Positions 1-48,755 of a stretch of DNA of 48,755 nucleotides are shown piece by piece. The notes beneath the pieces are model-generated. The model saw nothing but the letters and a program-made list of their open reading frames with translations. It was not told the DNA's origin and did not search any database. Numbering within the stretch: the first letter of the stretch is position 1; each line of letters starts with the position of its first letter. The position numbers were made by a program, and so were the translations under genes. The stretch covers positions 1 through 48,755 of the forward strand of contig DATFVL010000295.1 of the NCBI GenBank assembly GCA_035260325.1. The letters run 5' to 3'. This DNA is from Candidatus Methylomirabilota bacterium. Lineage in GTDB: Bacteria; Methylomirabilota; Methylomirabilia; Rokubacteriales; CSP1-6.

Positions 1-576
1 CGCGGCGGGATCGCCGAGCGCGCGCGGCGCGGGCGCGACGCGGCGCGGAAACGCCACCGCCGCCTCGTCCACCGTCTCGCCCAGGATGTCGCCGGGCAGG
101 TCGAGGTAGACCGGACCCGGCCGCCCCGTGGTCGCCTCGCGGTACGCCATGGCGACCAGCTCGGGGATGCGCTTGGCGTCGAGGATCCGCGTGGCCCACT
201 TGGTGATCGGGCGCATCATCGCGACCTGGTCGATCTCCTGGAACGCCTCCATCTCGAGGAAGACGCGCGGGCTCGAGCCACCCACGGCGATCAGCGGGGC
301 GGCGTCCACGAACGCGTTGGCGACGCCCGTGACGAGGTTGGTCGTGCCCGGCCCGGAGCAGCCCATGCAGACGCCGGGGCGCCGCGTGAGCCGGCTGTAC
401 GCGTGCGCCATCATGGCGGCCGCCTGCTCGTGGCGCGTGTCCACCGCGCGCGCGCCGAGCTTGATGCACGCGCTCTCGGTCTCGATCATGGGCCCGCCCA
501 TGAGGTAGAAGAGCGTGTCCATGCCCTGCGACACGAGCGAGCGCGCGAGCAGCTCCGATCCGGTCAGCGATCCCAT
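1..576 (-). CDS. TPP-dependent enzyme, acetolactate synthase-like (N-terminal part)
   Basis: The visible 192 residues are the N-terminal pyrimidine-binding half of a thiamine-diphosphate enzyme of the acetolactate synthase / oxalyl-CoA decarboxylase / benzoylformate decarboxylase superfamily. Glu50 in the T-R-H-E-Q segment matches the conserved glutamate that activates the cofactor, and S-G-P-G-T-T-N follows at 74-80. The ATG at 576 has an AGGAGGA box 6 nt upstream. The rest of the gene, including the FAD-like middle and TPP-binding C-terminal domains, lies beyond base 1. It sits 13 nt downstream of the SDR that ends at 590, so the two are probably one operon. The substrate cannot be told from this half. 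Confidence 0.85.
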   Translation of the reverse strand, partial: MGSLTGSELLARSLVSQGMDTLFYLMGGPMIETESACIKLGARAVDTRHEQAAAMMAHAYSRLTRRPGVCMGCSGPGTTNLVTGVANAFVDAAPLIAVGGSSPRVFLEMEAFQEIDQVAMMRPITKWATRILDAKRIPELVAMAYREATTGRPGPVYLDLPGDILGETVDEAAVAFPRRVAPAPRALGDPAA

Positions 577-589
577 GCGGTCCTCCTGT

Positions 590-1486
590 TCAGGGTGAGA
601 CCTTCGGCGGCCAGGGAATGCCGAGCGCGTCGAACCGGCGCAGCCGGTCCTGGCCGAGCCCCTGGTCCCAGACGTCCGCCAGCGCCTCCGGCGTCCAGCC
701 CTCGCGGCTCGTGACGGCGCGCAGGGGCGCCGGGTGCGACCAGAGGCTCACCTGGTGGCCGCGCACGTGCACGATCTGGCCCGTGATGTGCGCGGCACGG
801 TCGCTCGCGAGGAACGCCACGACGGGCGCGATCGCCTCGGGCGGCGCCGCCGCCTGCGCCCGGCGGTCGTCGGCGAGGCGCTCGGTCATCCGCGTCTCGG
901 CGGTCGGCGAGATGCAGTTCACGGTCACGCCGTACTTCGCCATCGCGAGCGCCGTCGAGCGCATGAGCCCGACGATGCCCTCCTTGGCGGCGGAGTAGTT
1001 CGGCTGGCCCGGGCTCCCCTCGAGCCCGGCGGTGGACGTGAAGGCGATGATGCGCCCGCGGCGCTTCTCCCGCATGTGCCGGGTCGCTCCGCGCAGAACG
1101 GTGAAGTGGCCCTTCAGGTGGACCGCGACGACCGCGTCCCACTCCTCCTCGGTCATGTTGAAGATCATGCGCTCGCGCAGGATGCCCGCGCAGCACACGA
1201 CGACGTGGAGGTCGCCGAAGCGCTTGAGCGCGGACTCGACGATCGCCTCGCCGCCGGCCATGGTGGCGACGCTCTCGGCGTTCGCCACGGCCTGGCCGCC
1301 GAGCGCCTCGATCTCCTTCACGACGGCCTGGGCGGCGGCGCTCGACGGCGTGCGCCCGTCCACCGTGACGCCGTAGTCGTTGACGACGACCTTCGCGCCC
1401 GCGCGGGCGAGGCCGAGCGCCACCGCGCGCCCGATCCCGTTGCCCCCGCCGGTCACCGCCGCCACCTTGCCGTCCAGCAGCCCCAT
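590..1486 (-). CDS. SDR oxidoreductase, MFE-2-like hydroxyacyl-CoA dehydrogenase type
   Basis: A 298-aa short-chain dehydrogenase. The cofactor motif T-G-G-G-N-G-I-G is at 12-19, the catalytic Ser near 151, and Y164-S-A-A-K168 follows. The usual N-N-A-G is C-C-A-G (98-101), and the Asn of the tetrad is His123 in V-H-L-K-G. The segment V-N-D-Y-G, V-H-L-K-G and a 40-residue tail beyond the Rossmann core recall the (3R)-hydroxyacyl-CoA dehydrogenase domain of peroxisomal multifunctional enzyme 2 (HSD17B4), so a role in acyl-CoA beta-oxidation is plausible. The ATG at 1486 has GGGAGG 7 nt upstream. An in-frame ATG 45 nt earlier has no ribosome site and would add a non-conserved leader. Confidence 0.88.
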
Positions 1487-1580
1487 TGGGCCTCCCGCGC
1501 GCCGCTCGATGGCGGCAAACGGATTCTGCACCTGTCCCGCGACCTATTCAATAATGGACCCCGGCACACGAGGAGGGCCC

Positions 1581-2003
1581 ATGAGCACGGTGATCGTTCG
1601 CGGTGGAGCCGGGGGATTCGCCCAGGAGATCGTCGCCGGCCGGCACGGGCTGGCGGCGGACGAGCCCGAAGCGGCCGGCGGGACCGACACGGGGCCGTCG
1701 CCCTACGACCTGCTCCTGGCGGCCCTCGGGGCCTGAACGTCCATGACGCTCGCGCTGTACGCGCGACGCAAGCAGTGGCCGCTCGAGGAGGTGACGGTCC
1801 GCCTCGCGCACTCGAGGATCCACGCCTCCGACTGCGCCGAGTGCGAGACGAAGGAGGGCATGCTCGACCGGATCGAGCGCGAGATCGCGCTCACCGGCCC
1901 GCTCACGCCGGAGCAGCGCGCGCGGCTCCTCGAGATGGCCGACCGCTGCCCCGTGCACCGGACGCTCACGTCGGAGATCGACATCCGGAGCCGCCTGGTC
2001 TGA
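1581..2003 (+). CDS. OsmC family peroxidase, selenoprotein (TGA at 1734-1736 read as Sec52)
   Basis: Reading TGA 1734-1736 through gives a 140-aa OsmC/Ohr-family protein. Before the TGA is [13 protein letters not shown], and after it T-S-M-T-L-A-L-Y-A. In the family the codon between A and T is the first catalytic Cys (G-A-C-T-S-M-T), so Sec52 replaces the peroxidatic residue. The second catalytic Cys is kept as Cys123 in C-P-V-H-R-T-L. An extra C-x2-C lies at 85-88. The ATG at 1581 has AGGAGGG 4 nt upstream. Conventional calling would give a 51-aa fragment plus an ORF starting at 1743. OsmC proteins reduce organic hydroperoxides and act in the cytoplasm. The next gene starts 27 nt later and is also a selenoprotein. 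An AT-rich patch at 1545-1555 may hold the promoter. A point nonsense mutation is the alternative, but the exact Cys position and the SECIS-like hairpin argue against it. Confidence 0.88.
1750..1766 (+). promoter_or_regulatory. SECIS-like hairpin of the OsmC selenoprotein
   Basis: Bases 1750-1755 (TCGCGC) pair perfectly with 1761-1766 (GCGCGA) around the 5-nt loop TGTAC. The loop begins 20 nt after the TGA and has G at its second position. This fits the published general shape of bacterial SECIS elements: short upper stem, small loop, G among the first two loop bases, loop 16-37 nt after UGA. SelB binding is inferred. Confidence 0.7.
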
Positions 2004-2030
2004 CGGCGCTCTCGAGGAGGACCCGATCCC

Positions 2031-2522
2031 ATGCCATCGCTCCGCTACGGACAGCCGGCCCCGGACTTCTCCCTTCCCGCGACGACCGGCGGCAGCATCG
2101 CGCTCGCCGACTTCAAGGGCAAGGCGGACGTCGTGCTCGTCTTCTACTGCTACGACTGGGGCAACATCTGAACGCCGGAGCTCGCCGACCTGGGTCAGGT
2201 CGGCCCCGGCGTGCGTGAGCGGGGCGCCGAGCTGCTCGCGATCAGCGGCGACAGCCCGCCCTGCCACGCGGCGTTCGCCAAGGCGCGGAGCGTGCCCTTC
2301 CCGCTCCTCTCCGATCTCCACCGCGTGGCGATTCGCGCCTACGGAGTCCTGGACGAGGATCGGAACGTCGCCTACCGCTCCACGTTCGTCGTGGACCGGG
2401 ACGGCGTGCTGCGCTGGGGGCAGGCGGGCGACCGGCAGATGGTCCGCGACGGGCGCGAGATCCTCCGCGTCCTCGACGTGATCCGCGGGCTCCGGTCACC
2501 CCGGCCGGGGGGCTCGGGCTAG
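2031..2522 (+). CDS. Peroxiredoxin (AhpC/TSA), selenoprotein (TGA at 2169-2171 read as Sec47)
   Basis: Reading TGA 2169-2171 as Sec gives a 163-aa thioredoxin-fold peroxiredoxin. The N-terminus G-Q-P-A-P-D-F-S-L-P leads to V-F-Y-C-Y-D-W-G-N-I, then Sec47, then T-P-E-L. In this family the residue before T-P-E-L is the peroxidatic Cys. Cys78 in G-D-S-P-P-C-H is a possible resolving thiol. The Thr two positions N-terminal of the peroxidatic residue in classical Prx is Asn here, as in other D-W-G-x-x-(C/U)-T types. The start ATG at 2031 has GAGGAGG 10 nt upstream. Length is normal for the family once read through; without read-through both pieces are non-functional. It follows the Sec-OsmC gene by 27 nt, so both peroxidases are probably made from one mRNA. 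The 3' end overlaps the convergent S21 gene by 4 nt. Confidence 0.88.
2184..2204 (+). promoter_or_regulatory. SECIS-like hairpin of the peroxiredoxin selenoprotein
   Basis: An uninterrupted 8-bp stem, GCCGACCT (2184-2191) with AGGTCGGC (2197-2204), closes the loop GGGTC. The loop starts 21 nt after the TGA and begins with G-G, matching the bacterial SECIS loop-G rule. It is the strongest of the three SECIS-like hairpins in the window. Confidence 0.75.
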
Positions 2523-2722
2523 TCGTCCTCCCAGGAGCGGGAGCGCTGCAGGGCCCGCCGGCGCTTCTTGCGCGCCTGCGCCTGCTTGCGCTTGCGCTTG
2601 ACGGACGGCTTCTCGTAGTGCGCGCGCCGCTTCATCTCCTGGAAGAGGCCGTCCTTCTGCATCTGCTTCTTGAGCTGCTTCAGGGCGGCCTCGATCTGGT
2701 TGTCGAAGACCTCGATCCTCAC
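2519..2722 (-). CDS. rpsU: 30S ribosomal protein S21
   Basis: A 67-aa basic protein of the S21 family. The N-terminal I-E-V-F-D-N-Q-I-E-A-A-L-K-Q-L-K-K and central M-K-R-R-A-H-Y-E-K-P-S are the family signatures, followed by a Lys/Arg-rich tail with an acidic W-E-D-D end. S21 binds the 30S platform near the anti-Shine-Dalgarno end of 16S rRNA and helps initiation. The start is GTG at 2722 with AAGGAG about 10 nt upstream, which places the N-terminus exactly where S21 proteins begin. It is convergent with the Sec-peroxiredoxin gene and overlaps it by 4 nt. Confidence 0.95.
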   Translation of the reverse strand: MRIEVFDNQIEAALKQLKKQMQKDGLFQEMKRRAHYEKPSVKRKRKQAQARKKRRRALQRSRSWEDD

Positions 2723-2845
2723 CGAGCGGGACTCCTTCGCGACGGTGGCGCGCTGCAGTCCGGGGGCGGGTCCACGCTGAACCCGCTCCCGTGGGACCCG
2801 GCGAGTATCGCACGTCTCCGAGGGCGCCGTCGCGCGAGTTTCGCG

Positions 2846-3217
2846 TCACCAGCGGCGCCGGTCGTGCTCGTCGAGCCACTCGAAGGAGAGCACGCTCACG
2901 CGGTAGGACGCGGCGTTCGGCACCGTCGCCTCGAAGTAGGCGCGGTTGTTCGGCGGTACGCCGCCGAGCACCCACGTCGTGGTCTTGCCGGTCACCTTGC
3001 CCGACCCGTCCAAGCCCTCGATGAGGAGCTGCATCCGCGCCGCGGCGCGGTTCGTCTGGTTGTATAGGTAGCCCGTGAGCTTCGCGCCGCTCGCCTTCCA
3101 CTCGAACCGGAACCAGCGCGCGAGGCTCTCGGGCGCGTAGTTCTGGGCGGCCGCCGCGGCACCGGCGAGCCCGAGGACGGCGCCCCACGCGAGCGCGAGG
3201 GCTTCCCGCCTGGTCAT
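2846..3217 (-). CDS. Small exported protein of unknown function
   Basis: A 123-aa protein starting with a Sec-type signal peptide (M-T-R-R-E then an Ala/Leu-rich stretch to about residue 24, A-A-A-Q). The mature part is about 100 residues and looks like a single beta-sandwich: G-Y-L-Y-N-Q-T in the first half and Y-R-V-S-V-L-S-F-E-W-L-D-E near the end. This resembles FxLYD-type domains, but I do not recognise a family with confidence. AGGGTA at 3224-3229 reads TACCCT on this strand, 6 nt before the ATG, with no Shine-Dalgarno. It lies 58 nt after the DppC-type permease and may have its own promoter. Confidence 0.75.
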   Translation of the reverse strand: MTRREALALAWGAVLGLAGAAAAAQNYAPESLARWFRFEWKASGAKLTGYLYNQTNRAAARMQLLIEGLDGSGKVTGKTTTWVLGGVPPNNRAYFEATVPNAASYRVSVLSFEWLDEHDRRRW

Positions 3218-3275
3218 GCGTCAAGGGTACCGCCGTCCGGGGCGGCGCGACCTGGAAAACTCCTGAGCGCCGCCT

Positions 3276-4208
3276 TCAGATCTGTCTACGGAGCCGCGGG
3301 TCGAGCGTGTCGCGCAGGCCGTCGCCGAGCATGTTGACCGCGAGCACGGTCGCCGCGAGGAAGACGCCGGGGAACAGGATGTTGTGCGGGAGGATGCGGA
3401 AGAGCGCGCGCCCCTCCGCCATGATGTTGCCCCAGGTGGGCGTCTCCGGCGGGATGCCGACGCCGAGGAAGGAGAGGATCGCCTCGACGAGGATCGCCGA
3501 GGCGCAGACGAACGTCGCCTGCACCACGAGCGGCGCCATCGTGTTCGGCAGCACGTGGCGCGCGAGCAGCGCGGGGGTGCGCGCGCCGAGCGCGACCGCC
3601 GCCTCGACGTAGGGCTCCTCGCGGATCGAGAGGACAACCGCCCGCACGAGGCGGACGACACGCGGCACCTCGGGGATCACGATGGCCAGGATGACCGTGC
3701 GCAGGCCCGCGCGGGACAGCGAGACGAGGCCGATGGCGAGCAGGATCGCCGGGATCGCCATGAGCCCGTCCATCACGCGCATGACGACGCCGTCGAGCCA
3801 GCGGAGGTAGCCCGCGAGGACGCCGATGACGAGACCGACGGCCGCGCTCACCAGCGCGACCGTCACGCCTACGATGAGCGACACGCGCGCGCCGTAGACG
3901 ACCCGGCTGTACACGTCGCGCCCGAGGCTGTCGGTGCCCATCCAGTACGTGCGCGTCGTCTGCGCGCCGTCGGCGTTGCGCACGAGACGCTGCGCGCCGG
4001 GCCGCTGGTTCCGCACGACCGGATCGATCCGCGCCGGGTCCACGGTGCCGAGCACGGGCGCCAGGCACGCGAGCGCGACGACGGCCGCGAGGATCGCGCC
4101 GCCGAGCGCGACACTCCCGTGCCGCCGCAGCCGGCGGGCGATCCCGGCGGGCGCGGCGGCCGCGGGCGGGAGCGCCGCGACGGACACGGAGCCGGCGACG
4201 GCCTTCAA
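3276..4208 (-). CDS. ABC transporter permease, DppC/OppC type
   Basis: A 310-aa inner-membrane permease of a peptide/nickel-type (PepT) importer. A cytoplasmic leader is followed by a first membrane helix (about 32-52), a large periplasmic loop with the W-M-G-T-D-S-L-G-R-D-V motif typical of DppC, and five more helices. The ATPase-contact EAA loop reads E-A-A-V-A-L-G-A-R-T-P. The start is TTG at 4208, overlapping the DppB-type stop codon by 4 nt (TTGA), which points to translational coupling. It is the distal gene of the set SBP-DppB-DppC. No ATPase genes follow. Confidence 0.9.
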   Translation of the reverse strand: MKAVAGSVSVAALPPAAAAPAGIARRLRRHGSVALGGAILAAVVALACLAPVLGTVDPARIDPVVRNQRPGAQRLVRNADGAQTTRTYWMGTDSLGRDVYSRVVYGARVSLIVGVTVALVSAAVGLVIGVLAGYLRWLDGVVMRVMDGLMAIPAILLAIGLVSLSRAGLRTVILAIVIPEVPRVVRLVRAVVLSIREEPYVEAAVALGARTPALLARHVLPNTMAPLVVQATFVCASAILVEAILSFLGVGIPPETPTWGNIMAEGRALFRILPHNILFPGVFLAATVLAVNMLGDGLRDTLDPRLRRQI

Positions 4209-5146
4209 TACCGGATCCTCGGGTCGAGGACGGTGTAGGTCAGGTCCACGAGCAGGTTGAGCAGCACGTAGACCATGGAGAACAGGAGGATCACCGCCTG
4301 CACCGTGGGGTAGTCGCGCGCGAGCACCGCGTCCACCGTGAGCCGTCCGAGACCCGGGATCGAGTAGACGGACTCGGTCACGACGACGCCGCCGATGAGG
4401 AGCGCGACGCCGAGCCCGATCACGGTGACGATCGGCACCGCGGCGTTGCGCAGCACGTGCCGCAGCAGCACCGGCATCTCCGCGAGGCCCTTGGCCCGCG
4501 CCGTGCGCACGTGGTCGGCGTTGATCACCTCGAGCACGCTCGCGCGCGTGATCCGGGCGATCAGCGCCACGTAGATCGCGGCGAGCGTGAGGCTCGGCAG
4601 GATCAGGTGCTCGAGGAAGCCCCCGACGCCCTCACGCAGGCGCTGGTAGCCCTGGACGGGGAGCCAGGCGAGCGAGATCGCGAAGAGGTAGATCAGCGCG
4701 TAGCCGATCACGAACACCGGCACCGAGAAGCCGAGCACGGAGAGCCCCATCACTCCGCGGTCGATCCAGGTCCCGCGCTTCCAGGCGGCGAGCACGCCGA
4801 GCGGGACGGCCGTCGCGACCGTCAGCACGAGCGTGCACACCGAGAGCGCCAGCGTCGGCTCCACGCGGTCCAGGATCAGCTCGCTCACCTGCTTCTTGAA
4901 GAAGAACGACTCGCCGAAGTCGCCGCGCAGGACGTTGCCGAGCCAGATGACGAACTGCTGCGCGATCGGCCGCTCGAGGCCCAGCTTGGCCCGGATCTCG
5001 GCGACCTGCTGCGAGGTGGCGTTGTCACCCGCGATGATCGCGGCCGGGTCGCCGGCCGTGAGGCGCAGCAGCGAGAACACGACCACCGCCACCACCGCCA
5101 TGACCGGGATCGTGGCGAGGAGGCGGCGCCCGACGTACGACAGCAT
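4205..5146 (-). CDS. ABC transporter permease, DppB/OppB type
   Basis: A 313-aa permease of the peptide/nickel importer family with six predicted helices. It starts M-L-S-Y-V-G-R-R-L-L, as most DppB proteins do, and has D-H-V-R-T-A-R-A-K-G-L, the conserved EAA-loop segment that docks the ATPase. It starts 18 nt after the substrate-binding protein gene and overlaps the DppC-type gene by 4 nt. The transported ligand is not evident from the permeases. Peptides or other small cationic or amphipathic solutes are usual. Confidence 0.92.
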   Translation of the reverse strand: MLSYVGRRLLATIPVMAVVAVVVFSLLRLTAGDPAAIIAGDNATSQQVAEIRAKLGLERPIAQQFVIWLGNVLRGDFGESFFFKKQVSELILDRVEPTLALSVCTLVLTVATAVPLGVLAAWKRGTWIDRGVMGLSVLGFSVPVFVIGYALIYLFAISLAWLPVQGYQRLREGVGGFLEHLILPSLTLAAIYVALIARITRASVLEVINADHVRTARAKGLAEMPVLLRHVLRNAAVPIVTVIGLGVALLIGGVVVTESVYSIPGLGRLTVDAVLARDYPTVQAVILLFSMVYVLLNLLVDLTYTVLDPRIRY

Positions 5147-5164
5147 CGCCGACGCCGCGTCAGC

Positions 5165-6745
5165 TCACTTCTTGGTGACGTTCCAGAACACCGGCACCGG
5201 CGCGGTCATGATCCCGTCCACGTTCTTGCGCGTCGAGATCGGCTGGTACCACTGGCCGAGCGGGATGTGGGTCGGGTAGAGCGTTTCGCGCATCTGCGCC
5301 GCCTCGGCGATGGCCTTTTGCCTGGCCGGGTTCGTCTCGCGCGCGAACTGCTCGCGCAGGCTCTCGATCTCCTGGTCGCACGGCCAGCCGAACATCGCCT
5401 TCTCGCAGGAGGCGTTCATGAAGCCCATCATCACCGGGTTGAGGATGTCCGCCGCCACCCACCCCGTCAGGAAGGCGTTCCAGCCGCCCGCGGCCGGCGG
5501 GTCCCTCTTGGCCCGACGGGCGACCAGGGTCTGCCAGTCCATCGAGACCATGTCCACCTTGAAGCCGCCCCGCTCGAGCAGCGACTTGGCGACCGGCGCC
5601 AGGTTCGTGAGCACGGCGAGGTCCGTGGACTGCATCAGCACGACCGGCGTGCCGTCGTAGCCGGCCTCCTTCAACAGCGCCTTCGACTTCTCGAAATTCG
5701 ACTCGAGGAGTCCGTCCATGCCCTTGGTGCTGGCCATCGGCGAGCCGCAGGGGAAGAAGGACTTGCAGGTCTTGTAGTACGCCGAGTCGCCGACCACGGC
5801 CTTCAGGAAGTCCTCCTGGTTGAAGGCATAGAACACGGCCTGGCGGATCTTCGCGTTGTCGAACGGCTTGTGCAGCGTGTTGAAGCGGAACGTGTACTGG
5901 TTGCCGAGCGGATTGTAATCGACGAGCTTGACGTTGACGTCCTGCTTGAGCACGGGCAGCAGGTCGTGCGGCGCGGACTCGATGTAGTCGATCTCGCCGG
6001 CCAGCAGCGCGTTGACCGCCGACTGGTGGTCGGGGATCCACTTCCACTCGACGCGGTCGACCTTGACGACCTTGCCGCCGGCGAGACCCGACGGCGCCTC
6101 CGCGCGCGGCTTGTACTTGTCGAACTTCACGTAGACCGCCTTGTCCCCGGCCTTCCACTCCTCCTTCTTGAAGACGAACGGGCCCGAGCCGGTGAAGTCG
6201 GAGATCTGGGTGTTCGCGTCGGTCTCGGCCACGCGCCTGGGCATCATGAACGGCACGTTCGAGCTCGGCTTGCCGAGCGCGCCGAGGACGAGGCCCGTCG
6301 GCTCCTTGAGGAGGATCTTGAACGTCTTCGCGTTCACGACCTGGAACTCCTTCACGAAGCCCGCGAGCTTCTGGCCCATCGAGTCCTTCGCCGCCCAGCG
6401 CTTGATCGAGGCGACGCAGTCCTCGGCGGTGACCGGCTTGCCGTCGTGCCAGACGAGCCCGTCGCGCAGCGTCAGCGTGTAGGTCAGCTTGTCGCCGCTG
6501 ACGTCGTACCGGTCCACCATCTGCGGGCGGATCTCGCCCTTGGCGTCCATCGCGAAGAGCGTGTCGTAGACCATGTAGCCGTGGTTGCGCACGATGTAGG
6601 CGGTGGTCCAGATCGGGTCCACGATCTTCAGGTCGGAGTGCATCACGACGCGGAGCGTGGTCTCCGCGCCCGCGCGCCCGGGCGCGCCGGCCGCGAGCCA
6701 GGCGAGGGAGAGGACCGCGACGGCGAGGGGTCGGATGCGACTCAT
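5165..6745 (-). CDS. ABC transporter substrate-binding protein, family 5
   Basis: A 526-aa SBP_bac_5 (DppA/OppA-like) lipid-free periplasmic binding protein. A signal peptide (M-S-R-I-R-P then hydrophobic to about residue 27) is followed by the family start T-L-R-V-V-M-H-S-D-L-K-I-V-D-P-I and by Y-T-L-T-L-R-D-G-L-V-W-H-D-G-K-P-V-T-A-E-D, the hallmark of the family. It captures the ligand for the two downstream permeases. The ATG at 6745 has GAGGAGGAG directly upstream; a longer in-frame ORF to 6847 adds a non-signal leader and is rejected. A TTGACA box lies at 6803-6808 on this strand. First gene of SBP-DppB-DppC. Confidence 0.93.
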   Translation of the reverse strand: MSRIRPLAVAVLSLAWLAAGAPGRAGAETTLRVVMHSDLKIVDPIWTTAYIVRNHGYMVYDTLFAMDAKGEIRPQMVDRYDVSGDKLTYTLTLRDGLVWHDGKPVTAEDCVASIKRWAAKDSMGQKLAGFVKEFQVVNAKTFKILLKEPTGLVLGALGKPSSNVPFMMPRRVAETDANTQISDFTGSGPFVFKKEEWKAGDKAVYVKFDKYKPRAEAPSGLAGGKVVKVDRVEWKWIPDHQSAVNALLAGEIDYIESAPHDLLPVLKQDVNVKLVDYNPLGNQYTFRFNTLHKPFDNAKIRQAVFYAFNQEDFLKAVVGDSAYYKTCKSFFPCGSPMASTKGMDGLLESNFEKSKALLKEAGYDGTPVVLMQSTDLAVLTNLAPVAKSLLERGGFKVDMVSMDWQTLVARRAKRDPPAAGGWNAFLTGWVAADILNPVMMGFMNASCEKAMFGWPCDQEIESLREQFARETNPARQKAIAEAAQMRETLYPTHIPLGQWYQPISTRKNVDGIMTAPVPVFWNVTKK

Positions 6746-6777
6746 GGGCTCCTCCTCAGGGGCGGCGACGGCGATGA

Positions 6778-6808
6778 GACATAACCATAGGGCCGCCGAG
6801 CTTGTCAA
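6778..6808 (-). promoter_or_regulatory. Putative sigma70 promoter of the SBP-DppB-DppC operon
   Basis: On the minus strand a perfect TTGACA (6803-6808) is followed by an AT-rich patch, unusual here, ending in TATGTC (6778-6783) at 19-nt spacing; TTATGT at 18 nt is an alternative. It lies about 33 nt upstream of the SBP start and its strong ribosome site. Confidence 0.4.
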
Positions 6809-6853
6809 CGCGCGCGCCCCCTCGCCCCGGAGGGCACGGCATCTCACCGGACG

Positions 6854-7489
6854 CTAGATCTCGATCTTCCGCCGTGCCGTCGCGCGCCGCCACTTGCTCT
6901 CGGCCGCGTCATCGAAGACGAGCGCCTCGTCGGCCGGCACGCTGATCCAGGCGCCTCGCTCGAGCTCGCCCTCGAGCTGGCGCGCCGCCCAGCCGGCGTA
7001 GCCGAGGGCGAAGAGCGAGCGCCGCGGGCCCTGGCCGCGCGCGATCGCGTCGAGGACGGCGGGGTGGGAGGTCACGCCGATGCCGCCGCCGACCACGGTG
7101 GTCTCGGCGCTCGCCCAGTCGGTCGTGTGCAGCACGAACGCGCGCGTGATCTCGACGGGCCCGCCGTAGTGGACGCGGACGCTGCCGCCGACGCCCTCGC
7201 CCGCCGCGCCGAAGAGCTCGAGCAGCCGCGCCAGCGGCGTCTCGCCGAGCGGGCGATTCACGACGAGCCCCAGCGCGCCCGTCGCGTCGTGGCGGACCAT
7301 GTAGATGACCGTGTGGTGGAAGCGCGGGTCGCGGATCTCCTCGGTGGCGACGAGGAGCTGCCCGGCGAGGCTCACCGGCCCTCCGGCGCCCGCGCGGAGG
7401 ACCGGGGGCGCCCCGGGGCCGGCCGCGGCGAGCGCGAGCGCCGCCACGACGACCCAGGGCACACGGAGGCGGCGGCCTCTCGACCTCAT
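6854..7489 (-). CDS. AlgH/UPF0301 family protein with a signal peptide
   Basis: A 211-aa protein whose residues from about 40 on are AlgH (YqgE, DUF179). Signatures are L-A-G-Q-L-L-V-A-T-x-E-I-R-D-P-R-F, the G-L-V-V-N-R-P-L-G-E motif, and the C-terminal Y-A-G-W-A-A-R-Q-L-E-G-E-L. The family is usually cytoplasmic and of uncertain function. Here it has a basic, hydrophobic leader (R-G-R-R-L-R-V-P-W-V-V-V-A-A-L-A-L-A-A-A-G) that looks like a signal peptide or membrane anchor. It stands alone between the ABC operon and the envelope-stress module. TACACT lies 9 nt before the ATG on this strand. Confidence 0.88.
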   Translation of the reverse strand: MRSRGRRLRVPWVVVAALALAAAGPGAPPVLRAGAGGPVSLAGQLLVATEEIRDPRFHHTVIYMVRHDATGALGLVVNRPLGETPLARLLELFGAAGEGVGGSVRVHYGGPVEITRAFVLHTTDWASAETTVVGGGIGVTSHPAVLDAIARGQGPRRSLFALGYAGWAARQLEGELERGAWISVPADEALVFDDAAESKWRRATARRKIEI

Positions 7490-7596
7490 CGGGTTCGGAG
7501 TGTACGCCGACTCGAGCGGGCGCCGGCGGGTTTGAACGGCACGGCGCCCGGCGAGCGCGCGTGACGCACGCCCGCCGGACGCCGGTCAACGACCCC

Positions 7597-7839
7597 TTAC
7601 ATCCCGAGCGCCTTCAGCCCCGCCTTCGCGGCCTCCACCGATTGGGCGTGCTGCCCCTTGCCGTGGAGCTCGGCCGCCTGGGCGGCCTTCTCCTTCGCCT
7701 CGGCGGCAGCCGGGTCGAAGCGCGTCGCCGTCTCATCCTCGATCTTCTTGATCAGGCTCGGACACTGGAACGCAAGCGCCGGACCGGCGGAGAACAGGAC
7801 GAGCGTCGCAACGACAGCGGACAGAGCGATCTTCCGCAT
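7597..7839 (-). CDS. Small exported helical protein
   Basis: An 80-aa protein with a clear signal peptide (M-R-K-I then hydrophobic, cleavage after A-L-A at about 23). The mature part is about 57 residues, with one Cys (F-Q-C-P-S) and an alanine/lysine-rich amphipathic helix pair (A-E-A-K-E-K-A-A-Q-A-A-E-L-H-G-K-G). It is probably periplasmic; no family is recognised with certainty. GAGGTGATCC lies just upstream of the ATG. It is the last gene of the sigma / anti-sigma / Spy-like set and may belong to the same stress response. Confidence 0.78.
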   Translation of the reverse strand: MRKIALSAVVATLVLFSAGPALAFQCPSLIKKIEDETATRFDPAAAEAKEKAAQAAELHGKGQHAQSVEAAKAGLKALGM

Positions 7840-7880
7840 CGGATCACCTCCTCTCGTCGGGATTCCAAGCGGCCCCGATC

Positions 7881-8351
7881 TCAGGGCCGCGCTGGTTGCA
7901 GGAGCTGCCGCATCTCGGACTCGAGCGTCCGCATCCGGTCCTTCACCTGCGCTGCCTTCGCGAGCTGCTCGGGGGTGAGGAGTGTCCGCACCTCGAGCGC
8001 GACCCGCGCGCTCGCCTGGAGGAGCTGCGCGCGGAGCTGCCCGATCTGCTGGAGCTGGGCCGCGAGGTCGGCCTCCTGGAGCGCCCCCGGCGCGAAGAGC
8101 TTGTCGGCGAGGTCGGCCTGCGCCTGGTGAAGCTGCTGGACGATGGCCCGCGTGGTGGCGCGGTGGGCCGCGATGACCTCACGCACCTTCGCCTGCTGGT
8201 CGGGCGTCAGCTCGGCGCTGCGGAGCATGAGCGGCAGCAGCATGCCGTCGCCGGCCGGGCGCCGCGGCATGAAGTGCGATTCCTGGGCCCGGGCGGGCGC
8301 CGCCCAGGCGAGCAGGGCCACCAGTCCGACGAGCACGATGTGTCTGTGCAT
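7881..8351 (-). CDS. Spy/CpxP-like periplasmic protein
   Basis: A 156-aa exported protein: signal peptide 1-22 (M-H-R-H-I-V-L-V then hydrophobic, A-R-A), then an all-helical mature domain. It carries two L-T-x-x-Q motifs, L-T-P-D-Q-Q near 47 and L-T-P-E-Q-L near 128, the signature of the Spy/CpxP/ZraP family of periplasmic chaperones and metal or envelope-stress sensors. The start ATG at 8351 has GGAAGGAAG upstream; the longer frame to 8594 lacks a signal and is rejected. It follows the anti-sigma gene by 22 nt, so it is a likely target or modulator of that sigma factor. Confidence 0.82.
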   Translation of the reverse strand: MHRHIVLVGLVALLAWAAPARAQESHFMPRRPAGDGMLLPLMLRSAELTPDQQAKVREVIAAHRATTRAIVQQLHQAQADLADKLFAPGALQEADLAAQLQQIGQLRAQLLQASARVALEVRTLLTPEQLAKAAQVKDRMRTLESEMRQLLQPARP

Positions 8352-8373
8352 GGCGTATGTCTTCCTTCCGGCG

Positions 8374-8898
8374 TCAGCCATCGATGTCGGGTCGTCTGAA
8401 CAGATCGAGCAGCCTGTCCACGCGCGCGTCCTCGTCGCACCCGTTGGTCGCGGCCCATTCCGGCCACTCGCAGCCGGCCTCGCCCGCCGTCGAGACGTCC
8501 GCGACGAGCACCTCCGACGGCGACGAGGGCGCCTGCCCGCTGACGGAGAACATCGTGTACGACACGTCGCGCAGGTAGGCTGGCGTCTCGTCACGCTGTG
8601 ACGGCTCGGGCGGCGGCGCGACCGGGGGCCGCCCGGCCAGGGAGCTCCAGAGCGCGACGACCGCGACGACCGCCGTCGCGGCGGTGGCGATCGGGACGAG
8701 CGACCGGCGGAGCATGGGCACGCGCGCCCGCGGCTCGTCGGTCTCGCGCAGGACGTAGCTGATCGTGTCGAGCTCGGCGACGAGCCGGCGGTAGCGCTCC
8801 GCGCAGACGGCGCACATCTCGAGGTGCGCCCGCTGAGCCTCGCGTCCGCCGCCCGCGTGGATGCGCTCGAGCGCCGTGTCGGACAGGCAGCGGCTCAC
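8374..8898 (-). CDS. Anti-sigma factor with HxxxCxxC zinc finger and one TM helix
   Basis: A 174-aa membrane protein. The cytoplasmic N-terminus has H25-L-E-M-C29-A-V-C32, the zinc-binding anti-sigma motif. A single TM helix spans about 68-90, then comes a Pro-rich linker and a periplasmic tail. It should hold the adjacent ECF sigma inactive until an envelope signal. The start is GTG at 8898, overlapping the sigma stop as GTGA, so the two are translationally coupled. The downstream Spy-like gene suggests that misfolded periplasmic protein or metal is the signal; this is inference. Confidence 0.85.
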   Translation of the reverse strand: MSRCLSDTALERIHAGGGREAQRAHLEMCAVCAERYRRLVAELDTISYVLRETDEPRARVPMLRRSLVPIATAATAVVAVVALWSSLAGRPPVAPPPEPSQRDETPAYLRDVSYTMFSVSGQAPSSPSEVLVADVSTAGEAGCEWPEWAATNGCDEDARVDRLLDLFRRPDIDG

Positions 8899-9452
8899 GA
8901 CCCGCTCCCCACCGCCGCGGCGCGAAGCCGCCGGATCGCGCGGAAGAGGTGGCTCTTCACGCTTCCGGTCCTGAGCCCGAGGGCCTCGGCCACCGCCTGG
9001 GTGGACCACCCCTCGAGCTGGCGGAGGACGAACACCTCGCGCTGGCGGTCGGGCAGCCGGCGGAACGCGGCCCAGACGCGCCGCCATGTCTCCTCGCCGA
9101 TGGCGCGCTCCTCGGGCGACGCCTCGCGCGCGAGCAGCGTCGCCTCGTCGAGGCGCTCGCCGTAGCGGCGGAAGCGCATCCACCAGCCGGCCCGCCGCCG
9201 GTCGTGGCACGCGTTGACGGCCACGCGGGTGAGCCAGGCGCTCCAGTCCGAGGGAGGCTCGGGGCTCGCGTAGGCCTGGTGGAGCTTGAGAAACACCTCT
9301 TGCACGACCTCCTGGCTCTCCTGGGGGTCGGCCAGGAGGAGCCGGCACAGTCGTCCCAGACGGCGCCGGTGCGCCTCGAAGAGCTCCTCGTAGGTCGGTG
9401 GACGCTCCGCGTCGGCGCGACCGTCGCCTGTCAACCCATCCCCTGCGCTCAT
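8895..9452 (-). CDS. ECF sigma factor (sigma-70 family)
   Basis: A 185-aa ECF sigma with region 2 (Y-E-E-L-F-E-A-H-R-R-R-L-G-R-L-C to W-L-T-R-V-A-V-N-A-C-H-D-R-R-R) and region 4 (L-P-D-R-Q-R-E-V-F-V-L-R-Q-L-E-G-W-S-T-Q-A-V-A-E-A-L-G-L, then V-K-S-H-L-F-R-A-I-R-R-L). It directs RNA polymerase to stress promoters and is coupled to its anti-sigma by a 4-nt overlap. Upstream on the same strand are TGTCAACC (9480-9487) and CGTCT (9460-9464) with 15 nt between, a possible self-recognised promoter. No strong Shine-Dalgarno is seen at the ATG. Confidence 0.92.
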   Translation of the reverse strand: MSAGDGLTGDGRADAERPPTYEELFEAHRRRLGRLCRLLLADPQESQEVVQEVFLKLHQAYASPEPPSDWSAWLTRVAVNACHDRRRAGWWMRFRRYGERLDEATLLAREASPEERAIGEETWRRVWAAFRRLPDRQREVFVLRQLEGWSTQAVAEALGLRTGSVKSHLFRAIRRLRAAAVGSGS

Positions 9453-9459
9453 CTCGAAC

Positions 9460-9487
9460 AGACGAACGACGGGGACGTCGGTTGACA
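9460..9487 (-). promoter_or_regulatory. Candidate autoregulatory ECF promoter (TGTCAACC-N15-CGTCT)
   Basis: On the minus strand TGTCAACC is followed after 15 nt by CGTCT, 7 nt before the sigma ATG. The TGTCA/CGTC pairing resembles that of some ECF groups. A second TGTCAACC lies on the plus strand at 9429-9436, so the 8-mer forms an inverted pair around the start codon. Assignment is tentative. Confidence 0.33.
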
Positions 9488-9532
9488 GGGAACGGCGGCG
9501 GACGCCCTGGGGCGGGTCGCCCGGAGCCGTGC

Positions 9533-9661
9533 TCAGGGGGCGGGCGCGGCTGGAGACGGCGGCAGGGGCGCGGCGATCGGGGAAACCCTGGACTCGATCA
9601 CCTCGAGGCCAGCGAGCACGACGAATAGCAGCGCGACGACGACCAGCACGAGCGTTCGCAT
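9533..9661 (-). CDS. 42-aa single-span membrane or exported microprotein
   Basis: An ORF of 42 codons starts at an ATG (9659-9661) with AGGAGGA about 9 nt upstream, one of the better ribosome sites in the region. Residues 3-18 are almost all Leu/Val/Ala (L-V-L-V-V-V-A-L-L-F-V-V-L-A), then E-V-I-E-S and a Pro/Ala-rich end, P-L-P-P-S-P-A-A-P-A-P. It would be an inner-membrane microprotein with a short Pro-rich periplasmic tail. It ends 81 nt before the ECF sigma on the same strand. No homologue is recognised. Confidence 0.5.
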   Translation of the reverse strand: MRTLVLVVVALLFVVLAGLEVIESRVSPIAAPLPPSPAAPAP

Positions 9662-9710
9662 CGGGTCCGTCCTCCTCGGGTCGAGCGGGGTGCGCCCTCG
9701 TTGGGACGCC

Positions 9711-9726
9711 CCCCGCCGGCGCGGGG
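9711..9726 (-). terminator. GC hairpin after the aminotransferase gene
   Basis: CCCCGC (9711-9716) pairs with GCGGGG (9721-9726) around a 4-nt loop, starting about 22 nt after the aminotransferase stop codon. There is no U-tract, so intrinsic termination is only possible, not shown. Confidence 0.3.
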
Positions 9727-9748
9727 ATTCAGCGACCGCGCGGAACGC

Positions 9749-10666
9749 TCAGACCGTCACGGGCCGGTAGACCGGCGTGCGCCACTCCGGCCAGCGCTTG
9801 TCCACGCCGCGCACGACGCTCATGTAGGCCGTGAGGAGCCGCCGCGTGGTCGCGCCGACGCCGCTGTCGGCGAGCGGGAAGCGGTCGATCGAGACGATCG
9901 GCGTGATCTCGTAGCCGCTGCCGCAGAAGAACGCCTCGTCGGCGACGTACAGCTCGGTGCGGTCGATCTCGCGCTCGACGACCTCGACGCCGAGGTCGGG
10001 GCAGATCTCCTCGATCAGCGTCGTGCGCGTGATGGACTCGAGGATGTCGCTCGACACCGGCGGCGTCACGAGCTTGCCCTTGCGGAGCATGAAGAACGTC
10101 GCGCCGGTGCCCTCCGCGACGTGCCCCTGCTGGCTCAGGAAGATGGGCGCGTCGTAGCCGTCGGCCTTCGCCTGCAGCAGGGCGAGGCGGCCGTTCTGGT
10201 AGTTCGCGCCGCACTTGAGCCGGATCGGGATCGCGTTGTCCGACGTGCGGTGCCAGGAGCTCACGCAGCAGCGCAGGCCCCCGTCCGAGATGCGGCCGCG
10301 GCGCCGCGGGTTGATGTAGATCCCGGTCGGAGTGGTGGCGTCCATCCCGGGGCCCGTCACGTAGGCGACCAGGTGCATGTGGATGTCCTCGCGGATCTCG
10401 TTCCCCTTGAGGACGTCGCGCACGGCGTCGTAGAGGTCCACGTCGCTGTACGGGACCGTGAAGCGCATCATCTTCATGGACTCGCGGAACCGGACGAAGT
10501 GCTCCTGGAGGCGGAAGCAGTGGATCTCACCGTCGTCTTCGTTCCAGTAGGCTCGGAGGCCCTCGAACACGTTGGTCCCGTAGAAGACCGCGGCGCTGTT
10601 CACCGGGAGCACCGCCTGGTCCTGGGCCACGAGCTTGCCGTTCATCCAGATCCTGAGCTCTCGCAT
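9749..10666 (-). CDS. ilvE: Branched-chain amino acid aminotransferase (PLP fold type IV)
   Basis: A 305-aa class IV aminotransferase. N-terminal W-M-N-G-K-L-V and F-Y-G-T-N-V-F-E-G-L-R-A-Y are family markers. The PLP Lys is K151 in L-K-C-G-A-N-Y-Q-N. The phosphate and substrate segment Q-G-H-V-A-E-G-T-G-A-T-F-F-M follows, with I-T-R-T-T-L-I and E-A-F-F-C-G-S-G-Y-E-I-T-P-I downstream. It would transfer amino groups between Leu/Ile/Val and 2-oxoglutarate in the cytoplasm. Length is normal. The ATG at 10666 has GAGGAG upstream, and a TTGACT-N18-TAGGGT promoter lies at 10690-10719. A D-amino acid or other class IV activity cannot be excluded. Confidence 0.93.
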   Translation of the reverse strand: MRELRIWMNGKLVAQDQAVLPVNSAAVFYGTNVFEGLRAYWNEDDGEIHCFRLQEHFVRFRESMKMMRFTVPYSDVDLYDAVRDVLKGNEIREDIHMHLVAYVTGPGMDATTPTGIYINPRRRGRISDGGLRCCVSSWHRTSDNAIPIRLKCGANYQNGRLALLQAKADGYDAPIFLSQQGHVAEGTGATFFMLRKGKLVTPPVSSDILESITRTTLIEEICPDLGVEVVEREIDRTELYVADEAFFCGSGYEITPIVSIDRFPLADSGVGATTRRLLTAYMSVVRGVDKRWPEWRTPVYRPVTV

Positions 10667-10689
10667 GGGGTCACGCTCCTCGTTACGCG

Positions 10690-10719
10690 ACCCTAGCCCG
10701 GCTGACGCGCCCCAGTCAA
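10690..10719 (-). promoter_or_regulatory. Sigma70-type promoter of the aminotransferase gene
   Basis: On the minus strand TTGACT (10714-10719), 18 nt, then TAGGGT (10690-10695). The -10 box ends 23 nt before the ATG at 10666, leaving room for the GAGGAG ribosome site. Confidence 0.55.
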
Positions 10720-10754
10720 GCGTGGGGTGCCCTGGAGACGTCTCGCCTGCGTGC

Positions 10755-10760
10755 TATCTT
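10755..10760 (+). promoter_or_regulatory. -10 box adjacent to a GTG start (candidate leaderless)
   Basis: TATCTT lies 6 nt before GTG 10767. No Shine-Dalgarno is present, so the mRNA would begin at or next to the start codon. Confidence 0.4.
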
Positions 10761-10766
10761 CGAGGC

Positions 10767-11414
10767 GTGGGCGCCAGGCACCGCGCGGCTCGGCTGCTCG
10801 TTTTCGGCGCGGTCTGTCTCGTCCTCCTCTGGGGCGCGGGCCGCGGGCTCGCCTCGTCCGTGTGGGACGACGCGACCGAGCGGGACGCAGCGGGCACACC
10901 GGTGCGCCGGTTCATCCCGGTCGAGCTCTGGACCGGGGCGGAATGGGACGGCGAGCGCGTGCTCGCGCTCACGCCGGTGCGCCTGTCGCACAAGCCCTCG
11001 ATCCCCGCCGATCATCCCGTCATCACCATCGAGGGGCCGGAGCCGTGGGCGGAGGATCCAAGCGTCATGGTGCTGAAACGCGCGCGCCGCAGCGGCCGCT
11101 CCGGCGAGATCGTACAGCTGTTCCGGATCAACGCCCAGGGCGACGGTATCGGGCGCGTCACCGACGTGCGCCAGAGCCGCCGGCGGGAGTCGGCGGAGGC
11201 CTCCAAGTTCCCGCTCGGCTGGTGGCGGGCGGGAGAGACGCGCGCCTACGACGACCGTCAGCTGACGCGGATCATCATCGAGGAGCTGGACTACGTGTTC
11301 CTGAGCGTGCCCCACGCCCTGCGGTTCCGCTGGCAGACGAATCTCAAATCGGACGGGGACAACTCCTACGTGTTCGCGCCGGGACGCGGCTTGGTGGCGG
11401 TGTTCCATCATTGA
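10767..11414 (+). CDS. Exported protein of unknown function
   Basis: A 215-aa protein with an N-terminal signal peptide or anchor (R-H-R-A-A-R then L-L-V-F-G-A-V-C-L-V-L-L-W-G-A-G, about 8-26). The mature part has S-V-W-D-D-A-T-E-R-D-A-A-G-T-P-V and a long mixed alpha/beta domain with two short basic patches (K-R-A-R-R-S-G-R and Q-S-R-R-R-E), ending Y-V-F-A-P-G-R-G-L-V-A-V-F-H-H. I recognise no family. The GTG at 10767 is chosen because of the TATCTT box 6 nt upstream; an upstream ATG in frame at 10635 lies inside the divergent aminotransferase gene and is unlikely. Confidence 0.7.
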   Translation: MGARHRAARLLVFGAVCLVLLWGAGRGLASSVWDDATERDAAGTPVRRFIPVELWTGAEWDGERVLALTPVRLSHKPSIPADHPVITIEGPEPWAEDPSVMVLKRARRSGRSGEIVQLFRINAQGDGIGRVTDVRQSRRRESAEASKFPLGWWRAGETRAYDDRQLTRIIIEELDYVFLSVPHALRFRWQTNLKSDGDNSYVFAPGRGLVAVFHH

Positions 11415-11434
11415 CGGCGCAGCCGTCGCCGTCC

Positions 11435-11463
11435 TTGACCGTCCCCGGATGTTCCCCTAAGCT
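11435..11463 (+). promoter_or_regulatory. Sigma70-type promoter of the SDR/hydrolase/LLM operon
   Basis: TTGACC (11435-11440), exactly 17 nt, then TAAGCT (11458-11463). Transcription would start near 11470 and give a leader of about 100 nt before the SDR ATG at 11569. Confidence 0.6.
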
Positions 11464-11491
11464 CGGCACACCCTTCGGGAGGAGCGTTCCC

Positions 11492-11524
11492 ATGCTGACC
11501 GGTCGTGATCTGCGGAAGCGGTGA
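11492..11524 (+). other. 10-codon leader ORF with strong ribosome site
   Basis: Behind the promoter at 11435-11463, GGGAGGAGCG is followed by ATG at 11492 and ten codons (M-L-T-G-R-D-L-R-K-R) ending in TGA. It has a better Shine-Dalgarno than the SDR gene 45 nt downstream. It could be a leader peptide, a translational starter, or the stump of a lost gene. Confidence 0.35.
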
Positions 11525-11568
11525 GCTGACCGCGGAGGACGTGAGGTACACGTGAGCGGAAGCGTCGC

Positions 11569-12396
11569 ATGAAGCTCGAGGACCGGATCGCGCTGGTGAC
11601 GGGCGGCGGGTCGGGAATCGGGCGGGCGATCGCGCTCCTCTTCGCCGAGGAGGGCGCGCGCGTCGTCGTCAACGACCTGCGCCTCGAGACCGCCGAGAAG
11701 ACGGTGAAGGAAATGCGCGACCCCGGGCGCGGACGGGCGATCCAGGCCGACGTCGCCGACAGCGGCCAGGTGAGAGCGATGTTCGCGGTGATCGAGCGGG
11801 ACTTCGGCGCCCTCGACGTCCTCGTGAACAACGCCGGGATCGCGCTGGGCCCCGGCGACGACCGCGCCGGGCTCATGAAGAAGGCCGAGACGCGGATCAT
11901 GGAGATGATGAGCGGCCAGGGCGTCCAGACCCACCTCGACGTCACCGAGAACATGAGCGACGAGGCGTGGCGGCGGATGCTCGCGGTCCACGTCGATGGA
12001 ACCTTCTTCTGCACCCGCGAGGCGCTCCGCCTCATGAGCGGCCGGAACCGGGGCGCGATCGTCAACATCTCGAGCGTCGCGGCGCTGATGGGACTCCCGG
12101 CGGCGCCCCACTACAGCGCGGCGAAGGGCGCGATCCTCTCCTTCACGCGCGCCGTGGCCAGGGAAGTCGCCTCCCGCGGGATCCGCGTCAACGCGATCTG
12201 CCCGGGCTATATCGACACGCCGATGACCCAGGGTGTGCCGCCGCTCATCCGGGCGGCGACGCTCAGCCACACGCCTCTCGGCCGCCTCGGCGAGCCGCAG
12301 GAGATCGCCGCGACCGCGCTCTTCCTCGCCTCCGACGACAGCGCGTTCTTCACGGGCCAGTGGCTGTCGCCGAACGGCGGCTTCTTCATCGGCTGA
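11569..12396 (+). CDS. SDR family NAD(P)-dependent oxidoreductase
   Basis: A 275-aa classical SDR: T-G-G-G-S-G-I-G (11-18) for NAD(P), acidic N-D-L-R after beta-2 (suggesting NAD), N-N-A-G (87-90), Ser168/169, and Y182-S-A-A-K186, with P-G-Y-I-D-T-P-M after it. Between N-N-A-G and the catalytic Ser there is an insertion (about 91-127, with M-K-K-A-E-T-R-I-M-E-M-M) longer than in most SDRs, near the substrate pocket. First gene of a three-gene operon: its TGA overlaps the hydrolase ATG. Together with a hydrolase and a flavin monooxygenase it suggests degradation of a small alicyclic or acyl compound; the substrate is unknown. Confidence 0.9.
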   Translation: MKLEDRIALVTGGGSGIGRAIALLFAEEGARVVVNDLRLETAEKTVKEMRDPGRGRAIQADVADSGQVRAMFAVIERDFGALDVLVNNAGIALGPGDDRAGLMKKAETRIMEMMSGQGVQTHLDVTENMSDEAWRRMLAVHVDGTFFCTREALRLMSGRNRGAIVNISSVAALMGLPAAPHYSAAKGAILSFTRAVAREVASRGIRVNAICPGYIDTPMTQGVPPLIRAATLSHTPLGRLGEPQEIAATALFLASDDSAFFTGQWLSPNGGFFIG

Positions 12397-13181
12397 TGCC
12401 CGAGCGCCGCGAGCTCTCGGTCCGCGGAACGCCGGTCCAGATGCTCGAGGACGGCGCGGGGCCGCCGCTCCTCTTCCTCCACGGCGCGGGCGGCGCCGGG
12501 CGCTGGCTTCCATTCCAGGAGCGCCTCGCGAAGGAGTTCACCGTGCGGATGCCGAGCCATCCCGGCCACGGCGGCTCGCCCGCGGCCGACTGGATCGAGC
12601 ACATCTCGGACTTGGCCTTCCACTACCTGGATCTGCTCGACGCGCTCGGGCTCGAGCGCGTCCACCTGGTGGGCGCGTCGTTCGGTGGCTGGATCGCGGC
12701 CGAGCTGGCAACGATGGCGTCGCACCGGCTCCGCTCGCTGGTCCTCATCGACCCGGTCGGCATCAAAGTGGACGGCTGGATCTACCCGTTCCTCTTCGGG
12801 ATGGACATCCCCGAGGTGGTGGCGACCGTGTTCCACAACCCGATGGCGGCCCTCGCGCTGGCCCCGCCCGACGAGTCCGTCGAGACGCTCGCGCTCCAGT
12901 ACCGCCAGGGGGCGGCGCTCGCGCGCGTCGCCTGGAACCCCTACCTCTACGACCCGCTCCTGCGCCGCCGGCTCGCGCGCATCGCCGCGCCGACCCTCCT
13001 CTGCTGGGGCGCCCACGACCGGCTCGCCCCGCTCTCCCCGTGCGGAGAGACGTGGCAGCGCGCGATCCCCGGGGCGCGCCTCAGCGTGCTCGCCGACTCG
13101 GGTCACGTGCCTCACCTCGAGGAGCCGGGCGCGGTCGCGTCGGCGGTGATCGAGTTTTGCCGGGAGCAGGGCGCCGCATGA
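12396..13181 (+). CDS. Alpha/beta-fold hydrolase
   Basis: A 261-aa alpha/beta hydrolase. Oxyanion H29-G30, nucleophile Ser95 in G-A-S-F-G-G, acid Asp208 in G-A-H-D-R, and base His237 in S-G-H-V-P-H-L-E are all present. The family covers esterases, lactonases and C-C bond (MhpC/BphD-type) hydrolases. The ATG overlaps the SDR stop (TGATG) and the TGA overlaps the LLM start (ATGA), so the three proteins are made together. A ring-cleavage or lactone-hydrolysis step next to the LLM monooxygenase is reasonable inference. Confidence 0.9.
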   Translation: MPERRELSVRGTPVQMLEDGAGPPLLFLHGAGGAGRWLPFQERLAKEFTVRMPSHPGHGGSPAADWIEHISDLAFHYLDLLDALGLERVHLVGASFGGWIAAELATMASHRLRSLVLIDPVGIKVDGWIYPFLFGMDIPEVVATVFHNPMAALALAPPDESVETLALQYRQGAALARVAWNPYLYDPLLRRRLARIAAPTLLCWGAHDRLAPLSPCGETWQRAIPGARLSVLADSGHVPHLEEPGAVASAVIEFCREQGAA

Positions 13182-14323
13182 AGTTCTACTACTTCCACCT
13201 GATGCCGTACGTGATGGACCACGACGAGCCCTCGTCGTGGGTGACGCTCTCGAACCGCGTCTACGACCCGAAGGTCGGCCACACGCTCTACAACCAGTAC
13301 CTCGACCAGCTGGAATACGCCGAGAAGCTCGGCTGGGACGGGCTCTGCGTCAACGAGCACCACCAGAACTGCTACGGCACGATGCCGAGCCCGAACGTCA
13401 TGGCGGCGATGCTCGCGCGCCGCACCTCGCGTGCCAAGCTCGCGATCCTCGGCAACGGGCTACCGCTCCGCGAGAACCCGCTACGCATCGCCGAGGAGAT
13501 CGCCATGCTCGACGTCGTCTCGGGCGGACGCGTCATCTCGGGCTTCGTGCGCGGCATCAGCGCCGAGTACTTCTCAACCGGTATCAACCCGACCCAGTCG
13601 CGCGAGCGGTTCTACGAGGCGGCCGAGCTCATCTTGAGGGCCTGGACCGAGGAGGGGCCGTTCCCCTTCGACGGCAAGTATTACCGCTACCACTACGTGA
13701 ACCCGTGGCCACGCCCGCTCCAGAAGCCTCACCCGCCCGTCTGGTGCCCGTCGCAGGGCTCGAGCGAGACCGTCGAGTGGGCGGCGAAGCGCCGCTTCCC
13801 CTACCTGATGGTCTTCACGCCGATCAAGCGGATCGCCCAGATCTACGGCGAGTACCGCGAGGCGTGCGAGCGGAACGGCTACAAGGCGAGCCGCTACCAG
13901 TTGACGGTCAACGTCCCGATCTGCGTCGCCACGAGCGACGCGAAGGCGCGCGAGCTGGCGCAGAAGCACACCATGTGGGTCTTCAACACGGGCCTCCGCA
14001 TGCGTCCGCCCTTCTGGCGCCCGCCCGGCTACATGACGGAGGCCTCGCTGCGGCGCCTCCTCGCGAACCCGCCGAAGCTCCCGAGCGAGCTCACGTTCGA
14101 GGAGGCCGACCGCGAGGGGTACATCGTCTACGGGAGCCCCGCGACCGTCCGCGACAAGCTCCGCGTCTTCGGGGACGAGCTCCAGGCCGGCATCGTCTGC
14201 TCCGGGATGAACGGCGGGAGCCACGAGGCGACGCTCGAGATGATGGAGCTCTTCGCGCGCGAGGTCATGCCGCACTTCCGCGAGGACGCCCACGTGGACG
14301 AGACGGCCGGCGTCGGGCGCTAG
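13178..14323 (+). CDS. LLM-class flavin-dependent oxidoreductase (luciferase-like)
   Basis: A 381-aa bacterial-luciferase-like TIM-barrel enzyme. It starts M-K-F-Y-Y-F-H-L-M-P-Y and has G-L-C-V-N-E-H-H-Q-N after strand 2, I-L-G-N-G-L-P-L-R-E-N-P-L-R-I-A-E-E and D-V-V-S-G-G-R, the standard LLM flavin/F420-binding signatures. Such enzymes use FMNH2 (or F420) and O2 for oxygenation of hydrophobic substrates. It is the third gene of the SDR/hydrolase/LLM operon, overlapping the hydrolase by 4 nt. The stop codon lies inside a 14-bp palindrome. Confidence 0.93.
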   Translation: MKFYYFHLMPYVMDHDEPSSWVTLSNRVYDPKVGHTLYNQYLDQLEYAEKLGWDGLCVNEHHQNCYGTMPSPNVMAAMLARRTSRAKLAILGNGLPLRENPLRIAEEIAMLDVVSGGRVISGFVRGISAEYFSTGINPTQSRERFYEAAELILRAWTEEGPFPFDGKYYRYHYVNPWPRPLQKPHPPVWCPSQGSSETVEWAAKRRFPYLMVFTPIKRIAQIYGEYREACERNGYKASRYQLTVNVPICVATSDAKARELAQKHTMWVFNTGLRMRPPFWRPPGYMTEASLRRLLANPPKLPSELTFEEADREGYIVYGSPATVRDKLRVFGDELQAGIVCSGMNGGSHEATLEMMELFAREVMPHFREDAHVDETAGVGR

Positions 14324-14328
14324 CGCCC
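14315..14328. terminator. Palindrome across convergent gene ends
   Basis: GGGCGCTAGCGCCC is a perfect 14-bp palindrome. It contains the LLM stop codon (14321-14323) and ends 9 nt before the last base of the convergent membrane-protein gene. It could form a hairpin in either transcript. There is no U-tract. Confidence 0.3.
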
Positions 14329-14336
14329 GGCGACCG

Positions 14337-14786
14337 TCAGCGAGCGGCGCAGCGCCAGACGGCCGAGGCCTTCGCGTACCCGACGCGCGGCAGCACCTCG
14401 TGCGTCGCGAGGGCGAATCCCCAGAGGACGATGCCGAGCGCGACGACGTGGGCGACCGCGAGCCGGCCCTTCCACGAGAACAGGGTGCCCCACACGCCCG
14501 TCACGACGACGAGCGCGACCGCGGTCAGATAGAAGGACAGCCACCACCCGCAGGCGCGCCCGTACGGCCACTGGGTCAGCGCGATCCCGACGAGCACACC
14601 GAGGGCCACGCGGCCCCAGATGGCGGACTGGGTCGGCGGCGCTGCCGGTGCTGAGCTGTGGGCCGCGAGGGGCTTCGGCGCCGACGCGACCGCCGGGCTC
14701 GAGGGTCGGAGCTTCCTGATGAGCTGGTCGACTACGGCAGCGTCCTTGTCTGGGGTCCGGTCGCGTTCCAAGCTCGGGTTGGCCAA
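14337..14786 (-). CDS. Membrane protein of unknown function
   Basis: A 149-aa protein. Residues 1-55 are hydrophilic and Pro/Ala-rich (P-S-L-E-R-D-R-T-P-D-K-D-A-A-V-V-D-Q-L-I-R-K-L). Three membrane helices follow: about 58-74 (W-G-R-V-A-L-G-V-L-V-G-I-A-L-T), 83-104 and 111-127. The start is TTG at 14786 with GGAGGTG 5-7 nt upstream. It is convergent with the LLM gene. No family is recognised. Confidence 0.65.
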   Translation of the reverse strand: MANPSLERDRTPDKDAAVVDQLIRKLRPSSPAVASAPKPLAAHSSAPAAPPTQSAIWGRVALGVLVGIALTQWPYGRACGWWLSFYLTAVALVVVTGVWGTLFSWKGRLAVAHVVALGIVLWGFALATHEVLPRVGYAKASAVWRCAAR

Positions 14787-14927
14787 GCGCGCACCTCCGG
14801 TCGTGCCCGGTGCACGAGCAAGGCCGTTGCCACCCGCGGGACGCCTGCGATATCAGCGATTTCTCGGGAGGGAAGTCTGCCAGCGTGGCACTATCCGGCC
14901 GGCGCCGGGCGGTAGCGCCCACGCGAG

Positions 14928-15680
14928 CTACTGAGCCGTCCAGCCCCCGTCGATCACGAGCTCGCTGCCGGTCACGAAGGCGGACTCCTCCGAGGCGAGG
15001 TACAGGACACCGTACGCGACTTCGTCGGGCTCGCCGTAGCGACCGAGGGGGATGCGCGCGAGCATCCGCTGGTACTGCGCCGGATCGGCGCGGCGGCGCT
15101 CGGTCATGGGCGTGACGATCGGCCCGGGATGGACGGAGTTGGCCCGGATGCCGTCGCGCGCATACTGGAGCGCGGTCGTCTTCGTCAGGAGCCGCACCGC
15201 GCCCTTCGACGCCTGATACTGCGGGCTGCTGTCGTCCATCCCCACGAGGCCGAGCTGGGAGGAGATATTCACGATCGATCCTCCGCCGGCGCGGCGCATG
15301 GCGGGGATCACCGCCTTCGTGCCGAGGAACACGCCCTTGGCGTTGACGTCCATCACGCGGTCCCACGCCTCGACGGTGGTGTCTTCGATCCGGCTCGCGG
15401 CGCCGACGCCGGCGTTGTTCACGAGCACGTGGAGCCCGTCGAAGCGGTCGAGCGCCGCCGCGACGGCCCGCTCCCAGTCGGCCTCGCGCGTCACGTCGAG
15501 GCGCACGAACACGGCCCCGCCGCCCTTCGCGTTGACGTCGGCCTCGACCGCTTTGCCCTCCGCCTCGAGGACGTCGCCGATGACGACCCGCGCGCCTTCG
15601 CGGGCGAACAGGCGGGCCTCGGCGGCGCCCATGCCGCGCGCGCCGCCGCTGACGAGGGCGACCTTGCCCGCGAGCCTCAT
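14928..15680 (-). CDS. SDR family oxidoreductase
   Basis: A 250-aa classical SDR: S-G-G-A-R-G-M-G (11-18), acidic G-D-V after beta-2, N-N-A-G (88-91), Asn113, Ser140/141, Y155-Q-A-S-K159, and V-H-P-G-P-I-V-T-P-M. It ends V-I-D-G-G-W-T-A-Q, typical of FabG, cyclohexanol and 3-alpha-hydroxysteroid dehydrogenase-like SDRs. All catalytic residues are present. It begins 12 nt after the stop of the response-regulator gene on the same strand and probably shares its transcript, though a functional link is not obvious. Confidence 0.9.
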   Translation of the reverse strand: MRLAGKVALVSGGARGMGAAEARLFAREGARVVIGDVLEAEGKAVEADVNAKGGGAVFVRLDVTREADWERAVAAALDRFDGLHVLVNNAGVGAASRIEDTTVEAWDRVMDVNAKGVFLGTKAVIPAMRRAGGGSIVNISSQLGLVGMDDSSPQYQASKGAVRLLTKTTALQYARDGIRANSVHPGPIVTPMTERRRADPAQYQRMLARIPLGRYGEPDEVAYGVLYLASEESAFVTGSELVIDGGWTAQ

Positions 15681-15692
15681 GGCGCGTGCCGC

Positions 15693-16103
15693 TCAGCGGC
15701 TCGGCGGCTCCGGGCGCCGCGCGAACGGCGAGCGCGGGTCCAGAACCTCCCGCACCTTGCGCAGGAGGGCCTCGGGGCGAAACGGCTTGAAGACGAGCGG
15801 GTCGCCGGACTGTACGCCGCGGGCGGCGACGGCCGAGCTCGCGAAGCCGGACATGTACAACACCTTCGTGCTGGGCCGGAGCGGCCGCAGGCGGGCCGCG
15901 ACGTCGGGCCCGCTGAGGCCCGGCATGACGACGTCGGCCAGGAGGAGGGCGATGGGCTCCGGATGGCCGTCGGCGATCTCCAGGGCCTTCTCGCCGCTGT
16001 TGGCCTTCAGCACGCGGTAACCCTCGAGCTCGAGAAGTTCCCGCGCCAGCTCGAGCACCTGGGGGTCGTCGTCGACGAGCAGCACCGTCTCCCTGCGTTG
16101 CAT
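15693..16103 (-). CDS. Single-domain response regulator (receiver)
   Basis: A 136-aa CheY-like receiver. It has the acidic pocket D-D-D (11-13), phospho-acceptor Asp57 in L-L-L-A-D-V-V-M-P, Ser85 in Y-M-S-G-F and Lys106 in F-K-P-F. No output domain follows; the tail is a Pro/Arg-rich end of about 20 residues. The Y-M-S-G-F and F-K-P-F forms are typical of receivers fused to, or serving, hybrid histidine kinases. It may accept phosphate from a PAS/GAF kinase such as the one at the window end. Confidence 0.9.
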   Translation of the reverse strand: MQRRETVLLVDDDPQVLELARELLELEGYRVLKANSGEKALEIADGHPEPIALLLADVVMPGLSGPDVAARLRPLRPSTKVLYMSGFASSAVAARGVQSGDPLVFKPFRPEALLRKVREVLDPRSPFARRPEPPSR

Positions 16104-16160
16104 TCCTCGGTTACGTTACACCGAAGCCCCCGCCTTCGCGGGGCATTCGTACGGGGACGC

Positions 16161-16189
16161 TTGACCTCGGGGGCGCTTCGCCCTAGGGT
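16161..16189 (+). promoter_or_regulatory. Promoter of the hyuA operon, predicting a leaderless mRNA
   Basis: TTGACC (16161-16166), exactly 17 nt, then TAGGGT (16184-16189). Only 7 nt separate the -10 box from GTG 16197, so the start point falls on the start codon. There is no Shine-Dalgarno. Confidence 0.6.
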
Positions 16190-16196
16190 TTCGCCC

Positions 16197-18290
16197 GTGC
16201 CCGCCTACTCGCTCGGGATCGACATCGGCGGCACCTTCACCGACATCGTCGTCTACGACCACGACACCGGGCGGCGATGGAGCCGGAAGGTCCTGACGAC
16301 CCACGACGATCCCTCGCGCGCCGTCGCGGTGGGGACCGCCGCCGTCCTGCGGGCCGGACGCCTCGACCCCTCGCGGTTCACGCGCGTCGTCCACGCGACG
16401 ACGCTCTTCACCAACGCGCTCATCGAGCGCACGGGCGCGACGACGGGGCTCCTGACGACCGCCGGCTTCGCGGACACGCTCGAGATCGGGCGGGAGCGCA
16501 AGTACGAGCTCTACGACGTCAACCTCGCGCGCCCCGAGCCCCTCGTGCCGCGCGATCGTCGTCTCGAGGTCGCGGAGCGCACCCGGGCCGACGGCCACGT
16601 CGCCCGGAAGCTCGATCCGAGAGAGGTCCGGGCGCGCGCCCGGCGGCTCGTGGAGGCGGGCGCGACGTCGCTCGCCGTCGTCTTCCTGCACGCCTACGCG
16701 AACCCGCGGCACGAGGCCGAGGCCGTGCGCGTCGTCGCGCGGAGCTTCCCGCGCGTCGCGGTCACCGCCTCCCACGAGGTCGCGCCGGAGATCCGCGAGT
16801 ACGAGCGCGCCTCGACGACGGTCATCAACGCCTACATCAAGCCGCTCGCCCAGCGCTACCTCGACGTGATGGCGACGCGCCTCGCCGAGCTCGGCATCCC
16901 CGCCCCGCTGCTCCTCATGCTCTCGAGCGGCGGCCTCACCCACGTCACGGAGGCGCGGCGGACGCCCGTGCAGATGCTCGAGTCCGGTCCCGCCGCGGGC
17001 GCGCTGGCCGCGGCCTTTTTCGGGCGGGAGGACTCCGGCGGGAGCCTCCTCGCGTTCGACATGGGCGGCACGACGGCGAAGCTTTCGCTCGTGGACGGCG
17101 GCGAGCCCTTGACCGCGTACAGCTTCGAGGCGGCGCGGCAGCGGCGGTTCATCGAGGGCAGCGGCCTGCCGGTGCGCATCTCGACCATCGAGCTGATCGA
17201 GATCGGCGCCGGCGGCGGCTCGATCGCGGACGTGAGCGAGATCGGGCTCCTCCGGGTCGGCCCGCGCAGCGCCGGCTCCCAGCCCGGCCCGGCGTCGTAC
17301 TCGCTCGGCGGCACGGAGGCGACCGTGACGGACGCCGACTTCGTCCTGGGCTACCTGAACCCGGCGTACTTCGCGGGCGGCGAGGTCACGGTGGACCTGG
17401 ACGCCGCGCGCCGGGCGGTCGCCCGCGTCGCCGAGCGCGTGGGGCTCTCGCCGACCGCGGTGGCGTGGGGCATCCACGACATCGTCAACGAGAACATGGC
17501 GAGCGCGGCGCGCGTCCACATCGCCGAGCGCGGCCGCGACCCGCGCGACTACGCCCTCCTCTGCACCGGCGGCGCCGGGCCGGTCCACGCCCACGGCGTC
17601 GCGCTGAAGCTCGGGTTGCGGCGGGTGGTCTGCCCCCCGTCCGCGGGCGTCGCCTCGGCGCTCGGCCTCCTCGTGGCGCCCGCGCGCGTGGACCGCGTCG
17701 CGACGGTCGGGATCCGGCTCGACCAGGGGAGCGTCGCCGCGCTCGAGGCCGCGTTCCGGCGGCTCGAGGCCGAGGCACGCGCCGTCATGGCGGACACGGG
17801 GCTCAAGCTCGAGACGGCCACGGTCCGCCGGCTGGCCGACGGCCGGTTCCTCGGGCAGGGCTTCGACCTCGTCGTGACGCTCCCCGACGGGCCGTACGAC
17901 GACGGCGACGCGACCCGGCGCCGGCTGAGCAGCGCCTTCGAAGCCGCGTACCGCGAGAAGTTCGCGCTGACGCCACCCGACGTGCCCGTCGAGTTCATCA
18001 ACGTGCGGGTCGCGGTGCGCGCCCCCGTCGCCGGCGGGGACGTCGCCCTTCCGGGCGCGGCCCGGCGCGCGCGCGGCGACGCGGTCAAGGGCCGACGGCC
18101 GGCGTACTTCGGCGAGGCCGGCGGCTTCATCGAGACGACGGTCTACGACCGCTACCGCCTCGCGACCGGCGACGAGCTCGCCGGCCCCGCGGTGGTCGAG
18201 GAGGAGGGCTCGACCCTCGTCGTCGGCCCCGGCGCCTCGGCGCGCGTCGCGCCGAGCGGCAACGTCGTCGTGACGCTCGGGGCGCCGTGA
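16197..18290 (+). CDS. hyuA: Hydantoinase/oxoprolinase subunit A
   Basis: A 697-aa ATP-dependent hydantoinase A / acetone carboxylase beta family protein with the actin-like ATPase fold. The N-terminal G-I-D-I-G-G-T-F-T-D-I-V is phosphate-1, and L-L-A-F-D-M-G-G-T-T-A-K-L-S (about 283-296) begins the second lobe. G-A-G-G-G-S-I-A and L-C-T-G-G-A-G-P-V-H-A-H follow. With subunit B it hydrolyses cyclic amides such as hydantoins or 5-oxoproline at the cost of ATP. The GTG at 16197 begins the conserved sequence and abuts a promoter. Its TGA overlaps the GNAT start by 4 nt. Confidence 0.93.
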   Translation: MPAYSLGIDIGGTFTDIVVYDHDTGRRWSRKVLTTHDDPSRAVAVGTAAVLRAGRLDPSRFTRVVHATTLFTNALIERTGATTGLLTTAGFADTLEIGRERKYELYDVNLARPEPLVPRDRRLEVAERTRADGHVARKLDPREVRARARRLVEAGATSLAVVFLHAYANPRHEAEAVRVVARSFPRVAVTASHEVAPEIREYERASTTVINAYIKPLAQRYLDVMATRLAELGIPAPLLLMLSSGGLTHVTEARRTPVQMLESGPAAGALAAAFFGREDSGGSLLAFDMGGTTAKLSLVDGGEPLTAYSFEAARQRRFIEGSGLPVRISTIELIEIGAGGGSIADVSEIGLLRVGPRSAGSQPGPASYSLGGTEATVTDADFVLGYLNPAYFAGGEVTVDLDAARRAVARVAERVGLSPTAVAWGIHDIVNENMASAARVHIAERGRDPRDYALLCTGGAGPVHAHGVALKLGLRRVVCPPSAGVASALGLLVAPARVDRVATVGIRLDQGSVAALEAAFRRLEAEARAVMADTGLKLETATVRRLADGRFLGQGFDLVVTLPDGPYDDGDATRRRLSSAFEAAYREKFALTPPDVPVEFINVRVAVRAPVAGGDVALPGAARRARGDAVKGRRPAYFGEAGGFIETTVYDRYRLATGDELAGPAVVEEEGSTLVVGPGASARVAPSGNVVVTLGAP

Positions 18291-18841
18291 AGCCGCCGGC
18301 CGCCCTCGACACGCCGCGCCTCCACCTGCGCCGGCCCGTCGTGGACGACGCGCGGGCCATCTACGAGAGCTACGCGCGCGACCCCGAGGTGACGCGCTTC
18401 GTGTCGTGGAGCGCCCACCCGAGCGTGGCCGTCACCGGGAAGTTCGTCGAGGAGTACTGCCTGGCGGGCTGGAAGACGGGCGAGGTCTACTCCTGGCTGA
18501 TCACGCTCGCCGCGGGCGGCGACGTCGCGGGGATGATCGACCTGCGTCCGGTCGCGACGCGCGCGGAGGTCGGCTACGTCCTCGCCCGGCGCTACTGGGG
18601 CCGGGGCCTCGCGACGGAGGCGGCGCGCGCCGTGGTCGAGTGGACGATCGCCCAGCCCGACGTGCATCGCGTCTGGGCGGTGGCGGACCTCGAGAACGTG
18701 GCCTCGCAGCGCGTCCTCGAGAAGGTCGGGATGGCGCGCGAGGGCGTGCTGCGCCGCTGGCTCTCCGCCCCGAGCCAGGGCAAGGTGCCGCGCGATGTCT
18801 GGTGCTTCGCCCGCCTCAAGGACACGGACGTCCCGCGATGA
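18287..18841 (+). CDS. GNAT family N-acetyltransferase (RimJ/RimL type)
   Basis: A 184-aa GNAT protein of the RimJ/RimL/SpeG-like acetyltransferase_3 class. L-D-T-P-R-L-H-L-R at the N-terminus and the acetyl-CoA motif R-R-Y-W-G-R-G-L-A-T-E-A-A are diagnostic, with N-V-A-S-Q-R-V-L-E-K-V-G-M near the end. It lies exactly between hyuA and hyuB, overlapping each by 4 nt (GTGA, ATGA), so it is translationally locked into the hydantoinase operon. It may acetylate the N-carbamoyl or amino-acid product, or detoxify the substrate; this is inference. Confidence 0.88.
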   Translation: MKPPAALDTPRLHLRRPVVDDARAIYESYARDPEVTRFVSWSAHPSVAVTGKFVEEYCLAGWKTGEVYSWLITLAAGGDVAGMIDLRPVATRAEVGYVLARRYWGRGLATEAARAVVEWTIAQPDVHRVWAVADLENVASQRVLEKVGMAREGVLRRWLSAPSQGKVPRDVWCFARLKDTDVPR

Positions 18842-20454
18842 CCGCCGGCTTCGACGCCGTCACGCTCGAGGTCCTCTGGACGCGTCTCATCTCGATCGTG
18901 GACGAGGCCGCGAAGGCGATCGTGCGGACGTCGTTCTCGACGCTCTCGAACGAGGCGAACGACTTCGCGTGCATGCTGACGGACGCGCGGGGCCATGCCA
19001 TCGCGCAGAATACGGGCTCGATCCCTTCGTTCATCGGAACCCTCCCCGCGACGGTCCGCCACTTCCTGCGCGCGTTCGGCGCCGAGGGGATGCGGCCGGG
19101 CGACGTCCTCATCACCAACGACGCGTGGATGGGGACGGGCCACATGTCGGACGTCAGCGTGCTGAAGCCGATCTTCCGCGGCGGGCGGCTCGTCGCCTTC
19201 TCCGCGACCACGTCGCACATGCCCGACATCGGCGGCCGCGTCCGCGCGATCGAGGCGCGCGAGATCTTCGAGGAGGGCCTGCACATCCCGCTGATGAAGC
19301 TCCGGGAGGACGGGCGGACGAACGAGACGCTGATCGGGCTGATCCGCGCCAACGTGCGCACGCCCGACCAGACCGTCGGCGACATCTGGGCGCAGGTCGG
19401 GGCGAACGAGCTGATGGAGAAGCGCCTGCTCGCGCTGATGGACGACGGCGGGCTCGACGCCCTGACCGGGCTCGGCGACGAGCTGTTCGCGCGCGCCGAG
19501 CGGGCGATGCGCGAGGCGATCCGCGCGGTCCGCGACGGCACCTACCGCTACGCGATGCGCACGGACGGCGTGGACGCGCCCCTCGAGTACCGGGTCGCGC
19601 TGACGGTCGCCGGCGACGAGATCCTCGCGGACTACACGGGCACCTCGCCGCAGCAGCCGCGCGCGATCAACTGCGTCTACGCGTACACCTACGCGATGAC
19701 GGCGTACGCGCTCAAGTGCGCGCTCCTGCCCGGCCTCGCCAACAACGAGGGGATGTACCGGCCCGTCCGCGTGACGGCGCCGGAGGGCTCCATCCTCAAC
19801 CCCCGGTTCCCCGCCGCGGTCGTGAGCCGCGCCGTCACCGGCCACTACGTGCCGGTGCTGCTCTTCGGCGCGCTCCACCGTGTGATCCCCGACCGGATCA
19901 TGGCCGGCGCGGGCTCGCCGCTCTGGGCGGTGCAGCAGACGGGGCTCCGCGCCGACGGCCAGCCGTACACGAACGTCTTCTTCTTCAACGGCGGCATGGG
20001 CGCGACGCCGGTGAAGGACGGCGAGCACGCCACGTCCTGGCCGAGCAACATCTCCTCGACGCCCGTCGAGGTCGCCGAGCGCAACAGCCCGCTCTTCTTC
20101 CACGCGAAGCGCCTCACGCCGGGCTCGGGCGGCGCCGGCCGGTTCCGGGGCGGGCTCGGGCAGGACATCCTGATCGAGAGCGAGTCGGACACGCCGATCC
20201 TCGTGAGCTTCATGGCCGAGCGCACGCGCTTCCCCGCGCCGGGCTTCGCCGGCGGCGGGCCGGGCGGCCTCGGCGACGTCCGCATCAACGGCCGCCGCAT
20301 CGACAACCGGCGCCAGCACGTGCTGACGAAGGGCGACACGGTGCTCGTGAGGACGCCGGGCGGCGGCGGCTGGGGGCGGCCAGGCCGGCGCGAGCGCGCG
20401 CGGCGCGAGCGCGACCGCGCCCTCGGCTACGTCACGCGCGCGAAATCCACGTAG
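18838..20454 (+). CDS. hyuB: Hydantoinase/oxoprolinase subunit B
   Basis: A 538-aa hydantoinase B protein. N-terminal F-D-A-V-T-L-E-V-L-W-T-R-L and N-D-F-A-C-M-L-T-D-A-R-G are family features, as are T-N-D-A-W-M-G-T-G-H, S-H-M-P-D-I-G-G and the Gly-rich end T-P-G-G-G-G-W-G. It is the partner of HyuA in ATP-dependent ring opening. The ATG overlaps the GNAT stop (ATGA). The 3' 28 nt overlap the convergent RNase gene. The tail beyond G-G-G-W-G is strongly basic (R-R-E-R-A-R-R-E-R-D-R). Confidence 0.93.
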   Translation: MTAGFDAVTLEVLWTRLISIVDEAAKAIVRTSFSTLSNEANDFACMLTDARGHAIAQNTGSIPSFIGTLPATVRHFLRAFGAEGMRPGDVLITNDAWMGTGHMSDVSVLKPIFRGGRLVAFSATTSHMPDIGGRVRAIEAREIFEEGLHIPLMKLREDGRTNETLIGLIRANVRTPDQTVGDIWAQVGANELMEKRLLALMDDGGLDALTGLGDELFARAERAMREAIRAVRDGTYRYAMRTDGVDAPLEYRVALTVAGDEILADYTGTSPQQPRAINCVYAYTYAMTAYALKCALLPGLANNEGMYRPVRVTAPEGSILNPRFPAAVVSRAVTGHYVPVLLFGALHRVIPDRIMAGAGSPLWAVQQTGLRADGQPYTNVFFFNGGMGATPVKDGEHATSWPSNISSTPVEVAERNSPLFFHAKRLTPGSGGAGRFRGGLGQDILIESESDTPILVSFMAERTRFPAPGFAGGGPGGLGDVRINGRRIDNRRQHVLTKGDTVLVRTPGGGGWGRPGRRERARRERDRALGYVTRAKST

Positions 20455-21884
20455 CCGCGCTCCACGTCGGTCGCGACCAGCTCGACCCGCACGCGGTCGC
20501 CGACGTCGAGCCGCTCCCCGCCGCGCACCAGCTTGCCCTCCACGTGCGGCTCCCGGATCCGCACCCACGTGCCCTTGTCGGACGCCCCGGTCACGAGGGC
20601 GTCGAAGCGCTCGCCGATCCGCGATTGCATCAGCAGCGCCGCAGCCGATTTCCGCACCTGACGCTCGACCTTGTTCGCGTTGTCCTCCTGCTCCGTGCAG
20701 TGGCGCGCGAGGGCGCCGAGCTCGTCCGCGGCGTACGGCGCCGGCCGGCCCGCGAGAGCCGCCTTGAGGAGGCGCTGCGTGAGCAGGTCGGGAAAGCGGC
20801 GGTTGGGTGCCGTCGAGTGCGTGTAGTCGCGGACGGCGAGGCCGAAGTGGGGCTCCGGCGCCTGCCCGGGGAGGTCCAGGGCGTACTCGCCCGAGCCGAG
20901 GAGCTTCACGACGCTGAGCGAGAGGTCCTGGAAGCGGTCGGGATCCGCCGCGCGGCGCCGGGCGAGGAACGCCTCGAGCGCCCTGGCGTCGGGCGCCGCC
21001 GGCAGCCGCTCGCCGAGCTCGCCGGCGAGCGCGACGATCCGGTCCCAGCGCTCCGGCGTGCGGAGGACACGGCGCAGCGACGGGCTGCCGCGCGCCGCGA
21101 GGTAGCGCGCGGTGACCCCGTTCGCGGCGATCATGAAGTCCTCGATCAGCTCCTTGGCGCGGTTCTGCTCGTCCGGCCGGAGGTCCGTCAGGACGTCGCC
21201 GTCGAACACCGCGCGCGTCTCGAGCGTCTCGAGGCTCAGCGCGCCGTGCTCGTGCCGGGAGCTCTTCATCGCCTGGGCGACCCGGTCCTGGATCCTGAGC
21301 TGCGCATCCATGCCGGCGACCGCGGCCACGCGCGGCGGGACTGGCCCCCGGCCGTCGAGCCAGGCCGCGACCGCGCCGTACGCGAGCTTCGCGCGGTTCC
21401 GCACCACCCCGCGGTAGACGTCAGAGGCCCCGACGGTCCCGTCGGGGCCGACCGTCATCTCGACGACGAGCGCCCGCCGGTCCTCGCCCTCGCCGAGCGA
21501 GGTGAGATCGGTGGAGAGCCGCTCGGGCAGCATCGGGAAGACGCCGCCGGCCGTATAGACCGACGTCGTGTTGGTCCGCGCGTGGCCGTCGGTCGCAGAG
21601 CCCGGCCGGACGAGCGCGTCCACGTCGGCGACAGCGACGAGGATCTTCACCCGGCCGCCCGCGAGCGGCTCGGCGACGGAGAGCTGGTCGAGGTCGCGCG
21701 AGTCGTCGTTGTCGATCGAGCACCAGAGGCGATCGCGCAGCTCGCGCGCGCCGGCGTCGCCGGCGCCCGCGGCCGTCGTGAGCGCGCCGACTTCGGCGAG
21801 GACCGCCGGCGAGAAGTCAGGCTCGAGCCCGCGCTCGCGCATCACCCGCTGCGCGATCGCCACGAGGTCGCTCCGCGTGCGCAT
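20427..21884 (-). CDS. RNase II/R family exoribonuclease, short form
   Basis: A 485-aa protein with the RNB catalytic domain. S-I-D-N-D-D-S-R-D-L-D-Q holds the metal-binding aspartates. F-P-M-L-P-E-R-L-S, L-I-E-D-F-M-I-A-A-N and Y-T-H-S-T-A-P-N-R-R-F-P-D-L are all family motifs. A C-terminal S1-like barrel follows (V-T-G-A-S-D-K-G-T-W-V-R to V-D-F-A-R-V). The N-terminal cold-shock OB domains of RNase II/R are missing, as it starts about 50 residues before the RNB core. It would degrade RNA 3' to 5'. The ATG at 21884 has TACTAT 6 nt upstream (21891-21896) and no ribosome site. Confidence 0.9.
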   Translation of the reverse strand: MRTRSDLVAIAQRVMRERGLEPDFSPAVLAEVGALTTAAGAGDAGARELRDRLWCSIDNDDSRDLDQLSVAEPLAGGRVKILVAVADVDALVRPGSATDGHARTNTTSVYTAGGVFPMLPERLSTDLTSLGEGEDRRALVVEMTVGPDGTVGASDVYRGVVRNRAKLAYGAVAAWLDGRGPVPPRVAAVAGMDAQLRIQDRVAQAMKSSRHEHGALSLETLETRAVFDGDVLTDLRPDEQNRAKELIEDFMIAANGVTARYLAARGSPSLRRVLRTPERWDRIVALAGELGERLPAAPDARALEAFLARRRAADPDRFQDLSLSVVKLLGSGEYALDLPGQAPEPHFGLAVRDYTHSTAPNRRFPDLLTQRLLKAALAGRPAPYAADELGALARHCTEQEDNANKVERQVRKSAAALLMQSRIGERFDALVTGASDKGTWVRIREPHVEGKLVRGGERLDVGDRVRVELVATDVERGYVDFARVT

Positions 21885-21890
21885 GCGCCC

Positions 21891-21896
21891 ATAGTA
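21891..21896 (-). promoter_or_regulatory. -10 box adjacent to the RNase start (candidate leaderless)
   Basis: TACTAT on the minus strand, 6 nt before the ATG at 21884. No clear -35 and no Shine-Dalgarno. Confidence 0.4.
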
Positions 21897-21992
21897 GACT
21901 CCGGCCGCGTGCGCAGTCCTGATTATCGGTCCCCCGCCAGGCCGCCCCACCACCGGCGTAAGTTTCCGGACGGGCGCCGGTCCGGTGGAGCG

Positions 21993-22460
21993 ATGAACGA
22001 CGCGGGGCGAACCACGGCGGTGACGTTCGCGGCGCTCGTCCTCCTCCTGGGCGCCCTCGGCGCGCTCGCCGCCGTGACGGCGGAGCGCTCGGTGGACGGC
22101 CTGCTCGGCGGCGCGGCGGCGCCGGTGACGCCGCGCGTGCGAGCGGCGGACGACGCGCTCGAGCGACGGGACAGCGGCGCGGCGCTCCGTGCCTGGCAGG
22201 ACGCCTACACCGCGGCGCGCGCGAGCCGGCGCTGGGAGCCGATGCTCGAGGTCGGCGACGCGGCTCTGCGGCTCGGGGCCGACCCGGCCGCGCGCGACGA
22301 CACGCGGGCGCGCGCGCGCCGCGCCTACCTGCTCGCGTTCACGCGCGCGCACCACGAGGGCTCGGTGGACGGCGTCCTCCGGGCGGCCGAGGCGTTCGCC
22401 GGCCTCGGCGACCACGAGACCGCCGCGCTGTGCCGCGGCGTTGCGGAGCGAATGCGGTAG
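21993..22460 (+). CDS. Membrane-anchored protein of unknown function
   Basis: A 155-aa protein with one N-terminal membrane helix (A-V-T-F-A-A-L-V-L-L-L-G-A-L-G-A-L-A-A-V, about 9-28). A soluble helical part carries repeated A-L-E-R-R-D-S-G-A-A-L-R-A-W-Q-D-A-Y and V-L-R-A-A-E-A-F-A-G-L-G-D-H-E segments that read like one or two TPR-type helix pairs. The ATG at 21993 has GGTGGAG just upstream. It is followed after 18 nt by the MBL-fold gene. No family is recognised. Confidence 0.7.
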   Translation: MNDAGRTTAVTFAALVLLLGALGALAAVTAERSVDGLLGGAAAPVTPRVRAADDALERRDSGAALRAWQDAYTAARASRRWEPMLEVGDAALRLGADPAARDDTRARARRAYLLAFTRAHHEGSVDGVLRAAEAFAGLGDHETAALCRGVAERMR

Positions 22461-22478
22461 ATGACATCCTGAGGCGCG

Positions 22479-23228
22479 ATGAGCGGCCTTGCGATCGTCG
22501 CCCTCGGCGTGGGCGACGCGTTCTCCGCCCGGTACTACTCCTCCTGCCTCGCCGTCGGCGCCGAGAGCGCGTGGCTCCTCGTGGATTGCCCCCACCCGAT
22601 CCGCAAGATCCTCAGGGAGTCGGGCAGCGCCGCCGGCGTCGCCCTCGACGTCGGCGACTTCGCCGCGGTCGTCGTGACCCACCTCCACGCCGACCACAGC
22701 TCGGGGCTCGAGGGCTTCGGCTACTTCGCGCACTTCGTCCTCGGGCGCCGCGCGCGCCTGCTCGCGCACTCGGACGTCCTCGCCGAGGTGTGGGATGGTC
22801 ACCTGGCCGCGGGCATGCGCCGGCTCCTCGAGCCCGAGCGGCTCACGGCGCGCGACCTGACGCTCGGCGACTACTTCGACGCGACGCCCCTCGCCGAGAC
22901 GGGCGCGGTCGAGGTCGGGCCATTCAGGATCGAGTGCCGGCGGACGATCCATCACATCCCGACGACGGCGCTCCGGATCCGCGCGGGCGGCCGCGTCCTC
23001 GGCGTCAGCGCCGATACCGCGTTCGACCCCGGGCTCATCGCGTGGCTGGCGGAGGCCGACCTCGTCGTCCACGAGACCAACCACGGCGTCCACACGCCGT
23101 ACGCGAAGCTCGCGGCGCTCCCCGCCGCGCTCCGCGCGCGCATGCGGCTCGTCCACTACCCGGACGACTTCGACGCGGCCGGGAGCGTGATCGAGCCCCT
23201 GCGTCAGGGCGCCCGCTACGAGGTGTAG
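22479..23228 (+). CDS. MBL-fold metallo-hydrolase (RNase Z-like)
   Basis: A 249-aa metallo-beta-lactamase-fold protein. The metal motif is H68-L-H70-A-D72-H73-S-S-G. Later ligands are the His of I-H-H-I-P, Asp in S-A-D-T-A-F-D and His in V-H-E-T-N-H. The architecture without extra domains and the S-A-D-T-x-F-D segment fit the RNase Z / phosphodiesterase / PqqB-like branch rather than beta-lactamases. It would be cytoplasmic with two Zn ions. It converges on the metallophosphoesterase gene 13 nt away. Confidence 0.88.
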   Translation: MSGLAIVALGVGDAFSARYYSSCLAVGAESAWLLVDCPHPIRKILRESGSAAGVALDVGDFAAVVVTHLHADHSSGLEGFGYFAHFVLGRRARLLAHSDVLAEVWDGHLAAGMRRLLEPERLTARDLTLGDYFDATPLAETGAVEVGPFRIECRRTIHHIPTTALRIRAGGRVLGVSADTAFDPGLIAWLAEADLVVHETNHGVHTPYAKLAALPAALRARMRLVHYPDDFDAAGSVIEPLRQGARYEV

Positions 23229-23241
23229 ACGACGCTCGCGC

Positions 23242-24153
23242 TCAGGCGAGCGTCCGGTCCACGACGGCGAGCGGGCTCCGCCCCTGGACGTACGTCACTT
23301 CCCGAAGTCCGAGGACGCCGCGGAGCCGGTCCTCGGGGACCTTCATCGGGCCGGGCGACGGCGCGGCGCCGGGCGCGGGCTGGGGGAACGCGGTGGACAT
23401 CGCGGTGTGGAACGCGACGTTGCCCTCGACCTTCTGGAGTACCTGATGGATGTGACCGTTCAGCACGGTCACCGAGCCGAAGCGCCTCACGTAGCCGAGC
23501 GCCTGCTCGCCGTCGGCCGTGGCCCAGCCCCACGTGGGATAGACCGCCCAGAGGGGCACGTGGGTGAAGACCACGATCGGCGCGCTGCTCGGCAGCCCCG
23601 CCACGTCCTTCTCGAGCCACTCGAGCTGCTCCACGCCGAGGCTCCCGAGGCCCTTCGCCTTGTAGCTCTCCACGTTGACGAGCCCGACGAAGTGGACGCC
23701 CCGGTAGTCGAAGCTCTGCCAGCCCCGCCCGCCGGCCGTGCCCCGTCCGTAGCGGCCGAGGTACTCCTTGCCGCCGTCGAGGAACACGTCGTTCTCCCCG
23801 GGCACGTAGAAGACGCGCTCCGTCTTGACGGTCTTCAGGAGCTCGCCGACCGCGTCGAACGCGCCGGGCTTCTGGGCATGGGTGAGGTCGCCCGTGTGCA
23901 GGACGAACGCCGGCGGGCTCGGCAGCGCGTTGATCTTCGCGATCGCCGTCTCCAGCGTCGCGGTCACGTCCGGGTTCGCCGGGCCCTTGAAGCCGATGTG
24001 CGAGTCGCTGATCTGGACGAAGCTGAAGTCGCCGCCCGCGGCGGCGTCGGCCGCGTGGGCGAGGGTGCGCGACGAGAGCACGCCGCCCGCCGCGCCCCAG
24101 AGCACGCCCGTCCCGACCCACGTCATGCATTCGAGGAATCCGCGCCGATCCAT
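23242..24153 (-). CDS. Exported metallophosphoesterase with Tat-like signal
   Basis: A 303-aa calcineurin-like phosphoesterase. The signal M-D-R-R-G-F-L-E plus a hydrophobic stretch to A-H-A (about 34) is Tat-like. Metal motifs are D50-S-H52, G-D89-L-T-H, F-T-H-V-P-L-W and N-G-H-I-H-Q. The usual G-N-H-D is G-E-N-D (119-122), so the catalytic His position differs. ATG 24153 is chosen for its AAGGAG 6 nt upstream. ATG 24186 would overlap the cupredoxin stop by 4 nt and is a possible alternative. It shares the operon and the ECF-type promoter of the cupredoxin, so a role in envelope redox or phosphate stress is plausible. Confidence 0.85.
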   Translation of the reverse strand: MDRRGFLECMTWVGTGVLWGAAGGVLSSRTLAHAADAAAGGDFSFVQISDSHIGFKGPANPDVTATLETAIAKINALPSPPAFVLHTGDLTHAQKPGAFDAVGELLKTVKTERVFYVPGENDVFLDGGKEYLGRYGRGTAGGRGWQSFDYRGVHFVGLVNVESYKAKGLGSLGVEQLEWLEKDVAGLPSSAPIVVFTHVPLWAVYPTWGWATADGEQALGYVRRFGSVTVLNGHIHQVLQKVEGNVAFHTAMSTAFPQPAPGAAPSPGPMKVPEDRLRGVLGLREVTYVQGRSPLAVVDRTLA

Positions 24154-24182
24154 GTGGTTCTCCTTGTCGTCGGGTGAGCGGC

Positions 24183-24524
24183 TCATCTCACCGTGATCGT
24201 GGACTTCATCTTCGGGTGGAGCGCGCAGAAGTAGTCGTAGGCGCCCGGCGTCGTGAACGTGTGCGCGAAGGCCTCGCCGCGCTCGAGCGCGGGCGAGGCG
24301 AAGGCGCCGCCCGCCGCCGTCACGGTGTGGATCTCGTCGTCGCGGTTGGTCCACGTCACCGTCGTGCCCGCCGGCACCGTCAGCGCCTCCGGCAGGAACG
24401 CGAAATGCTCGATGCCGACCCGTGCCTCGCGGACCGCGCCGTCCGACGTGAGCGCCGCCGGGAGCGTGGCCGCCAGCGCGACCAGCGCCGCGAGGCCGAG
24501 CGCCGGCAGGATGCGTGTCGTCAT
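24183..24524 (-). CDS. Cupredoxin (plastocyanin/azurin-like)
   Basis: A 113-aa exported blue-copper protein: signal peptide to about residue 26, then one beta-barrel. Copper ligands are visible as His in D-E-I-H-T-V-T, and Cys, His and Met in Y-F-C-A-L-H-P-K-M, the type 1 copper loop. V-P-A-G-T-T-V-T-W-T-N-R-D is the family's beta-strand signature. It would carry electrons or bind copper in the periplasm. The ATG at 24524 has GGAGGAAAC upstream. First gene after one half of the divergent GGAAC-N16-CGTT promoter pair. Confidence 0.92.
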   Translation of the reverse strand: MTTRILPALGLAALVALAATLPAALTSDGAVREARVGIEHFAFLPEALTVPAGTTVTWTNRDDEIHTVTAAGGAFASPALERGEAFAHTFTTPGAYDYFCALHPKMKSTITVR

Positions 24525-24551
24525 GAACTGTTTCCTCCCCTCACCCCCGCC

Positions 24552-24604
24552 AACGCGCGCGGCGGTCGAAGGTTCCGCGGGAACGAATCGCGCGGTCGCG
24601 CGTT
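24552..24604. promoter_or_regulatory. Divergent mirror-image ECF promoters (GGAAC-N16-CGTT on both strands)
   Basis: On the plus strand, GGAAC (24580-24584), 16 nt, CGTT (24601-24604) faces the ECF sigma gene. On the minus strand, GGAAC (24572-24576), 16 nt, CGTT (24552-24555) faces the cupredoxin gene. The two -35 boxes form an inverted repeat GTTCC-gcg-GGAAC. Both match the ECF consensus of the EcfG / SigE kind with identical spacing. The adjacent ECF sigma probably drives itself and the cupredoxin operon. Confidence 0.75.
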
Positions 24605-24643
24605 GCGCAAGGTGAAGGCGCGGGCTGATAGACTCGACCACGC

Positions 24644-25189
24644 ATGCGAAGTCGGGACACGGGTGATGCGGGTGCCGTCCTCGGGCGGGAGGCGCTGGCC
24701 TACGTCGACACCCTGCACAATCTGGCGCGCTACCTCACGGGTAACGAGACCGACGCCGAGGACCTCGTGCAGGAGACCTACGCGCGCGCCCTCAAGGCCG
24801 CAGACCAGTTCACGCCGGGCACGAATCTCAAGGCGTGGCTGTTCAGAATTCTACGAAACAGTTTTCTCAGCTCGTACCGGCGGCAGCGCGCGAGCCCGCT
24901 CGTGGGCGGGCTCGACACGGTGGACCCGGCGAACCAGGGCGTCGCCGACGAGGCGTGGCTCCGCGACGACGTCGAGCTCGACCGGCTCAGGAAGCTCGTC
25001 GCGGCGGAGATCGAGGCCGCGCTGATGACGCTCAGCGAGGAGGCGCGCACGGTGATCCTCCTCGACCTCGAGGGCCTGACGGAGACGGAGGTGGCCGAGG
25101 TCGTCGGCTGCGCCGTCGGTACGGTGAAGTCGCGCCTGGCGCGCGCGCGGTCGGCGCTCCGGCTGCGGCTCAAGGACTACGCGAGATAA
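24644..25189 (+). CDS. ECF sigma factor (sigma-70 family)
   Basis: A 181-aa ECF sigma. Region 2 has [17 protein letters not shown] and [11 protein letters not shown]. Region 4 has [27 protein letters not shown] and [12 protein letters not shown]. It is followed after 2 nt by its zinc-finger anti-sigma and preceded by a GGAAC-N16-CGTT promoter, so it is probably autoregulated. The mirrored promoter on the cupredoxin side defines a likely regulon member. Confidence 0.93.
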
Positions 25190-25191
25190 GC

Positions 25192-25983
25192 ATGGACTGC
25201 GAGGACGTCCGGCTCCAGCTGCACGAGTACCAGCGCGGCCAGCTCGGTCCGGAGCTGCACCGGGAGGTCCGCGCCCATCTCGAGCGCTGTCCGGCCTGTG
25301 CCCACGAGGATGCCGCGGAGCACGCGCTCACCGAGGTGCTCGAGCGGAAGCTGCCGCAGCACCCGGCCTCGCTCGCCCTGAAGCGGCGCCTGGCGGCTCG
25401 GTGGCCCGCGGCGTCCCCCGCGCCGCGCGTCTGGTGGAGCGGATGGCGCCGTGCGCTCGTGCCGGCGCTCGCGGCGGCCGTCGTGCTCGCCGTCGGGCTC
25501 CCGCTCTGGCGCGCGCTCGCGCCGGGAGGGCGCGAAGGCGCGGCGGGCATGGTCGCCGAAGCCATCAACGACCACGTGCGCCTGCTCCAGCGCGACCGGC
25601 CGCTCGACGTCGAGAGCGGCGGCATCCACCAGGTCAGGCCGTGGTTCGCGGGCCGCCTGGACTTCGCGCCGGTCGTCGCCTTCGAGGGCGACGCGGAGTT
25701 TCCGCTCCAGGGCGGCGCCGTCGGCTACTTCCTGGACCGCAAGGCGGCGGTGTTCGTCTACAAGCGCAGGCTCCACCCCGTCTCGCTCCTCGTCTTCCGC
25801 GCCGACGGGCTCCCCTGGCCCGAGCGCGGCCTCACGCCGGTCGGCGCCGTCGCCGGTTACGCGACCGTCGCGCGGGGTTTCAACGTGATCCTCTGGCGCG
25901 CCGGCGATCTCGGCTACGCGCTCGTGTCCGACGTGGATGCGCAGGAGCTCGCCCGGCTCGCGGCGAAGCTCGCGCGCGACTGA
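25192..25983 (+). CDS. Transmembrane anti-sigma factor (zf-HC2)
   Basis: A 263-aa protein. The N-terminal zinc finger is M-D-C3-E-D-V-R ... H29-L-E-R-C33-P-A-C36, typical of RsrA/ChrR-like anti-sigma domains. A TM helix lies at about 88-107, and a periplasmic domain of about 150 residues follows, with V-A-E-A-I-N-D-H-V-R, F-A-P-V-V-A-F-E-G-D and R-G-F-N-V-I-L-W-R-A-G-D-L-G-Y-A. That C-terminal layout is common in anti-sigmas of this kind. It should restrain the upstream sigma. It ends 1 nt from the convergent TPR membrane protein. Confidence 0.88.
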   Translation: MDCEDVRLQLHEYQRGQLGPELHREVRAHLERCPACAHEDAAEHALTEVLERKLPQHPASLALKRRLAARWPAASPAPRVWWSGWRRALVPALAAAVVLAVGLPLWRALAPGGREGAAGMVAEAINDHVRLLQRDRPLDVESGGIHQVRPWFAGRLDFAPVVAFEGDAEFPLQGGAVGYFLDRKAAVFVYKRRLHPVSLLVFRADGLPWPERGLTPVGAVAGYATVARGFNVILWRAGDLGYALVSDVDAQELARLAAKLARD

Positions 25984-25984
25984 C

Positions 25985-27970
25985 TCAGCGGCCGTCCCCG
26001 AACGTCACCCCGCCCGGCGGAGTCCGGCGCGCGTCCTGCCAGGCGGCGGCCACGTGCAGGGCGAGGCAGAGCGCGAGCACGACCCACGCCCACACCGGCG
26101 TGGACAGCGGCTCCGGCGCCATCGGGAGCCCGATCCAGCTGTGGCTCGGCCCCGCGATGGTCCGCAGCAGGCGGTCGAGCCCGAGGAGGGTCAGCGCGGC
26201 GGCCACCGTGAGGCCGCACACGAGGCCGCCGAGGACGGAGAACGGCGCGGGTCCGCCGGGCACCGCCCACGCCGCGAACCGCGCCACGCGCGGGAGCCAC
26301 GCGCCGGCCAGCGCGCCGAGGCCGAAGAGGAGCACCGCGACGGCCAGGATCCCGAGGACACCCGTGCGCGGCCCGGCGCCCGCGGCGATAAACACCTCGT
26401 CCGGGGCCGTGGTGACGCCGAGCCTGAGGCGCTCGCGGAGCGGGATCGTCTCCGCCATTTCCTTGAAGACCGCATCGTCCGGCGGCGCGACGACGTACTT
26501 GCCGCCCGCGCGCGTCGCGCGCGCCTCCTGGCGCGCGTACTCGAGCCAGCGGTCGCGCGCCGGACTCGCGGGTCGCGCCAGGAGCCAGCGCTCGACGTCG
26601 GGCGCCGCCGCGGCGTCGCCGAGCAGCGCGATCGGCGTGCCGGCGTAGGTGCCGAGCAGGGTCAGCCAGCCGGCCACCAGCGTGGAGACGACGAGCGCCG
26701 CGCAGAGCACCGCGAGCAGGGAGATCAGGTCCGCCGCCCGCGGGCGCGGCAGCCAGGCGCGCCAGCCCGCGACCGCGCCGGCCGCGCGCCGGCGGCCGAG
26801 CGCGATGCCGCCGCGAAACCCGCTGACCAGCGCGAGCCCGAGCACGCCGAACCACGCGCCGAGGAGGAACGGGATCGCCGGGTCGAGACGGTCGACGAGC
26901 CCGCGAAGGTTGGCGAAGAGGGTCGTCCGCGCGATGGCGGCGCGCTCGTCCCACTTCCGGGCGAGGTCGTCCCGCCCGCGGGCGCGCATCCACGCCGCGA
27001 CCGTCTCCCACGCCCGGTCGAGCCATTCGGCGCGGGGGGACACGGTCGCGAGCCTCGCGACAACTTCATCGTAACGCTCGACGTCGCCGGCGGCGGCGAG
27101 CTGGCCGATCTTGTCCCGGGGCGGCGTGAGGAGCACGAGCGGGGTGAGCAGGGTATGCACGCGCTCGGGGCGGATGCCCGCCTCCTTCATGCCGGCGAAG
27201 CCGCGGGCGAAGGCGCGGCGGGCGGGCTCGCGCGCGTCGTCGACCTCGAGGGCCGACGAGACGCTCAGCAGGTCGCTCCAGGACGCGGCGGGCAGGTCGG
27301 CCGCGGCGGCGAACGCGCGCCCGGCCTGGTCCCGCCGCCCCGCGGCCGCAAGGAGGCGGCCCCGGTACGTCGGGTAGAACGGATTCGTCGGGTCCGCGGC
27401 CTCGGCGCGCTCGAAGGCCGCGATCGCCGCGTCGCGTGCGGTGGGCGCGAGCGCCTGCGCGTTGCCGCCGCCGTAGCCCGCCACCAGCGTGCGCGCGTCG
27501 CGCGCCGCCGCGCCGCCCAGGTAGCTCCAGAAGCCTCGGCCGGGGCGCGGCCCGTCGGGCCGGAAGGACATCGTCATCCGATCGCGAGGCTCCATGCCGG
27601 CGAGGGTCGCGACGGTCACGAGCAGGGCGGGCTCATGGCCCTCCGCGCGCGCCGCCAGCGCCACGATCGACGCCGGGAACCGCGTGCGGCGGACCACGCG
27701 CCCGCGGGCGGCGTCGACCTCCAGCAGGTCGCTCCCGATCGCGTAGAAGGCGCGGCGGCCGAGGGTCGCAGGACCGACGGCGGTGTCCGCCTTCTTCTTC
27801 CCCTCGCCGAGTCCCGGGTGCGCGATGGACCAGCGCTCGGCCCCGCGCGCGTCGAGCCCGACCACGCGGCCCGGCTGAGCCTCGACGCGGATGGCCTCCG
27901 CCGCGAGGACCGGCGCGGCGGTGAGCAGGGAGAGGCACGTCGCGAGGGCGAGGCAGCGCTCACGGGCCAT
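25985..27970 (-). CDS. Large membrane protein with TPR-like periplasmic domain
   Basis: A 661-aa protein: signal peptide to about 24 (A-P-V-L-A-A-E), then a beta-rich part with V-V-G-L-D-A-R-G-A-E-R-W that resembles PQQ/beta-propeller blades. A helical TPR-like region follows (A-F-E-R-A-E-A-A-D-P-T-N-P-F-Y-P-T-Y-R-G-R-L). About six TM helices occupy the second half (around 370, 420, 530, 560, 600 and 630). ATG 27970 is preferred because GGGAAGG lies 5-6 nt before it; GTG 27976, overlapping the upstream stop as GTGA, is the alternative. Function unknown. Confidence 0.7.
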   Translation of the reverse strand: MARERCLALATCLSLLTAAPVLAAEAIRVEAQPGRVVGLDARGAERWSIAHPGLGEGKKKADTAVGPATLGRRAFYAIGSDLLEVDAARGRVVRRTRFPASIVALAARAEGHEPALLVTVATLAGMEPRDRMTMSFRPDGPRPGRGFWSYLGGAAARDARTLVAGYGGGNAQALAPTARDAAIAAFERAEAADPTNPFYPTYRGRLLAAAGRRDQAGRAFAAAADLPAASWSDLLSVSSALEVDDAREPARRAFARGFAGMKEAGIRPERVHTLLTPLVLLTPPRDKIGQLAAAGDVERYDEVVARLATVSPRAEWLDRAWETVAAWMRARGRDDLARKWDERAAIARTTLFANLRGLVDRLDPAIPFLLGAWFGVLGLALVSGFRGGIALGRRRAAGAVAGWRAWLPRPRAADLISLLAVLCAALVVSTLVAGWLTLLGTYAGTPIALLGDAAAAPDVERWLLARPASPARDRWLEYARQEARATRAGGKYVVAPPDDAVFKEMAETIPLRERLRLGVTTAPDEVFIAAGAGPRTGVLGILAVAVLLFGLGALAGAWLPRVARFAAWAVPGGPAPFSVLGGLVCGLTVAAALTLLGLDRLLRTIAGPSHSWIGLPMAPEPLSTPVWAWVVLALCLALHVAAAWQDARRTPPGGVTFGDGR

Positions 27971-27972
27971 CG

Positions 27973-28878
27973 TCACCTTCCCGAGATCGTCCGGCCGAAG
28001 CGTTGCTCGACGACGTGCGCGACCGCCGAAAAGTCCTGTCCGCCCCAGCCCTTCGCGGCGGTCTCGGCGTAGGCGGCCAGCGTCTCGCGGAGGACGGGCA
28101 TGTGCGCGAGGCTCGCGCCCGCCATCCGCGTCGCGAGCGCGACGTCTTTCAGCATGAGCTCGGCCGTGAAGGTCGGCTCGAAGTCGCCCACGACGAGCCT
28201 GAGGGCGCGCCGGTCGAAGTAGGTGGAGTAGGCCATGCCGCCGCCGTTCTTCACGACTTCGTAATAGGTCTTCGGGTCCACGCCGAGGGTGACGCAGAGA
28301 GCCAGCGACTCGGCGACGGCCACCGCGTTGACCGCGCCCAGCGCGTTGTGGAGGAGCTTGATCCGGTTGCCGGTGCCGGAGGGGCCGACGTACATCGTGA
28401 GGCGCCCCATGACGGCGAGCAGCGGCTGGATCCGGGGAAGCGCGTCACGGTCCCCGCCGACCATGAAGAAGATCTCGCCCGACTCCGCCTGCGGTGAGGA
28501 GCCGAGCATCGGCGTGTCCATGTGCGTGACGCCGAGGGCCCGCGCCTTCTCGTGGATCGCCTGCGACACCTCGGGGCTCACCGTCGAGCAGTCGCAGCTG
28601 ACGAGGCCGCTCCGCGCGCCCGCGAGGATGCCGTCGGTGCCGAGGTAGGTCTCCGTGACGATCGCGTCGTTCGGCAGCGCCGTGAACAGCACGCCGACGC
28701 CCGCCGCCACGTCGCGCGGCCGCGCCTCCGCCGTGACGCTCCCCGTCGCGGCGGCCCGCGCCGCCGCCCCCGGGTCGACGTCGAACACGTGGACGGTGTA
28801 GCCCGCCTTCGCCAGGTTCCGGGCCATGGGCCCGCCCATCCGGCCCAGCCCGATGAAGCCGACCGCTCCCTTGCTCAT
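27973..28878 (-). CDS. NAD(P)-dependent beta-hydroxyacid dehydrogenase (HIBADH/GlxR family)
   Basis: A 301-aa 3-hydroxyisobutyrate dehydrogenase-family protein. G-F-I-G-L-G-R-M-G-G-P-M-A is the Rossmann motif (7-19), D-T-P-M-L-G-S-S the substrate loop, and catalytic Lys174 is in G-N-R-I-K-L-L-H-N-A-L. The substrate may be 3-hydroxyisobutyrate, tartronate semialdehyde or a related compound. D-V-D after beta-2 suggests NAD. The ATG at 28878 has GGGAGGG upstream. The stop overlaps the following membrane protein gene. Confidence 0.9.
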   Translation of the reverse strand: MSKGAVGFIGLGRMGGPMARNLAKAGYTVHVFDVDPGAAARAAATGSVTAEARPRDVAAGVGVLFTALPNDAIVTETYLGTDGILAGARSGLVSCDCSTVSPEVSQAIHEKARALGVTHMDTPMLGSSPQAESGEIFFMVGGDRDALPRIQPLLAVMGRLTMYVGPSGTGNRIKLLHNALGAVNAVAVAESLALCVTLGVDPKTYYEVVKNGGGMAYSTYFDRRALRLVVGDFEPTFTAELMLKDVALATRMAGASLAHMPVLRETLAAYAETAAKGWGGQDFSAVAHVVEQRFGRTISGR

Positions 28879-29009
28879 CGTCCCTCCCAGGCCCTTCACC
28901 GGCCGCCGCGCCGCCCTATGATCCGGCAGCCGAGTGGTGTTGTCATCCAGGGATTGCGCCTCGATCGGGAGGATCGGGATGCATCGGCGGCTGACCGCGG
29001 GAAGCGTGA

Positions 29010-29023
29010 GGGGCTGACGCCCC
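29010..29023 (-). terminator. Hairpin directly after the AbrB gene
   Basis: GGGGC (29010-29014) pairs with GCCCC (29019-29023) around TGAC, beginning 3 nt after the AbrB stop codon on the minus strand. No U-tract follows. Confidence 0.3.
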
Positions 29024-29026
29024 CGA

Positions 29027-29236
29027 TCAGACGCGATCCTGCTTGTCGCGGAAGGCGCGGCCGCTGACGCCGGAGGCGAGGCCGCGGTAGGCACGCATCG
29101 GACGTTCGGGTATCAGGTAGATCACGCGGCCCTTGTCGAGCACGGTGAGCCTCGCGCCTGGACGAAGTCGCAGCCGCTCCCGCACCTCGCGTGGGAGCGT
29201 GAGCCGAAATCGGTTCGACAGCGTGATCGTCTTCAT
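29027..29236 (-). CDS. AbrB/MazE/SpoVT-family DNA-binding protein
   Basis: A 69-aa swapped-hairpin AbrB protein: K-T-I-T-L-S-N-R-F-R-L-T-L-P-R-E-V-R-E-R-L-R-L-R-P at 2-26 (family form x-x-x-G-Q-V-T-L-P-x-x-x-R-x-x-L), then V-L-D-K-G-R-V-I-Y-L-I-P. The C-terminal 20 residues are basic and lack similarity to toxin-binding tails. No toxin gene lies next to it. There is no Shine-Dalgarno. An 8-bp inverted repeat overlapping the -10 box sits just upstream, so autorepression by the dimer is likely. Confidence 0.82.
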   Translation of the reverse strand: MKTITLSNRFRLTLPREVRERLRLRPGARLTVLDKGRVIYLIPERPMRAYRGLASGVSGRAFRDKQDRV

Positions 29237-29241
29237 CGCAG

Positions 29242-29278
29242 TGCTACGCAAGCGTAGCAGCCCTCGGCCCACAGTCAA
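29242..29278 (-). promoter_or_regulatory. Promoter with overlapping operator palindrome for the AbrB gene
   Basis: On the minus strand TTGACT (29273-29278), 16 nt, then TACGCT (29251-29256). The -10 box lies within the inverted repeat TGCTACGC-aa-GCGTAGCA (29242-29259), which starts 5 nt upstream of the ATG. A dimer bound there would block polymerase. Confidence 0.6.
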
Positions 29279-29292
29279 TGCCGGGAGCCTGC

Positions 29293-30339
29293 CTAGAGGA
29301 CCGCGGCGTGCACCACCTGCCCCTCGGCGACGAGCGCCGCGCCGCGCTGCTTGTCGAGGCGGAACTCGAAGAGCGCCCCGACGCCGGCGCCGCGCCGGAG
29401 CGAGCCCTCGACGGCCGCGGCCCGCCGCAGCAGCTCCTCCACCCGGGCGCGCCGCTCGCGCTCGTTCACGTCGCGAATCGCCCCGCGGTCGTAGGTCTCG
29501 AGGGCGTGGGCGCGGAGAAGCTTCGGCCACTCCCCCGCGAAGAGCGCCGCGTCCTGGAAGAGGTCGAGCCCCGCGAACGTCCCGCCGGCGAAGACGGCCG
29601 CGCCCAGCGCCCCCGGCGCGGTCCGCGCGTCGAGCGTACGCTCGACCTCGGCCTGGTGCGCCTTGACCTCGGGCTTGTCGTAGATGGCCTGGTAGCTCCC
29701 GCTCGGTGACGGCGCGGCGGCGCGCGCGGCGTAGCGGCTCACCTCGGCCCAGACCTCGGCCTGGCTCTTCCGCTCCATCACCTTCGAGCGGAGCTGGGGC
29801 GCCGCGAACGTCCCGCGCGCGCCGAAGCCCATCCCGCCACCGCCCACGCTCCAGCGTCCCTGCTCGACGCAGTAGACCTGGAGATCCACCGGGCCGGAGC
29901 GGGGCGGGAGGAGGACGTCCTCGGTGACGACGCGGTTCTGCTTGCCGCCGAGCAGGATTTCGCCCGCGAGGAGGAGCACGTGCGTCTTGCCGCGGTTGTC
30001 CACCACGAGCGAAGGCACCGTCGCGCTCTCGCGCTCGGTGATCACGAGGTCGCCCCGCGCGCGCGCGTCCTCGAGCGTCGCGATCGCGAGCGGCGCCGCG
30101 GCCGCGGGGCCGTGGAGCCAGAAGACGTGGAGCGCCCCGTGGGACTTCTGGTCGCCCACCTTCACGGCGGCGACGAGCCTCCGCCACTCGGGGCTCACCT
30201 GCCCGGTCGCGTACGGCACGTCGCCGTCTCGGGGCGTGCCGCCCAGGATCCTGATCCGGTCGGCCCACGCCCCGGCCGGGCCTACGAGGGTCACACCGGT
30301 CGCCGCCGCCAGCCCCGCAAGGAATTCCCGCTTCGTCAT
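29293..30339 (-). CDS. Exported ARPP-1-like protein (DUF6569 type)
   Basis: A 348-aa protein with a signal peptide (M-T-K-R-E-F-L-A-G-L-A-A-A-T-G-V-T-L, cleaved near A-W-A-D). The core holds L-L-A-G-E-I-L-L-G-G-K-Q-N-R-V-V, D-V-L-L-P-P-R-S-G and V-Y-C-V-E-Q-G-R-W, which I associate with the ARPP-1 (DUF6569) family, of unknown biochemical role. Two long helical stretches rich in Arg/Glu follow. ATG 30339 is chosen over 30357 for its GAAGGAGGG 8 nt upstream. A GGAAC-N17-GTCTA element at 30376-30402 suggests ECF-sigma control. Confidence 0.72.
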   Translation of the reverse strand: MTKREFLAGLAAATGVTLVGPAGAWADRIRILGGTPRDGDVPYATGQVSPEWRRLVAAVKVGDQKSHGALHVFWLHGPAAAAPLAIATLEDARARGDLVITERESATVPSLVVDNRGKTHVLLLAGEILLGGKQNRVVTEDVLLPPRSGPVDLQVYCVEQGRWSVGGGGMGFGARGTFAAPQLRSKVMERKSQAEVWAEVSRYAARAAAPSPSGSYQAIYDKPEVKAHQAEVERTLDARTAPGALGAAVFAGGTFAGLDLFQDAALFAGEWPKLLRAHALETYDRGAIRDVNERERRARVEELLRRAAAVEGSLRRGAGVGALFEFRLDKQRGAALVAEGQVVHAAVL

Positions 30340-30375
30340 CGTCGTGCCCTCCTTCATGGTGAGTCGTCTACCCGT

Positions 30376-30402
30376 TAGACCGGGGGCGGGCACGGGAGTT
30401 CC
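30376..30402 (-). promoter_or_regulatory. Possible ECF promoter (GGAAC-N17-GTCTA)
   Basis: On the minus strand GGAAC (30398-30402), 17 nt, GTCTA (30376-30380), like RpoE-type ECF promoters. GTCTA is also one arm of the 5-bp inverted repeat GTCTA-N5-TAGAC at 30366-30380. It lies 37 nt upstream of ATG 30339. Confidence 0.4.
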
Positions 30403-30512
30403 CGGAAGGGACGACGACGGCGAGGGCGCGAGGCCGCGCCCGGAAGCGGGCGAGAGCGCGCCGGCAGGGCACGATCAGGAGGCCGAGGAGCTGCGGGCCC
30501 GAGCGCCGGCGG

Positions 30513-31586
30513 CTAGAAGACCTCCGCCAGGTTGAGCGGCCGCGGCTCGCGGCGCCGGTGGGCGGGGCCGAAGTGCTCGGCGAGGCCCTGGCAGATCAGC
30601 GGCAGCGCGATCGTCACGTCGGCGAAGCACATGACGTTGTCGCCGCCCTTGGCCTCCTTGCCCCACGAGATGCACTCGGTCGTGAGCGCCGCGCCGCCGA
30701 GGCCGCCGAAGATCGTGTTGTCGGTCGTGATCTGGATCGCCGCGACGTGGGGCTTCGCCGACTGGTTGCCGTGCCGCGACGAGACGCTCGTGGCCGTGAT
30801 CTGGAGGAAGTCCTTGGGCACCCCGCCGCCCAGGAACACGACGGAGGTCCCCCGGCCCGACGCCATGGCCTCATCCATCATGTCGGTCGCGACCTTGTAG
30901 TCGCGGAAGAAGTCCACGACGGGCGCCATCTCGGCCTTCTTGGCCTTGTCGTAGCCCTCGCCGATCGGCCCGTCGGGCAGGCCGCAGCAGAAGACCGGCA
31001 CCTGGTTACGGGCCGCCGTCGCCAGGATCGAGCGCCTGAAGCCGCGGGCGTCGAGCCAGAGCCCCATCTCGTGCAGGAAGCGCACGGTCGTGATCGCGGG
31101 CTTGCGCCAGCGCTCGGCGAGGTCGTCGATGAACGCGCTCGTCACGAGCGTCTCGAGCTGGTCGTAGCGCTCCTTGGAGACGATGTGGTCGTAGAAGCGG
31201 TAGTAGCCCTCGGACCACAGATCGACGTCGTCCACGTCGTCGGCGTCCACGCGGTACACCCGCGTGCCGTCCATCTGCTCGAGGAGGTCCTCGGTGATGT
31301 TGGCCGAGGTGGACGCGAGCACGTCCACGTAGCCGCGCTCCAGCAGCCAGGTCACGAGCGGCCACATGCCGGCGCTCGACATCGAGGCGGCGTAGCCGAG
31401 GCAGATGAGGCTCCGCCCCTCGATCATCCGCTTCCAGGTCGCGAACGCCTCGCCGAGCTGGCGCCCCTGGAAGGCCGAGCGGCGCATCTTGCCGAGCATG
31501 GCGAGGACGGAGGGCGTCTGCCCCTCGAACACCGTCATCGGCTCGCGGATGAGACCCGGGTCCTCGTACCGGCGCATGCTCGCCAT
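30513..31586 (-). CDS. Deoxyhypusine synthase-like protein (bacterial)
   Basis: A 357-aa DHS-family protein. G-Y-A-A-S-M-S-S-A-G at 64-73 and A-S-T-S-A-N-I-T-E-D at 91-100 match the NAD-binding region. F-L-G-G-G-V-P-K and E-C-I-S-W-G-K310-E-A carry the family signature, K310 matching the lysine that forms the enzyme-aminobutyl imine. Bacterial members often act as homospermidine synthase or on unknown acceptors, because bacteria lack eIF5A. The ATG at 31586 has AAGGAGA 7 nt upstream. It follows the SpeD gene by 38 nt on the same strand, so both belong to polyamine metabolism. Confidence 0.9.
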   Translation of the reverse strand: MASMRRYEDPGLIREPMTVFEGQTPSVLAMLGKMRRSAFQGRQLGEAFATWKRMIEGRSLICLGYAASMSSAGMWPLVTWLLERGYVDVLASTSANITEDLLEQMDGTRVYRVDADDVDDVDLWSEGYYRFYDHIVSKERYDQLETLVTSAFIDDLAERWRKPAITTVRFLHEMGLWLDARGFRRSILATAARNQVPVFCCGLPDGPIGEGYDKAKKAEMAPVVDFFRDYKVATDMMDEAMASGRGTSVVFLGGGVPKDFLQITATSVSSRHGNQSAKPHVAAIQITTDNTIFGGLGGAALTTECISWGKEAKGGDNVMCFADVTIALPLICQGLAEHFGPAHRRREPRPLNLAEVF

Positions 31587-31624
31587 CCTGTCTCTCCTTA
31601 TCGACTCGCCTCGGACGGCGAGGA

Positions 31625-32416
31625 TTACCGGCCGGCGAGCCAGGCGCGTGACCTGGCGTGCTCCTCGGCGCGCTCGGTCCGGAGGTAACGGTAACGGCTG
31701 CCCCGCGCGATCAGCGCCTCGTGGACGGTGCCGCCGGGGAAGCACGCCTTGAGCTGCGGCACCACCTGGTCGCGGTCGAAGAACCGGCACGAGAAGATGT
31801 CGAAGTAGGCGCGCTCCTCGTCGGGGAAGACGTGCAGGCTCACGTGGCTCTCCGCGATCATCGTGAGGGCCGAGAGCACCCGCCGCCCATCGCCGAGCGT
31901 GTCGCGGATGACGTAGGGGCGCATGATCGGCGTCATGCCGATGGTGCGCGGCAGCCGGTCGAACGCGGCGAAGAGGGTGTCCATGCTCTGCGGGCCCTGG
32001 TAGGCGTCGATGTTGAGGAAGAGGTGCGGGCCGAAGTCCGCCTCCGTGTCGGGCTCCGTGTCCTTCATCTTGGTGCGCTCGACCGTCTGGACCGACGTCG
32101 TCTCGCAGGGGAAGACGGCCTGGAGCACGGTGCGGAGCCGGTCGGCGTCGAACGGCTCGGGCGCGACCAGGTCGGCGAAGTACGCCTCCCGGAACGAGAA
32201 GGTGTGCAGGGTGAAGTGGCCGCCCCCGAGGAAGAGGAACGCGCTGACCCCGCAGTCCTCCGCGACGACCCCGTTGTAGTAGGGGAGCACGAAGGCCGGC
32301 ATCACGGGCGTGAGCCCGAGCTGCACGGGGATCTCCTCGAGCACCTCCTGGATCAGCGGGACGTGGTCGAAGCGGGAGCGGAACCCCTGGAACCCGTCAA
32401 TCGTGAAGTGGAGCAT
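31625..32416 (-). CDS. speD: S-adenosylmethionine decarboxylase, tandem two-domain SpeD
   Basis: A 263-aa protein of two SpeD-like repeats (about 1-120 and 130-245). In the C-terminal repeat A-E189-S190-H191-V-S-L-H195 is the self-cleavage site that yields the pyruvoyl group (E|S), and Cys210 in I-F-S-C is the proton donor. In the N-terminal repeat the matching positions are Gly66 (for Ser) and about Ala85 (for Cys), with His67 and His71 kept, so that half is probably inactive. Decarboxylated AdoMet is the aminopropyl donor for spermidine. No aminopropyltransferase gene (speE) lies nearby. A predicted promoter at 32610-32639 gives a leader of roughly 185 nt. Confidence 0.88.
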   Translation of the reverse strand: MLHFTIDGFQGFRSRFDHVPLIQEVLEEIPVQLGLTPVMPAFVLPYYNGVVAEDCGVSAFLFLGGGHFTLHTFSFREAYFADLVAPEPFDADRLRTVLQAVFPCETTSVQTVERTKMKDTEPDTEADFGPHLFLNIDAYQGPQSMDTLFAAFDRLPRTIGMTPIMRPYVIRDTLGDGRRVLSALTMIAESHVSLHVFPDEERAYFDIFSCRFFDRDQVVPQLKACFPGGTVHEALIARGSRYRYLRTERAEEHARSRAWLAGR

Positions 32417-32609
32417 TCGCCTCCTCGTCGGGACGCGCGCTCGCGCGCGCGCTGCGCTTGGTCGTGCGGCTGGCTCGGCTGAAGGGGGGAGTACCGTGGA
32501 AGCCCGCGGGGTCCGAAGAGACCGGCGGACCGTCGAACACCGTCAGAAGCAGCGACTCGATCTTCGGAGTCGCATCACGACGGGCACGTACCGTCCGTCA
32601 TCGAACTCG

Positions 32610-32639
32610 ATCGTAACGACAGTCCCGAAGCGAAGTCAA
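32610..32639 (-). promoter_or_regulatory. Sigma70-type promoter of speD
   Basis: On the minus strand TTGACT (32634-32639), 18 nt, TACGAT (32610-32615). The start point would be about 185 nt upstream of the speD ATG, leaving a long structured leader. Confidence 0.5.
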
Positions 32640-32709
32640 TGCGAAACCGCTGTTCGGGGCCCCGCGGCGGCCCCGGCCGGGGTCCGTAGCCGCGCGCCGC
32701 CGACTCGGT

Positions 32710-32715
32710 TAAGCT
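32710..32715 (+). promoter_or_regulatory. -10 box adjacent to the cyclase start (candidate leaderless)
   Basis: TAAGCT, 7 nt before ATG 32723; no Shine-Dalgarno and no clear -35. Confidence 0.4.
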
Positions 32716-32722
32716 TCCCGCC

Positions 32723-35700
32723 ATGAAGTGCGCGGGCTGCGGACAGGCGAATCCGGAGGGCGCCCGGTTCTGCAATGCCTGCGGCGCGCGGCTCGACGCC
32801 GCGCCGGCCCCCGCGCCGAGCGCCTACACGCCGCGGCACCTCGCCGAGAAGATCCTGACGTCGCGTGAGGCGCTCGAAGGCGAGCGCAAGCAGGTGACCG
32901 TCCTCTTCGCCGACCTCAAGGGCTCGATGGAGCTGCTCGCCGACCGCGACCCCGAGGAGGCGCGCCGGCTCCTCGACGCCGTCCTCGAGCGGATGATGGA
33001 GGCCGTCCACCGCTACGAGGGCACGGTGAACCAGGTGATGGGCGACGGGATCATGGCGCTCTTCGGCGCGCCGCTCGCGCACGAGGACCACGCGGTGCGC
33101 GCCTGCTACGCGGCGCTCCGTATGCAGGCGAGCGTGACCCGCTGGGCCGACGAGATCCAGCGCCTCGAGGGCACGAGCGTCCGAATCCGGGTCGGCCTCA
33201 ACTCGGGCGAGGTCCTCGTACGCTCGATCGGCAGCGACCTCCACATGGACTACACGGCGGTCGGCCAGACGACGCACCTCGCCGCCAGGATGGAGCAGAT
33301 GGCGGCGCCGGGGACGATCCTCATCACCCCGTGGACGCTCCGACTGGCCGAATGGGCGATCCGCGCGAGCCCCCTCGGGCCGCGGCCGGTCAGGGGCCTC
33401 GACGCGCCGCTCGAGGTCCACGAGCTCGTCGGCGCCGTCACGTCGCGCTCGATTCTGAAGTCGGCCGCGGCCCGCCGGCTCACCCGGTTCGTCGGCCGCC
33501 GGGCGGAGCTCGCACGGCTCCAGGAGATCCTCGCGGCGGCGCACGCCGGCCGCGGCCAGATGGCGGCGGTCACCGCGGACCCCGGCGTCGGCAAGACGCG
33601 GCTCGTCTACGAGCTCGTGCAGTCGTCGGACACCCGCGACTGGCGGGTCCTCGAGTCGAGCTCGGTCCTCTACGAGCAGATGACCTCGTACCTGCCGATC
33701 ATCGAGCTCCTCCGGAAGCACTTCGAGCTCGACGACGCCGACGGGACCTTGGAGACCGCGAGGAAGGCGGCGGCGAAGCTCCTCGGGCTCGACTCCGAGC
33801 TGGACGACGCGGTTGCCCCGATCCTGTCGCTGCTCGACGCGCTGCCGGAAGACGACCCGTTCCGCGCCCTCGACGCCCGCGAGCGCCGGCGGCGGATCCT
33901 CGATGCGCTGACGCGCATGATCCTCAGGGAGAGCGACCGGCAGCCCCTGCTCCTCGTCTTCGAGAACCTCCAGTGGGCGGACGCCGAGACCCAGGCCGTG
34001 CTCGACAGCCTGCTCGAGCGCGTCCTCGGGGCGCGTCTCATGCTCCTCCTCGACTACCGGCCGGAGTTCGAGCACGACTGGCGCAGTCGTCCCGGCTTCA
34101 GCGAAGTCGCGATCGCGCCGCTCGAGCCGGCGAGCGCCGAGGAACTCCTGCAGGCCCTGCTCGGCGCCGACCGATCGCTCGCGCCGCTCCGGCGGCTCTT
34201 GGTCGAGCGGAGCCAGGGCAACCCGTTCTACCTCGAGGAGATCGTCAGGACGCTCGCCGAGACCAAGGCGCTGGCCGGCGAGCGCGGCGCTTATCGCCTG
34301 GCGAGCGACCTCGACGGCCTCCAGGTGCCGGCGACGGTCCAGGCGGTGCTCGCCGCCCGGATCGACCGGCTGCCCCACGAGCAGAAGGTCCTGCTCCAAT
34401 CGGCGTCGGTCATCGGCGTCGACGTCCCCCTGGCGCTCCTCGAGGCGATCGCCGAGCGCCCTGCGGACGCGCTCCGGAGCACGCTCGGCGAGCTCGTGGC
34501 CCGGGGCTTCCTCGACGAGACCCGGCTCTTCCCCGACATCGAGTACCGGTTCAGGAACGTGCTCGCGCGCGACGTCGCGTACGCGAGCCTGCTCCGGGAG
34601 CAGCGCCGGGCGCTCCACGCGCGCATCGTCGAGGCGATCGAGACGGTCCACCGCGACCGCCTCCCGAACCACCTCGACCAGCTCGCCTACCACGCGACCA
34701 CCGGCGAGGTGTGGGCGAAGGCCGCGGTCTACAACCGCCAGGTCGCGGCGCGGGCGGTGGCGCGGTCGGCGAACCTCGAGGCCGTCCGGGCCTCCGGCGC
34801 CGCCCTCCACGCCGTCGGCCGCCTCCCGCAGACCCGGACGACGATCGAGCAGGCGATCGACATCCGGCTCGACATGCGGCCGCCGCTCCTCCAGCTCGGC
34901 CGCCTCGACGAGGTGCTCGCCGTCTCGCGCGAGGCCGAGCGGATCGCGCGAGAGCTCGGTGACGAGCAGCGGCTCGCCCGCGTCTACGCCTACCTCGTCA
35001 ACCATCACTACTTGAAGGGCGAGACCGCCCTCGCCATCGAGTACGGCGAGCGCTGCCTCGCCGTCGGCCGGACCATGAACGACGTCGCGCTCCAGGCCCT
35101 CGCGCGGCAGTACATCGGCCAGAGCCGGCACGCGCTCGGCGACCACGCGGGGGCCGAGCGGATCCTCCTCGAGAACGTCGAGGCGCTCGACGAGGCGCGC
35201 GCCGGCACCTCGTACGTCGCCTCGTGCGCGTGGCTGGCGATGAGCCTGGCCGATCGGGGCGAGTTCGAGGCCGCCTACGCCGCCGTCGGGCGCGCCCTCC
35301 TCGCCGCCGAGGGAACGCCGCACGCCTACAGCCAGACGATCGCGTGGACCATCGCCGGCCTCGTCTCGATCCGGCACGGCCACCTGGCGCGGGCCGTCCT
35401 GCCCCTCGAGCGCAGCTTGGAGGCGTGCCGGCGCAAGCGCCTGACGGTCTGGCAGCCGATCCCCTCGTCGCTGCTCGGCCTGGCCTTCGTCCGGATGGGC
35501 CACGTGCCCGAAGGGTTGAGCCTCCTCGAGGACGCCGTGCGCCTGAGCCGCGAGCTCGGCATCCGGGCCTATTTACCCTCGTGGATCACGAACCTCGCCG
35601 AGGGTTATCTGGCCGCCGCCCAGCACGCACGCGCGCGCGTCGCCGCCGAGGAGGCGCTCGAGCTGGCGACGGCCGGCGGCGAGCGCGGCCAGGAGGCCGC

Positions 35701-36199
35701 GGCGTTGGCGCTGCTCGGCGACATCGCCGCCCGCAGCGTCCCCGCGTGGGCCGAGGAGGCGCACGCGCGCTACGCCGCCGCCCTCGCCCTCGCGCGCGAG
35801 CTCGGGCTCCGGCCGCTCAGCGCCGAGATCCACCTCGGGGCGAGCCGCCTGTGCGCGGCGCTCGGTGCTGCGCCCGACGCCCGCCGGCACCGCGCGGCCG
35901 GCGAGGCGCTCCTCGGCGAGCTCAACATGCGCGCGTCGAGCCAGTGGGGCGAGACCGAGGTGGCCGAGCTCGGCCACCTCTTCATCGTGGCGCGGGCGAA
36001 CACCGACCTCTACGACTTCCTCGCGCAGGAGCTGTCCGACGCGCGGACGATCCAGGTGATCCTCGACCGGCGGCAGGGCGAGCGGCGCCAGCCGCCGGGC
36101 ACGTCCGCCGAGGACCGCCGTCAGGCCGAGCGTCGCCGGGCGCAGCTCGACGAGGACCTCCGAGACTGGGGCCTCGCCGTCGCGCCCCGCCGGCCATGA
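32723..36199 (+). CDS. Adenylate/guanylate cyclase-AAA ATPase-TPR regulator
   Basis: A 1158-aa multidomain protein. 1-25: zinc ribbon, C-x2-C near 3 and C-x2-C near 17. About 55-215: class III nucleotide cyclase, with metal aspartates in L-F-A-D-L-K-G-S and M-G-D-G-I-M-A-L-F-G. About 250-560: AAA/NB-ARC-like ATPase with Walker A A-D-P-G-V-G-K-T near 286-293 and the Q-G-N-P-F-Y-L-E-E segment seen in LuxR/cyclase-linked ATPases. About 600-1100: TPR repeats. It is an intracellular signalling scaffold that may make cAMP. TAAGCT sits 7 nt before the ATG. The TGA overlaps the crotonase start by 4 nt. Confidence 0.92.
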   Translation: MKCAGCGQANPEGARFCNACGARLDAAPAPAPSAYTPRHLAEKILTSREALEGERKQVTVLFADLKGSMELLADRDPEEARRLLDAVLERMMEAVHRYEGTVNQVMGDGIMALFGAPLAHEDHAVRACYAALRMQASVTRWADEIQRLEGTSVRIRVGLNSGEVLVRSIGSDLHMDYTAVGQTTHLAARMEQMAAPGTILITPWTLRLAEWAIRASPLGPRPVRGLDAPLEVHELVGAVTSRSILKSAAARRLTRFVGRRAELARLQEILAAAHAGRGQMAAVTADPGVGKTRLVYELVQSSDTRDWRVLESSSVLYEQMTSYLPIIELLRKHFELDDADGTLETARKAAAKLLGLDSELDDAVAPILSLLDALPEDDPFRALDARERRRRILDALTRMILRESDRQPLLLVFENLQWADAETQAVLDSLLERVLGARLMLLLDYRPEFEHDWRSRPGFSEVAIAPLEPASAEELLQALLGADRSLAPLRRLLVERSQGNPFYLEEIVRTLAETKALAGERGAYRLASDLDGLQVPATVQAVLAARIDRLPHEQKVLLQSASVIGVDVPLALLEAIAERPADALRSTLGELVARGFLDETRLFPDIEYRFRNVLARDVAYASLLREQRRALHARIVEAIETVHRDRLPNHLDQLAYHATTGEVWAKAAVYNRQVAARAVARSANLEAVRASGAALHAVGRLPQTRTTIEQAIDIRLDMRPPLLQLGRLDEVLAVSREAERIARELGDEQRLARVYAYLVNHHYLKGETALAIEYGERCLAVGRTMNDVALQALARQYIGQSRHALGDHAGAERILLENVEALDEARAGTSYVASCAWLAMSLADRGEFEAAYAAVGRALLAAEGTPHAYSQTIAWTIAGLVSIRHGHLARAVLPLERSLEACRRKRLTVWQPIPSSLLGLAFVRMGHVPEGLSLLEDAVRLSRELGIRAYLPSWITNLAEGYLAAAQHARARVAAEEALELATAGGERGQEAAALALLGDIAARSVPAWAEEAHARYAAALALARELGLRPLSAEIHLGASRLCAALGAAPDARRHRAAGEALLGELNMRASSQWGETEVAELGHLFIVARANTDLYDFLAQELSDARTIQVILDRRQGERRQPPGTSAEDRRQAERRRAQLDEDLRDWGLAVAPRRP

Positions 36200-36968
36200 G
36201 CGAGCTCCTGCTCGAGCAGGACGGCCCCGTCGCCACCGTCACCCTCAACCGGCCCGAGGCGCGCAACGCGATGACCTTCGAGATGTACGACGCGCTCCAC
36301 GACGCCTGCGACCGCCTCGACCGCGACGCCGCCGTGCGCGTCGTGATCCTGACGGGCGCCGGCGACCGCGCGTTCGCGAGCGGCACCGACATCCGCCAGT
36401 TCCTCGCCTTCGAGACGCGCGAGGACGCGCTTGGCTACGAGGCGCGGATCGGCCGCGTCCTCTCGCGGATCGCGGGGATGCGCAAGCCGACCCTCGCGAT
36501 GCTCCGGGCGACGCGGTCGGCGGCGGCCTGTTCATGGCGCTCGCGTGCGACCTCCGGCTCGCGGCGTTGCACGCCCGCCTGGGCGCGCCGGTCGCGCGTA
36601 CGCTCGGCAACTTCCTCGCGCCCGAGAGCTTGGCGCTCCTCGTCGCGACCGTCGGGCCGGTGCGGGCGCGAGAGCTGATCCTGACCGCGCGTCTGCTGGA
36701 GGCGGCCGAGGCGCGGGCGGTCGGCCTCGTGGACGAAGTCCACCCGGCCGACGCCCTCGCCGCGCGGACGCGCGAGCTCGCCGGCCGGATCGCCGAGCAC
36801 GCCCCGCTCACGCTGGCGGCGACGAAGGAGGCGACGCGACGGCTCCTCGCCGCCCGGTCGCCGGGGAGCCTCGAGGACCTGATCCTCTCCTGCCACTTGA
36901 GCCAGGACTTCCACGAGGGCGTCCGGGCGTTCCTCGACAAGCGCAAGGCGCGGTGGCAGGGACGCTGA
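36196..36968 (+). pseudogene. Enoyl-CoA hydratase/isomerase (crotonase), frameshifted
   Basis: The first part (36196 to about 36505) encodes M-S-E-L-L-L-E-Q-D-G, then T-L-N-R-P-E-A-R-N-A-M and F-A-S-G-T-D-I-R-Q-F, the crotonase fold. The second (from about 36509, one frame over) encodes V-G-G-G-L-F-M-A-L-A-C-D-L-R to D-K-R-K-A-R-W-Q-G-R. Adding one G to the GGG at 36506-36508 would restore R-G-D-A-V-G-G-G, the expected oxyanion segment. Either a real one-base loss or a homopolymer sequencing error explains it. Length once repaired is about 257 aa, normal. It overlaps the cyclase stop (ATGA) and the next gene. Confidence 0.82.
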
Positions 36969-38059
36969 CCCGCCCGGTCCTCGGCGCGCTTCTCCTGCTC
37001 CTCGCAGCCGCCGCGGCGGCCGACGAGCCGGCGCGGATCACGCTGCCGCCCGGCTTCAGGATCGACCTCTACGCCAAGGGCTTCGGCGCCACGCGCTTCA
37101 TGACGCTCGACCCCGCGGGCACGCTGCTCGTCTCGACGCCGCGCGAGGGCCGCGTCGTCGCGCTCCCGGGCACGGACCGCGATGGGCGCGCCGACCACGT
37201 CGTCACGGTCGTCGCGGGGCTCGATCTCCCGCACGGTCTCGCGTTCAAGGACGGCTGGCTCTACGTCGCGGAGACCGGGAGCGTCCGGCGCTTCCGCTAC
37301 GATCCGGCGAGCCGGCGCACGAGCGACCCCGCGCTCGTCGTCCCGAGCATTCCGCCGCGCGGCGGCCACTGGACGCGGACGCTCGCCTTCGGCCCCGACG
37401 GCCGGCTCTACGTCTCGGTCGGGTCGTCGTGCAACGTGTGCCGCGAGCGGGACCCGCGGCGCGCCGCGGTCGTGCGCTACGAGGCCGACGGCTCGGGCGA
37501 GCACATCTTCGCGACGGGCCTCCGGAACGCGGTGGGGCTCGCCTTCCAGCCGGGCACGGGCGAGCTCTGGGCGACGGTGAACGAGCGTGACTGGCGCGGC
37601 GACGACCTCCCGCCCGACTACATCACGGCGGTGAAGGAGGGCTTCTACGGCTGGCCCGACTGCTTCGCGGACCACGGCAAGGTCGTCGCGGATCCGGAGT
37701 TCGCGGGGAGCAGGGAGCAGTGCCGGCGGATGACGCTCCCGACGCTCGAGATCCAGGCCCACTCGGCGCCGCTCGGCCTCGCCTTCTACACGGGCCGGCA
37801 GTTCCCGCCCGAGTACCGCGGGAGCCTCTTCGTCGCCTATCACGGCTCGTGGAACCGCACCGTGCCGACGGGCTACAAGCTCGTGCGCGTGCCCTTCCGC
37901 GACGGGCGGCCGAGCGGCCCCGTCGAGGACTTCGCGACGGGCTGGCGGCGCGCCGGCGTCACGTTCGGGCGGCCGGTCGGGTTGCAGGTGGCGGCGGACG
38001 GCGCGCTCTTCCTCTCGACGGACGACGCGATCTACCGGATCAGCTACCGGGCGCCGTAG
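36953..38059 (+). CDS. PQQ-dependent sugar dehydrogenase (GSDH/sorbosone type)
   Basis: A 368-aa exported six-bladed beta-propeller. The signal peptide runs T-R-P-V-L-G-A-L-L-L-L-L-A-A-A-A-A-A. L-P-P-G-F-R-I-D-L-Y-A leads in, and F-A-T-G-L-R-N-A-V-G-L-A-F and N-E-R-D are glucose/sorbosone dehydrogenase motifs. G-W-P-D-C and C-R-R pair as in cytochrome-less soluble members. The GTG at 36953 overlaps the crotonase end by 16 nt. It would oxidise a sugar or alcohol in the periplasm using PQQ; no PQQ synthesis genes are near. The start is less sure than the body. Confidence 0.85.
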   Translation: MAGTLTRPVLGALLLLLAAAAAADEPARITLPPGFRIDLYAKGFGATRFMTLDPAGTLLVSTPREGRVVALPGTDRDGRADHVVTVVAGLDLPHGLAFKDGWLYVAETGSVRRFRYDPASRRTSDPALVVPSIPPRGGHWTRTLAFGPDGRLYVSVGSSCNVCRERDPRRAAVVRYEADGSGEHIFATGLRNAVGLAFQPGTGELWATVNERDWRGDDLPPDYITAVKEGFYGWPDCFADHGKVVADPEFAGSREQCRRMTLPTLEIQAHSAPLGLAFYTGRQFPPEYRGSLFVAYHGSWNRTVPTGYKLVRVPFRDGRPSGPVEDFATGWRRAGVTFGRPVGLQVAADGALFLSTDDAIYRISYRAP

Positions 38060-38081
38060 CCGCGCGCGGCGGGCCGGCGGG

Positions 38082-38270
38082 CTAGGAGGTCCCGGACTTG
38101 CGGCAGACGACCGACCAGAGCGCGCCGGTCGCGAGCAGCGCGAGGCCGACCAGGAGCGGAGTCCAGTACCGCGGCAGCGCCAGCGCGTGGCTCAGCACGT
38201 TGATCGCGCCCACCAGCGTCAGGATCAGGCCCGCGAGCATCAGCCACCTGGGGAACCTCGCACCGTTCAT
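38082..38270 (-). CDS. Small two-helix membrane protein
   Basis: A 62-aa protein with two TM helices, about 9-28 (W-L-M-L-A-G-L-I-L-T-L-V-G-A-I) and 36-54 (T-P-L-L-V-G-L-A-L-L-A-T-G-A-L-W), a short basic N-terminus and C-R-K-S-G-T-S at the end. ATG 38270 has GGGAGGCGCTCC just upstream. It lies 20 nt downstream of the MOSC gene on the same strand. No family is recognised. Confidence 0.65.
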   Translation of the reverse strand: MNGARFPRWLMLAGLILTLVGAINVLSHALALPRYWTPLLVGLALLATGALWSVVCRKSGTS

Positions 38271-38290
38271 GGAGCGCCTCCCATTCGAGC

Positions 38291-38788
38291 TCAGTCCGGC
38301 TTCGGCCCGACGGCGTCACCGACGCGGATCACGCCCTCGTTGAGGATCCGCGCGCGGAGGCCCCCCCGATGGATCAGCCCGCCCATCACTCCCTGCTGGG
38401 TGAGGCCCTCGAGGTGCTTGCAAGGCTCGCAGAGGCGCGTGCCGACCATGAGGACGGGCCCTACCCAGAACTCGCGGTCCACGAGGTGGTTGAGCGGAAC
38501 GCCGGCGGTCGCGATGTTCCGTCGGGTCTCGGCCGGCGAGAGCTTGATGCCGAGGCGGTGGCCCTCGGCGTTCTGGACGCCGTCGAGGAGCGCCCGCACC
38601 GCCTCGACCTCGATGAGGGTCACCTCGCGCCCGCCATGGCTCGGCTTCGACGAGTAGAGGCCCGTGCCCAGGAAGTAGCGGTCACCGGCGAGCCCGCGCC
38701 CGGGCACCGCGCGCGCCTCGGTGACGGACTCCATGGGCGCGGCGGCCTTGGGTGCCAGATGGATCGAGACGACGCTCCCCTGCCACAT
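38291..38788 (-). CDS. MOSC domain protein
   Basis: A 165-aa MOSC-domain (molybdenum cofactor sulfurase C-terminal) protein. G-R-G-L-A-G-D-R-Y and the region E-A-x-R-A-L, R-R-N-I-A-T-A-G-V-P-L-N-H-L are the family core. L-C-E-P-C-K-H-L-E holds the conserved Cys that binds sulfur or Moco. Stand-alone MOSC proteins (YiiM-like) reduce N-hydroxylated compounds with Moco or handle sulfur. The start has TAGAAT 7 nt upstream (38796-38801) and no ribosome site, and the ATG lies in the loop of a 7-bp inverted repeat. Confidence 0.9.
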   Translation of the reverse strand: MWQGSVVSIHLAPKAAAPMESVTEARAVPGRGLAGDRYFLGTGLYSSKPSHGGREVTLIEVEAVRALLDGVQNAEGHRLGIKLSPAETRRNIATAGVPLNHLVDREFWVGPVLMVGTRLCEPCKHLEGLTQQGVMGGLIHRGGLRARILNEGVIRVGDAVGPKPD

Positions 38789-38801
38789 GCAGGGGATTCT
38801 A
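38777..38801 (-). promoter_or_regulatory. -10 box and inverted repeat around the MOSC start codon
   Basis: On the minus strand TAGAAT (38796-38801) lies 7 nt before the ATG. CCCCTGC (38789-38795 side) and GCAGGGG (38777-38783 side) form a perfect 7-bp inverted repeat with the start codon in the 5-nt loop. TAGAAT also contains the MlaC stop codon. Confidence 0.45.
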
Positions 38802-39395
38802 CTGCTTTTCGCGGACCTGTTTCACCAGCTGCTGGTAGGAGGTGCGGCGGATGATCTTGTCGAACTGGGCGCGGTAGTTGGCGACCAAGCTGATCCCACC
38901 GATCACGACGTCGCACGCGCGCCAGCGGTCGCCCCGCTGGAGCATGCGGTACTCGACGGGGATCTCGGTGCCCTGCTTCGTGACGATCTTCGTCTGCACC
39001 GTGGCCAGGTCACCCTCGGTGGTGTCGCCGAGGAACATGATCTTCTCGTCGCTGTAGGTTTCGAGCTTGCCGATGTAGAGGCGCTCGAGGAGGTCGCCGA
39101 AGAGCTGCATGAATTCCTCGCGCTCGGCCGCCGTGCGCGCCTCCCAGTGACGCCCGAGGGTGCGCCGGCTGAACTCCTCGATGTCCAGGATCTCGCGCGC
39201 GACGCCCAGGAGCGCCTGCCGCCGCTCGTGCTCGCGGCCCGGCTTCCGGAGCTCGGGGTCGTCCACGACCTTGAGCACCAGGGCGATCTGCGCGGAGAGC
39301 TGGTCGGCGGGCTCGCCGGCCCAGGCGATCGGCACGAGCGCCGCTGCGACGAGCAGCAGCGCGGCGACGAGCGCCATGAAGCGACCCGGGATCAT
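38799..39395 (-). CDS. mlaC: MlaC/Ttg2D-family phospholipid-binding protein
   Basis: A 198-aa exported protein: signal peptide to A-W-A-G-E (about 27), then the MlaC fold with E-E-F-S-R-R-T-L-G-R-H-W, R-E-E-F-M-Q-L-F-G-D-L-L-E-R-L-Y and W-R-A-C-D-V-V-I-G-G-I-S-L-V-A-N-Y-R-A-Q-F. MlaC shuttles phospholipids between the outer and inner membrane, so the cell is diderm. Its partners MlaA/B/D/E/F are not in the window. ATG 39395 overlaps the zinc-ribbon stop by 1 nt. Confidence 0.88.
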   Translation of the reverse strand: MIPGRFMALVAALLLVAAALVPIAWAGEPADQLSAQIALVLKVVDDPELRKPGREHERRQALLGVAREILDIEEFSRRTLGRHWEARTAAEREEFMQLFGDLLERLYIGKLETYSDEKIMFLGDTTEGDLATVQTKIVTKQGTEIPVEYRMLQRGDRWRACDVVIGGISLVANYRAQFDKIIRRTSYQQLVKQVREKQ

Positions 39396-39583
39396 CAATT
39401 GAGCCCTGTCAGGTTGAGGATCCTTCCTTCGAGCAGATGGAGCAGCGGCACGTACTCGTCGCTGCCGCAGGACGGGCACGTGGGCTCGCCGAGCTCGAAG
39501 CACTCTTCGCAGGCCACGCACACAGCGAGGCTCCTCAGCGGAACGGGCACTCGTGCGAGCGATCTGACCACCGTGCTGATCAT
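39395..39583 (-). CDS. Small zinc-ribbon protein
   Basis: A 62-aa protein with C22-V-A-C25-E-E-C28 and C36-P-S-C39, a rubredoxin-like or ribbon zinc site, between a basic N-terminus (V-V-R-S-L-A-R-V-P) and a hydrophobic end. It resembles short FmdB-like or YgiT-like ribbons but is not clearly assigned. ATG 39583 has AGGAGG 8-9 nt upstream. It is coupled to mlaC (TGATG). Confidence 0.7.
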   Translation of the reverse strand: MISTVVRSLARVPVPLRSLAVCVACEECFELGEPTCPSCGSDEYVPLLHLLEGRILNLTGLN

Positions 39584-39668
39584 CGTCGTGAACCTCCTGG
39601 GAGGAGGTCAACGCAAAGTGGATACCAATCCGGAAACAGAGCCCAACAGACTGAATTCACTCGATTTC

Positions 39669-39699
39669 GGGACAGGCTCAGGTAGAACCCTGAGGTCCC
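39669..39699. other. Stable bulged hairpin between zinc-ribbon and holin-like genes
   Basis: GGGAC (39669-39673) pairs with GTCCC (39695-39699), and CTCAGG (39677-39682) with CCTGAG (39689-39694), around a 6-nt loop, leaving a 3-nt bulge: 11 bp in all. It lies in the 185-nt gap 39584-39767. It could terminate the gene that ends at 39768 or be an RNA element in the mlaC leader. No U-tract. Confidence 0.35.
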
Positions 39700-39767
39700 C
39701 GCATGGTTTCTTACCAGCCGGATTGGCGAGCGACTAACCAGGGGGACCGGCGGCCCGGCGGCGGGCT

Positions 39768-40157
39768 CTAGCCCCGGCGGGTGATCACGTCGCGGCGTGT
39801 GATCACGACGATCCGCCCGCCGTCGCTGACGAACGCGCTCAGGGTCCAGCTGACGACGCTCACCAGCAGGGAGCCGAAGAGCGCCGCCCAGAAGCCGTGG
39901 ACCTCGAAGCCTCGCACCAGCTGGGCGGTGAGCCAGAGACAGAAGGCGTTGAGCACGAAGAGGAAGAGCCCGAGCGTGACGAGCGTCACGGGCAGGGTGA
40001 GCAGGATCAGGATCGGCCGGACGACCGCGTTGATCAGGCCGAGGACGAGGCCCGCGCCCAGCGCGGCGAGCACGCCATTGACGGTGATGCCCGGCACGAT
40101 CTGGGCGACGAGGTAGATCGCGAACCCGTTGACGAGCACCCGGATGAGGAACCCCAC
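39768..40157 (-). CDS. Phage-holin-family 4 (superfamily IV) membrane protein
   Basis: A 129-aa protein with four TM helices. G-F-L-I-R-V-L-V-N-G-F-A-I-Y-L-V-A, V-P-G-I-T-V-N-G and L-G-L-I-N-A-V-V-R-P-I-L-I-L-L-T-L-P are typical of the YvlD/holin_4_2 family, common in bacteria outside phages. The tail has two R-R-D-V-I-T-R-R-G-like repeats. The start is GTG 40157 with GAAGGAGGG 5-6 nt upstream. It faces away from the CarS-like gene. Nothing else phage-like is nearby. Confidence 0.85.
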   Translation of the reverse strand: MGFLIRVLVNGFAIYLVAQIVPGITVNGVLAALGAGLVLGLINAVVRPILILLTLPVTLVTLGLFLFVLNAFCLWLTAQLVRGFEVHGFWAALFGSLLVSVVSWTLSAFVSDGGRIVVITRRDVITRRG

Positions 40158-40175
40158 GGCACCCTCCTTCTCGGA

Positions 40176-40181
40176 TAGTAT
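40176..40181 (+). promoter_or_regulatory. -10 box upstream of the CarS-like gene
   Basis: TAGTAT, 9 nt before GTG 40191; no Shine-Dalgarno and no clear -35. Confidence 0.35.
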
Positions 40182-40190
40182 CCTCTGCGA

Positions 40191-40685
40191 GTGCGCGTCC
40201 TCGAGCTCCTCTATTTCATGGTGCCCGCCTACGTCGCGAACATGGCGCCTCCCTTCGTCCGGTACTGGAAGGGCTGGAACCGGCCGATCAGCCCGCGCTG
40301 GCTCGGGAGCCACAAGACGGTGGTCGGCTTCGTGGCGGGAGTCTTCGCCGCCGTCCTCGTCGCGTTCCTCCAGTCGCGCCTCGGCTGGGGCGGCACGATC
40401 GCCGACTACGGCGGCTGGCTCGACCTCGGCGTGCGCATGGGCACGGGCGCGATGCTGGGCGACACCGTGAAGAGCTTCTTCAAGCGCCGGCGCGGCGTCG
40501 CGCCGGGCGGGACCTGGATCCCGTTCGATCAGCTCGACTTCGTCGTGGGCGCGCTGCTCTTCGTCTGGCCCCGCGCGGCGCTCGCGTGGACCGACGTGGT
40601 GATCGTGCTCGCGCTGAGCTTCGCCGGCCACATCCTGGTGAACCACATCGGCTACTGGCTGGGCGTCCGCGACGCGAAGTGGTAG
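40191..40685 (+). CDS. CarS-like CDP-diglyceride/CDP-archaeol synthase family protein
   Basis: A 164-aa membrane protein of the CarS (DUF46) family, the archaeal CDP-archaeol synthase. P-A-Y-V-A-N-M-A-P-P-F-V, S-H-K-T-V-V-G, G-D-T-V-K-S-F-F-K-R-R and W-I-P-F-D-Q-L-D-F-V-V-G-A-L-L are the family's conserved blocks. It would add CMP to a lipid phosphate. It is distinct from bacterial CdsA. Length matches archaeal members. The start is GTG at 40191; TAGTAT lies 9 nt upstream. Whether it works on archaeal-type or ordinary lipids is unknown. Confidence 0.82.
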   Translation: MRVLELLYFMVPAYVANMAPPFVRYWKGWNRPISPRWLGSHKTVVGFVAGVFAAVLVAFLQSRLGWGGTIADYGGWLDLGVRMGTGAMLGDTVKSFFKRRRGVAPGGTWIPFDQLDFVVGALLFVWPRAALAWTDVVIVLALSFAGHILVNHIGYWLGVRDAKW

Positions 40686-40715
40686 GCGGGCGACCCGACG
40701 GCGCGAGCGCGCTGA

Positions 40716-40721
40716 TATGAT
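40716..40721 (+). promoter_or_regulatory. -10 box adjacent to GTG 40729 (candidate leaderless)
   Basis: TATGAT, 7 nt before GTG 40729. It overlaps the in-frame ATG at 40717, arguing that translation starts at the GTG. Confidence 0.4.
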
Positions 40722-40728
40722 CGACCGC

Positions 40729-41109
40729 GTGGACGCGGCCGTGGCGCGGGCGCTCGGCACCGCGAAGCGGATGTACCTCACGACGTACGCGGCGTCTGGC
40801 CGCTCGGGCACCGTGCCGACCTGGTTCATGGTCAAGGACGGCGTCCTCTACTTCACGACGCTCCGCGCGAGCCTCAAGTCGCGCCGGATCCGGGGGACCG
40901 GGCGCGTACGCGTCGCCCTCGGCGCGCCGGACGGCCCCGCGTTCGACGGGTTCGCCGAGTGGGTGGACGACCGTCCCGACCTCGAGCGCTTGGTGCTGGC
41001 CGCGTACCGGCGCAAGTACCCGATCGTCGTCCCGCTCTTTATGGGCCGCCTGATCGCGAAGCGGCTCGCGACGAAGGCATCGGTCCTCGTCAGGATCACG
41101 CCGGCCTGA
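40729..41109 (+). CDS. PPOX-class flavin/F420-binding protein
   Basis: A 126-aa split-barrel flavoprotein (pyridoxamine 5'-phosphate oxidase-like). M-Y-L-T-T-Y-A-A-S-G-R-S-G-T-V-P-T-W-F, D-G-V-L-Y-F-T-T and S-L-K-S-R-R-I-R-G-T-G-R-V-R-V-A-L are the family's beta-barrel segments. The basic R-I-R-G-T-G and S-L-K-S-R-R residues bind the cofactor phosphate. Many such proteins use F420 or FMN and heme-degrading partners are known. The start may be ATG 40717, but TATGAT overlaps it and lies 7 nt before GTG 40729. It is followed by the TPR lipoprotein after 8 nt. Confidence 0.85.
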   Translation: MDAAVARALGTAKRMYLTTYAASGRSGTVPTWFMVKDGVLYFTTLRASLKSRRIRGTGRVRVALGAPDGPAFDGFAEWVDDRPDLERLVLAAYRRKYPIVVPLFMGRLIAKRLATKASVLVRITPA

Positions 41110-41117
41110 GACGAGCC

Positions 41118-41702
41118 ATGCGGTGCCGTCGCGTCGCCCCGGGCCTGGCCGTCCTCGCCGTCCTCCTCGCGGGCTGCGCCACGGCCTACACCGAGGGCGT
41201 CGCCGCCGCGCGCCAGGGTCGCTACGTCGAGGCGTCCACGCGCTTCGAGGAAGCACTGGCCCAGCGGCCCGACCGGCTGGACGCGCTGATCGGCCTCGGC
41301 GTCGCCCGGTACAAGCTCGGCGCGTACGACGAGGCGATCGCGACGCTCGACCGCGCGCGGGAGCGCGCGCCCGGCGACGCCGGCGTGCGGCTCTACCTCG
41401 GGCTCGCCCACCTGCGGCGGGGCGACCTCGGGCCCGCGGACGAGCACCTCACGGCGTACGCGAACGCCGCGCGTGGCCGCCGGAGCGCGGCGCGGGCGGA
41501 GGAGGCGCTCCGGCTGCTGCGCGGCGACCCGGCGGTGACGGAGGCGATGCGGACGTTCGTCGCGGCGAGCCTCGAGGACGAGGCCGAGCTCGAGCGCGAG
41601 GCGGAGGACGCGCGACGCGCTCTCGAGCGCGCGCCGACGCGGTACCCGATCTCCACGACACCCCTGTGCACGGTCCGGTCCGGGAGGCTCTACTGCTTCT
41701 AG
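41118..41702 (+). CDS. TPR-repeat lipoprotein
   Basis: A 194-aa lipoprotein. Signal peptide and lipobox L-L-A-G-C (Cys about 20) are followed by TPR-like pairs: E-G-V-A-A-A-R-Q-G-R-Y-V-E-A-S-T-R-F, then L-D-A-L-I-G-L-G-V-A-R-Y-K-L-G-A-Y-D-E-A, then V-R-L-Y-L-G-L-A-H-L-R-R-G-D-L. The C-terminus is helical with an Arg/Glu run. It would be a membrane-anchored adaptor, possibly for envelope complexes. It is probably co-transcribed with the PPOX gene. No enzyme motifs. Confidence 0.85.
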   Translation: MRCRRVAPGLAVLAVLLAGCATAYTEGVAAARQGRYVEASTRFEEALAQRPDRLDALIGLGVARYKLGAYDEAIATLDRARERAPGDAGVRLYLGLAHLRRGDLGPADEHLTAYANAARGRRSAARAEEALRLLRGDPAVTEAMRTFVAASLEDEAELEREAEDARRALERAPTRYPISTTPLCTVRSGRLYCF

Positions 41703-41769
41703 CGGCGCGTCCAGTTTTCGGACGCCGGCGGCGCGCCGACGGGAGTACGATGCTCCGCATGGTGAGCGT

Positions 41770-42057
41770 GTGAGCCGGGGCGGGCACTACGGCTTCGAGC
41801 GCCGGCGGCGGGCCGACCTCCAGAAGGCCAAGCAGGAGGCCAAGCGCCAGCGCAAGACCGACCGCGAGGCGACCGGCGCCTCCGGCCCCGACATCGGCGA
41901 GGCGCAGGACACGGGCGCTCAGCCGGGTGTCTGGGAGTGGTTCTCGCCGAGCCGCGGCCGGACCGTCACGTCGCCGGCCGGCGTGCGTCCCGAGTCCACG
42001 CCGCCCGACGATTGGACGCTCCTGACCGACGTCGAGCCGGGCGCGACGCCGCAGTAG
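41770..42057 (+). CDS. Small hydrophilic protein of unknown function
   Basis: A 95-aa protein with a strongly basic first third (F-E-R-R-R-R-A-D-L-Q-K-A-K-Q-E-A-K-R-Q-R) that could form a helix, and a Pro/Gly/Thr-rich end with W-E-W-F-S-P-S-R-G-R. The start is taken as GTG 41770; a TACGAT box lies at 41746-41751. It is convergent with the CDGSH gene. No family is recognised. Codon usage matches its neighbours. Confidence 0.55.
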   Translation: MSRGGHYGFERRRRADLQKAKQEAKRQRKTDREATGASGPDIGEAQDTGAQPGVWEWFSPSRGRTVTSPAGVRPESTPPDDWTLLTDVEPGATPQ

Positions 42058-42075
42058 CGCCGCGCGCCGCCGCGC

Positions 42076-42267
42076 CTACGAGGCCTTGAAGGCGATCTTG
42101 TTGTGCGTCCCGTCGCAGAACGGCTTGTTGCTCGAGCCGCCGCAGCGGCAGAGCGCGATCGTCGGCCTGCCGCCCGTGTCGAGCTTCTTGCCGGAGGCGT
42201 CGTACACCTCGACCTCGCCCTCGACCACGTTCGGACCGTTGGGACGCACGGTGATCTTGACGGGCAT
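42076..42267 (-). CDS. CDGSH iron-sulfur domain protein
   Basis: A 63-aa protein with one CDGSH site: A-L-C-R-C-G-G-S-S-N-K-P-F-C-D-G-T-H, giving the 3Cys-1His ligands for a [2Fe-2S] cluster. A short beta strand leader (V-K-I-T-V-R-P-N-G-P-N-V-V-E-G) precedes it. Bacterial members are redox or Fe-S transfer proteins. The ATG at 42267 has GAGGAGGAG upstream. It is divergent from the radical SAM selenoprotein gene. Confidence 0.93.
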   Translation of the reverse strand: MPVKITVRPNGPNVVEGEVEVYDASGKKLDTGGRPTIALCRCGGSSNKPFCDGTHNKIAFKAS

Positions 42268-42318
42268 GGACTCGCTCCTCCTCGGGGTTGACCAGCGCCC
42301 CCACCATATCACGCGGGA

Positions 42319-42324
42319 TACACT
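42319..42324 (+). promoter_or_regulatory. -10 box adjacent to the radical SAM start (candidate leaderless)
   Basis: TACACT, 6 nt before GTG 42331; no Shine-Dalgarno. TTGACC at 42288-42293 is too far (25 nt) to be a standard -35. Confidence 0.35.
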
Positions 42325-42330
42325 GGGCGC

Positions 42331-43752
42331 GTGAGAGAGCCCGGCGCGATCCTGCTCGTCGCCTGCTACGAGCTCGGCCACCAGCCGCTCGCCGTCGCGT
42401 GGCCGGCGGCGTTCCTCGAGCGCGCCGGGTACGCGCCCGCGGTCCTGGACCTCTCCGTCGAGCCCTTCGACGCTGAGCGGGTCGCGCGCGCGCGGCTCGT
42501 CGCGATCTCGGTGCCGATGCACACGGCGCTGCGCCTGGGCGCCGGGGTCGCCGCGCGCGTGCGGGCGGCGAACCCCCGCTGCCACGTCGCCTTCTACGGG
42601 CTCTACGCGAGCCTCAACGCGGGCCACCTCCTCGCCCACGGCGCCGACTCGGTGCTCTCGGGCGAGGTCGAGAGCGCCCTCGTGGACCTCGCGGGGCGGC
42701 TCGAGCGCGAGCCGCGCGCGACCGCCCGGCCCCGACCCATCCTCGCGAAGCTCGACTTCCCCGTGCCGAGCCGCGCGGGGCTCCCCGCGCTCAAGCGCTA
42801 CGCGCACGTCGAGAAGGGCGGCCGCCTCGAGCTGGCGGGCTACGTGGAAGCGAGCCGCGGCTGCAAGCACCTCTGCCGCCACTGCCCGATCCCCCCCGTC
42901 TACGGCGGGCGCTTCTTCGTCGTGCCGGAGGCGGTCGTGCTCGCGGACGTCCGCCAGCAGGTCGCGGCCGGCGCGACCCACGTCACGTTCGGCGATCCCG
43001 ACTTCCTGAACGGCCCGGGCCACGCGCTCCGCGTGGCGCGGGCGCTCCACGCCGAGTTCCCGAGCGTCACCTTCGACGTCACCGCGAAGGTGGAGCACCT
43101 GCTGCGCCACCGCGACCGGCTCCCCGAGCTCGCCCGCCTCGGCTGCATCTTCGCCGTCACGGCCGCCGAGTCCCTGAGCGACACGGTGCTCGCGCACCTC
43201 GCCAAGGGCCACACGCGCGCGGACGTCGTCGCCGCGCTCCGCGCGGTCCGCGACGCCGGCATCGCGCCGCGGCCGACGTGGGTGCCCTTCACGCCGTGGA
43301 CGACGCTCGACGACTATCGCGAGCTCCTCGACTTCGTCGAGGACGAGGGGCTCGTCGACGCCATCGATCCCGTGCAGTACTCGATCCGGCTCCTCGTGCC
43401 GCCGGGCTCCCTCCTCCTCGAGAGCCCCGCCCTCGCGCCGCACCTCGGGCCGCTGGTCGCGGACGCCTTCCACCATCGCTGGACGCATCCGGACCCGCGC
43501 ATGGACAGGCTCGCCGGCGCCGTCGCCGCGCTCGTCGCGGAGGCCGCCGACCGGCGCGAGGACCCCGCCGCGACGTTCGACCGCATCTGGCGGCTCGCCG
43601 ACGAGACGGCCGGCGCGCCGTCGCGCGCCGCGGTCGCGCCGCGGCCCGAGCGCGAGCGGCCGCCGCGGCTCACCGAGCCCTGGTTCTGCTGAGCGGAGCC
43701 CACCGAGGGCCAGTTGGCCTTGAGCGGACTTTCGGGTACAGTACCGGTGTAG
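42331..43752 (+). CDS. Radical SAM selenoprotein with C-U-A-E-P tail (TGA at 43690-43692 read as Sec454)
   Basis: A 473-aa protein. An N-terminal B12-binding-like Rossmann region (about 1-125) is followed by a radical SAM core with C178-K-H-L-C182-R-H-C185. V-T-F-G-D-P-D-F-L-N, V-T-A-A-E-S-L-S and S-I-R-L-L-V-P-P-G-S lie in the barrel. TGA 43690-43692 follows P-W-F-C453. Read as Sec454 it gives C-U-A-E-P, 16 more residues, and TAG 43750-43752, 10 nt before the NifU-like gene. I recall an NCBI family named for exactly this CUAEP/CCAEP tail. A terminal Cys-Sec pair may be a redox or metal-sulfur ligand. The start is GTG 42331 (TACACT 6 nt upstream). Confidence 0.85.
43703..43727 (+). promoter_or_regulatory. 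SECIS-like hairpin of the radical SAM selenoprotein
   Basis: AGGGCC (43706-43711) pairs with GGCCTT (43716-43721; one G-U) around the loop AGTT, with a further 3 bp CCG/CGG (43703-43705 and 43725-43727) across a 3-nt bulge. The loop begins 20 nt after the TGA and has G at its second position, the same geometry as the two peroxidase genes. Confidence 0.68.
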
Positions 43753-43762
43753 AGGTGGAGCC

Positions 43763-44044
43763 ATGAGCGACGATCTCAAGCAAAAGGTCCAGGAGCTGAT
43801 CGACACGATGATCAACCCGGCGGTCGCCGGCCACGGCGGCTTCGTCGAGCTCATCGACGTGCAGGACAACCGCGTCTATCTCCAGATGGGCGGCGGCTGT
43901 CAGGGCTGCGGCGCCGCGGACGTCACGCTGAAGGCGGGGATCGAGCGGCTGATCAAGGAAGAGCTCCCCGAGGTCGTGGAGGTCCTGGACACGACCGACC
44001 ACGCCGCCGGCGCCAACCCTTACTACACGCCGGGCAAAGCCTAG
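43763..44044 (+). CDS. NifU-like C-terminal domain Fe-S scaffold
   Basis: A 93-aa NifU C-terminal domain protein. L-I-D-V-Q-D-N-R-V-Y-L-Q-M and G-G-G-C-Q-G-C-G-A-A-D-V-T-L-K-A-G-I-E-R are the family signature; the C-x2-C binds or transfers [Fe-S] clusters. The tail (A-N-P-Y-Y-T-P-G-K-A) is non-conserved. ATG 43763 follows the true stop of the radical SAM selenoprotein by 10 nt, with GAGGTGGAG as ribosome site. It probably matures the radical SAM cluster of its neighbour. Confidence 0.93.
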   Translation: MSDDLKQKVQELIDTMINPAVAGHGGFVELIDVQDNRVYLQMGGGCQGCGAADVTLKAGIERLIKEELPEVVEVLDTTDHAAGANPYYTPGKA

Positions 44045-44070
44045 CCCGCGCGCCGGCCCGGCGCCCCTCG

Positions 44071-45300
44071 ATGGACCGGGTGCTCCTCCTCCTCCCGACC
44101 ACCACCTATCGCACCCAGGCCTTCGTGGACGCCGCCCGCACGCTCGGCGTCGACCTCGTGTGCGCGTCCGAGCGTCCCAGCACGCTCGAGGCGCACGCGC
44201 CCGAGAGCCTGATCACCCTGGACTTCGACCGCCCGGCCGCCGCCGCGGCGGCCGTCGCCCGCTTCGCCAGCGCGCGGCGCCTCGACGCGGTCGTCGGCGT
44301 GGATGATCGCACGGCGGAGGCCGCGGCCGCGATCGCCGCGCGCCTCGGCCTCAAGGCGAGCGCCCCGGCGGCGGTCCACGCCGCCCGCGACAAGCACGAG
44401 ATGCGCGAGCGCCTCGCCGCCGCCGGCGTCCCCGTGCCCCGCTTCCGCCTCGTGCGGCTCGCCGACGACCCCGCGCGCGTCGCGGCGGACGTCGCCTACC
44501 CGTGCGTCCTCAAGCCGCTCGCGCTGTCCGCGAGCCGCGGCGTGATCCGCGCCGACGACCCCACGGGCTTCGTCGCCGCGTTCCGCCGCGTCGCCGCGAT
44601 CCTGCGCGGCGACGACGCGGGCGTGTCCGGCAAGGCGGCCGAGCACCTGCTCGTCGAGGCGTTCGTGCCGGGCCGCGAGGTCGCGCTCGAGGGTCTGCTG
44701 ACGGGGGGCGGGCTCCAGACGCTCGCGCTCTTCGACAAGCCGGACCCGCTCGACGGGCCCTTCTTCGAGGAAACGATCTACGTGACGCCGTCGCGGCTCT
44801 CCGCCGACACGCAGGCGCGGATCGAGCGTGTGACGGTCGCGGCCTGCGCCGCGCTCGGACTGACGGAGGGGCCCATCCACGCCGAGCTCCGCGTAAACGA
44901 GGCGGGCCCGTGGGTGCTCGAGGTCGCGCCGCGCTCGATCGGCGGCCTCTGCTCACGCACGCTCCGCTTCGGGACGGGCATGACGCTCGAGGAGCTGATC
45001 CTCCGTCACGCGCTCGGCTGGAAGATCGAATCGCTCGAGCGCGAGCGCCGCGCCGCGGGCGTGATGATGATCCCGATCCCCCGCGCGGGCCGCCTCGCCG
45101 AGGTGCGCGGCCGCGACGCCGCCGCCGCGGTCCCGGACGTCGAGGAGGTCACGCTGACCGCGCACCTGGGCCAGGAGCTCACGCCGCTGCCCGAGGGCTG
45201 GCAGTACCTGGGCTTCATCTTCGCGCGCGCGGAGACGCCCGAGGCGGTCGAGCGCGCGCTCCGCGCCGCGCACGCCCGCCTGGCGTTCGACATTGCGTAA
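44071..45300 (+). CDS. ATP-grasp domain enzyme
   Basis: A 409-aa ATP-grasp protein. The N-terminal Rossmann part has D-A-V-V-G-V-D-D-R-T-A and A-A-R-D-K-H-E-M-R-E-R-L-A-A-A-G-V-P-V-P-R-F. The grasp core has P-C-V-L-K-P-L-A-L-S-A-S-R-G-V and L-V-E-A-F-V-P-G-R-E-V-A-L-E-G, and the metal loop E-L-R-V-N-E-A-G-P-W-V-L-E-V-A-P-R-S-I-G-G. It joins a carboxylate to an amine or thiol using ATP; the substrate is unknown. It starts 26 nt after the NifU-like gene, in one array with the radical SAM selenoprotein, so it may act on that enzyme's product. Confidence 0.9.
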   Translation: MDRVLLLLPTTTYRTQAFVDAARTLGVDLVCASERPSTLEAHAPESLITLDFDRPAAAAAAVARFASARRLDAVVGVDDRTAEAAAAIAARLGLKASAPAAVHAARDKHEMRERLAAAGVPVPRFRLVRLADDPARVAADVAYPCVLKPLALSASRGVIRADDPTGFVAAFRRVAAILRGDDAGVSGKAAEHLLVEAFVPGREVALEGLLTGGGLQTLALFDKPDPLDGPFFEETIYVTPSRLSADTQARIERVTVAACAALGLTEGPIHAELRVNEAGPWVLEVAPRSIGGLCSRTLRFGTGMTLEELILRHALGWKIESLERERRAAGVMMIPIPRAGRLAEVRGRDAAAAVPDVEEVTLTAHLGQELTPLPEGWQYLGFIFARAETPEAVERALRAAHARLAFDIA

Positions 45301-48300
45301 GCGTCCGGCGAGGCGGAACGCCGCGCCCGCGCGTCCCCGCGTCCGCGCCGGCGCCGCGCCCGCCGGCGTCGACATCGGCCAGCTCCTCACGCGCTCGCTC
45401 GACCCCGACGTGATCGCGCAGCGGGTCGCCGACGCGCTCGTGACGCTGTTCCACGCGCGCTCGGCGGGCGTCTACGGCCTCGACCCGCGGTCCGGCGCCC
45501 TCGTGTCCGTCGCGATCGCGCCGCCGCGTGCCCGCGACGCCGGCCAGCCCGCGAGCTTCCCGTCCGGCGCGGGCGCGGTCGGGCTCGCGCTCCGTGAGGG
45601 CGGGCCGATCGTAACGCGCAATCTCCTCACCGACGCGCGCCTCGTCTACCCGCCCGACATGCGGGCGAGCCTCGCCGCGAGCCCGAACCGCGCCCTCCTC
45701 GCCGTGCCGCTCCTGATCGGCGGCCGGCCGATCGGCGCCCTCTCGATCGCCGACGTCGAGGGCCGGACCTTCGACGCGTCCGAGATCGCGCTGGCGGGCG
45801 CCTTCGCCGACCAGGCGGCGGTCGCGCTCGAGAACGCGCAGATCTACCAGCGCGCCGAGGAGCGCAGCCGGCGGCTCACGAGCCTCGCCGCGCTCACGCG
45901 CCTCGTCACCTCGGCGACCACGAGCGGCGAGGTCTTCCGCGGCGTCGCCGAGGCCGCGACGGTGCTCCTCAAAGCGCGGATGACCTGGGTCTTCGTGGAC
46001 GACCCGGCCCGCGGGGTGCTCCGCCCGGACGCGAGCTTCGGCGTCTCGCCGGAGGAGGCCGCGCTCATGGCCGGCTTCGCGCCGGCCTACGGCCAAGGCG
46101 TCGCCGGCGCCGTCTTCGCCTCGCGCCGGGCCGAGTTCATCCAGGACGTCCAGCGCGACCCGCGCTGGCTGAACCGGACGCTCGTGGAGAACGGCGGCCT
46201 GCACGCGTGCGCGGCGATCCCGCTGCTGACGCGGGAGCGGGCCGCCGGCGTGCTCATCGTCCTCTTCGGCCGGCGTGCCGACATCACGCAGGAGGAGCAG
46301 GAGCTGGCCAGCCTGCTCGCCGACCAGGCCGCGATCGCGATCCAGAACGCCCGCCTCTACGAGGAGGCCGAGCGGCAGCGCCGCGAGACCGAGTTCAGCG
46401 CCGAGATCGCGCGGGCGATCAGCGCGTCGCTCGACCTCGACATCGTGCTCCAGCGAATCACGGACGGCGCGAAGGACCTCGCCGGCAGCGACACTGCGAT
46501 GATCGCGCTGCGCGAGGGCGACGCGGAGGCCGTGACCGGCCGCTACCGCGTCGGCTCGCTCGACCCGTCCGAACGCATGCTCACCGTCGAGCCGGGCAAG
46601 GGGATCGGCGGCCAGGCGCTGCTGACCGGGCGCGCCGTGCGGACCGACGACTACGCGCAGGACGCGCGCTTCGGCAAGGAGTACGTCCGCGTCGTCCGCC
46701 GCGAGGGCGTCGTCGCCGCGATGGTGGTGCCGATCAAGCTCGAGGCGCGCGTGGTCGGCATCCTCTACGTCGCCAACCGCGCGCCCCGCCCCTTCACCGA
46801 CTGTGACGAGGCGGTGCTGGTCCGCCTCGCCGAGGGCGCGGCGATCGCCATCCGCAACGCCCAGCTCTACGCGCGCGAGCGCGAGAGCGAGCGGCGCTAC
46901 CGGAGCCTCTTCGAGAACGCGAACGACCCGATCGTGACGTTCGCGCTCGACGGCACGATCACCGGCGTGAACCCGGAGGCCGAGCGCGCCCTCGGCTACC
47001 CGCGCGACGAGCTGGTCGGGCACCACTACCGTGAGTTCCTCGTGCCCGCGTCCGTCGCGGCGATCGCGGATCGCGCGCGGCGCGCGCTGGCAGGCGAGAA
47101 GGTGCCGCCGACCTTCGAGGTCGTCGGCGTCCGCCGGGACGACGCCGAGATCACCGCCGAGGGGCGCATGAGCGTCATGCGCGACGCCGCGGGCGCGGTC
47201 ACCGGCTGGCAGGTGATCTACCGCGACACGACCGAGCGCCAGCGCGCCGAGCGGGCGCTCCGGGCGAGCGAGGAGCGCTACCGCACGCTCGTCGAGGGCT
47301 CGATCCAGGGCATCCACATCCACCGTGACTGGGTCACGCTCTTCGCCAACACCGCGTGGGCGAGGATGATGGGCTACGCGAGCCCGCGCGAGGTGATCGG
47401 CATCGACGCGCGCTGCTGGATCGCGCCGCGCGAGCTCGCGCGGATCGAGGGCTACGCCGCGGCCCGCGCGCGCGGCGAGCTGGCGCCCGCGCGGTACGAG
47501 ATGCAGGCGCTCCGGCGCGACGGGACGCCGCTCTGGGCCGAGCTCCAGGTGTCGTCCATCGTCTGGGACGGCGAGCCCGCCACCCAGACCGCCATGCTCG
47601 ACATCACCGAGCGCAAGCGGGCCGAGCAGGCGCTGCGCGAGTCGAGCGAGTTCCTGCGGCAGGTCATCGCGAGCGCACGCTCGGGCATCATCGTGTACGA
47701 CCGCGAGCTGCGCTACACCGTCTGGAATCCACTCATGGAGGAGCTCACGGGCCTGCGGGCGGCGGACGTCGTCGGGAGGTACTGCCTGGACCTGTTCCCG
47801 TTCCTGCGCGAGCAGGGCATTTACGCGCTGCTCGAGCGCGCGCGCGCGGGCGAGACGGTGTCGTCGCCCGACTTCCGGTACACCGTGCCCTCGACCGGCC
47901 GGACGGGTTGGGTCTCGGGCCGCTACGGCCCGCTCCTGGACGCCAACGGCCGGATCATCGGCGTGATCTCGACGGTGCGCGACGTCACCGAGCGGCGCCG
48001 CGCCGAGGAGGCGCTGCGGCAGAGCGAGGAGCAGCTCCGCCAGGCGCAGAAGATGGAGGCGGTCGGCCGCCTCGCGGGCGGAATCGCGCACGACTTCAAC
48101 AACCTGCTCACGGTCATCACCGGCCGCAGCGAGCTCCTGCTGCGGCGCCTGCCGCCCGACGATCCCGTCCGCCGCGACCTCGAGCAGATCAAGAAGACGG
48201 CGGACCGCGCCGCGACGCTCACCAAGCAGCTTCTCGCGTTCAGCCGCAAGCAGATGCTCCAGCCGAAGGTGCTCGACCTGAACGGCATCGTCGCCGGCGT

Positions 48301-48755
48301 GGCCCAGATGCTCCAGCGGCTGATCGGCGAGGACATCGATCTCGTCACGCTGCTCGATCCGAACCTCGGCGCGGTGCTCGTGGACCCGGCGCAGATCGAG
48401 CAGATCATCCTCAACCTGGCCGTCAACGCGCGCGACGCGATGCCGCAGGGCGGGCGGCTCAGCATCGAGACGGCGAACATCGACCTCGGCGCCGGCTTCG
48501 CGGCCGCCAACCCCGGCGCGTCGGCCGGGCCCTACGTGCTGCTCCAGGTGAGCGACACGGGCTCGGGGATGAACCCGGACGTCCAGGCCCACATCTTCGA
48601 GCCGTTCTTCACGACCAAGGACGTGGGCAAGGGCACCGGCCTCGGCCTCGCGACCGTGTACGGCATCGTCAAGCAGCACGACGGCTGCATCACCGTCGAG
48701 AGCGCGCCCGGCGCCGGGGCCACGTTCCGGGTCTACCTGAAGCGGGCGGACGAGG
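45293..48755 (+). CDS. Multi-sensor histidine kinase (3 GAF, 3 PAS, HisKA, HATPase), partial
   Basis: The frame is open from TTG 45293 (overlapping the ATP-grasp stop by 8 nt) to the window end, over 1150 codons. Three GAF domains (about 35-180, 195-350, 370-525) come first; the first starts D-I-G-Q-L-L-T-R-S-L. Three PAS/PAC units follow (about 530-905), each ending in D-x-T-E-R. The H-box G-R-L-A-G-G-I-A-H-D-F-N-N has phospho-His near 933. The N-box N-L-A-V-N-A-R-D-A-M is near 1040 and D-T-G-S-G-M near 1086. It has no membrane helix, so it senses inside the cell. A receiver domain may follow past the window. No good ribosome site; the start is the earliest that keeps GAF 1 whole. Confidence 0.88.
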   Translation, partial: MRKRPARRNAAPARPRVRAGAAPAGVDIGQLLTRSLDPDVIAQRVADALVTLFHARSAGVYGLDPRSGALVSVAIAPPRARDAGQPASFPSGAGAVGLALREGGPIVTRNLLTDARLVYPPDMRASLAASPNRALLAVPLLIGGRPIGALSIADVEGRTFDASEIALAGAFADQAAVALENAQIYQRAEERSRRLTSLAALTRLVTSATTSGEVFRGVAEAATVLLKARMTWVFVDDPARGVLRPDASFGVSPEEAALMAGFAPAYGQGVAGAVFASRRAEFIQDVQRDPRWLNRTLVENGGLHACAAIPLLTRERAAGVLIVLFGRRADITQEEQELASLLADQAAIAIQNARLYEEAERQRRETEFSAEIARAISASLDLDIVLQRITDGAKDLAGSDTAMIALREGDAEAVTGRYRVGSLDPSERMLTVEPGKGIGGQALLTGRAVRTDDYAQDARFGKEYVRVVRREGVVAAMVVPIKLEARVVGILYVANRAPRPFTDCDEAVLVRLAEGAAIAIRNAQLYARERESERRYRSLFENANDPIVTFALDGTITGVNPEAERALGYPRDELVGHHYREFLVPASVAAIADRARRALAGEKVPPTFEVVGVRRDDAEITAEGRMSVMRDAAGAVTGWQVIYRDTTERQRAERALRASEERYRTLVEGSIQGIHIHRDWVTLFANTAWARMMGYASPREVIGIDARCWIAPRELARIEGYAAARARGELAPARYEMQALRRDGTPLWAELQVSSIVWDGEPATQTAMLDITERKRAEQALRESSEFLRQVIASARSGIIVYDRELRYTVWNPLMEELTGLRAADVVGRYCLDLFPFLREQGIYALLERARAGETVSSPDFRYTVPSTGRTGWVSGRYGPLLDANGRIIGVISTVRDVTERRRAEEALRQSEEQLRQAQKMEAVGRLAGGIAHDFNNLLTVITGRSELLLRRLPPDDPVRRDLEQIKKTADRAATLTKQLLAFSRKQMLQPKVLDLNGIVAGVAQMLQRLIGEDIDLVTLLDPNLGAVLVDPAQIEQIILNLAVNARDAMPQGGRLSIETANIDLGAGFAAANPGASAGPYVLLQVSDTGSGMNPDVQAHIFEPFFTTKDVGKGTGLGLATVYGIVKQHDGCITVESAPGAGATFRVYLKRADE

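Follow-up and report, generated by a model that had tools for sequence, protein, structure and literature searches.

A predicted radical SAM selenoprotein of the CUAEP/CCAEP-tail family in a Rokubacteriales genome, and a possible ArsL-like role for its Cys-Sec tail

The gene and its reading frame

The stretch of Rokubacteriales DNA analyzed here (48,755 nt; hereafter the window) carries on its forward strand a radical SAM gene at 42331–43752, with a GTG start and a TAG stop, which encodes 473 residues if an in-frame TGA is read as selenocysteine (Sec) at position 454. The frame runs for 453 residues from the GTG at 42331, ending with a TGC codon for Cys453 (43687–43689), and then meets the TGA (43690–43692); beyond it come 19 codons (AEPTEGQLALSGLSGTVPV; 43693–43749), GCG GAG CCC for A-E-P and then 16 more, before the TAG at 43750–43752. 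The ATG of the next gene, preceded by AGGTGGAG, is at 43763. Since this is 10 nt past the TAG, read-through is compatible with an operon. A sequence-only reading of this DNA had already followed the frame past the TGA after P-W-F-C, through A-E-P and 16 residues, to the TAG; the sequence agrees with it, and the spacing fits. Farther upstream are a CX3CX2C motif for the radical SAM [4Fe-4S] cluster (CKHLCRHC, 42862–42885; C178, C182, and C185) and, at the end of the first strand, the codon for Cys12 (42364–42366, in ACYELGHQP).

Over profile positions 1–467 of 468, the protein scores 695.5 bits (curated cut-off, 500 bits) with the NCBIfam profile NF040546, that of the “CUAEP/CCAEP-tail radical SAM (seleno)protein” family, which the sequence-only reading had named. 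It agrees with this family in full-length score, in the C-terminal C-[U/C]-A-E-P (here CUAEP), and in the CX3CX2C motif, with no difference found, and is a member of it. Pfam matches are to Radical_SAM (PF04055) and, at 35.7 bits, B12-binding (PF02310). NF040546 is already catalogued, so this gene is a further member; what is added here is the covariation of a SECIS-like hairpin, the alternation of Cys and Sec together with the decoding machinery, and a proposal based on the enzyme ArsL. The NF040546 entry itself names no reaction, and the earlier view that the reaction of the family is not known still holds: a search of the open-access literature found no paper describing either CUAEP or RCCLKC, the tail motif of ArsL. 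A 2026 selenoproteome review does not have NF040546 among the selenoproteins it lists (PMC13188914). Other radical SAM selenoproteins (TIGR04167; TrsS, NF045646) share Sec in a radical SAM protein but are separate families, as is SaoC, with a Cys-Sec (CU) pair near its C-terminus (PMC13188914).

Neighboring genes

As defined by a codon-usage gene call, the radical SAM gene is followed on the same strand by a conserved second gene, for a 93-aa Nfu-like [Fe-S] carrier domain protein (43763–44044; PF01106), and a conserved third, for an ATP-grasp protein resembling L-amino acid ligases (44071–45300; PF13535 and LAL_C2), whose closest solved structure is the L-amino acid ligase 3vot (E = 3.8e-34). 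Divergent from the radical SAM gene, on the reverse strand, is a gene for a small CDGSH iron-sulfur protein (42076–42267), a frequent neighbor in Rokubacteria. The Nfu-like protein is the sole PF01106 match in the genome and may therefore be a housekeeping protein rather than a dedicated one.

Most Rokubacteria have the three-gene row (radical SAM, Nfu-like, ATP-grasp), which also occurs in Acidobacteria, Planctomycetes, and Tectomicrobia. In Nitrospirae the order is DUF169, radical SAM, ATP-grasp: at several loci (L081, L113, L119, and others) DUF169 (PF02596) takes the place of Nfu beside a radical SAM gene with a Cys codon at the Sec position, and a protein of ~142 aa is encoded further on, on the opposite strand. 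The ATP-grasp gene is the partner common to both types: it is present at 36 of the 52 loci with Sec and at 16 of the 27 with Cys. In Gemmatimonadetes (L090, L093) a bacilliredoxin-type gene (PF06491, with a CGC motif) follows the radical SAM gene.

Homologues and the alternation of Cys and Sec

At least 517 relatives turned up when 84,980 species genomes were scanned, and 80 of them were kept. Among the 79 of these with a readable tail, the codon at the Sec position is TGA in 52 and TGC or TGT in 27, and WFC-[U/C]-x-E-P is conserved in all; the three codons alternate at this single position, with the tail around it conserved, across about ten phylum-level groups. Homologues with CCAEP-type tails had been suggested as something to look for, and the 27 with an ordinary Cys codon are these; a selenoprotein would have been spoken against by homologues that stop naturally at the Cys and lack A-E-P beyond it, but all 79 tails continue. 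Outside CX3CX2C, the only invariant Cys or Sec positions in 77 aligned sequences are C12 (77 of 77), C453, and [U/C]454. E456, P457, and Q461 persist in the Cys-codon homologues, where the hairpin described below is absent, so the C-terminal extension matters as protein; by this conservation the ~20 residues past Sec are part of the functional protein.

Within the class to which the window belongs, the gene is present in 66 of 95 genomes, with TGA in every match that reaches the tail. On a quick tree the Sec and Cys labels switch at least four to five times; rooting by ArsL suggests that Cys is ancestral and that Sec was gained and then lost, but this root is unsafe, with long branches. A plasmid copy from Thermomicrobium roseum (L131:5950-7386) is annotated as ending at WFC, with TGA-GCG-GAG-CCG and a differently paired hairpin downstream. 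Its annotation looks truncated at the Sec codon, and it is one of some annotations that still stop the protein at UGA.

The SECIS-like hairpin

A 6-bp hairpin (43706–43721, forward strand) begins 13 nt after the UGA, with arms at 43706–43711 and 43716–43721 and the loop AGUU at 43712–43715. The sequence-only reading had placed a hairpin of SECIS geometry at 43703–43727; the hairpin is real and covarying, but only a core lying within those borders is conserved. In 59 distinct TGA sequences an average of 5.86 of the six stem pairs are kept, compared to 2.93 in 27 Cys-codon homologues and 3.2 in shuffled sequences, and both-sided compensatory changes occur at pairs 2 to 5 (C-G to T-A or G-C, and G-C to A-T). 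Minimum free energy z-scores are −2.06 for TGA sequences and −0.12 for Cys-codon sequences (p = 2.8e-8). For the invariant Gln461, 58 of 59 TGA sequences use the codon CAG, as against only 12 of 27 Cys-codon sequences, the other 15 having CAA; this bias is selection on the RNA rather than on the protein. There is thus a conserved hairpin just 3′ of the UGA with G/U in its apical loop, as is required of a bacterial SECIS (bSECIS). An Rfam scan of the window gave no family at gathering score, so the element is called from covariation rather than from a model.

Selenocysteine machinery

The window genome has SelA (587 bits) and tRNA-Sec (69.8 bits). SelB is present as an N-terminal piece cut by a contig end, and SelD as two contig-end pieces, one with an in-frame TGA at the usual place of the active Cys or Sec. 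The four components expected where a bacterial selenoprotein is made (SelA, SelB, SelD, and tRNA-Sec) are therefore all found, SelB as a fragment. The selD piece with the TGA (L128:1441-1689, at the end of genome contig C183) reads YAACAGUASKM, and SelD of this genome is probably itself a selenoprotein; the formate dehydrogenase of the same genome has no in-frame TGA within its match.

Across genomes, counting TGA types outside Rokubacteria, SelA accompanies the gene in 12 of 17 TGA-type but only 2 of 27 Cys-type genomes (Fisher p = 2e-5). It does not discriminate within the window's class, because 83 of the 95 genomes there carry it. Five TGA-type genomes (L082, L084, L090, L094, L122) have no SelA match at E 1e-30, a gap tentatively attributed to incomplete assemblies or else to a divergent SelA.

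That the TGA might be a true stop, with the protein ending at Cys453 and the downstream frame there by chance or recently dead, could draw on the T. roseum copy, which ends at WFC in automatic annotation, and on the five genomes lacking a SelA match, but these may be incomplete MAGs, the host genome here carries the Sec machinery, the same residues are read through with a Cys codon in 27 homologues, and the hairpin covaries only in TGA copies, leaving this explanation with hardly any probability. The selenoprotein that the sequence-only reading had proposed is borne out by four independent lines, namely the 52 TGA and 27 Cys codons, the TGA-only covariation, the residues of the extension kept in Cys-codon homologues, and the machinery in the genome; judged by these sequence data, both the family identity and the decoding of the TGA as Sec are close to certain.

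Predicted structure and relationship to ArsL

The AlphaFold model is of good overall quality (pLDDT 91.5), with 89 for residues 441–450 and 66 for the tail (451–460). The best solved Foldseek match is AprD4 (PDB 6fd2; TM 0.65–0.70), followed by TsrM, OxsB, MgmA, and MiaB. AprD4, a radical SAM 1,2-diol dehydratase, is the closest in fold but only ~20% identical, has a different reaction, and by sequence shows no Cys-Sec tail. The cobalamin radical SAM enzymes TsrM, OxsB, and MgmA share with the CUAEP proteins an N-terminal B12-binding-like fold followed by a radical SAM barrel, but CYELGHQP is an N-terminal motif that only the CUAEP proteins have, and their cobalamin binding is putative, going by the PF02310 match.

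The nearest other family in sequence is ArsL, the enzyme proposed for making an arsenic-containing antibiotic, arsinothricin, by joining a 3-amino-3-carboxypropyl group to arsenite (PMC8552651). The ArsL profile (NF040542; cut-off, 450 bits) scores 298.3 bits on the window protein, under its cut-off; in the other direction, ArsL proteins score 298–373 bits on NF040546, with the next families below 80 bits. CUAEP and ArsL proteins are 31–36% identical, and are parted by one split at full support in the quick tree. They share the same order of folds, a set of three soft residues apart from those of the cluster motif, and, at several loci, an ATP-grasp neighbor: ATP-grasp genes lie beside the ArsL genes on three plasmids. 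Against the parallel, the ATP-grasp proteins of the two families are only ~25% identical.

The differences lie mainly in the tail and the surroundings. ArsL ends in RCCLKC, lacks Cys12 and Sec, and is found among arsenic genes; CUAEP proteins have the invariant Cys12, and their tail runs on as AEPTxxQ instead of ending in RCCLKC. In an alignment including four ArsL sequences, on which the residue comparison rests, the CC of RCCLKC falls on the Cys-Sec pair, while the third tail Cys of ArsL has no CUAEP partner and none of the four has a Cys at position 12. Besides the cluster motif, each family would then have three soft residues, of which one has a different place in the two. The ArsL tail is presumably an arsenite-binding site; the literature searched gave no statement of this. 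Arsenic is nonetheless doubtful as the CUAEP substrate: across the 1.14 Mb of sequence surrounding the 80 CUAEP loci, nothing convincingly matched any of 13 query genes, arsenic and arsinothricin genes from the plasmid ArsL loci (efflux, ArsR, ArsM, ArsN1, and others).

Possible functions of the Cys-Sec tail

The homology to ArsL, the arrangement of the tail, and the ligase partner together suggest a soft-atom mechanism. The CX3CX2C cluster would cleave SAM; the tail pair Cys453-Sec454 would fold back and form, with Cys12, a putative three-ligand soft site, holding an electrophilic soft atom or group (in ArsL, As(III)) beside the radical derived from SAM. The soft atom might then receive a carbon fragment, with 3-amino-3-carboxypropyl the likeliest, to give an unusual amino acid, which the neighboring ATP-grasp ligase would join to another amino acid; the neighboring Nfu protein could supply or restore Fe-S clusters. 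An ArsL-like mechanism of this kind is held tentatively, by analogy. Taken as a whole, a Sec-containing NF040546 enzyme with ArsL-like soft-atom chemistry and a ligation step is the best explanation we can offer, and one to which we would give somewhat under an even chance.

For the tail itself, the kinship with ArsL leans toward a substrate-carrying function (binding of a soft atom) over a redox one. A redox arm would use the Cys-Sec pair as a selenenylsulfide, moving electrons during turnover or ensuring that the enzyme can still be reduced when the cell is aerobic. Redox activity is established for neighboring Cys and Sec residues in C-terminal tails such as that of mammalian thioredoxin reductase, and the bacilliredoxin-type protein adjoining the radical SAM gene in Gemmatimonadetes would suit such an arm; this neighbor is confined to Gemmatimonadetes, however, no recurrent thioredoxin-like partner was found elsewhere, and a redox arm leaves both the invariant Cys12 and the parallel to the RCCLKC of ArsL unexplained. 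We consider it rather unlikely.

Unlikely too, and placed after the redox arm, is that Cys12, Cys453, and Sec454 ligate an open-site auxiliary Fe-S cluster consumed as a sulfur source, as in lipoyl synthase and MiaB, and rebuilt by Nfu. NfuA restores the cluster of Escherichia coli lipoyl synthase; Nfu is the conserved next gene, adjoining the radical SAM gene at 43 of 79 loci; the latter lies inside a suf operon at L077, L086, and L123 and adjoins IscA and Rrf2 at L099, L103, and L122; and MiaB is among the Foldseek matches. Against this, Nfu may be housekeeping, as the genome has no other PF01106 protein, it is mostly missing from the Cys-type Nitrospirae loci, and there is no classical three-Cys auxiliary motif.

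For the soft-atom mechanism, the kinship with ArsL, the alternation of Cys and Sec, and the third invariant Cys give a testable proposal for a family without an assigned reaction, namely that a site with a selenolate offers a soft atom to a radical derived from SAM; ArsL as nearest relative is a concrete lead to the function of the family. It is conceivable, if doubtful, that across Rokubacteria, Nitrospirae, Acidobacteria, and Gemmatimonadetes the CUAEP enzymes bond carbon to As, Se, or another soft element on the Cys-Sec-Cys site and, together with the ATP-grasp ligase, yield an unrecognized class of element-containing amino acids or dipeptides. Bacteria of soil and groundwater commonly carry members of the family, Nitrospira-type Cys homologues among them, and the Cys-type proteins offer a direct path to recombinant protein for which the Sec machinery is not needed.

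Other observations in the window

Two further forward-strand genes in the window stand out. One (32723–36199) encodes a protein of 1158 aa that, from its translation only, appears to begin with a zinc ribbon and to contain a nucleotide-cyclase-like segment as well as a large ATPase/repeat part. The other (15129–18290) encodes a hydantoinase/oxoprolinase (PF01968, PF05378), and its frame includes a long additional N-terminal part.
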